From Bacteroidaceae bacterium (GTDB lineage Bacteria > Bacteroidota > Bacteroidia > Bacteroidales > Bacteroidaceae), in contig JAGAZE010000011.1 of the NCBI GenBank assembly GCA_017940185.1, positions 1-34,881 on the forward strand: a stretch of 34,881 nucleotides of DNA, given 5' to 3'. The notes below the pieces were generated by a model that searched no databases, had not been told where the DNA came from, and worked only from the letters and a program-made list of their open reading frames with translations. Made by a program: the position numbers and the translations under genes. The number at the start of each line of letters is the position of its first letter. Within the stretch, counting starts at the first letter, position 1. Below are positions 1 through 34,881 of this stretch, piece by piece.

Positions 1-72
1 CAGCACGGCTTTTTCGTTCGTGTCTAGCAATAAAGTATGACTTTTTCGTTCGTGTCTATCAATCCAGTACGA
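1..72. repeat. 32-nt tandem repeat, cut by the window edge
   Basis: Two adjacent 32-nt units start at 9 and 41 and match at about 28 of 32 positions. Both begin CTTTTTCGTTCGTGTCTA. Bases 1-8 look like the tail of another unit, so the array probably continues to the left. A weaker, decayed third unit may start at 73. There are no unique spacers, so this is a simple tandem array and not CRISPR. Function unknown. Confidence 0.7.
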
Positions 73-149
73 CTTCAAAACAACTGTCTACTGTTTCAGC
101 TAATGAAGAGAAAAAGTGTCTAGTAAAATCAGGAAAAGTCAGTGTAGCC

Positions 150-272
150 CAATCGCATTGTGATTGAGCCCCAATTGGAGTGTGATTGGGCAATAGTTGC
201 GGTGTGATTGGGGAATAGTTGGAGTGTGATTGGGGAATAGTTGGAGTGTGATTAGGCTACAGTTGCATAATC
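150..272 (+). repeat. 22-nt tandem repeat array (left copy)
   Basis: Five units start at 162, 184, 206, 228 and 250, exactly 22 nt apart; the units at 206 and 228 are identical. The core reads GATTGGGCAATAGTTGC followed by GGTGT or a variant. The array ends 17 nt before the stop codon of the minus-strand apbE gene, so it lies in that gene's 3' flank. A related array in the same orientation lies at 32347-32470. No spacers, no coding potential, function unknown. Confidence 0.85.
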
Positions 273-288
273 GTTCCTTTTTGGTTGT

Positions 289-1293
289 CTACTGCATGGC
301 TTTCTTCAGCTTTGGGGTGGCCCATGTGAGGAGTCTGCCTTGTGCATCTTCGTAGACGAGCAGCGCCTGCAGGTCGGCATGTTGCTGCATGAATTGCTGT
401 GCCTTCTGCAGTCCCATCACCATGAATGCCGTGGCATAGGCATCGGCACGGGCGCACTGCGGCGCTACGACGGTGGCGGAGAGCAGAGAATGTTGCACGG
501 GACGTCCCGTATGCGGATCTATGGTGTGAGCATAGCGGCGTCCGTCTTTGTAATAGAAGTTACGATAGTTGCCGCTAGTAGCCACCGCTTGGTCGCACAA
601 GGTGAGAATGGCCTGATATTCTTGGTCTTCGGAAGCGTTTTCCTTGGGTTGCTGCACTGCGATACGCCAGCGTTTCCCCTTCTCGTTTACTCCCTGGCAG
701 ACTACTTCGCCGCCAATCTCTATCATAAAGTTATCGACTCCATTGTGGCGCATCATGTGTGCCAGCGCATCGCAGGCGTAGCCCTTGGCAATGGCGCTAA
801 AGTCGAGTTGCAGGCGCTTGTCAGTGCGCTGCAATCGTTGTCCGTGCAGTTTCACCTTGCCGTAGCCCACACACTGCAACAGGCTATCAATCTGCTGTTG
901 CGAGGGTTGGCGCTCACCCTTTGTGCCAAAGCCCCATGCATTGACCAGTGGCGCCACGGTGATATCGAAGGCTCCTTGCGTCTGCTCCGACACCTGCTGC
1001 GCCATGTCGAACACCTCAATGAAGGCATCGTTGAGCGTGGTGTCGGCACCGGCATTGATGCGCGCCACAAGAGAATGGGGATTGAACATGGAGAAAGTGG
1101 CATCTACCTGTTGCAGCGTGGCTTCCACCTCCTGCTGCAAGGGGCGACTGCTGTGGTAGGTGATATGGTAGATTGTGCCAAAGGCCTTACCCGACAACTG
1201 CATATACTGCTTGCTCTTGGCATTGCGCAGGATGAAGAAGGTGCCGACGATGAGCAGCAGCAGGAAGAAAAGAGACAGTACGGGGCGCTTCAT
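289..1293 (-). CDS. apbE: FAD:protein FMN transferase (ApbE)
   Basis: ApbE proteins move FMN from FAD onto a threonine of target proteins outside the cytoplasmic membrane, with Mg2+. This 334-residue protein has an N-terminal hydrophobic segment (about residues 4-22), either an anchor or a signal peptide. It then shows the family blocks in order: GTIYHITY near residue 39, FDITVAPLVNAWGFG, LDFSAIAKGYACD, IGGEV, ATSGNYRNFY, HTIDPHTGRPV, and a C-terminal block ending ADAYATAFMVMG. Length is normal for the family. Its ATG overlaps the stop of the upstream glycosyltransferase gene as ATGA, so the two are probably translationally coupled. It is the last gene of the ino1 operon. No obvious target (Rnf or Nqr subunit) is in the window. 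Family assignment is firm; the natural substrate is not visible here. Confidence 0.93.
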   Translation of the reverse strand: MKRPVLSLFFLLLLIVGTFFILRNAKSKQYMQLSGKAFGTIYHITYHSSRPLQQEVEATLQQVDATFSMFNPHSLVARINAGADTTLNDAFIEVFDMAQQVSEQTQGAFDITVAPLVNAWGFGTKGERQPSQQQIDSLLQCVGYGKVKLHGQRLQRTDKRLQLDFSAIAKGYACDALAHMMRHNGVDNFMIEIGGEVVCQGVNEKGKRWRIAVQQPKENASEDQEYQAILTLCDQAVATSGNYRNFYYKDGRRYAHTIDPHTGRPVQHSLLSATVVAPQCARADAYATAFMVMGLQKAQQFMQQHADLQALLVYEDAQGRLLTWATPKLKKAMQ

Positions 1294-2267
1294 GACGACT
1301 GACGTTCGGCCAGATGTATGGTTTTGTCTATCTGATAGTCGTTGCGGCTATCGGCATTGCGGCTGATGAGATCGCCCAGGAAACCTGCCACGAAGAGCTG
1401 TGTGCCGATGATCATCATGGTGAGGGCAATGTAGAAATAGGGCGTATCGGTGATGAGACGGTGTTGCGTGCCACCGATGATGGCAATGAGTTTGTCGGCA
1501 CCGATGATGATGGTGGCAATCAGTCCGATGATAAAGGTGATAGACCCCAGGAAACCGAACACGTGCATGGGTTTCTTGCCAAACTTTGAGAGAAACCACA
1601 GCGTGATAAGGTCGAGATAGCCATTGACGAATCGGTTGATGCCAAACTTTGATTTTCCGTATTTGCGTGCCTGGTGGTGTACCACCTTTTCACCTATCTT
1701 GTCGAATCCGGCATTTTTTGCCAGATAGGGGATGTAGCGGTGCATCTCTCCGTAGACCTCAATGTTTTTCACCACTTCGCTGCGATAGGCTTTCAGCCCA
1801 CAGTTGAAGTCGTGCAGGTTGTGAATGCCGCTCACGCGTCGCGCCGTAGCATTGAAGAGTTTGGTGGGTATGGTCTTGGTGAGCGGGTCGTAGCGTTTCT
1901 GCTTGTATCCCGACACGAGGTCGTAGCCTTCCTCGGTTACCATTCGGTAGAGTTCGGGAATTTCGTCGGGCGAGTCTTGCAGGTCGGCATCCATGGTGAT
2001 CACCACCTGTCCCTTGGCTTCGCGGAAACCGCAGAACAGTGCTGGGCTCTTGCCATAGTTGCGGCGAAACTTTATGGCTCTCACGTTGTCATCGGTGTGT
2101 GCCAAGTCGGCAATCACCTGCCATGAGTTGTCGGTAGAGCCGTCGTCAATGAATATCACTTCGTAGGAATAACGATGTTCGTTCATCACGCGCACTATCC
2201 ATTGATGGAGTTCGGGCAGCGATTCGGCCTCATTGTAAAGAGGTACTACTACTGAAATGTCGGTCAT
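1290..2267 (-). CDS. Family 2 glycosyltransferase with two C-terminal membrane helices (GtrB/ArnC/DPM1-like)
   Basis: Enzymes of this type move a sugar from a nucleotide donor onto a polyprenyl-phosphate or similar membrane lipid on the cytoplasmic face. The 325-residue protein starts with the GT-A fold: VVPLYNE near residue 8, DDGSTD at 41-46, and the metal-binding DAD at 93-95 followed by LQD. Two hydrophobic helices lie near residues 235-257 and 275-297, as in GtrB-like proteins. It follows the thioesterase gene by 48 nt and overlaps apbE by 4 nt. The 5' flank is A/G-rich on the plus strand, that is, pyrimidine-rich in the mRNA. The sugar and acceptor cannot be read from sequence. Its place with inositol-phosphate synthase allows a role in lipid or surface glycan modification, but this is inference. 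Confidence 0.9.
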   Translation of the reverse strand: MTDISVVVPLYNEAESLPELHQWIVRVMNEHRYSYEVIFIDDGSTDNSWQVIADLAHTDDNVRAIKFRRNYGKSPALFCGFREAKGQVVITMDADLQDSPDEIPELYRMVTEEGYDLVSGYKQKRYDPLTKTIPTKLFNATARRVSGIHNLHDFNCGLKAYRSEVVKNIEVYGEMHRYIPYLAKNAGFDKIGEKVVHHQARKYGKSKFGINRFVNGYLDLITLWFLSKFGKKPMHVFGFLGSITFIIGLIATIIIGADKLIAIIGGTQHRLITDTPYFYIALTMMIIGTQLFVAGFLGDLISRNADSRNDYQIDKTIHLAERQSS

Positions 2268-2315
2268 AATAAAAAGGGGAGAGAGGAAAGTGGGAAGTAA
2301 AGGCCGTTGTGATGT

Positions 2316-2801
2316 TTAGAGTGGCAGCAGGTTGTCGCCTTCGAGTTCGCATTGTGTGAATCCCATGCTCTTTGCTTTGTCGGTGTCCATCGCCAGGTAG
2401 GTCACCTCAGCCTGGGTGCACACCACGCCATCGGCATTCTCCAGCTGCACATGTATGGTTGCCAGACGGTGCCGATGGTCTACGAGTTGTGCTTTCAGCG
2501 TGACTTGCGGTTCGGTGGTCATCACTGCCTTGCGATAGGTGATGTTGAGTCGTGTGGTGACGCCCGTTGTCTGCAATCGTCGGAACACCACCCACGATGC
2601 TATCTCATCAATGAGCGTGGCTTGTATACCACCATGCAGCGTGTCGATCCATCCTTGGAAGTGTGTCTGCGGCGACCAATAGCAGCGCACCTCGTCGCCT
2701 TCTTCGAAAAACTCCATGTGGAGTCCGATGGGATTGTCGGGGCAGCAACCGAAACAGTCGTATCCTTCGCGGTGCAGCCATGGGTTCTTTATCTTACGCA
2801 T
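2316..2801 (-). CDS. PaaI-like hotdog-fold thioesterase
   Basis: Predicted acyl-CoA thioesterase of the hotdog superfamily. The hallmark block HGGIQATLIDE lies in the middle, where the His-Gly-Gly and the following acidic residue form the active-site region of PaaI-like enzymes. The N-terminal motif CFGCCPDNPIGL is a cysteine-bearing segment seen in a subgroup of these proteins. I chose the ATG at 2801 (MRKIKNPWLH, 161 residues). An upstream in-frame ATG at 2876 would make the protein run 37 nt into the preceding DUF5686 gene and adds a stretch unlike the family. It sits 38 nt after DUF5686 and 48 nt before the glycosyltransferase, in the same operon. Substrate unknown. Confidence 0.85.
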   Translation of the reverse strand: MRKIKNPWLHREGYDCFGCCPDNPIGLHMEFFEEGDEVRCYWSPQTHFQGWIDTLHGGIQATLIDEIASWVVFRRLQTTGVTTRLNITYRKAVMTTEPQVTLKAQLVDHRHRLATIHVQLENADGVVCTQAEVTYLAMDTDKAKSMGFTQCELEGDNLLPL

Positions 2802-2839
2802 GTGGAGGGATGGAGTTGAAGTTGTTGTATAACGGTGTG

Positions 2840-5395
2840 TCAGAAGGTGATGTTGAATCCGAAGCGTATGCCCCATTTCTTGATGCCAGGGTGTTTGAGG
2901 TAGGTCAGTCGGCGCACGTAGTCGATTTCAAACACTTTGAAGATGTTGTGTACACCCACCACTACTTCCCAGTAGGGAGTTTTGCTGTTCATGGTGTAGG
3001 TGTTGTCGGGGAAGTAGAACAGCGTGTTTTCGGGTTGTTGTGGATTGAAGTAGGTGGGTGTGTTTTTCTTTGTCAGTGTGCTCCACATTCCTCTCACGGC
3101 GAAGTATTCTCTCCACTTGAGTTTATGGAGTAGCGGTATGCGGTTGAATATCTTTCCGTTCATGTCCCACGAGAGGCACCAGAAGGCGTAGCGGTCGCTG
3201 AGAAACTCCATGTTGTTCATCAACGAGAAGGTATTTTCGTGGTCGAAGTAGGAGAGGTTGACGGGTGGCATGATGAGCAATGGGAACGGCACTTTGCTCC
3301 ACTGTATGCCGCCTTTGAGGTTGAGGTTGATTTTTCCCCAGCTGCCCATCCAGAATCGCTTGTAGATGGTTGCTTCGGTGTAGTGGTAGTTGTAGTCGGC
3401 TCCAAACACTCCCTTCATGCCCATGGTGTGGGAGAGTGCGAAGTGGGGTGCGTTGTGGTTGACCTCTATTCGGTTTTGCTTGCTGTTGACGAAGGTTTGT
3501 CCGGGTCGGTAGTCGAAGCCCAGCATCACTTCCGTGGTGCGTATCTTCTTCACATAGTCGCCATTGATGCGTTGGAAGATAAGGTCGCCGGCGGGGCGGT
3601 TGCTCTCGGTCTTGAAGTTGAAGTTGGTGGCAAAGCCTCCTTCGGTTTCCCACTTGAAGGTGAGTTGCTGACGATTGAGGAAGTACATTTGTCGCACATC
3701 CTGCACCTTGAATGCCATGAAGGCGTTGTCTTTGTTGTGCACGGTGAACTTGTCCGCCGGCGACATCACATCCTTGGTGCTCTCAAACGAGATGTAGCGT
3801 GATGGGAACTCAACGGGTTGGTACTCAGGTCTCACAAAGGAATAGGTGAGTTTTCCTTGATAGTAGTGCTGCTTGGAACGTGTGCCATAGGCGTAGAAGC
3901 CTTCAGCAAAGAGGTGTGGGTTGAGTTTGGCTGTGGTGCGCGCTCCGAAACGGAGTCGGAATCCATCGACAAAGTTGTGGGATATGAATGTGTTGACAGG
4001 GCCAAGGTCGACCTTGCTGGGCACGCTGTCGGACCCTGTCTCAATAAAGTTTTCTATCAGTGCTTTGGAGAAGAACATCACCCACTTGAAGTTTTTCGAC
4101 TTGGCGAGGCTTTTCACGAATCCGCCCATATTGCTTTCGCTTTGCGTGAGTGTGCCTGTGCGATGTTGTTGCCAGAAGTCTTCGTCTCGCAGTTTGGCAT
4201 TGGGCTCGTAGCGCACATCGCCACTGCCCTTGAACAGTTTGGCGGCAATGGGGTCGAAGGCGTAGTTGCTCATACTGGTGTTGCGGAGCACAATGCCACG
4301 CTGGAAGAGGTCGGTCACCTCCAGCTCAGCCACCACATTGTCGGTGGTGAGCACCCATTCGCCATTGTCGATCTTGGTGAATTCCTGCTCCATCTTCATC
4401 GACTGCACGAAGTTGACTCCCGTATTGCCAGGCAGCTGCATATTGCACCGCTTGACATGTAGTGTGCTGTCGTTGAGCACGTAGAGTTCGCCACGGAAGC
4501 CGAAGTCCTGCTGATTGACGGGCAGAAACTGAAGGTGAATGCAGTGGTCGTTGCCCACGTAGACAGTGTCTTGTATGTAAAAGCGATAGAACGACACTGC
4601 CGTTTCGCCTATGGGGCTGGGGAATTGCTTATTGAGGAAGCGTATGTGGTCGTCGTAGATGTTGATATCGGTAAAGATATCTTTCACCATGGTATTGAGC
4701 GCCTCTCCCGTTTGTATCATTGTTGATATACCCTTTGTAGACTGTCCTTTGATGATGTCTTTTTCGGAGCGTGGCTGCTTGCGGTAGATGTGCTGAAGAT
4801 AGGTCTCGTCGACAGACAGAGGGAGTATCAGTTTCTGATTGGCGGGGCACAGTTCCACATGGTTGAGCAGCCAGGGCGAGTTGCGGAAGAGTCGTCCTTC
4901 GAGCTCCTCGGGCGTGAGTCCGTTGATGGCAAGGGTTATCTTCTGATATTTGTCGTATTGGTAGAAGTCGTGGTTGGTGAGGTCGGTGCGTTTCTTCGCT
5001 GCTATGACGCGGCGCATGAGTTCGACGGCGGGGTTGTTTTTACGCGAGTATTTACTTTTGCGCTTTGAGCGCACCACCACCTCGTCAATCTTCTTGGTAT
5101 CGCTGATGAGTCGCACCTGCAGAATGTCGGTAGTCTTAGCCGACACCTTTATGGTGCGTGGTTTGTAGCCCATGGCAGTGATGGTGAGGGTTTCTCCGTT
5201 TATGCGCTGTATAGCGAAACTGCCGTCGGCATTGGCCTCTTTATGTACTTTTCGTGCCTTGTAGGTAATGTTGGCATGTGGCACGCTGTCGCCAGTCTGT
5301 GCATCTACCACGTAGCCACGCAACTCCTGTCCTCGCGCTGCAAGCGAAAACAGGCAAATCAGGAGCACGAGGCCTATGTTAGTCAATCTTTTCAT
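2840..5395 (-). CDS. DUF5686 outer-membrane protein with carboxypeptidase-regulatory-like domain
   Basis: An 851-residue exported protein. A signal peptide (MKRLTNIGLVLLICLFSLAARG) is followed by a CarboxypepD_reg-like beta-sandwich (about residues 24-105), the same plug-side domain found at the start of many Bacteroidetes TonB receptors. The rest matches the DUF5686 type: a mixed region and then many alternating beta segments. It ends in IRFGFNITF, a terminal phenylalanine typical of outer-membrane barrels. No TonB plug is evident. The start overlaps the 3' end of ino1 by 17 nt, so translation is probably coupled. Function is not known for the family; outer-membrane barrel location is inferred. 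Confidence 0.88.
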   Translation of the reverse strand: MKRLTNIGLVLLICLFSLAARGQELRGYVVDAQTGDSVPHANITYKARKVHKEANADGSFAIQRINGETLTITAMGYKPRTIKVSAKTTDILQVRLISDTKKIDEVVVRSKRKSKYSRKNNPAVELMRRVIAAKKRTDLTNHDFYQYDKYQKITLAINGLTPEELEGRLFRNSPWLLNHVELCPANQKLILPLSVDETYLQHIYRKQPRSEKDIIKGQSTKGISTMIQTGEALNTMVKDIFTDINIYDDHIRFLNKQFPSPIGETAVSFYRFYIQDTVYVGNDHCIHLQFLPVNQQDFGFRGELYVLNDSTLHVKRCNMQLPGNTGVNFVQSMKMEQEFTKIDNGEWVLTTDNVVAELEVTDLFQRGIVLRNTSMSNYAFDPIAAKLFKGSGDVRYEPNAKLRDEDFWQQHRTGTLTQSESNMGGFVKSLAKSKNFKWVMFFSKALIENFIETGSDSVPSKVDLGPVNTFISHNFVDGFRLRFGARTTAKLNPHLFAEGFYAYGTRSKQHYYQGKLTYSFVRPEYQPVEFPSRYISFESTKDVMSPADKFTVHNKDNAFMAFKVQDVRQMYFLNRQQLTFKWETEGGFATNFNFKTESNRPAGDLIFQRINGDYVKKIRTTEVMLGFDYRPGQTFVNSKQNRIEVNHNAPHFALSHTMGMKGVFGADYNYHYTEATIYKRFWMGSWGKINLNLKGGIQWSKVPFPLLIMPPVNLSYFDHENTFSLMNNMEFLSDRYAFWCLSWDMNGKIFNRIPLLHKLKWREYFAVRGMWSTLTKKNTPTYFNPQQPENTLFYFPDNTYTMNSKTPYWEVVVGVHNIFKVFEIDYVRRLTYLKHPGIKKWGIRFGFNITF

Positions 5396-6707
5396 CAGCA
5401 GGATAGCCTCCCATCTCTCGGATGGCGTTCTTTAGCATGGTGTATTGTTGGTAGAGGTTGTTTACGGGTTGTTCATCGTTTGTGAAGTCGTGCATCGGGC
5501 TCTTCAGGTAGAAGCTCAGAAAGCGTTGTATTCCACTTCGGTGTGCCCGTGCGGCGAGGTCGGACAGCAGGCAGAGGTCGAGAAGCAGCGGTGCAGCGAG
5601 GATGGAGTCGCGGCACAGGAAGTTGATTTTCACCTGCATGGGATATCCCATCCATCCGAAGATGTCGATATTGTCCCATCCCTCTTTGTTGTCGTTGCGC
5701 GGTGGGTAGTAGTTGATGCGCACCTTGTGGTAGTAGTCTTTATAGAGTTCGGGTTGCTGTTCGGGGCATAGTATAGTCTCAAGGGTGGATAGTTTGCTCA
5801 CCTCCTTGGTTCGGAAGTTGTCGGGTTCGTCGAGCACGAGTCCGTCGCGATTGCCTAGAATGTTGGTAGAGAACCATCCGCTGAGTCCCAGGCATCGTGT
5901 GCCAATGATGGGCGCGAAGCCGCTCTTCACCAGCGTTTGTCCAGTCTTGAAGTCTTTGCCGGCTATTGGCATGTGCATTTTTTCAGCCATTTGCCACATG
6001 GCAGGAATGTCGACGGTAGTGTTTGGCGCTCCCATGATGAAGGGCGCCCCCTCGGCCAGCGCTGCATAGGCATAACACATGGACGGTGCGATGTGTTGAC
6101 GGTCGTCGGCTTGCATCGCCTGCTCAAGATGTTGGAGCGTGTCGTGCACTGTGTCGCAATAGGGCACGTATATCTCTGTAGAAGCAGCCCAAATGACGAC
6201 GATGCGTGCTATGTTGTTGTCGTTTTTGAATTGGCGGATGTCTTCACGCAACGCCTCTACCATCTGCCACCGGGTGGCATTGGGTTTTACGTTGTCGCCG
6301 TCGAGACGCTTGGCGTAGTTCTTGTCGAAGGCGGCCTTCATAGGCACTATCTTCTCCAGTTCGTCGCGCACGGGGAGTATATCCTTCTCGTTGAGCACTT
6401 CGGCATACATGGCGGCTTGAAAAGCGTTTTGCGGATAGACGTCCCATGTAGCGAAGACAATGTCGTTGAGGTCGGCCAGCGGCACAATGTCTCCATAAGC
6501 CATACGCTTGTCGCCTTCAGGGGTGGCTACGCGTATCTTATCGTATTGAGTGAGTGCTCCTACGGGCTTGGCCAGCCCTTTGCGTGTCATGAGCACGCCA
6601 GTGATAAACGTGGTGGCCACGGCACCACAGCCTACAATCATTATGCCGAGTTTGCCTTCCGCAGGCATTACATTCCCTTGTCTGTGTTCCATTGTTATAG
6701 CTTTCAT
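5379..6707 (-). CDS. ino1: myo-Inositol-1-phosphate (inositol-3-phosphate) synthase
   Basis: Converts glucose-6-phosphate to inositol-3-phosphate using NAD, the first step to inositol lipids. Visible features are the N-terminal nucleotide-binding segment IMIVGCGAVATT, GAPNTTVDIP, GKDFKTGQTLVKS, LGLSGWFSTNILGNRDGLVLD, and KINFLCRDSILAAPLLLDL near the end; these are the conserved active-site blocks of the family. I prefer the ATG at 6707 (442 residues). An ATG at 6725 (448 residues) is also open but lies only about 27 nt from the predicted transcription start and inside a CACACC/GGTGTG inverted repeat; 6692 is another option. It is the first gene of a five-gene operon. No CDP-alcohol phosphotransferase or phosphatase for phosphatidylinositol assembly is in the window. 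Confidence 0.93.
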   Translation of the reverse strand: MKAITMEHRQGNVMPAEGKLGIMIVGCGAVATTFITGVLMTRKGLAKPVGALTQYDKIRVATPEGDKRMAYGDIVPLADLNDIVFATWDVYPQNAFQAAMYAEVLNEKDILPVRDELEKIVPMKAAFDKNYAKRLDGDNVKPNATRWQMVEALREDIRQFKNDNNIARIVVIWAASTEIYVPYCDTVHDTLQHLEQAMQADDRQHIAPSMCYAYAALAEGAPFIMGAPNTTVDIPAMWQMAEKMHMPIAGKDFKTGQTLVKSGFAPIIGTRCLGLSGWFSTNILGNRDGLVLDEPDNFRTKEVSKLSTLETILCPEQQPELYKDYYHKVRINYYPPRNDNKEGWDNIDIFGWMGYPMQVKINFLCRDSILAAPLLLDLCLLSDLAARAHRSGIQRFLSFYLKSPMHDFTNDEQPVNNLYQQYTMLKNAIREMGGYPADEKID

Positions 6708-6758
6708 AAATTGGTCGCTACACACCCAATACTCAATGTTGGTGTGTTTTCAGTCATG

Positions 6759-6789
6759 CAAAGGTAACACAAAGAGTTGGAAGAACAAG
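6759..6789 (-). promoter_or_regulatory. Promoter of the ino1 operon
   Basis: On the minus strand the -7 box TACCTTTG (6759-6766) matches the Bacteroidetes consensus TAnnTTTG exactly. A CTTG, close to the -33 TTTG, lies at 6786-6789 with a 19-nt spacer. Transcription should start near 6752, about 45 nt before the chosen ino1 start. Confidence 0.75.
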
Positions 6790-6804
6790 AAAATTCTTCC
6801 AACT
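6775..6804 (-). terminator. 11-bp inverted repeat, probable rha-operon terminator overlapping the ino1 -33 box
   Basis: AGTTGGAAGAA (6775-6785) and TTCTTCCAACT (6794-6804) pair perfectly over an 8-nt loop. Read on the minus strand it lies 71 nt after the rhaT stop and is followed by the moderately T-rich CTTTGTGTT, so it may end rha transcription. It also covers the -33 element of the ino1 promoter, so an operator role is possible. Confidence 0.5.
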
Positions 6805-6875
6805 TTGATACATCCACCCTAAATGGCGTTTGATTTTAGTGCTTGTTCAGCTGCTTAAGGCTTTGCTTCAATGGT

Positions 6876-7922
6876 TCACACACCCGCATTTCTCAATAGC
6901 TGGGGTAAGAAGCAGGAGAAGACGAGGATAATGAGTCCTACCACGAGGGAGATGATGGTGTTGCGATTGCAGCCCTTCCATTCCTTGAGCAGTATGCCCC
7001 ATACATTGGAGAAGGTGACATTGAGTGCCATGAGTATGCACCACGAAAAGGCTAGCAGTGTGGTGGAGTCTTTGAGAAAGCCTTTTCCAAGGCTAAGTCC
7101 GAAGAACTGACTGTACCACAGCAGTCCTGCCAGGGCGCAGAAGGCAATGTTGTTGGCATAGAGACTGGTTTTGCCATAGTCGCTCCACGACTTATTCTTG
7201 GCGTTCTGAAAGAGGCAGTAGGCCGCATTGACCAGAAATCCACCGAAGGTGACGAGTAGCGTGGCGGGCAAGGTGGCAAAGATTTCCTTGCTTCCTTGGA
7301 ACTTGATGGGTTCGGCCATGCTCAGTCCGATGGCAAAGCATCCGCTCATGAAGCCAGCCAGCAAAGCAATGAGAATGCCTTTGGGGAAGTTGAAGTCTTT
7401 CACGGCTTCTTTTTTCTCCTCTTCGCTGAGCGACTTCGACTTCATGGCGCCTGCCAATCCTATGACGGCGATGCCCAGCAGGGTGACTATCACCCCCACA
7501 ATGACGGCAGTGGTGAGCTGATCGCCCTCTGCCAAGGCCTTTCCCATGAGCGGTTTGATGACGGGGGGAAGTATGACACCGAGTGCTGCGCAGGTGCCCA
7601 GGGCGAGCGATTGTCCAAGCGCAATGCCCAAATAGCGCATGGAGAGACCAAAGGTGAGACCGCCTACGCCCCATAGCATGCCAAAGAAGATGGCATAGAG
7701 CGTGTCGGAGCCATGGGCAGCATATAGCGAGAAGAGACTTTCGCCCTGACCGGGATTGGCGATGAGAGCACCGAGGAGTGGAAAGAGGAGATAGGCAAAC
7801 ACGCCTTGCGTGAGCCAGAAACTCTCCCACTTCCATTCTTTTATCTTATTGATGGGCACGTAGGAACTCGACTGACAGAAGGCGCCCACGGCAATGATGA
7901 TGAGTCCGATGAGTATTTCCAT
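6876..7922 (-). CDS. rhaT: L-rhamnose/H+ symporter (RhaT)
   Basis: Inner-membrane transporter of the drug/metabolite superfamily that brings in L-rhamnose with protons. The 348-residue sequence has about ten hydrophobic helices and RhaT-like blocks: N-terminal GLIIIAVGAFCQSSSYVPINK, the GMLWGVGGLTFGLSMRYLG segment, the cytoplasmic charged loop KSLSEEEKKEAVKDF near the middle, and GFMSGCFAIGLS after it. Length matches the family. It is the third gene of rhaB-rhaA-rhaT on the same strand, 100 nt after rhaA, with a hairpin in the gap. The neighbouring isomerase and kinase strongly support rhamnose as substrate. Confidence 0.93.
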   Translation of the reverse strand: MEILIGLIIIAVGAFCQSSSYVPINKIKEWKWESFWLTQGVFAYLLFPLLGALIANPGQGESLFSLYAAHGSDTLYAIFFGMLWGVGGLTFGLSMRYLGIALGQSLALGTCAALGVILPPVIKPLMGKALAEGDQLTTAVIVGVIVTLLGIAVIGLAGAMKSKSLSEEEKKEAVKDFNFPKGILIALLAGFMSGCFAIGLSMAEPIKFQGSKEIFATLPATLLVTFGGFLVNAAYCLFQNAKNKSWSDYGKTSLYANNIAFCALAGLLWYSQFFGLSLGKGFLKDSTTLLAFSWCILMALNVTFSNVWGILLKEWKGCNRNTIISLVVGLIILVFSCFLPQLLRNAGV

Positions 7923-7968
7923 ATTGCTTGACTGATGATGGGGGGTGACTCTGGGTTTTCATTGATGA

Positions 7969-8006
7969 AGGGAGACCGGAAAGTGTGTTGTGCTTTTCGT
8001 CTCCCT
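7969..8006 (-). other. Hairpin between rhaA and rhaT
   Basis: AGGGAGAC (7969-7976) pairs with GTCTCCCT (7999-8006); inner GAAAG/CTTTT can extend the stem with a bulge. No T-run follows on the minus strand, so it is not a classical terminator. It may set relative rhaA and rhaT levels through RNA processing or stability. Confidence 0.45.
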
Positions 8007-8022
8007 CCTTATTGTACTACGC

Positions 8023-9276
8023 TTATGCGCGCTTGGATGTCACAGCGTTTTCGTATTGTTCTATCTCAGCGATGTAGGACTCACCCACAGGCACGTCGTT
8101 CTTCAGATTGAAGTAGTCGAACACTGCTCCGAAGGGCATTGTCTTGGCTTCTTCAAGCAGGGCCAGTCGCTGGAATCCCTTGTCTTCGTCTTCATACTGG
8201 CGCAACTTCTGCAGTGGCTCGAGCAGCGCACTGAGGATACACTTCTGCGTGGCGCGTGTGCCGATGACGTAGGCACCGATACGATTGATGGATGCATCGA
8301 AGTAGTCGAGGCCCACGTGAGCACGGTCGAGGGCATCAGCGCGCGTTATCTCCTTGAAGAGGTCGAGCGTCTGGTCGTTCATGATGGTCACATGGTCGCT
8401 GTCCCAACGCACAGGACGGCTCACATGCAGCATCAACTCAGGCACGAAGAGCAGCAGCGAGGCCACCTTGTCGCTCACATTCTCGGTGGGTTCGTAGTGA
8501 CCAGTGTCGAGGGTGTAGATTACCTTACGACTGGCGCAATAGCCTTCGAAGAAGTCCATCGACCCCACGGTGTAGCTCTCCAGGCCTATGCCGAACAACT
8601 TGGCTTCTACACAGCTCTTCATGTGGGGCAACTGCTCGGAGAGGATGTCATCGAGCGACTGTGCCAATATCTCTCTGTAGCGTTTGCGCTCCACTGTGAG
8701 GTCTTTGCTGCCGTCGTGCACCCATATATTCATGATGCAGGGGTCGTCTTGTGCCTCACCCATGGCATTGGCAATGCGGCGGCAACGCCTGGTGTGCTCT
8801 ATCCAGAAATCGCGGATGCCCTTGTCGGGGTTGGCGAGGGTAAGATTGCCGCTCTTGGGATGGGAGAAGGAGGTGCTGTTGAAGTCGAGCTTCATGTGCT
8901 GCTCTTTTGCCCATTGTATCCAACTTTCGAAGTGCTTCACCTCCACTTGGTCGCGGTCGACAAACTGTCCTTGGAAATCACCGTATATCTCATGCAGATT
9001 GAGGCGATGATTGCCTGCCAGGAGCGACTTGGCCTTGATGATATCTTGTCTCACCTCGTCGATGTTGCGCGCCCGACCGGGGTAGTTGCCCGTGGTCTGT
9101 ATGCCTCCGCTGAGGGCTTCGTTGCGCTCAAAGCCCACGACGTCGTCGGTCTGCCAGCAGTGTAGCGAGATGGGTATCTGTTCGAGAGTGGCAATGGCCT
9201 TGTCGGTGTCGACTCCAAGGGCAGCATAGCGCTCGCGTGCAATCTCATACGATTGCCTGATTTGTTGTTCGTTCAT
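8023..9276 (-). CDS. rhaA: L-rhamnose isomerase
   Basis: Converts L-rhamnose to L-rhamnulose, the first catabolic step, in the cytoplasm with divalent metal. The 417-residue protein matches RhaA over its full length: SLHCWQTDDVVGFE near residue 37, GIQTTGNYPGRARN, KLDFNSTSFSHPKSGNLTLA, IWVHDGSKDL, YTLDTGHYEPTENVSDK, and HVSRPVRWDSDHV. These segments hold the Mn/Zn-binding histidines and acidic residues. I chose the ATG at 9276. An open extension to 9321 would overlap rhaB and has no family match. The gap to rhaB is 17 nt, so the genes are co-transcribed. In the Bacteroides literature the gene is called rhaI. Confidence 0.96.
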   Translation of the reverse strand: MNEQQIRQSYEIARERYAALGVDTDKAIATLEQIPISLHCWQTDDVVGFERNEALSGGIQTTGNYPGRARNIDEVRQDIIKAKSLLAGNHRLNLHEIYGDFQGQFVDRDQVEVKHFESWIQWAKEQHMKLDFNSTSFSHPKSGNLTLANPDKGIRDFWIEHTRRCRRIANAMGEAQDDPCIMNIWVHDGSKDLTVERKRYREILAQSLDDILSEQLPHMKSCVEAKLFGIGLESYTVGSMDFFEGYCASRKVIYTLDTGHYEPTENVSDKVASLLLFVPELMLHVSRPVRWDSDHVTIMNDQTLDLFKEITRADALDRAHVGLDYFDASINRIGAYVIGTRATQKCILSALLEPLQKLRQYEDEDKGFQRLALLEEAKTMPFGAVFDYFNLKNDVPVGESYIAEIEQYENAVTSKRA

Positions 9277-9293
9277 AGCATAAGTGTTTTTAG

Positions 9294-10757
9294 TTATCTG
9301 ATAATGTTGTAGGTTTTCCACGTTTCCACATCTTGTGGCAGGAATTGCCTGGTTTCCACCGAGCGTGCTATCATCTGCCGCATGTCGGCAATGCTTTCGA
9401 CCACTCCTGCTGCCTTAGCCTGCATCATCACATTGCCTATGGCTGTTGCTTCAGCAGGTCCTGTCACTACTGGCACACCGAGGGCGTTGGCGGTGAACTG
9501 AGCCAGTAACTCGTTTTTCGAACCTCCACCTATCACATGCAGACGCTCTATGGGGAATGGGGCAAACTGTTGCAATAGGCGGAACACCTCGCGATAGCGC
9601 AGCGCCAGGCTGTAAAGTATGCACTTGCAGTACTGCGGCTGCGTGGTGGGCACGGGCTGACTTGTGCGGTGACAGTAGTCGGCTATGGCCTGTTGCATTG
9701 ATGAAGGGTTGGCAAAGCTGGCATCGTCGGGATCGATGAGGGCAGGTACGTCGTCGAGTTGCAGTGTCTGACTGAGCAGCGTGTCGTAGTTGAGCACTTC
9801 CTGTCCAGCATCTTTCCATTCCTTACGGCACTGCTCCAACAACCACATACCACATATATTCTTCAGGAAGCGCGTGGTGCCTTCTATGCCACCTTCGTTG
9901 GTGAAATTCTCTTTCTGTGTGTCGGCACTGATGATGGGTTGTTCAGTCTCTATACCCATAAGACTCCATGTGCCCGAGCTGAGATAGGCGAAGTGCTTGT
10001 CGAGTGCCGGCACAGCGGCTACTGCTGAGGCTGTGTCGTGCCCGGCTACGGCCACCACAGGCACGGGGCCAAGCCCCGTCTGCTGCTGCACATCGGCAGT
10101 GAGAGCACCTATGATGGTACCTGGCAGCACGCTACGGCCAAACTGGTTGGCGGAAAGACCGACACTTTGCAGCAAGCGGGGATCCAACTGCTTGGTGCGG
10201 GGATTGAGCATGTTGCTTGTTGAGGCGATGGTATACTCGCACACAGCTTCGCCTGTAAGCATATAACTGAGGGCGTCGGGCACGAAGAGTATCTTCTCGG
10301 CTGCGGCAAGGGCTGCATTGTGTTGTTGACGCAAAGCGTAGAGCTGATACAGTGTATTGAAGTTCATCACCTGTATGCCTGTAAGGTTGTATACTTCTTT
10401 AGCAGGCACTTGCTCACTGAAGAAACGCTGAGGCATGCCGTCGGTATAGGGGTCGCGGTAGCAATAGGGAGTGCGCAGCACACCTCCATCACTGCCTATA
10501 AAGGCAAAGTCGACACCCCATGTGTCGATGCCTATGCTGTCAATGTGTATCTGTTCGCGGGCAACTATCTTCAATGCTTCTATCACTTCATGATAGAGTG
10601 CGAAGATATCCCAGTTGAGGTGTCCGCAACTGGCTATGATGTGATTGGGAAATCGTGTGAGTTCACGCTGATGAAGCGTTGTGCCATCTATGGTCGTAAG
10701 TATTGCTCGTCCGCTAGTGGCGCCGAGGTCTACGGCAAGGAAGGTCTGTGTTTTCAT
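9294..10757 (-). CDS. rhaB: Rhamnulokinase (FGGY family)
   Basis: Phosphorylates L-rhamnulose to rhamnulose-1-phosphate with ATP. The 487-residue protein shows the FGGY/actin-like fold: phosphate-1 segment DLGATSGRAIL at residues 10-20, catalytic-region GIDTWGVDFAF, VAGHDTASAVAAVP, the substrate-closure segment YLSSGTWSLMG, and the adenosine-binding VIGGGSKNELLAQFTANALG followed by GPAEATAIGN. It is the first of the three rha genes and follows the LuxR-type gene by 145 nt. I found no TAnnTTTG promoter in that gap, so transcription may come from upstream. The bases just before the ATG (10758-10780) are strongly pyrimidine-rich in the mRNA. The next enzyme, rhamnulose-1-phosphate aldolase, is not in the window. 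Confidence 0.95.
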   Translation of the reverse strand: MKTQTFLAVDLGATSGRAILTTIDGTTLHQRELTRFPNHIIASCGHLNWDIFALYHEVIEALKIVAREQIHIDSIGIDTWGVDFAFIGSDGGVLRTPYCYRDPYTDGMPQRFFSEQVPAKEVYNLTGIQVMNFNTLYQLYALRQQHNAALAAAEKILFVPDALSYMLTGEAVCEYTIASTSNMLNPRTKQLDPRLLQSVGLSANQFGRSVLPGTIIGALTADVQQQTGLGPVPVVAVAGHDTASAVAAVPALDKHFAYLSSGTWSLMGIETEQPIISADTQKENFTNEGGIEGTTRFLKNICGMWLLEQCRKEWKDAGQEVLNYDTLLSQTLQLDDVPALIDPDDASFANPSSMQQAIADYCHRTSQPVPTTQPQYCKCILYSLALRYREVFRLLQQFAPFPIERLHVIGGGSKNELLAQFTANALGVPVVTGPAEATAIGNVMMQAKAAGVVESIADMRQMIARSVETRQFLPQDVETWKTYNIIR

Positions 10758-10902
10758 AATGGGAGAGTTAGGGAGGGAAGTTGGCTTTCGCCCAGTTTTG
10801 CATTGAGGAGGATTGGTTCATGCTGGGCTCTGACGATATCTGCTTGCTCTTGCACAGGTTATGATGCGGAGCGAGGAGAGAGCGTTCGTAACGTTGCAGT
10901 TG

Positions 10903-11469
10903 TCAGCGCGGTAGAATTGTCATGGGGTCGGCAAGTCCGTGTATGATGGCATAGAGTGTGAGTCCTGCAGCGGATTTGACGTTAAGTTTCTGCGTGATAT
11001 TTTTGCGGTGCGTTATTACTGTCGTGAGGCTTATGTGGAGCTCGTCTGCTATTTCCTTATTTATCATTCCCTTCACCACGCATTGCAGCACCTCACGTTC
11101 TCTTGGCGTGAGGGGTGATGGTAGATGATGAGTGGTGGGTGATGGGTGATAGTGTCCTTGGCGCATCATCTGCAGCAAGTCTTGCACAATACTGTTGGCG
11201 GGCTGGCTAACATCTAGCGTGGGTTGTGCATATTGTGTCGACTTTTGTGTAGTGAGCACGATTGTTCTCTGCGTAGGCAGTGAGGTGGTGGGCGGTGGCA
11301 TGAGACATTCATCGACAAAGAGATGCCCCACAGGCGTCGTGAGTTGCTGCTCTGCCTCTGCCCATGAAGCAAACGTAGCGATATTGATGGCCGGCATCAC
11401 CTGTTGTACCAATGCGTGCAGTCCTAGTGCGGTGAGAGCATTGGGTGTTATGATGGCAAGATGAATCAT
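10903..11469 (-). CDS. LuxR/NarL-type regulator with a degenerate receiver-like domain
   Basis: A 188-residue predicted transcription factor. The C-terminal third (about 119-180) is a LuxR helix-turn-helix: LTPREREVLQCVVKGMINKEIA, then LTTVITHRKNITQKL. The N-terminal ~100 residues resemble a response-regulator receiver in length and layout, but lack the acidic pair after strand 1 (ITPN instead) and a clear phospho-acceptor and lysine, so normal phosphorylation is unlikely. The linker (about 106-119) is rich in His, Pro and Thr and is encoded by imperfect CATCACC-like repeats. The ATG at 11469 overlaps the miaA stop as ATGA. Upstream extension into miaA is unlikely. It lies just upstream of rhaB, so regulation of rhamnose genes is possible but unproven. 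Its tail resembles that of the regulator at 29958-30914. Confidence 0.85.
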   Translation of the reverse strand: MIHLAIITPNALTALGLHALVQQVMPAINIATFASWAEAEQQLTTPVGHLFVDECLMPPPTTSLPTQRTIVLTTQKSTQYAQPTLDVSQPANSIVQDLLQMMRQGHYHPSPTTHHLPSPLTPREREVLQCVVKGMINKEIADELHISLTTVITHRKNITQKLNVKSAAGLTLYAIIHGLADPMTILPR

Positions 11470-12473
11470 GATGAGTGGATGGTATTGATTATGAGCTTTA
11501 CTTTGTCTTCCGTTGGCATGGCATAGTCTATCCATTGGATGTGAGTTCCTCTTCGTTGCATGCCCCGGAAGTAGGTCATCTGTCGTTTGGCGAACTGGTG
11601 AATGGCAATCTCCAATTGACTAACCATCTGCTGATAGGATAGTTGCCCGATGATATATTGCGTGATGTAGCGATATTCCAATCCGTAGTAGATGAGTTGC
11701 TGTGGTGTACATCCTTCGTTGAGCAGTTGTTGCACCTCATCTACCATGCCATCTTCAAGTCGCTGCTTCAGGCGCTGTGTGATGCGTTGCCGGCGCGTGT
11801 CGCGATCGATGTCAATGCCTATGACCACTCCATTGTACCTACTTCCCTGCTCACCCCGTTCTATAACGGATGCCGCCAAAACGCCATACGGTTTGCTCCC
11901 CTCCTTGCCTTTGCCTTCCGCCGGCGACTTTAGGGTGCCCTCCCCTCTCTGCTCTTTCAAGATGAACTCCTCTATTTCTATTGCTCTGATGGCTCGTTGC
12001 TTGGTGTCGACATCAGTGCGATTGTGCATTACTGTGCCGTTGTTTTCCTTCAACTGCTGGAGCATCGTGGTGAGTTCTGCCAATGAATACTGCTCCAGCC
12101 TTTGCCGCAGTGCGGGGTTTTGTGGCACTGTGGGGAGGTTGTAATTGCGGAGCACTGATTCGATGTACAGTCCGCTGCCTCCGCAGAGTATGGCTGTGCG
12201 CTGTTGCTGCTGCAGGCTAGCGTAGACCTCTCTAAAGTCGTGCTGATATCGGTATACGTTGTACTTCTCTCCGGGCTCACAGATGTCGATGAGGTGGCAT
12301 GGTATGCGGACACCATTATATATATAGTCGTCGAGATCTTTGCCTGTGCCTATGTCCATTCTTCTGTAGACCTGTCGCGAGTCGGCACTGATAATGTCTG
12401 CGTTGAGCTTTGCCGCCAGCGCTACCGCCAATTGCGTCTTTCCGCACGCGGTGGGTCCAAGGATGGTAATCAT
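11466..12473 (-). CDS. miaA: tRNA dimethylallyltransferase, with an unusual internal insert
   Basis: Adds a dimethylallyl group to A37 of tRNAs reading UNN codons. The 335-residue protein has the P-loop GPTACGKT at 6-13, DSRQVYRRMDIGTGK (31-45), CHLID, LCGGSGLYIE, and NRTDVDTKQRAIRAIEI in the middle, all MiaA hallmarks. The C-terminal part has AIHQFAKRQMTYFRG, the usual RQ-TW/F-RG block. Residues about 174-212 form a Gly/Glu/Lys/Ser-rich insert, where the family normally runs straight from the alpha-helix to the strand ending GIDIDRDTRRQRI. The gene lies 6 nt after ugd and overlaps the LuxR-type gene by 4 nt. Function should be retained because the insert is in a surface loop. Confidence 0.95.
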   Translation of the reverse strand: MITILGPTACGKTQLAVALAAKLNADIISADSRQVYRRMDIGTGKDLDDYIYNGVRIPCHLIDICEPGEKYNVYRYQHDFREVYASLQQQQRTAILCGGSGLYIESVLRNYNLPTVPQNPALRQRLEQYSLAELTTMLQQLKENNGTVMHNRTDVDTKQRAIRAIEIEEFILKEQRGEGTLKSPAEGKGKEGSKPYGVLAASVIERGEQGSRYNGVVIGIDIDRDTRRQRITQRLKQRLEDGMVDEVQQLLNEGCTPQQLIYYGLEYRYITQYIIGQLSYQQMVSQLEIAIHQFAKRQMTYFRGMQRRGTHIQWIDYAMPTEDKVKLIINTIHSS

Positions 12474-12479
12474 TATTTG

Positions 12480-13853
12480 TCAGTTGGTTTTCGTCCGACG
12501 TTCTGTTTTACCACCGATGCAGTGGTATTCCACTTCTGCTTCTTGCAGTTCCTGCGCCTCGTAGATATTGCGTCCGTCGATGACCAATGCCCTTCTCATG
12601 TTTTGCTTGAGGTGTGGCCAGTCGGGCAGTCGGAACTCCTTCCATTCGGTGAGCAGCAGCAGTGCATCGGCACCATCGATGGCTTCGTATTTGTTTTTGC
12701 TGAACAATAGTTGCCTGTCGAGAATTTGCTGTCCGTCTTCTCTAAGCATCATCCGCCGCTTGCATTCAGGCATTGCCACAGGGTCGTAGGCTCGGATTGT
12801 GCATCCTGCCTTGAGCAGCAAGTCGATGATTACGAGGGAAGGAGCCTCACGCATATCGTCGGTTTCGGGTTTAAAGGAGAGTCCCCATAGGGCAATGGTT
12901 TTTCCCTTGAGCTCCTCGGGAGCATAGGCCGCCACGAGCTTGTCGAAGAGTATACGCTTCTGACGCTCATTGACACGCTCCACAGCTTGCAACACCTGCA
13001 TGTCGTAGTGTTGTTCGGTAGCAGTTCGGATGAGCGCCTTCACATCTTTGGGGAAACAAGACCCTCCATATCCACAACCTGGATAGAGGAATTTGCGCCC
13101 AATGCGAGTGTCGCTACCAATTCCTGCTCGTACCATATTGACATCGGCACCGAGCAGTTCGCACAAGTTGGCAATGTCGTTCATGAAAGAGATGCGCGTG
13201 GCCAACATCGCATTGGCGGCGTATTTGGTCATCTCCGCACTAGGAATGTCCATAAAGAGTACGCGGAAATTGTTGAGCAGGAAGGGCTTGTAAAGACGTG
13301 TGAGTAGTTTGCGAGCGCGTTCACTCTCCACACCCACTACCACTCGGTCGGGGCTCATAAAGTCTTTCACAGCACATCCTTCCTTAAGAAACTCCGGATT
13401 GCTCGCCACATCGAAGGGGATATCAGCGCCTCGCTCGTGCAACTCTTCCTGTATGGCTTGCTTGACGAGACGTGATGTGCCAACGGGAACGGTGCTCTTC
13501 ATCACCACGACAATATATTTGTTGATGTGGCGTCCTATTGTACGGGCCACTTGCAACACATATTTAAGGTCGGCAGAGCCGTCTTCGTCTGGTGGCGTCC
13601 CAACGGCACAGAACACGAGTTGCTGCTGATTGAGGACGGTCTCGAGTTGTGTGTGGAAATGTAGCCGTCCGGCTTGCACATTCTTCTTCACCAGTTCGTC
13701 GAGGCCTGGCTCGTAGATAGGTATTTCGCCCTGCTTGAGGCGTTCAATCTTGTTGGCATCTACGTCAATGCATGTCACTGTGGCTCCCGTCTCGGCAAAA
13801 CATGCTCCAGAAACGAGGCCTACATATCCAGTTCCTACTATTGCTATCTTCAT
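12480..13853 (-). CDS. ugd: UDP-glucose 6-dehydrogenase
   Basis: Oxidises UDP-glucose to UDP-glucuronate with two NAD+, for capsule or other surface glycans. The 457-residue protein has the NAD-binding IVGTGYVGLVSGACFAE at residue 5, VAVKSTVPVGT-like block VVMKSTVPVGTS (116-127), NPEFLKEGCAVKDF, MTKYAANAMLATRISFMNDIA, and the catalytic GYGGSCFPKD with Cys266. The C-terminal domain has GLSFKPETDDMREAPS. The order ugd-miaA, 6 nt apart, is tight. It follows rfbC by 125 nt; the gap is purine-rich on the plus strand (pyrimidine-rich in mRNA) and shows no promoter. UDP-mannose/GlcNAc dehydrogenase relatives were considered, but the sequence fits TuaD/Ugd best. Confidence 0.93.
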   Translation of the reverse strand: MKIAIVGTGYVGLVSGACFAETGATVTCIDVDANKIERLKQGEIPIYEPGLDELVKKNVQAGRLHFHTQLETVLNQQQLVFCAVGTPPDEDGSADLKYVLQVARTIGRHINKYIVVVMKSTVPVGTSRLVKQAIQEELHERGADIPFDVASNPEFLKEGCAVKDFMSPDRVVVGVESERARKLLTRLYKPFLLNNFRVLFMDIPSAEMTKYAANAMLATRISFMNDIANLCELLGADVNMVRAGIGSDTRIGRKFLYPGCGYGGSCFPKDVKALIRTATEQHYDMQVLQAVERVNERQKRILFDKLVAAYAPEELKGKTIALWGLSFKPETDDMREAPSLVIIDLLLKAGCTIRAYDPVAMPECKRRMMLREDGQQILDRQLLFSKNKYEAIDGADALLLLTEWKEFRLPDWPHLKQNMRRALVIDGRNIYEAQELQEAEVEYHCIGGKTERRTKTN

Positions 13854-13978
13854 GGAGAATTATTTTTCGGAGAGGGAAGTTCGGGAGGGTAAATCGGAGA
13901 GAAAGAAGAAGGGTAAGGACAAACGAGTGAAGTTGTTTTCGTCTGTGCGTTGTCTGCACTCTCTTCAGCAGCTGGTCA

Positions 13979-14524
13979 TCAGAAACATTCGGCTTCTTGT
14001 AGAGCGACGCCTTTCAGGTCTTTGTCACTCAGCAGCATTTCGTGGGTCGGTATTGGCCATTGCACTCCTATGGCGGAATCGTCGTAGCGTATGCAGCATT
14101 CGGTTTCGGGCGCGTAGACATTGTCTACCTTGTAAGTGAAAATTGCCTCTTGGCTGAGCACCACGAATCCATGAGCCATGCCACGTGGAATGTAGAGTTG
14201 GCGTTTGTTTTCATCGGAGAGTTCTACAGCGACATACTGCGCAAACGTAGGCGACTGGCGGCGTAGGTCTACAGCTACGTCTATCACTTTTCCTTTTACT
14301 ACTCTTACTAGTTTGGCCTGACTCTTGTCGCCACGCTGAAAATGGAGTCCGCGAAGAACACCATAAGATGACTTCGACTCATTTTCTTGTATGAAATCAA
14401 CGGGACCTATATGGGCTTCAAATTCTTCCTTTTTAAAACTTTCGAAGAAATAACCCCGACTATCTTCAAACACGCGTGGCTCAATGATGTATACACCTTC
14501 AAGTGCGGTTGTGCGGTATTCCAT
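13979..14524 (-). CDS. rfbC: dTDP-4-dehydrorhamnose 3,5-epimerase
   Basis: Epimerises dTDP-4-keto-6-deoxyglucose at C3 and C5 in dTDP-L-rhamnose synthesis. The 181-residue cupin shows PRVFEDSRGYFFESF at about 16-30, the catalytic RGLHFQ with His61, LVRVVKGKVIDVAVDLR, IPRGMAHGF, and Tyr132 in the expected general-acid position. The ATG at 14524 (MEYRTT) fits family starts; 14542 is also open. The other rfb genes (A, B, D) are absent, so they must lie elsewhere. The gene has a strong own promoter at 14589-14619. Rhamnose synthesis and catabolic genes lie about 4 kb apart on one strand. Confidence 0.94.
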   Translation of the reverse strand: MEYRTTALEGVYIIEPRVFEDSRGYFFESFKKEEFEAHIGPVDFIQENESKSSYGVLRGLHFQRGDKSQAKLVRVVKGKVIDVAVDLRRQSPTFAQYVAVELSDENKRQLYIPRGMAHGFVVLSQEAIFTYKVDNVYAPETECCIRYDDSAIGVQWPIPTHEMLLSDKDLKGVALQEAECF

Positions 14525-14588
14525 ATATAAATTGTTTTGCAAAGGCGGTTGGACTTTCGTTCATGCTTACCTTTTTATTGACTGTTCG

Positions 14589-14619
14589 CAAAGGTAGTGT
14601 TATCTGCGGGGTTTACAAA
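14589..14619 (-). promoter_or_regulatory. Promoter of rfbC
   Basis: The minus strand carries -7 TACCTTTG (14589-14596) and -33 TTTG (14616-14619) with a 19-nt spacer, a full match to the Bacteroidetes consensus. Transcription should start near 14582, 58 nt before the ATG. The -33 box lies in the T-tract of the upstream terminator. Confidence 0.85.
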
Positions 14620-14653
14620 AAAATGTACCGTCTTTTTCCAGACGGTACATTTT
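14614..14653 (-). terminator. Intrinsic terminator of the TonB-receptor gene
   Basis: AAAATGTACCGTCT (14620-14633) and AGACGGTACATTTT (14640-14653) form a perfect stem of up to 14 bp over a 6-nt loop. Read on the minus strand, the stem is followed by a run of T ending at 14617. It begins 32 nt after the receptor stop codon. Confidence 0.92.
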
Positions 14654-14684
14654 GAATGGTTTAGTAACTTGTCAACTTGTGAAT

Positions 14685-17600
14685 TTAGAACGTATACTTC
14701 AGCCCGATTTGTCCGCGCCAGCGACTGTAGAAGTCGGAGTAGTTGCGCGTGGAGTAGTTGCCAGTGTACTGATAGAGTCCGTTTCCTTGGTAGTTGACTG
14801 GGCTGTAGTATACTCCGAAGCTGTTTCCATAAGTGCGTCCCCAGTCTTTGTTGAGCAGGTTGCCCACGTTGAGGATGTTCATGGAGAGTTCAAGTGAGTT
14901 AATTTGTTTTCCAACCTTGAATGAGAACTTCTGTGCGATATGCACGTCGAAATGGTGTTCAAATCGCAGGTTGTCGGCATAGCGCTTGTAGTATTGTCCG
15001 CGGTGATCGCGCATGTAGGAGTCGGCTTTTATCCATGCTCTCATTGCTTCACGCTGGTCGGCTTCGCTCATGGTTACTTCGCCTGCACGGTTCTTCACGG
15101 GGTCGAAGCGCATCTGATCCAGTTGTGCGTCGGTGGGAATGAAGAACAGGTCGTTGCCGCTGGCACCGTCACCGTTCATATCGCCGTAGTAGTACATGGA
15201 ATAGGGCGAGCCGCTACGTCCTTCGTAAATCACGCCAATGGTTGTCTGCCAAGCATCGTTGGCACCGTAGTTGATGTGGTAGTAGGCCGATGCCATGATG
15301 CGATGGGGCACGTTGTAGGCCGAGTTGCCCAGCTCTGGTTTGTTGGGATTGCGGTGTGTGTAATTGTATATCCAGTTGGAGCGTGCCACCGACGACGAAC
15401 CGTTGTTCACCGTCATTGAGCGTGTCCAGGTGTAGCTGGCCATCAGGTCAAGACCGAAGTTGAAGTGCTTCTCAGCTTTCAGCGAGAGATTCACGGTGTA
15501 GCCTTTGGATGTGTTGTAGAGGCCGTATATTTCACTGTAGGGTTGTCCTACTGTGGAGCGCTGGAACATGGGTCGGTTGTCCCAAGGCTGGTTGTACATC
15601 TGTCCGTAGGTCATGCCTGTCTCTTCTATGGCGAGATTCTTGTAGTAGATGTCGTTGAGAGTCTTCGAGTAGATAGCCTCAGCTGTCCAGTTGATGCCCA
15701 GCAGTTGGAAGTCAAAGCCAAGGTTCATACGCATGGTCTGCGCAAACTTGAAGTGCTTGTCGTAGACGTTCACCACCTGACTTCCCGATGCGGTGAGTTT
15801 CTCCTCGTTGGGTGTCTGGTTGTCGCGGTCGAGCAGCAGTTCCAGGTTGCGACAGTTGTAGGTGTTGTACGATGAGAGCTGTACGCCGGTGTTGCTGAAG
15901 TTGTTGCTCACCCACACAAACGGTATGCGTCCGGTGAAGACGCCCACTCCACCACGCAGGATGTATCGACGGTCGTTGTTGATATCCCAGCGGAATCCCA
16001 CGCGGGGGCTCCAGAGCGGCGTGCTCTTCGGGCGTGTATTGGTCTTCACACCCCAACCGCGTGTGCGGGCATATTCATTGAAGCCTACATTGGCAGAGGG
16101 TGTGTCAAAGAAGAGGGGAATATCCATGCGCAGACCATAGGTAATCTGAACGTTGGGAGCAGCATCCCACTTATCCTGAGCGTAGAATCCCAGCTGTCCG
16201 GCGCTGAACTTAGCCTTCCAGTGCGGGTCGCCTGTCACGTCGACGTTTGCATGCTGATACTGGTAGCGGTAGATGAGACTGCCATCAGGCTGTCCGGAAA
16301 GGAACGAGTCGTAGTATTGCAGGAAGTTGTCGCCGCTGGAGAACGTGTACGAACCGAAGAGATCCTCAATAAAGAGGTTGGCGAAGGTGTAGAGTTCGTT
16401 GTGAGTACCAAAGGTGATGGTGTGGTTGCGCTTGTACCATGTCAGGTTGTCTTCCAGTGTCCAGATGTCCTGGTCGAGCTGGTTGGCCATCGACGAACGG
16501 TTGTTACCGATGTTCACTGTGCCCTGACCCACGTTTTGTATCACGATGGAGGGGAACAGTTCACGCTGCTTTCTCTCGTCGCGCACGCGAACATAAGAGA
16601 GGCGCAGCTCATTGCTCAGTGTTGCCGACAGACGGCTCTGCAACTCAGCAATGAAACTGTTGGTATTGCTCGTGAAGGGGTAGAAATAGCTGTTGTCGTT
16701 GAGCGATGTGCGCCCGCCGGTGTTGTTCAGCTGCTTGGCATGTACCAGACTCCAGCGCAACGAGAACTTATTATTGGTGTTGATATTCCAGTCAAGTTTC
16801 AGTCCGGCCTTGTCGCTGCGAGTATAAATATCGGGGTTGGTGAATGCGCCTCCGTAGTGCACGCCTTGCTTAGCAGCCATATCTTTCACGGCGTCGAGTA
16901 TCTGACTTGCCATCTCGCCGTCTACCTGCAGTCCGTCGCTGCCCAGACCATAGAGATTGGGGTATTCCTTGTTGCTACGCTCATAGTTGGCAAAGAAGAA
17001 AAGTTTATCCTTTATGATAGGACCGCCGAAGGTCAGGCCCATGATGTAGTCGCTTTCGTCTTGATATGCCTGGCTGTAGTTGCCCGTTGCCATCTTGTAT
17101 TTCTTACCGATAAGGTTTTCATTGTATCCGTAGAAGTATGCGCTGCCGTGGAATTGGTTGGTTCCCGATTTTGTGATAGCATTGATGGCGCCTCCAGTGA
17201 ATCCACTCTGGCGCACATCGAAAGGCGCTACGTTGATGTGCATCTGTTCCAGTGTCTCCAGGCTCACGGGCTGTGTGCCTGCCTGTCCGCCATTGGAGCC
17301 GTTGCTGGTGAGTCCGAAGACGTCGTTATTCATGGCTCCGTCAATCTGGAAGCTGTTGTACTTATTGCTTGTTCCGGCAAACGACATGGCACCGGCATTG
17401 GTTGTCTGTATCTGCGGATTGAGGCGTGCAATGTCGGCCACGCTGTGCGACACGGTGGGCATCTCGGCTATCTGCTGCGCGCTGATGCTCTGTGCAGCAC
17501 CAGTGCGGGTGCCGTTGAGTCCTGCCTTTCCCGTAACGACCAGTCCCTCCAGTTCTACGGCATCTTCTTCAAGCGTGCAGGACAGGTTTTGTGTCTCACC

Positions 17601-17891
17601 CAAGAGCAATGACACATCGTGAAACACCTGCGATTTGTGGCCGATGTAGGATATCTCCACTTCGTAGGGGCCACCCACACGCATACCCTGTATGGTGTAG
17701 CGGCCATCCACGTTGGTCACTGCACGATAGAAAGTGCCTGAGGGCAGGTGCTTGGCCGTGACAGTGGCGCCGATTACCGTCTCGCCACCCGACTTCACCT
17801 GGCCGCTGATGCCCGATGTGGTGGTCTGACCAACAGCGGACAACGACATGGCAACAATTGCCACAAAGAGAAGTAGAAGTTTTCTTAACAT
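14685..17891 (-). CDS. TonB-dependent, Oar-like outer-membrane receptor
   Basis: A 1068-residue outer-membrane protein. A signal peptide (to about residue 21, ending AVGQ) is followed by a carboxypeptidase-regulatory-like domain (about 26-110) and a TonB plug region with DGAMNND and [25 protein letters not shown], and then a large beta-barrel that ends [10 protein letters not shown]. The plug wording [24 protein letters not shown] is typical of the Oar subgroup, not of SusC. No SusD-type partner gene is adjacent, which also argues against a polysaccharide-utilisation pair. It is a single-gene unit with its own promoter (18030-18061) and terminator (14614-14653). Ligand unknown. Confidence 0.9.
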   Translation of the reverse strand: [1068 protein letters not shown]

Positions 17892-17926
17892 AATGTGAAA
17901 GGTTTAAAAGATGAATGTGCACCAAC

Positions 17927-17990
17927 AAAAAAACACGCGCAGACGGCACTTAGGCAAGCATCGTTGCAAGCCGCAGGCCATGGCGTGTGT
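17927..17990 (-). promoter_or_regulatory. Possible attenuator in the TonB-receptor leader
   Basis: In the ~130-nt leader, ACACACGC (minus strand of 17983-17990) can pair with GCGCGTGT (17933-17940) with one A-C mismatch. It is followed directly by seven T (17927-17933). The long inner loop makes this a weak terminator on its own. Whether it attenuates is untested. Confidence 0.3.
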
Positions 17991-18029
17991 GGAGAAGCAT
18001 GGGTAAGCATACCATTTTTTTATGCACGG

Positions 18030-18061
18030 CAAAGGTACAATGCATTTACCATTGGCGCAAG
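18030..18061 (-). promoter_or_regulatory. Promoter of the TonB-receptor gene
   Basis: The minus strand has -7 TACCTTTG (18030-18037) and a near-consensus -33 CTTG (18058-18061), spacer 20 nt. Predicted start is near 18023, which leaves about 132 nt of leader. A short CAATG/CATTG inverted repeat (18038-18042 and 18050-18054) lies in the spacer. Confidence 0.7.
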
Positions 18062-18130
18062 AGCAAACTCCGATTTTTTTGCATCATACAAAAAAAATAC
18101 CGCAAAAGCGAAAGATTGTCAATTTGTCAC

Positions 18131-18138
18131 TACCTTTG
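18131..18138 (+). promoter_or_regulatory. -7 box of the lplA-gcv operon promoter
   Basis: TACCTTTG matches TAnnTTTG; I see no clear -33 TTTG at the right distance. Predicted transcription start near 18145, about 32 nt before the lplA ATG. It is divergent from the TonB-receptor promoter about 90 nt away. Confidence 0.65.
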
Positions 18139-18176
18139 TAGCCTATCTGAACCTATACACATCTCTCGTCAGCAGT

Positions 18177-19151
18177 ATGCGCTACGTACATCTCCCCCAC
18201 TCCGCCACCCCACGGCAGCTGCCCTTCTATCTCGCTGCCGAAGAGTATGTAGCCCGACAGTTGCCGCCAGCCGAATACTTCTTCCTCTGGCAGGTGAAGC
18301 CTTCGGTGATTTTCGGGCGCAATCAGGTGGCACAGCGCGAGGTCAACATTGCCTACTGTCGCCAACAAGGCATCGACATGTGGCGGCGCAAGAGCGGCGG
18401 AGGATGCGTGTATGCCGACATGGGCAACATCATGCTCTCCTATATCATACCAGGCGAGCAGGTGCGTCTCACGTTCAACCATTATGTCAGCCTGTTGGCT
18501 CTCGTGCTTGGCAAGATGGGCATAGAGGCGAAGCCCACGGGGCGCAACGACGTGCTCATCGACGGACGCAAAGTGTCGGGCAATGCGTTCTTCCATCTGC
18601 CGGGACGCAACATCGTACATGGCACATTGCTCTACGACACATGCATGGAGCACATGACCGCCGCCATCACGCCGCCGAAGCAGAAGCTGGAGAGCAAGGG
18701 TGTGAGCAGTGTGCGGCAGCACATCACCACCCTGCGAGAGCACACTGCGCTTAGCATTGAGGAGGTAAAGGCTCTCATTAAGACGACACTGTGTCGCGAC
18801 AGCATCGAGCTGACTCCTGCCGATGTGGCACAGATAGAAGCCATAGAGGCGGATTACCACTTGCCCGACTTTATCTTTGGTCTCAACCCACGCTACAACG
18901 TCACTCGTCAGGCACGCCTCGAGGGTGTGGGCGACATTGAGGTGAGCCTCGCCGTGAAAGGCAATGTGATAGAAGATGTCAACATGGTGGGCGACTTCTT
19001 CCTCACAGGCGATATCGAGCAGCAACTCATACAGCCGCTACGTGGATGCCCACTGACCCCAGAAGCACTCCACAACGCCCTGCCCGACGACATCGGCGAC
19101 ACTATCATGAACATGAAGAAACAACAACTCATCGACATCATACTACAATAA
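18177..19151 (+). CDS. lplA: Lipoate-protein ligase A
   Basis: Attaches lipoate to the lysine of lipoyl domains via lipoyl-AMP. The 324-residue protein has the family blocks: VIFGRNQ (44-50), RRKSGGGCVYADMGN (70-84), GRNDVLIDGRKVSGNA with catalytic-position Lys132, and HGTLLYD. A C-terminal accessory domain follows, as in long-form LplA. I chose the ATG at 18177 because the open frame upstream (from 17895) runs through the predicted promoter at 18131-18138. It starts the operon, 21 nt before gcvT, so its most likely target is the GcvH protein two genes downstream. Octanoyltransferase activity cannot be excluded. Confidence 0.93.
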   Translation: MRYVHLPHSATPRQLPFYLAAEEYVARQLPPAEYFFLWQVKPSVIFGRNQVAQREVNIAYCRQQGIDMWRRKSGGGCVYADMGNIMLSYIIPGEQVRLTFNHYVSLLALVLGKMGIEAKPTGRNDVLIDGRKVSGNAFFHLPGRNIVHGTLLYDTCMEHMTAAITPPKQKLESKGVSSVRQHITTLREHTALSIEEVKALIKTTLCRDSIELTPADVAQIEAIEADYHLPDFIFGLNPRYNVTRQARLEGVGDIEVSLAVKGNVIEDVNMVGDFFLTGDIEQQLIQPLRGCPLTPEALHNALPDDIGDTIMNMKKQQLIDIILQ

Positions 19152-19172
19152 CAACTTACACATAACACAACA

Positions 19173-20267
19173 ATGGAAAACAAGAGAACCTGTCTTTACG
19201 ACCGACATGTGGCCCTCGGTGCTTTCATGTCACCCTTTGCTGGCTTTGAGATGCCTATCCACTACACTTCCATCATGGAGGAGCACAATGCCGTGCGTCA
19301 GCACTGCGGTGTCTTTGACGTGTCGCACATGGGTGAGGTATTCATCAAGGGCAAAGATGCAGAACGCTATGTCAATCACATCTTCACCAACGACGTGAAG
19401 GGTGCTCCCGACGGTCAGGTATTCTATGGCATGATGCTGCACGAGAATGGCGGCACCGTTGACGACCTGTTGGTATACCGCATGCGTGAAGGCGAATACT
19501 TCCTAGTGTTCAACGCTGCCAACATCGACAAGGACGTGGCATGGATGCAACAGCATCTGGAAGGTTTCGATGTGGAGTTTGATCACTGTTCCGATCGCTA
19601 CGCCCAGCTCGCCGTGCAAGGCCCCGAGGCCGAGCAGGTGGTAGAAGAAGTGTTGAAGTTGGAGGTGAAAGACTTGAAGTTCTACACCGCCAAGTATGTC
19701 GACATCAACGGCGAGTTGCTCGTAGTAAGCCGCACTGGCTATACCGGTGAAGACGGTTTCGAGATTTACGGTTCCCACACCTACATACAACAGGCTTGGG
19801 ACAAACTCATTGAGAGCAAGAAGGCCCTGCCCTGCGGACTGGGTTGCCGCGACACGTTGCGTTTCGAAGTGGGCCTGCCCCTCTACGGCGACGAGCTCTC
19901 CGACGACATCACACCCGTCATGGCAGGTCTCTCCATGTTCTGCAAGCTCGACAAAGAGGAGTTCATCGGCAAGGAAGCCGTGGCTCAGCAGAAAGCCGAG
20001 GGCCCGAAGACACGCGTCGTAGGCCTGGAACTGAAAGACAAGGCCGTGCCACGCCACGGATACGCCGTGCTGAAGGACGGACAGAAGATTGGCGAGGTGA
20101 CCACGGGCTACAACTCCATCTCTACCGGAAAGTCGGTAGCCATGGCACTCATCGATGCACAGTACGGTAAGCTCGGCACCGAACTGGAAGTGCAAATACG
20201 CAAGAAGACCTTCCCCGCCATCGTGGTGAAGAAACGCTTCTACGACAAGCACTACAAGAAAGACTAA
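19173..20267 (+). CDS. gcvT: Glycine cleavage system T protein (aminomethyltransferase)
   Basis: Takes the aminomethyl group from lipoyl-GcvH, releases ammonia, and makes 5,10-methylene-tetrahydrofolate. The 364-residue sequence is GcvT over its full length: LGAFMSPFAGFEMPIHY near 17, FDVSHMGE, an NAANIDKD-type block, SRTGYTGEDGFEIY (folate-binding Glu/Asp region) near residue 190, GLGCRDTLRFEVGLPLYGDEL, and the C-terminal GYNSISTGKSVAMALI. Starts at ATG 19173, 21 nt after lplA. Next gene gcvH is 43 nt downstream. Confidence 0.97.
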   Translation: MENKRTCLYDRHVALGAFMSPFAGFEMPIHYTSIMEEHNAVRQHCGVFDVSHMGEVFIKGKDAERYVNHIFTNDVKGAPDGQVFYGMMLHENGGTVDDLLVYRMREGEYFLVFNAANIDKDVAWMQQHLEGFDVEFDHCSDRYAQLAVQGPEAEQVVEEVLKLEVKDLKFYTAKYVDINGELLVVSRTGYTGEDGFEIYGSHTYIQQAWDKLIESKKALPCGLGCRDTLRFEVGLPLYGDELSDDITPVMAGLSMFCKLDKEEFIGKEAVAQQKAEGPKTRVVGLELKDKAVPRHGYAVLKDGQKIGEVTTGYNSISTGKSVAMALIDAQYGKLGTELEVQIRKKTFPAIVVKKRFYDKHYKKD

Positions 20268-20310
20268 AGAATTTGAAAAACCAAGATATTAAACATTTAA
20301 GCATTACATT

Positions 20311-20694
20311 ATGGCAAAAGTTATTGAAGGACTCTGCTATTCAGAGTCGCACGAGTATGTAAAAGTAGAAGGCAACTTCGCCTACATCGGCATCACAGAC
20401 TATGCACAACACGCACTGGGCAACATCGTATATGTAGACATGCCCGAAGTGGACGATGAAGTGACTGCAGAAGAAGACTTCGGCGCTGTTGAGAGCGTGA
20501 AGGCTGCCAGCGACCTTATCTCACCCGTGAGCGGCACCGTGGTAGAAGTGAACAGCGACCTCGAAGACCAGCCCGAGCTTATCAACCAAGATGCATTCGC
20601 CAACTGGATCATCAAGGTGGAACTCTCTGACAAGAGCGAACTGGAGAAGCTGATGGACGCTAAGGCTTACGAAGCATTCTGCGAAAACAACTAA
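20311..20694 (+). CDS. gcvH: Glycine cleavage system H protein
   Basis: Small lipoyl carrier that shuttles the aminomethyl group between P, T and L proteins. The 127-residue protein contains GITDYAQHALGNIVYVDMP and GAVESVKAASDLISPVSG, where Lys64 is the lipoylated residue. Length is normal. The lplA gene at the head of the operon fits this as a substrate. It is followed by a 102-nt gap with a hairpin (20719-20765) before gcvPA. Confidence 0.98.
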   Translation: MAKVIEGLCYSESHEYVKVEGNFAYIGITDYAQHALGNIVYVDMPEVDDEVTAEEDFGAVESVKAASDLISPVSGTVVEVNSDLEDQPELINQDAFANWIIKVELSDKSELEKLMDAKAYEAFCENN

Positions 20695-20718
20695 ATCTCG
20701 CACACTACGACAGCAGAG

Positions 20719-20765
20719 GAAAGGGGAAGTCCGCCGACCGACACAATGCACGGGCTTTCCCTTTC
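20719..20765 (+). other. Hairpin between gcvH and gcvPA
   Basis: GAAAGGGGAAG (20719-20729) pairs with CTTTCCCTTTC (20755-20765), 11 bp with one G-U wobble, over a 25-nt loop. No T-run follows, so it is unlikely to terminate. It could stabilise the upstream message and give more H protein than P protein. Confidence 0.5.
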
Positions 20766-20796
20766 TGTCATCAATCACAACTCAATCAGTAACACG

Positions 20797-22119
20797 ATGA
20801 ATTACAAATTCTTCCCACACACCGCTGAGGATCTCGACAAGATGTTGCACACCGCCGGTGTCACCGACATACAGCAGCTCTTCAAAGAGATTCCCTCACA
20901 CCTTATATATAATAAGGAGTACAACATTCCTTCTGCCATGAGCGAGATAGAGCTCCGCAAACACTTCGATAGTCTGGGCAATAAGAACAAGACCCTGACC
21001 ATATTCGCAGGAGCCGGAGCCTACGACCACTACACTCCCTCTGCCATTCCCAACCTCGTACAGCGCTCGGAGTTCCTCACCAGCTACACTCCCTATCAGG
21101 CGGAAATATCGCAAGGCACACTCCACTACATCTTCGAGTACCAGTCGATGATGACAATGCTCACCGGCATGGATATCTCCAATGCATCGATGTACGACGG
21201 TGCCACCGCCACTGCCGAGGCTGCCATTATGGCACTGCACAACGCAAAAAAAGCCGACACCATTCTGATGTCGTCGACGGTCGACGACAAAGTGCGCAAG
21301 GTGGTCGACACCTATGCCCACTTCCACGGCTTCAACATCAAGACCATTGCCGAAGCCAACGGTGCCACCAGCAAGGCCGATCTCGAGCAGCAGATGCAGG
21401 CTGGCGGCGTGGCAGGCGTTATTGTACAGCAGCCCAACAAGTATGGCAACATCGAAGACTTCAGCGGCTATGCCGACACATGCCACGCCAACAAGGCGCT
21501 TTTCATCATCAATAGCGTTATTGCCGACCTGGCCTTGCTGAAGACTCCCGGAGAATGGGGTGCCGATGTAGCCGTCGGCGACTCGCAGTCGCTGGGCATT
21601 CCCCTCTCCTTCGGCGGACCCTACGTAGGCTATATGTGCGTCACCGAGAAGCTGATGCGCAAGATGCCGGGGCGTATTGTCGGCGCCACACAGGACAACC
21701 GTGGCAACCGCGCCTTCGTGCTCACCCTGCAGGCACGCGAACAGCACATCCGCAGACAGAAAGCCACATCCAACATCTGCTCCAATCAGAGCCTCATGGC
21801 ACTGTGGGTGACCATCTACCTGAGCATCATGGGTAAGGAAGGACTCAAGCAAGCAGCACAGATGTCCTTCGACGGAGCACACTATCTGCAGCAGCAACTT
21901 CTGGCAACGGGACGCTTCACAGCCACCCACACCCAACCGTTCTTCAACGAATTCTGCCTCGACTTCAACGGCGACGCCGACAAGCTGCAGCAACACCTCA
22001 CCGACAACGGCATCATGGGCGGAGTGAAGATGGGCGACAACACCATCATGTTCGCTGTGACGGAAAAGAGAACAAAAGAGGAGATGGATCAACTCGTCAG
22101 CCTCATCAAGAACTTTTAA
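20797..22119 (+). CDS. gcvPA: Glycine dehydrogenase (decarboxylating) subunit 1
   Basis: N-terminal half of the split P protein; with GcvPB it forms the PLP-dependent glycine decarboxylase. The 440-residue protein fits GcvPA: FIGAGAYDHYTPSAIP-type segment (FAGAGAYDHYTPSAIP), YTPYQAEISQGTLHYIFEYQS, GMDISNASMYDGATATAEA, GDSQSLGIPLSFGGPYVGYM, MPGRIVG and TLQAREQHIRRQKATSNIC. No PLP lysine, as expected; it lies in GcvPB. I chose the ATG at 20797 (MNYKFF); an in-frame ATG at 20746 lies inside the hairpin region and adds a non-family segment. Gap to gcvPB is 15 nt. Confidence 0.96.
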   Translation: MNYKFFPHTAEDLDKMLHTAGVTDIQQLFKEIPSHLIYNKEYNIPSAMSEIELRKHFDSLGNKNKTLTIFAGAGAYDHYTPSAIPNLVQRSEFLTSYTPYQAEISQGTLHYIFEYQSMMTMLTGMDISNASMYDGATATAEAAIMALHNAKKADTILMSSTVDDKVRKVVDTYAHFHGFNIKTIAEANGATSKADLEQQMQAGGVAGVIVQQPNKYGNIEDFSGYADTCHANKALFIINSVIADLALLKTPGEWGADVAVGDSQSLGIPLSFGGPYVGYMCVTEKLMRKMPGRIVGATQDNRGNRAFVLTLQAREQHIRRQKATSNICSNQSLMALWVTIYLSIMGKEGLKQAAQMSFDGAHYLQQQLLATGRFTATHTQPFFNEFCLDFNGDADKLQQHLTDNGIMGGVKMGDNTIMFAVTEKRTKEEMDQLVSLIKNF

Positions 22120-22134
22120 TAAACGACACATACC

Positions 22135-23610
22135 ATGAACAACAAATTATACGGCAATCTTATTTTCGAATTCACCCGTCCTGGCCGCCAAGCCTATTCC
22201 TTGCCACAGCAAGAGGTGCCACACACCGATCTGCCTGCCGCCATGCGCAGAACGGAAGACGCGCCGCTGCCTGAATGCGACGAACTCACCGTGGTGCGAC
22301 ACTACACCAACCACAGCCAGAACAACTTCGGTGTCAACAACGGTTTCTACCCACTCGGCAGCTGCACCATGAAGTACAACCCCATCATCAATGAGGAGAT
22401 GTCGACACTGCCTCAGTTTGCACAGCTACACCCCATGCAGGACATCAACACATGTCAGGGTGCCCTTGAGCTGTACTACAATCTGCAGCGCATGCTCTCC
22501 GAACTCTCCGGACTGAGCGAGTTCACCCTCAATCCCTTTGCAGGCGCTCACGGAGAGCTCACCGGACTGATGATCATACGCTCCTATCATGAGAAGCGTG
22601 GCGACAGCAAGCGCACCAAGGTCATCGTGCCCGACTCCGCCCACGGCACCAATCCCGCATCGGCAGCGGTATGCGGACTCGACATCCTCGAGGTGAAGAG
22701 CACCAAGGACGGCCTCGTCGACGTCGACGACCTCAAGACACTGCTCCAGACGGAAGGTGAAAACATCGCTGCCATGATGATGACCAACCCCAACACGCTC
22801 GGACTCTTCGAACAGCAGATACCGGAGATTGAAAAGATGATACACGATTGCGGCGGACTGATGTACTACGACGGTGCCAACTTCAACCCGCTGCTCGGCG
22901 TAGCGCGCCCGGGCGACATGGGATTCGACGTGATGCACATCAACCTGCACAAGACCTTCTCCACTCCTCACGGCGGTGGTGGTCCCGGCAGCGGACCCGT
23001 AGGCGTGAGACAAGGACTTGAGGAGTTCCTTCCCACACCGCGCATCGTCAAGAATGGCGACCACTACGCAGTGGAAGGTCTCAACGAAGGCCACTCCGTA
23101 GGTGCTTTCTTCGGCAACTTCGCCGTCATGATGCGCGCCTATGCCTACATCCTTACCCTCGGCAAGGAGAATATCAAGATGGTCGGACCCCTCGCTACGC
23201 TCAATGCCAACTACATCAAGGAGTCGCTCAAAGACGACTTCGAACTGCCCATCGACGTCGTTTGCAAACACGAGTTTGTTTTCGACGGACTGAAGGACAA
23301 GAGCACAGGCGTCACCACCATGGATGTCGCCAAGCGTCTGCTCGACTACGGCTTCCACGCGCCTACCATCTACTTCCCCCTTCTTTTCCATGAAGCACTG
23401 ATGGTGGAACCCACCGAGAACGAGAGCATCGACACACTCGACAGCTTCATCAACGTGATGCACACCATCGCCAAGGAAGCCCGCGAGACTCCTGATGTCG
23501 TGAAGGAAGCTCCGCACAACACGCCCATCGGACGCGTCGACGACGTGCTGGCAGCCAAGAATCCCATACTCACATACACTCAACTCGCCAACCAACATGC
23601 AGAAAACTGA
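22135..23610 (+). CDS. gcvPB: Glycine dehydrogenase (decarboxylating) subunit 2
   Basis: PLP-binding half of split glycine decarboxylase. The 491-residue protein has FYPLGSCTMKYNP (72-84), PFAGAHGELTGL, PDSAHGTNPASAA, MMTNPNTLGLFE, MYYDGANFNP, and HINLHKTFSTPHGGGGPGSGP where Lys273 should carry PLP. Its 3' end overlaps the start of lpd by 14 nt in a different frame, so translation is likely coupled. Full length for the family. Confidence 0.97.
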   Translation: MNNKLYGNLIFEFTRPGRQAYSLPQQEVPHTDLPAAMRRTEDAPLPECDELTVVRHYTNHSQNNFGVNNGFYPLGSCTMKYNPIINEEMSTLPQFAQLHPMQDINTCQGALELYYNLQRMLSELSGLSEFTLNPFAGAHGELTGLMIIRSYHEKRGDSKRTKVIVPDSAHGTNPASAAVCGLDILEVKSTKDGLVDVDDLKTLLQTEGENIAAMMMTNPNTLGLFEQQIPEIEKMIHDCGGLMYYDGANFNPLLGVARPGDMGFDVMHINLHKTFSTPHGGGGPGSGPVGVRQGLEEFLPTPRIVKNGDHYAVEGLNEGHSVGAFFGNFAVMMRAYAYILTLGKENIKMVGPLATLNANYIKESLKDDFELPIDVVCKHEFVFDGLKDKSTGVTTMDVAKRLLDYGFHAPTIYFPLLFHEALMVEPTENESIDTLDSFINVMHTIAKEARETPDVVKEAPHNTPIGRVDDVLAAKNPILTYTQLANQHAEN

Positions 23611-24934
23611 TCTTATCATCATAGGCAGCGGTCCCGGCGGCTACCGCGCAGCCCACTATGCTGCCACCCACGGACTGACGGTGACCATCATCGAACGTCA
23701 GCATGCCGGCGGCACATGCCTCAATTGCGGATGCATTCCCACCAAGACGCTCGTCAAGAACGCCGAAGTGATGCACACCCTGAAGGAGGCGGAGGTCTAC
23801 GGCATCGACAACCTGAGCTACACCGTCAACTTCGGCAAGATGATGGAGCGCAAGAATCAAGTCGTTCAGACACTGCGCAGCGGTGTGGAGACACTGCTCG
23901 CCACACCTGGCATCACCTTGGTGCGCGGCGAGGCGCGCTTCGTCGACAAGAAAGTGGTGGAGGTAGACGGCGAACATTACACCGCCGACAACATCATCAT
24001 CGCCACGGGTTCGAGCGCCAAGCTCATCCCCGTCGACGGCATCGACTTGCCGCACGTACTCACCTCAACCGAACTGCTCGACATCGACCACATCCCCCAG
24101 CGGCTGTGCATTGTCGGAGCCGGCGTCATCGGCATGGAGTTCGCTTCGGTCTTCAATGCCCTTGGCAGTCAGGTCACCGTGGTCGAGTTTCTCAAGGAAT
24201 GCCTCCCCGCCCTCGACAGCGACATTGCCAAGCGTCTGCGTCAGGCGCTCGGCAAACAGGGTGTGCAGTTCTGCATGCAGGCCGGCGTGAAGGCCATCAC
24301 CAAGGATGCCGTCGTCTTTGAGCGCAAAGGCAAGGAGGAACAGGTAGAAGCCGATGTCGTGCTGGTGGCCACGGGCCGTAAAGCCAACATTGAAGGACTC
24401 AACCTCGAAGCCTGCGGCGTGGAAACATCGCGCATGGGCATCACCGTCGACGACAATATGCAGACCAACGTGCCCGGCATCTACGCCATCGGCGATGTCA
24501 ACGCCCGCATGATGCTCGCCCACGCAGCCACCTTCCAAGGCTTGCGCGCCGTCAACCACATTCTCGGCAAGAAGGACAACATACGTCTCGACATCATTCC
24601 GTCGGCCATCTTCACACTGCCCGAAGCCGGTGGTGTGGGCCTTACGGAAGAGCAGTGCAAGGCACAGGGGCTGGCCTACACATGCAAGAAGGGCTACTAC
24701 CGCGCCAACGGAAAAGCACTCGCCATGAATGAAGCCGAAGGACTGGTAAAAATCCTCGCCGACAACGACGGACGCATACTCGGATGCCACATCTATGGTG
24801 CCCATGCTGCCGACCTCGTGCAGGAAATCAGCACACTCATGGCTACCGACGTCAACATCCATCAGCTGGCCGACACAGTGCACACACATCCCACCATAGG
24901 TGAGATACTGCAAGAAGTGGCGGAACAGTTCTGA
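23597..24934 (+). CDS. lpdA: Dihydrolipoyl dehydrogenase (L protein)
   Basis: FAD enzyme that reoxidises dihydrolipoyl-GcvH with NAD+. The 445-residue protein has the FAD-binding IIGSGPGGYRAAHYA at residue 8, the redox pair in GTCLNCGCIPTKT (Cys41 and Cys46, with an extra Cys44 between), an NAD-binding GAGVIGMEFASVFNALG, the second FAD block YAIGDVNARMMLAHAA, and the C-terminal HTHPTIGE active-site motif. It is the last gene of the gcv operon, so it is the L protein of this complex; use by another 2-oxoacid dehydrogenase is possible. A terminator follows 16 nt after the stop. Confidence 0.96.
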   Translation: MQKTDLIIIGSGPGGYRAAHYAATHGLTVTIIERQHAGGTCLNCGCIPTKTLVKNAEVMHTLKEAEVYGIDNLSYTVNFGKMMERKNQVVQTLRSGVETLLATPGITLVRGEARFVDKKVVEVDGEHYTADNIIIATGSSAKLIPVDGIDLPHVLTSTELLDIDHIPQRLCIVGAGVIGMEFASVFNALGSQVTVVEFLKECLPALDSDIAKRLRQALGKQGVQFCMQAGVKAITKDAVVFERKGKEEQVEADVVLVATGRKANIEGLNLEACGVETSRMGITVDDNMQTNVPGIYAIGDVNARMMLAHAATFQGLRAVNHILGKKDNIRLDIIPSAIFTLPEAGGVGLTEEQCKAQGLAYTCKKGYYRANGKALAMNEAEGLVKILADNDGRILGCHIYGAHAADLVQEISTLMATDVNIHQLADTVHTHPTIGEILQEVAEQF

Positions 24935-24950
24935 ATGAGCTGACCTGTTT

Positions 24951-25004
24951 ACAAGTTGACGAGATGTTTGCCTTCGTCCCGACAAGCACTCGTCAACTTG
25001 TTTT
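24951..25004 (+). terminator. Intrinsic terminator of the gcv operon
   Basis: ACAAGTTGACGAG (24951-24963) pairs perfectly with CTCGTCAACTTGT (24989-25001) over a 25-nt loop; TTTTC follows. It lies 16 nt after the lpdA stop. Confidence 0.88.
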
Positions 25005-25082
25005 CTGTCGGCATGGTCTCTTCCCCACTCCCCTTTTATATAATGCTATTATCTGCACCATTCACTCATTCTTCTTTCAATT

Positions 25083-25694
25083 ATGAAAAACGCTATCATC
25101 ACTTTCTTCCTTGCTCTCTGTGCGTTCACCGTGCAGGCGCAGAGCAGCATCTATCGTTTCACCATGAACGACGAAAACGGCAAGCCCATCTCGCTTGCCA
25201 AGTACAAGGGTCAGGTGCTCCTCATTGTCAACACCGCCACTCGCTGCGGCTTCACGCCGCAGTATGAGCAGTTGGAGCTGATATATGAGAAGTATCATGC
25301 CCAGGGACTGGAAATCCTCGACTTCCCCTGCAACCAGTTTGGTCAGCAGGCGCCTGGCAGCATGCGCGACATACGCAACTTCTGCACCGGTGAGTACGTC
25401 ACCCGCTTCCCGTTGTTTGAGAAGATCGACGTCAACGGCGACCAGGCAGCGCCTCTCTTCACCTTCCTCAAGTCACAGCAGCCCTTCCGCGGCTTCGACC
25501 TCAGCGACAAGCGCGGACAGAGGATGGACAATATGCTGCGCCGGCAGGACGCCGACTACGACAAGAAGAGCGACATAAAGTGGAACTTCACCAAGTTTCT
25601 CGTCGACCGTCGCGGCAACGTCATCGCACGCTTTGAGCCCACAGAGAGCATGCAAGCTGTAGAGGCTGCCATAGAGAAGGCGCTCCTGCAATAG
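25083..25694 (+). CDS. Exported glutathione peroxidase-family protein
   Basis: Thiol peroxidase of the GPx family, reducing H2O2 or lipid hydroperoxides, probably with a thioredoxin-like donor. The 203-residue protein has a signal peptide (MKNAIITFFLALCAFTVQAQ), so it should act in the periplasm. Active-site residues are Cys55 in NTATRCGFTPQY, Gln85 in FPCNQFGQQAPG, and Trp167-Asn168 in KWNFTKFLVD, the cysteine form of the GPx tetrad. A second cysteine at 83 lies in the FPCNQ block. Its 5' flank (25018-25036) is pyrimidine-rich. No TAnnTTTG promoter was found. It is monocistronic, between two terminators. Confidence 0.92.
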   Translation: MKNAIITFFLALCAFTVQAQSSIYRFTMNDENGKPISLAKYKGQVLLIVNTATRCGFTPQYEQLELIYEKYHAQGLEILDFPCNQFGQQAPGSMRDIRNFCTGEYVTRFPLFEKIDVNGDQAAPLFTFLKSQQPFRGFDLSDKRGQRMDNMLRRQDADYDKKSDIKWNFTKFLVDRRGNVIARFEPTESMQAVEAAIEKALLQ

Positions 25695-25732
25695 GATGCC
25701 TCTGCGCTCAGCACTTGAGCATCTGCCACAAC

Positions 25733-25771
25733 AATCCTCCCCACGACCCGCTTGAGGCCATGGGGAGGATT
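25733..25771. terminator. Bidirectional terminator between gpx and mutB
   Basis: AATCCTCCCCA (25733-25743) pairs with TGGGGAGGATT (25761-25771), an 11-bp perfect stem over a 17-nt loop. The gpx (plus) and mutB (minus) genes converge on it. T-runs are short on both sides. Confidence 0.75.
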
Positions 25772-25800
25772 TCGTATGTTCGCGTTGCTCTGTAGGAGGC

Positions 25801-27969
25801 TTACGCTTCCTTGTCGAGCAGGATGTTCATCATCTCTACAGCGGCTTTTGCCACGCTGGTGCCAGGGCCGAAGATGGCAGCCACACCGGCTTTGTAGAGG
25901 AAGTCGTAGTCCTGTGCAGGTATCACGCCGCCGGCGATTACCATGATGTCTTCGCGGCCGAGCTTCTTCAGTTCTTCGATGAGTTGCGGGATGAGGGTCT
26001 TATGTCCTGCTGCGAGCGAGGAGGCACCTACGATGTGTACGTCGTTCTCCACGGCTTCGCGTGCAGCCTCTTCCGGAGTCTGGAAGAGCGGCCCCATGTC
26101 GACGTCAAATCCGCAGTCGGCATAACCCGTTGCAACGACCTTGGCTCCGCGGTCGTGTCCGTCCTGACCCATCTTAGCCACGAAGATACGCGGACGCCGT
26201 CCTTCGCGCTTTGCAAACTCGTCGGTGAGCTGACAGGCTTTCTCAAAGTCGCTGTCATTCTTGCTTTCTGAACTGTACACGCCTGATATGGTTCTGATTA
26301 CTGCTTTGTAGCGTCCTACTATTTCTTCGCAGGCATCGCTTATCTCTCCGAGTGTGCAACGCAGTCCGGCAGCCTTCACGGCGAGGTCGAGCAGATTGTT
26401 CTTCGACTTCTTGCCTTCGTTGAATTCGCGCACGCACTCTGTGATAGCCTTGAGTGCCTCCTTGCATGCGGCCTCGTCGCGGTTGGCGCGCAGCTTCTTG
26501 AGGTTCTCCTCCTGCTGCAGGCGTACGGCGGTGTTGTCCACTTCGAGGATGTCGATAGGATCTTCGTGCTCCAGACGATACTTGTTAGTGCCTACGATGG
26601 TCTGTGCGCCTGAGTCGATGCGGGCCTGCGTGCGGGCTGCGGCCTCTTCGATACGCATCTTGGGCAGACCGGTCTCGATGGCTTTGGCCATACCGCCGAG
26701 CTTCTCTATCTCCTGAATGTGCTCCCAAGCCTTGTGCACGAGTTCGTTGGTGAGTGTCTCCACATAGTAGGAGCCTGCCCACGGGTCGATCTGCTTGCAC
26801 ACCTTGGTCTCGTTCTGGATATATATCTGAGTGTTACGTGCTATACGTGCCGAGAAGTCTGTCGGCAGAGCGATGGCCTCGTCGAGTGCGTTGGTGTGCA
26901 GCGACTGTGTGTGTCCGAGCACTGCTGCCATGGCTTCTATGCATGTGCGGCCCACGTTGTTGAAGGGATCTTGCTCTGTGAGGCTCCATCCCGATGTCTG
27001 GCAGTGTGTGCGCAGTGCGAGCGACTTCGGGTTTTCGGCACCGAAGCTCTTCACTATCTTTGCCCAGAGCAGACGTCCGGCACGCATCTTGGCTATCTCC
27101 ATGAAGTGGTTCATGCCAATGGCCCAGAAGAAGGACAGACGCGGGGCAAACTTGTCGACGGGTATGCCTGCGTTGACGCCGGTGCGGAGGTAGTCCATAC
27201 CGTCGGCGAGGGTGTAGGCCAGCTCAATGTCGGCGGTGGCACCGGCTTCCTGCATGTGGTAGCCTGAGATGGATATGGAGTTGAACTTCGGCATAAACTG
27301 TGAGGTGTACTCAAAGATGTCGGCGATAATCTTCATGGAGAAGGCTGGCGGGTAGATATATGTGTTGCGCACCATAAACTCCTTCAGGATATCGTTCTGG
27401 ATGGTACCGGCCATTTCTTCGAGTTTGGCTCCCTGCTCCAGTCCGGCGTTGATGTAGAAGGCGAGTACGGGCAGCACGCCGCCGTTCATCGTCATGGAGA
27501 CCGACATCTTGTTCAAGGGTATGCCTTCAAAGAGCACTTTCATGTTCTCGAGCGAGCAAATGCTTACGCCTGCCTTACCTACGTCGCCCACCACGCGGGG
27601 GTTGTCGGGGTCGTAGCCACGGTGTGTGGGCAGGTCGAATGCCACGGAGAGTCCTTTCTGTCCGCTGGCGAGGTTGCGGCGGTAGAAGGCGTTACTCTCT
27701 TCGGCGGTGGAGAAGCCGGCATACTGGCGTATGGTCCACGGGCGGAAGGGATACATCATGGAGTAGGGGCCGCGCAGGTAGGGCGGTATGCCTGCCGTGA
27801 AGTCGAGGTGCTCCATACCCTCGAGGTCTTCCTTGGTGTACACAGGACGTACCTCGATATGCTCAGGAGTCTTCCAGTCGGCTTTGATATTGTTGTCCTT
27901 TATCCACTGCGCACCGTCTTTGGCGGTGATGCCGGCGTGGATGTCGATATTGTTGAATTGTTTACGCAT
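25801..27969 (-). CDS. mutB: Methylmalonyl-CoA mutase large (catalytic) subunit
   Basis: Interconverts succinyl-CoA and (R)-methylmalonyl-CoA using adenosylcobalamin, in the succinate-propionate pathway. The 722-residue protein has the TIM-barrel N-terminal domain with [24 protein letters not shown] near residue 64, [43 protein letters not shown], and [18 protein letters not shown]. The C-terminal B12 domain carries the cobalamin ligand DGHDRG with His605, followed by the GASSLAAGH and AGGVIP blocks. It starts 14 nt after mutA, so both are translated from one transcript. MeaB-like chaperone and epimerase are not nearby. Confidence 0.98.
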
Positions 27970-27983
27970 AGTTGTGTCCTCCT

Positions 27984-29837
27984 TTAGATTCCAAGTTTCT
28001 CGTTATATTCCTTGAGTGTTTCGAGCACGTTGCACTTCACGTGAACGAAGTTTTCGATACCGGCTGCTTTGAGTTCGTCCATGCAGGCGGGTGCGCCGGC
28101 TACTACGAACATTGCCCTTCCATTGAGATACTTGAATGCCGGGATGGCATATTCTGCGTATTCGTCGTCGCTTGAGCAGAGCACCACGATGTCGGCCTTG
28201 GCCTCGAGTGCGGCGTCGACGCCTTCTTCCACGGTCTTGAAGCCGAGGTTGTCTATCACCTTATAGCCTGCACATGCCAGGAAGTTGCACGAGAACTGTG
28301 CGCGTGCCTGACGCATGGCGAGGTTGCCTATGGTGAGCATGAATGCAGTGGGCACGCGTTTCTCTTCGGTGCTGATGCGCAGGTCTTCGAAGTCGGCGGC
28401 CAGACGTGTGCTCTCTATCTTCTTGTAGGGTGCGTCGTCGTTGTGTCCGCAGCCGCAGCAGCATGCCTTGGCACGCTTGCCTTCGCTCTTCTCGGTGAAG
28501 TTGGGGAACTGGTTGGTGCCGAGCAGGAACTCCTTGCGCTTGGCTGCATCGCCGTGACGCTTCACGTTGGTGGCGTTGATGTCGTCTTGCACGGTGCCTT
28601 TCTTCACGGCCTCGAGCATGCCGCCTTCTTCTTCCACGCGCAGGAATATCTTCCATCCTTCTTCGGCGAGGCTCTCGGTGAGGTGTTCTATGTAATAGGA
28701 GCCTGCCGAGGGGTCTACGATGCGGTCGAAGTGGCTCTCTTCCTTGATGAGCAGCTGCTGGTTGCGTGCTATGCGCTCCGAGAAGTCGGAGGGCTGCTCG
28801 TAGGTGCTGTCGAAGGGCAGCACCACCATGGAGTGCACACCGCCCAGGGCTGCGCTCATGGCCTCGGTCTGTGTGCGCAGCAGGTTCACATAGCTGTCAA
28901 ACAGGGTCTGGTTGTAGAACGAGGTGGTAGCGTTCACTGTCATCTGGCATGCGCTGTCGCACTTGGGCTCATACTGCTTCACTATCTGTGCCCAGAGCAT
29001 GCGTGCGGCACGCAGCTTGGCAATCTCCATGAAGTAGTTTTCGGAGATACCCATGTTGAATTTTATCTTCTTGGCAGCCAGTGTGGGTTCCACGCCGGCA
29101 TCGGTGAGCTGCTGCATGTATTCGTTGCCCCATGCCAGTGCGTAGCCCAGTTCCTGCACGATGTAGGCGCCGGCATTGTTGAGTGCCTCGGTGTTGACGC
29201 TGATGCAGCGGAAGTTGGGATAGTCTTTCAGCACGTCGATGAGCTGTGGGGCCTGTGCCAGGATGGCTGTGGTGTCCTTGCCCTTCATCACCATCTTCTC
29301 GATGGGGTCGAAGTCGATGCTGCCCACCACCTTTTCCTTGTCGTAGCCTTTCTTGTCGAAGTATGCCACGAGCAGCTTGGCCAGCTCAAGGGTATGACGC
29401 TTGCAGGTGGAGAAGTTCACTTCCACCACGTCGCACAGTATGTCGTTGAGCAGCGTGTCGACGGTCTCTGCGTTGACCATCTCTGCGGGGAGGCAGAATC
29501 CCAGCGAGTCGATGCCTTTGTTGAGAATGTCGAGTGCCTTCTTGTTGGCCTCGGCGGCATCGGTCACGTGGATGTTCTGGCGCACATACCAGCGGTTGTT
29601 GTCTTTCTTGTTGCCGCGCACGAAGGGGAATTCGCCGGGCATGGCTTCGGGTGTCTTCAACTTGACGACATCCTCACGACGATAGAAGGGCATCACGTTG
29701 AAGCCTTCGTTCGTTCTCCACACGAGCCGTTTCTGGAAGTCGGCACCTTTCAGGTCCACTTCTATCTTGTCCAGCCACTCTTGGGTGGTGGGAGCGGTAA
29801 ACTCGGTGAAGAGCTTTTCACGATTGTTGTTTGACAT
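27984..29837 (-). CDS. mutA: Methylmalonyl-CoA mutase small subunit
   Basis: Non-catalytic partner of MutB. The 617-residue protein begins with the MutA block [32 protein letters not shown] and has the TIM-barrel segments [26 protein letters not shown] and [25 protein letters not shown]. The C-terminal B12-like domain lacks DxHxx[15 protein letters not shown] takes its place, as is normal for this subunit. An odd feature is a CCCGCGH cluster (residues 459-465) in the linker between domains. First gene of the mutAB operon, with a promoter at 29902-29932. In Bacteroidales, this pathway runs toward propionate and regenerates succinyl-CoA. Confidence 0.96.
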
Positions 29838-29901
29838 GTTGTTGGTTTACGTTTGTGTGTTATTATATAAGTTGTGTACTTTGTTTTTTTTATTTATCCG
29901 G

Positions 29902-29932
29902 CAAAGGTATACACTTTCGCAGAGTCGCGAAA
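29902..29932 (-). promoter_or_regulatory. Promoter of mutAB
   Basis: The minus strand has -7 TACCTTTG (29902-29909) and a near-consensus -33 TTTC (29929-29932), spacer 19 nt. Predicted start near 29895, about 58 nt before the mutA ATG. Confidence 0.7.
29915..29932. promoter_or_regulatory. Candidate operator in the mutAB promoter
   Basis: TTTCGC (29915-29920) and GCGAAA (29927-29932) form a perfect inverted repeat with a 6-nt centre. It lies between, and touches, the -7 and -33 boxes, where a bound factor would block RNA polymerase or contact sigma. No T-run follows, so it is not a terminator for the upstream gene. Binding factor unknown. Confidence 0.45.
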
Positions 29933-29957
29933 TTAATTGCTGTTTTTTTCCCTTTGT

Positions 29958-30914
29958 CTACAGTTCCACGCTGCTGATGTCCACCAGTTTGTTGACTATG
30001 GCATAGATGGTGAGTCCTGCCGGTGAGTGTATCTGCAGCTTTCGCGCTATGTTGCGCCGGTGTGTGATGACGGTGTTGGGCGATATGTAGAGATGGTCGG
30101 CTATCTCCTTGTTGGTCATGCCCTGCACCACGCCCACTATCACATCTTTCTCGCGCTGCGAGAGTTCTTCCTGTCGGTCGCTGTTGATGCCTATCATGTG
30201 CGAGATCTTGGTTGTCACGTCGTTGTGGCGCAGTTCTTGCTCCAGCTGTTGTATGGCGGGGATGAAGATATGGTCTTCCACTTCGGCGTGCTGTGTGAGC
30301 CACTCTTCGTTGTTGTAGATGTCGTAGAGTGTGGCCGAGAGCTGGTTGTTGGTGCGTGCGTCGGCGGGCAGGTATTTTATGATGATGCTTTTCAGTTCGC
30401 GCAGCTGCTTGTCGGTAGCGCTGTGGTGCTTGGAGAAGGTCTCTATGTTGAAGTCGTTGCGCACTTCGCCCTGCAGCAGCTGTTCCACGTAGGGGAACAC
30501 CGTGCGCTCTTCGTACTTCATGTGTGTGCGTATGCTGCGCGCATACTCGTCGTAGAGTCGCAGGATGAGCCGGCCCAGGTTGCTGTCGGTGTTGATGGCC
30601 TCTTGCAGTTCGCGCCTGATGAAGGGCAGCTGGAAGTCGAGATAGTAGGTGTGGCTGGCGCGCAGGTATTGCAGCAGCGTGGGCACGGAGAGGCGATGGG
30701 CGTCGTCGGGGTTGTGGAAGCCGTTGATGGTGAAGTTGACAACGGCCAGAAAGGTGTAGGTGTCTACATCTTGTTCCTCGCACACCTCGCGCACCGTCTT
30801 GTCGCCGAAACCCAGACTGATACCGAACGAGCCGAGGCTCTGCAGCACGTTGTAGTTGTCGCGAATGAGCACTATCATCTTGTCGTCGGGCTCATACATC
30901 TTCTGATTTTTCAT
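29958..30914 (-). CDS. YtfE/RIC-like di-iron hemerythrin domain fused to a LuxR DNA-binding domain
   Basis: A 318-residue protein of three parts. Residues about 8-65 resemble the N-terminal domain of ScdA/YtfE (repair of iron centres), but the conserved CysCys is replaced by LGFG at 34-37. Residues about 78-230 form a hemerythrin-like helical bundle with candidate iron ligands His88, His131, Glu135 (HxxxE), His163 or 164, His209 and Glu213 (HxxxE). From my knowledge of the family, this spacing is very close to that of E. coli YtfE. Residues 251-318 are a LuxR helix-turn-helix (LSQREKDVIVGVVQGMTNKEIA, then NTVITHRRNIARKL). The layout points to a transcription factor that senses O2, NO or redox state through a di-iron site; this is inference. 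It sits 58 nt after the MBL gene, with mutAB next. Confidence 0.85.
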   Translation of the reverse strand: MKNQKMYEPDDKMIVLIRDNYNVLQSLGSFGISLGFGDKTVREVCEEQDVDTYTFLAVVNFTINGFHNPDDAHRLSVPTLLQYLRASHTYYLDFQLPFIRRELQEAINTDSNLGRLILRLYDEYARSIRTHMKYEERTVFPYVEQLLQGEVRNDFNIETFSKHHSATDKQLRELKSIIIKYLPADARTNNQLSATLYDIYNNEEWLTQHAEVEDHIFIPAIQQLEQELRHNDVTTKISHMIGINSDRQEELSQREKDVIVGVVQGMTNKEIADHLYISPNTVITHRRNIARKLQIHSPAGLTIYAIVNKLVDISSVEL

Positions 30915-30972
30915 ATTGTTATTCTTTTATTTTGTTTGCTTCGCGTGCCATTTATCCATTGAATAGGAGATA

Positions 30973-31989
30973 TCAACGCCGATAGCACTCTCCGGGTGCC
31001 ATTATCACGCAGGGGCGACTGATGTCGCGCGTCTTATAGTAGGTGAGCCAGTAGGCCTCGCGGTGGTCGATGGTGTGCGACAGTTCGTTCTCGTGGGCTG
31101 TCACCACCACGCGGGGGCGGTAGCCCTCGATGATTTCGGCCAGCGGCTGCGCCCAGCAGTCGACGATGAGTATGTCTACGGGAGGCACGCGCGTGTAGGC
31201 CTGCGCTATCCACGCCATGTCTTCCTTGCGCCACTGGTCGCCGAGGTGTGCCAGGGTGAGCTTTTCGGGAAAGGTGACCACAAAATGGTTGCACTGCAGA
31301 TGGTCCTGATGCCCCGGCAGTATGCGCACGCGCAGGTCGCTGCGGCGCAGGCGCACAAGGGTGTCCGCTTCCGTGTCGGGCACTATGTGCGTCACCAGGC
31401 TGTCGTTCTTCATGAAGTCGGCAGGACCGAACACGGGTTTGCCCAGTGCTGTGAAGGCGCGTGCCACGCGCGGGTCGGCGTGGTCGGCGTGGCGATGGGT
31501 GACCAGCAGCGCGTCGCACCTGCTTGCCAGTGCCTGCACCGTGCTGTCGGCATACAGGCGCTCGCGCCCTTTGCGCGCCGTCACGTCGATGGCCACCGTG
31601 GCAGAGCTCGTGCGCACCACGAAGCCGGCGTTGTACACCTTATACACCTCCATCTTCTTCTGCATCGGGGCGTCGAGGCAGTCCACGATGTGCCACGCGC
31701 ATGCTTCCAGATACTGCTGCACCACGGCCGACGAGTCGAGGCGTGTGTCGTGGTGAATGGCATCGAGCAGCATCAGCGCCTGCCTGCGCGCCAGCGACGC
31801 GCGCGTGGTAGGAGGATTGGCGGCCAACACCTCGCCGATGTGTTCCAGAAAGACGCTGGCCTGCGTCTCAACGTATTTATCTTTTTTGCCCCAATACTGC
31901 AATGCGCGCTGCGTGGGCTGCGGCTGCTGTGCCAGCAGCGTACCGCATAGGGAAAGGAAAAGAATAAGAAGGTGATATCTGGGCCTCAT
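30973..31989 (-). CDS. Exported metallo-beta-lactamase-fold hydrolase (UlaG-like)
   Basis: Predicted periplasmic metal hydrolase of 338 residues. A signal peptide (MRPRYHLLILFLSLCGTLLA) is followed by an N-terminal helical region of about 90 residues with no family I recognise. The MBL domain starts near 115 and has the zinc motif HRHADH at 165-170, then PGHQDH, HLGD and AHENE downstream, which supply further metal ligands. I chose the ATG at 31989 over 32007 because it gives a clean signal peptide. A -7 box TATATTTG lies upstream at 32034-32041. The hemerythrin-LuxR gene follows after 58 nt and may be co-transcribed. Substrate unknown; beta-lactamase activity should not be assumed. Confidence 0.85.
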   Translation of the reverse strand: MRPRYHLLILFLSLCGTLLAQQPQPTQRALQYWGKKDKYVETQASVFLEHIGEVLAANPPTTRASLARRQALMLLDAIHHDTRLDSSAVVQQYLEACAWHIVDCLDAPMQKKMEVYKVYNAGFVVRTSSATVAIDVTARKGRERLYADSTVQALASRCDALLVTHRHADHADPRVARAFTALGKPVFGPADFMKNDSLVTHIVPDTEADTLVRLRRSDLRVRILPGHQDHLQCNHFVVTFPEKLTLAHLGDQWRKEDMAWIAQAYTRVPPVDILIVDCWAQPLAEIIEGYRPRVVVTAHENELSHTIDHREAYWLTYYKTRDISRPCVIMAPGECYRR

Positions 31990-32033
31990 AACACGGATTG
32001 TCGGCATCTTTCATATGCCTATATGCTATCGTG

Positions 32034-32041
32034 CAAATATA
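32034..32041 (-). promoter_or_regulatory. -7 box of the MBL-hemerythrin operon
   Basis: Minus-strand TATATTTG matches TAnnTTTG; no -33 TTTG at standard distance. Predicted start near 32027, about 38 nt before the ATG at 31989. Confidence 0.5.
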
Positions 32042-32346
32042 CGAAGTTTCGCGCATCGATGTGCTATTTATGCCCCGAAAAATGCAAATCCGCACTGCAC
32101 CACCAGGATTTTCCAAACGCAACCCACACTTCAACCATCACTTCAGATATTACACACAGAATATTGACAATCAAACTATTGCACAACAATGTACAAGTTG
32201 CACTACAACGTGCTTTCATGCAGTGCACGTTGGCACATTGGAGCAGTCGCGATGACAAACCGACAAGGTACCTGCCTCTTCGGCACACTGCATCAGCAAA
32301 TGTCAGGGAAAAACAAAAACAATCGTGCCCGCACCTCCATCATAAA
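32042..32346. other. Non-coding stretch with one hairpin
   Basis: About 300 nt with no convincing gene; open frames here have no recognisable family and overlap the repeat array. It holds one inverted repeat, CAACGTGC (32206-32213) and GCACGTTG (32225-32232), with an 11-nt loop and no T-run. Otherwise I see nothing in it. Confidence 0.5.
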
Positions 32347-32470
32347 CCAATCGGGCAACAATCACACGCCAATCGGGCAACAGTTGCTATCCGATTAGGC
32401 AACACTTGCTATCCAATTAGGCAACACTTGCACTCCAATCGGGCAACAGTTGCACGCCAATCGGGCTACA
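32347..32470 (+). repeat. 22-nt tandem repeat array (right copy)
   Basis: Six units start at 32349, 32371, 32393, 32415, 32437 and 32459, exactly 22 nt apart, the last one partial. The core AATCGGGCAACAGTTGC contains the near-palindrome GCAAC-A-GTTGC. It matches the left array core GATTGGGCAATAGTTGC at 14 of 17 bases in the same orientation. It lies just beyond the terminator of the lipoprotein gene (32480-32519). No spacers, no coding potential. Confidence 0.88.
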
Positions 32471-32479
32471 CAGCAGGGC

Positions 32480-32519
32480 AAAAAGAAAGCAACGGAAAGG
32501 CTGCCGCCTGTCCGTTGCT
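32480..32519 (-). terminator. Intrinsic terminator of the small lipoprotein gene
   Basis: AGCAACGGA (32488-32496) pairs with TCCGTTGCT (32511-32519); an inner AGG/CCT extends the stem past one mismatch. On the minus strand a T-rich tract (TTTCTTTTT) follows. It starts 25 nt after the stop codon. Confidence 0.9.
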
Positions 32520-32544
32520 ATGAGTTGTGTGGAATATCAGCTGA

Positions 32545-32925
32545 TTACATGTCGTCGAAAATTGCAGCAGCCTTCTTCAAGTCGGGATCGTCTTCCAGCT
32601 CCTTCATGGCAGGAATCTCTTCAAGTGAGCTCATGTCCTGCATCAGAGTGGAGAACTCCTGGAAGTCCTTACCCTGCATTACTTCCAGAGCCTTGGTGGG
32701 ATCGTCCTTGGCACCGTTGAGAGCAGTCTTGAATTTCTCAACGACAGGCTTCACTGCATCGAGGAAAGCAAGCATCTTTTCCTTCAGCTGAGCCTTGTCC
32801 ATGCTGGCACCCTTCTCTTTGAGCTCCTTCATAATTTCCTTAGCCTTGTCGATACCGCCGCTTTGGCACGATACCATGCAAATGCTCACCAGTGCAATGA
32901 ACATTCCGAGAATTACTTTTTTCAT
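32545..32925 (-). CDS. Small predicted lipoprotein, hypothetical
   Basis: A 126-residue protein with a lipoprotein signal (MKKVILGMFIALVSICMVSC) and lipobox MVSC, so Cys20 should be lipidated. The mature part is highly charged, Lys/Glu/Asp-rich, and predicted helical (for example AKEIMKELKEKGASMDKAQLKEKM), with no family I recognise. It is a single-gene unit with the best promoter in the window (full -7 and -33 match) and a strong terminator, which suggests high expression. Base composition is like its neighbours. Function unknown. Confidence 0.85.
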   Translation of the reverse strand: MKKVILGMFIALVSICMVSCQSGGIDKAKEIMKELKEKGASMDKAQLKEKMLAFLDAVKPVVEKFKTALNGAKDDPTKALEVMQGKDFQEFSTLMQDMSSLEEIPAMKELEDDPDLKKAAAIFDDM

Positions 32926-32977
32926 TTCGTTCTTGATTTTTAGGATTAATAATTAAGTGAATTGTTGTTTCTGTGTG

Positions 32978-33009
32978 CAAATGTAACGAGAGTTTTGCGG
33001 AAATACAAA
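32978..33009 (-). promoter_or_regulatory. Promoter of the small lipoprotein gene
   Basis: Minus strand: -7 TACATTTG (32978-32985) and -33 TTTG (33006-33009) with a 20-nt spacer, a full Bacteroidetes match. Predicted start near 32971, about 45 nt before the ATG. Confidence 0.85.
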
Positions 33010-33063
33010 AAAAAGTGAAATAAAAGTTAACCACTCGCTTTTCAGCATACGCGGAAATGTTGC

Positions 33064-33071
33064 TACTTTTG
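33064..33071 (+). promoter_or_regulatory. -7 box of the cca promoter
   Basis: TACTTTTG matches TAnnTTTG. The -33 region is TTTTC-like only. Predicted start near 33078, about 19 nt before the ATG. It diverges from the lipoprotein promoter. Confidence 0.6.
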
Positions 33072-33096
33072 CAGGCGCAAAAAGCTTTTCCATACC

Positions 33097-34692
33097 ATGT
33101 ACATCTACACCGACGCCCAACTCGCCACCCTGCTCAACCGCCCCGTCTTCCGCCTGCTCTCCGCCACTGCCGACGACTTGCAGATGGAGTGCTACGTGGT
33201 GGGAGGCTTCGTGCGCGACCTCTTCCTGCAACGGCCGTCGAAAGACATCGACATCGTAGTGGTGGGCAGCGGCATCGACATGGCAAAGGCGGTGAAGCGC
33301 CGCCTGAAGAGCCGCTCACACCTCAGCGTGTTCCACAACTTCGGCACCGCGCAGCTCAAGGTGTATGGAAAAAAGAGCAGAGAGGATGCCGATGCCACAG
33401 AGAGGAGGGATGATGCAGACGATGCTGCGCTCGAACTGGAATTTGTAGGCGCGCGGCGCGAGAGCTATCAGCACAACTCACGCAAACCCATCGTGGAAGA
33501 CGGCACACTGGCAGACGACCAAAACCGGCGCGACTTCACCATCAACGCACTTGCCATATGCCTCAACGGAGAACGCTTCGGACAGCTCGTCGACCCCTTC
33601 GACGGCATCGACGACCTGCAACAGGGCATCATTCGCACACCACTCGAGCCCGACATCACCTTCAGCGACGACCCCCTGCGCATGATGCGGTGCGTGCGCT
33701 TTGCCACACAACTGCACTTCCAGATTGAAGAAGACACCTTCAACGCCCTCTGCCGCAATGCCGCACGACTCGACATCATCAGCGGCGAACGCATCATTGA
33801 AGAGCTCAACAAGATGCTGCGCTGCCCCACCCCGAGCCGCGGACTCTACGACCTCTACCGCAGCCAGCTGCTGCCGCGCATCCTGCCCGAGCTCTGCGCA
33901 CTCGACATCGTGGAGACACGCAACGGTAGGGCTCACAAAAACAACTTCTACCACACACTGGAGGTGCTCGACAATGTGGCAAAGGCGCAAGAGGAGAACC
34001 GAAAGCTGCCGGCTGAAACGAAAGGCAGAGCAGAGAGCAGTGAGGAAAACAGGGAGCTGGGCGAGCTGAGCGCCGACGACAGACGACTCTACCTGCGATG
34101 GGCGGCACTGCTGCACGACATCGGAAAACCGCAGTCCAAGCGCTGGGACAACAAGGCGGGATGGACGTTCCACAACCACAACTACATAGGCATGAAGATG
34201 GTGAAAGGCATCTTCCGCCGCCTGAAGCTGCCCATGGATGCCCGACTGCACTACGTGGAGCTGCTCGTCAACCTGCACATGCGCCCCATAGCCATCGCCG
34301 ACGACGTGGTGACCGACAGCGCCGTGCGACGCCTGATGAACGACGCAGGAGAGTATATCGACGACCTGATGACGCTGTGCGAAGCCGACATCACCAGCAA
34401 GAGCGAGACGCGCAAAGCCATCTTCCGCGAAAACTTCCGCCTCGTGCGCGAAAAGCTCACCGACCTGGCCTACCGCGACTGGCGACGCGAGCTGCAACCC
34501 TGCATCGACGGCAACGAAATCATGCAGCGCTTCGGCCTGCAGCAAGAACCCATGGTGGGCGCACTCAAGCAATGCCTGAAAGAAGCCGTGCTCGACAATC
34601 GGGTGGAAAACACCAGGGAAGCACTCCTCACACTGCTCGACCAAGAAGCCGCCAAAAGAGGACTGAAACACAAAGCCCACGAAGAAGCATGA
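33097..34692 (+). CDS. cca: CCA tRNA nucleotidyltransferase (class II, HD-containing), with two unusual inserts
   Basis: Adds or repairs the 3' CCA of tRNAs. The 531-residue protein has the nucleotidyltransferase motif VGGFVRD with DID at 50-52, EDGTLADDQNRRDFTINALA (135-153), the fold-typical DDPLRMMRCVRFATQL, and HDIGKP of a C-terminal HD domain. Two low-complexity, charge-rich inserts stand out: about residues 91-111 (KKSREDADATERR and following) before the ELEFVGAR block, and about 294-331 (QEENRKLPAETKG and following) before the HD domain. Homologues I recall are some 50 residues shorter. The frame is open throughout, so this is not a broken gene. Function should be retained. Confidence 0.93.
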   Translation: MYIYTDAQLATLLNRPVFRLLSATADDLQMECYVVGGFVRDLFLQRPSKDIDIVVVGSGIDMAKAVKRRLKSRSHLSVFHNFGTAQLKVYGKKSREDADATERRDDADDAALELEFVGARRESYQHNSRKPIVEDGTLADDQNRRDFTINALAICLNGERFGQLVDPFDGIDDLQQGIIRTPLEPDITFSDDPLRMMRCVRFATQLHFQIEEDTFNALCRNAARLDIISGERIIEELNKMLRCPTPSRGLYDLYRSQLLPRILPELCALDIVETRNGRAHKNNFYHTLEVLDNVAKAQEENRKLPAETKGRAESSEENRELGELSADDRRLYLRWAALLHDIGKPQSKRWDNKAGWTFHNHNYIGMKMVKGIFRRLKLPMDARLHYVELLVNLHMRPIAIADDVVTDSAVRRLMNDAGEYIDDLMTLCEADITSKSETRKAIFRENFRLVREKLTDLAYRDWRRELQPCIDGNEIMQRFGLQQEPMVGALKQCLKEAVLDNRVENTREALLTLLDQEAAKRGLKHKAHEEA

Positions 34693-34701
34693 AAGTGGTG
34701 C

Positions 34702-34755
34702 AAGCAGTGTAAGCAGTGTAAGCAGTGTAAGCGACGAAAAATCGCTTACACCGCT
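34702..34755 (+). terminator. 9-nt repeats and hairpin after cca
   Basis: AAGCAGTGT repeats three times with a 9-nt period from 34702, beginning 9 nt after the cca stop. The last copy runs into a hairpin: GTGTAAGCGA (34725-34734) pairs perfectly with TCGCTTACAC (34742-34751) over a 7-nt loop; AGC/GCT extend it beyond one mismatch. No T-run follows, so termination efficiency is unclear. Confidence 0.6.
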
Positions 34756-34881
34756 ACAACACACTGACAGACAGAGAGTAATGGCCGTTTAGTGTAGGCA
34801 AATGCAAAAAACGGCAATCATTGCCTTGACGGGAACCACACTGATATACACCCACACACATAAAATCGAGTAGGAGGTGAA
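34756..34881. other. Non-coding right end of the window
   Basis: Contains a near-perfect palindrome GGCAAT-C-ATTGCC (34813-34825) and ends with AGGAGGTGAA at 34872-34881, a Shine-Dalgarno-like string that may precede a gene outside the window. No Bacteroidetes promoter box is visible. Confidence 0.35.

Follow-up and report, generated by a model that had tools for sequence, protein, structure and literature searches.

A RIC-like di-iron domain fused to a LuxR-type helix-turn-helix in a Bacteroidaceae genome: a putative activator of the iron-limitation response

Operons of a hemerythrin-domain gene and the gene of the regulator CdhR are described for P. gingivalis (PG1236-37) and B. thetaiotaomicron (BT0519-20) in the available part of PMC10434189, and a figure legend there gives the hemerythrin-cdhR operon of P. 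intermedia as fused (PIN17_RS10465). Upon iron depletion PG1236-37 was up ~7-fold and BT0519-20 16–20-fold; at low iron the flavodoxin of B. thetaiotaomicron was up 326-fold and DUF2023 598-fold, flavodoxin/DUF2023 of a second species, abbreviated "P.", 159–164-fold (PMC10434189, same part). The strong iron stimulon is presented as common to Bacteroidetes and the mechanism of CdhR regulation is called unclear; by the same account iron binding of CdhR is not demonstrated. The available part of the text gives no analysis of ligands and mentions neither a motif nor a promoter nor a binding site (PMC10434189). CdhR represses mfa1 and luxS in P. gingivalis (PMC4082711, in part), and cdhR expression is lower in microaerophilic conditions (PMC10101095, in part); the latter source also lists sensory hemerythrin fusions, namely the VC1216-type diguanylate cyclase and DcrH-Hr. 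No operator for hemerythrin-LuxR/CdhR systems was found in the open-access literature searched. The fused architecture treated below is not new, since the P. intermedia fusion is stated in PMC10434189 (available part); the remark of an earlier note on this DNA, that no characterised example was known in the group, has to be withdrawn in view of this fusion and of the studies on unfused CdhR in P. gingivalis.

The window, i.e., the whole stretch of DNA analysed (34,881 nucleotides), belongs to a genome of 2.09 Mb in 52 contigs that is 89% complete. The features needed below are as follows.

29958..30914, minus strand: fused RIC-like di-iron domain and NarL-type LuxR helix-turn-helix regulator (P0001), 318 aa; open frame, Pfam, NCBIfam.
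30690..30914, minus strand: N-terminal ScdA_N-like stretch, residues 1–75 (boundary approximate), with LGFG at 34–37 and Cys45; profile match to ScdA from position 6.
30252..30674, minus strand: hemerythrin-type di-iron domain, residues 81–221, predicted ligands H88, H131, E135, H164, H209 and E213; Pfam PF01814, ligand conservation.
30000..30167, minus strand: GerE/LuxR helix-turn-helix, residues 250–305; Pfam PF00196, 64.3 bits.
10903..11535, minus strand: second LuxR-type protein, 210 aa, more distant relative; Pfam GerE, BLASTP.

The frame of P0001 runs from ATG to the stop codon over 318 aa with no internal stops. Pfam placed the hemerythrin domain at 81–221 (49.7 bits, cut-off 25.3) and GerE at 250–305 (64.3 bits, cut-off 23.5); for ScdA_N and for a receiver domain no Pfam match was obtained in P0001 at E ≤ 1. 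The NCBIfam RIC model TIGR03652 matched residues 37–219 with 62.4 bits, below its curated equivalog cut-off of 204.7, and gave one match in the whole genome and none above the cut-off. A profile of 27 relatives, run against PDB sequences, matched ScdA over 6–220 (E 8.6e-13) and YtfE over 76–221 (E 3.6e-8); the match of this profile to FBXL5 was weak (E 0.0025). The Pfam and profile matches within a single 318-aa frame bear out the earlier description of an ScdA/YtfE-like part, a hemerythrin bundle and a LuxR helix-turn-helix joined in one protein. Among the best 80 named loci, 76 were Prevotella, Prevotellaceae or Prevotella-split genera (some of these genera are presumably splits from Prevotella) and four were named only Bacteroidales/Bacteroidaceae; the window was assigned to Prevotella sensu lato on the basis of these 76. 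Class-wide matches outside the order had much lower scores and are probably ordinary RIC proteins.

The ligand spacing of P0001 is H88(x42)H131(x3)E135(x28)H164(x44)H209(x3)E213; for YtfE it is H84(x44)H129(x3)E133(x26)H160(x43)H204(x3)E208 (PMC8117158, in part). All six ligands were present in 80/80 sequences (P0001 and 79 of the best 80 named loci, L129 being left out) and invariant in the 41/41 sequences of alignment A4, in which L129 was included. In a wider set of 112 genes (57 fused, 55 unfused) every row kept the six, bar L039 and bar L031 and L048, which are truncated at the N-terminal end; the proposed survey across Bacteroidales thus found the ligands in all complete rows but one. 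H163 was kept in 74/80 sequences, and the predicted ligand of the pair H163/H164 is H164. In the profile alignment H88 of P0001 was one residue off H84 of YtfE, so that the equivalence of the two rests on invariance. Of the ligand list proposed earlier, which named H163/164 jointly, the six invariant residues stood; H163 dropped out as a ligand, and H88 has to be read with its offset of one. L039 (G056, contig 13) is a second hemerythrin-LuxR pair, in which the hemerythrin part retains a single one of the six ligands and may be a pseudo-sensor.

Cysteines: C45, the only one in P0001, was invariant in the 80/80 sequences compared and was kept in 56/56 fused and 54/54 unfused rows that reach the position. 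The sequence LGFG in place of the YtfE CysCys, noticed earlier at 34–37, was found in 80/80 compared sequences; in the first 60 residues of the 57 fused and 55 unfused rows no CC occurred at the YtfE place (CC elsewhere in three rows). The suggestion that loss of CysCys went together with gain of the DNA-binding domain failed, as the CysCys is missing from unfused relatives too, and its loss is therefore without a tie to that domain. YtfE residues E125 and E159 are reported to control iron release (PMC8117158, in part). P0001 has S127 and H163 at these two places, both of which differ between relatives: the first, that of E125, carries Glu in 51/55 unfused and 35/57 fused rows, and the second, that of E159, is variable across the 112 rows.

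A near full-length fused protein was found in 31/36 genomes of the window's genus, its own genome counted. In the family 91/101 genomes were matched at 1e-20, many genera with the fused and others with the unfused form; in the order the gene was matched in 272/393 genomes. The 59 loci that were fetched by place and held the gene comprised 22 fused ones and 37 with the helix-turn-helix in an adjacent gene of the same strand (a 60th, L123, came from a guessed position and contained neither part). The genes of the 37 adjacent pairs overlap or are separated by a few tens of bases; in family f20, two loci have the LuxR gene in front. The unfused partner (~200 aa) consists of a receiver-like stretch, which the fused form does not have, and the helix-turn-helix; Asn is frequent (by eye) at the position of the phosphate-accepting Asp, and the receiver-like stretch gave no Pfam match at E ≤ 0.01 in the two partners tested. 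On the tree of 112 rows the fused/unfused state changes at least nine times, three changes being forced by well-supported branches. On a quick tree of an 83-row subset, the AU test rejected one common origin for all fused forms (p 1e-59) but not for those outside f9 (p 0.399). Judged from these trees, the state changed at least twice in Bacteroidales, and the fusions of Prevotella type and of genus g9 (family f9) are separate events, one all-fused clade being rejected. The fused genes L035 (f19), L066 and L067 (f5), L068 (f56) and L069 (f111), all of Prevotella type, stand inside the clade of genus g1; either transfer or misbinned contigs would account for the fused genes of these four families.

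In most of the Prevotella loci tested, the fused gene is preceded by a 22-bp dyad, TACCTAn-nn-nTAGGTA, whose distance to the −7 box is constant. The string AAATACCTA was common to 37/79 upstream regions (78 named Prevotella loci and the window; shuffles, 0); TACCTA on either strand was present within 300 nt upstream in 65/79, and exactly 42 nt before TTTTG or CTTTG, which were taken to be the −7 box by the Bacteroidetes consensus, in 46/79. All 46 sites so selected have T at +10 and ATTG at +15 to +18, neither of which was used for selection. The centre of the dyad lies ~46 bp before the expected transcription start, which would be a position as for an activator. Symmetric dyads also precede unfused genes: AATACCTA-TATG-TAGGTATT in L038 and AATCCC-GGGATT in L084. 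In many loci of the genus (e.g. L050, L051, L052) a divergent cluster of porin, imelysin and di-haem oxidoreductase genes lies upstream of the fused gene, and the dyad, where present, is situated between the two.

A matrix was built from the 46 self sites alone (threshold 13.7 bits, 1% level). It was passed by 62/76 self genes vs 4/482 other genes of the same loci; the four include, by eye, one flavodoxin and one cytochrome c assembly gene. Upstream regions scoring above the best of 336 shuffles: 37/112 overall, 12/55 unfused; the dyad was found before the unfused hemerythrin-LuxR pair in five families (f1, f9, f22, f60, f106), and in deep families such as f2, f3, f4, f6, f97 and f103 no upstream region exceeded the best shuffle. 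The matrix had no match upstream of the fused gene of the window and of its nearest relative (L003), so that in this species the fused gene seems not to be self-controlled via the dyad; over the whole window no match exceeded 5 bits. TACCTA alone was discarded as a signal in the window, its number being at chance level (5 found, 4.56 expected). The promoter search around the fused gene gave one vs a shuffle mean of 2.1, and Rfam gave no matches on the window.

Iron genes: the matrix was passed by 21/28 upstream regions of feoAB (in-gene control 0/28; two further loci were without a located start) vs 4/482 other genes (p 1.5e-27), and the feoAB site was present in 20/24 genomes with the regulator gene vs 1/4 without (p 0.04), counts that, like the others given here, are not independent, the sequences being related, so that the p values overstate the significance. 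For the flavodoxin/DUF2023 operon 15/23 passed at a threshold of 10.8 and 11/23 at 13.7 (control 0/23), and six of the eight misses were without a located flavodoxin start. Anchoring of this test on the DUF2023 start gave 6/23, a low figure because some of the genomes have flavodoxin at the head of the operon, and was superseded by operon-start anchoring (15/23). The distance of 24 nt between dyad and TTTG in the self promoters was found again in 11/13 flavodoxin promoters; for feoAB it is mostly 42, 50 or 51. The flavodoxin operon of the window's own genome carries a site of 28.0 bits (contig 38, 97143–97162), situated 66 nt ahead of DUF2023 and with a −7 box that is imperfect by eye. For feoAB of this genome, the site at −120 (contig 43, 12919–12938) reached 15.3 bits, which exceeds the 1% level (13.7) but not the best shuffle (16.3). 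A relaxed pattern gave 13 matches in this genome vs 6 for the control. A strong dyad, AATACCTAAAAGCAGGTATT, lies on contig 42 of the same genome (G000, 42714–42733; L209), with no gene starts within 350 bp downstream on either side.

The exact pattern gave 28 sites in 22 of 61 genomes (reversed-pattern control, 0); 11 of the 28 are the self promoters, and at least three of the remainder are intragenic. Among 40 genes chosen behind sites were 8 TonB plugs, 3 FeoAB, 3 TetR, 2 flavodoxins and 2 M16 peptidases. Across the order, 272 genomes with the gene gave 483 matches vs 157 for the control, and 121 without it 72 vs 62; genomes with at least one match numbered 150/272 with the gene (control 96/272) and 37/121 without (control 36/121). 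The dyad is enriched over the control in genomes with the regulator and hardly in genomes without it. Sites were also seen in two genomes in which no fused gene was found: G013 (84% complete) has feoAB and flavodoxin sites and G022 (81% complete) a weak flavodoxin site. The occurrence of the dyad at fused genes, at feoAB and at the flavodoxin operon is a new result.

Gene neighbourhood: feoAB was located within 6 kb of the gene in 22/112 loci and 7/31 families (genus g9 accounts for 14 of the 22 loci), flavodoxin or DUF2023 within 6 kb of the pair in 5/112 loci; with so few loci near, the link between flavodoxin and regulator is made by the dyad rather than by neighbourhood. Flavodoxin adjoins the pair in L099 and L100, the same layout as described for BT0516-0520, and in L027 (G042, contig 78) genes of flavodoxin and DUF2023 come after two hemerythrin-LuxR pairs in tandem. 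Upstream, on the opposite strand, genes of imelysin, di-haem oxidoreductase and porin were met repeatedly. In the window, the fused gene is preceded, at a distance of 58 bp, by the gene of a protein of metallo-beta-lactamase fold with a signal-like start (30973–32007, minus strand; weak Pfam); in L003 this upstream place is taken by the gene of a small lipoprotein like that at 32545–32925 of the window, hence the metallo-beta-lactamase-fold gene was gained or lost recently. The helix-turn-helix of the second LuxR-type protein is 54% identical to that of P0001 (37/68, BLASTP), the recognition helix is almost identical, and relatives of this protein adjoin the fused gene in 12/34 loci of the genus; in the window its gene lies ~19 kb from the fused gene and overlaps the reading frame of the neighbouring tRNA isopentenyltransferase gene. 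Genes of lipoate ligase, two-part glycine dehydrogenase and a dihydrolipoamide-dehydrogenase-like protein stand in a row (20746–24934 and 17895–19151, plus strand) and are ordinary.

A helix-turn-helix was fused or adjacent at 59/59 loci with the gene, which favours a regulator, and P0001 is almost certainly one. It is very improbable that the domain has kept its function as a repair enzyme or iron donor and that the helix-turn-helix serves only its own supply or has no regulatory role: the significant sequence relation to RIC proteins and the six ligands would fit such an enzyme, whereas the score below the RIC cut-off, the missing CysCys, the family-wide variation at the E125/E159 positions (S127/H163 here) and the strict linkage to a DNA-binding domain would not. 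The dyad might instead be bound by another regulator, e.g. the second LuxR-type protein (10903–11535), and P0001 would then control other genes. The nearly identical recognition helix, the kin of this protein beside the fused gene (12/34 loci), genome G013, which has such a LuxR and both kinds of site yet no fused gene found, and the lack of a dyad before the fused gene of the window are in its favour; the dyad before the hemerythrin-LuxR pair in unfused genomes of f1, f9, f22, f60 and f106, its enrichment in step with the hemerythrin part and the unequal feoAB counts (20/24 vs 1/4, p 0.04, a value that overstates the significance) argue against it and make this a distinctly unlikely explanation.

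The signal is a separate matter. Were NO or O2 sensed by the di-iron domain, and not iron occupancy, the iron genes would be reached via gas damage to iron proteins. Of the characterised proteins, the closest relatives are YtfE and ScdA, whose role is in nitrosative and oxidative stress (PMC9268430, in part); cdhR expression is lower in microaerophilic conditions (PMC10101095, in part), and in L100 flavodoxin and an hcp-like gene (by eye) are situated upstream on the other strand. Gas sensing is nevertheless unlikely, given that the genes behind the dyad (feoAB, flavodoxin, TonB receptors, TetR regulators) are iron-limitation genes and that in the published work, on anaerobes, the relatives are induced when iron is depleted (PMC10434189, available part).

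P0001 is best explained as a one-component transcription activator of the iron-limitation response (probability about 0.6). The RIC-derived domain would bind two irons and the helix-turn-helix the dyad; with plentiful iron the loaded domain would keep the helix-turn-helix inactive, with scarce iron the emptied domain would free it, and the freed P0001 would bring in RNA polymerase from a site ~46 bp ahead of the start of transcription. The likely targets would be the flavodoxin operon, feoAB and genes of TonB receptors; most relatives would also act on their own gene. Control of the iron-limitation regulon by P0001 through the dyad is quite likely and iron occupancy is probably the signal, while the odds that the iron-free protein is the active form are put at even. 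By sequence, the helix-turn-helix is that of the CdhR-type regulator (an atypical receiver and the same helix-turn-helix), a separate neighbour in most other Bacteroidales groups examined, and the fusion has lost the receiver. The activator reading is opposed by the fused gene of the window without a dyad and by the sites in G013 and G022, two genomes that yielded no fused gene; an iron-only view is opposed by the lower microaerophilic expression of cdhR (PMC10101095, in part) and by the repression of mfa1 and luxS (PMC4082711, in part). The earlier idea of a repair enzyme turned into a sensor of NO, O2 or iron was supported as regards the change to a sensor-regulator, for which operator, likely targets and neighbours favour iron, and found no support in its link to CysCys loss.

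A wider claim is tentative and was rated slightly below even: that Bacteroidales rely on the hemerythrin-LuxR system, in its paired or fused form, as their main activator under iron limitation, in a Fur-like role, with the occupancy of the di-iron site acting through a dyad of NarL type at the genes of feoAB, flavodoxin, TonB receptors and TetR regulators. If true, a metal-repair enzyme was recruited as an iron sensor, and the fusion names its signalling partner. A dyad with fixed promoter geometry makes the open question of the CdhR mechanism directly testable.

Comparison with known systems: as in CdhR-type systems, hemerythrin and LuxR parts are joined in one operon or frame (22 fused, 37 adjacent among 59); the systems of P. 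gingivalis, B. thetaiotaomicron and P. intermedia are likened here by the gene layout described for them. The RIC proteins YtfE and ScdA share with P0001 the two-part layout and the H-H-x3-E-H-H-x3-E ligand pattern; P0001 differs in having no CysCys, a new invariant C45, changed E125/E159 positions, a fused helix-turn-helix and a score far under the cut-off. The NarL site is a pair of heptamers in 7-2-7 form, which the candidate 7-2-7 dyad resembles. NarL/FixJ-type response regulators have the same GerE helix-turn-helix; they carry a receiver with a phosphate-accepting Asp, whereas the P0001 fusion is without a receiver. In VC1216-type proteins, DcrH-Hr and animal FBXL5 a hemerythrin-like domain likewise serves as the sensor; unlike in these, the output of P0001 would be DNA binding, and the bridging ligands would be two Glu, as in YtfE.
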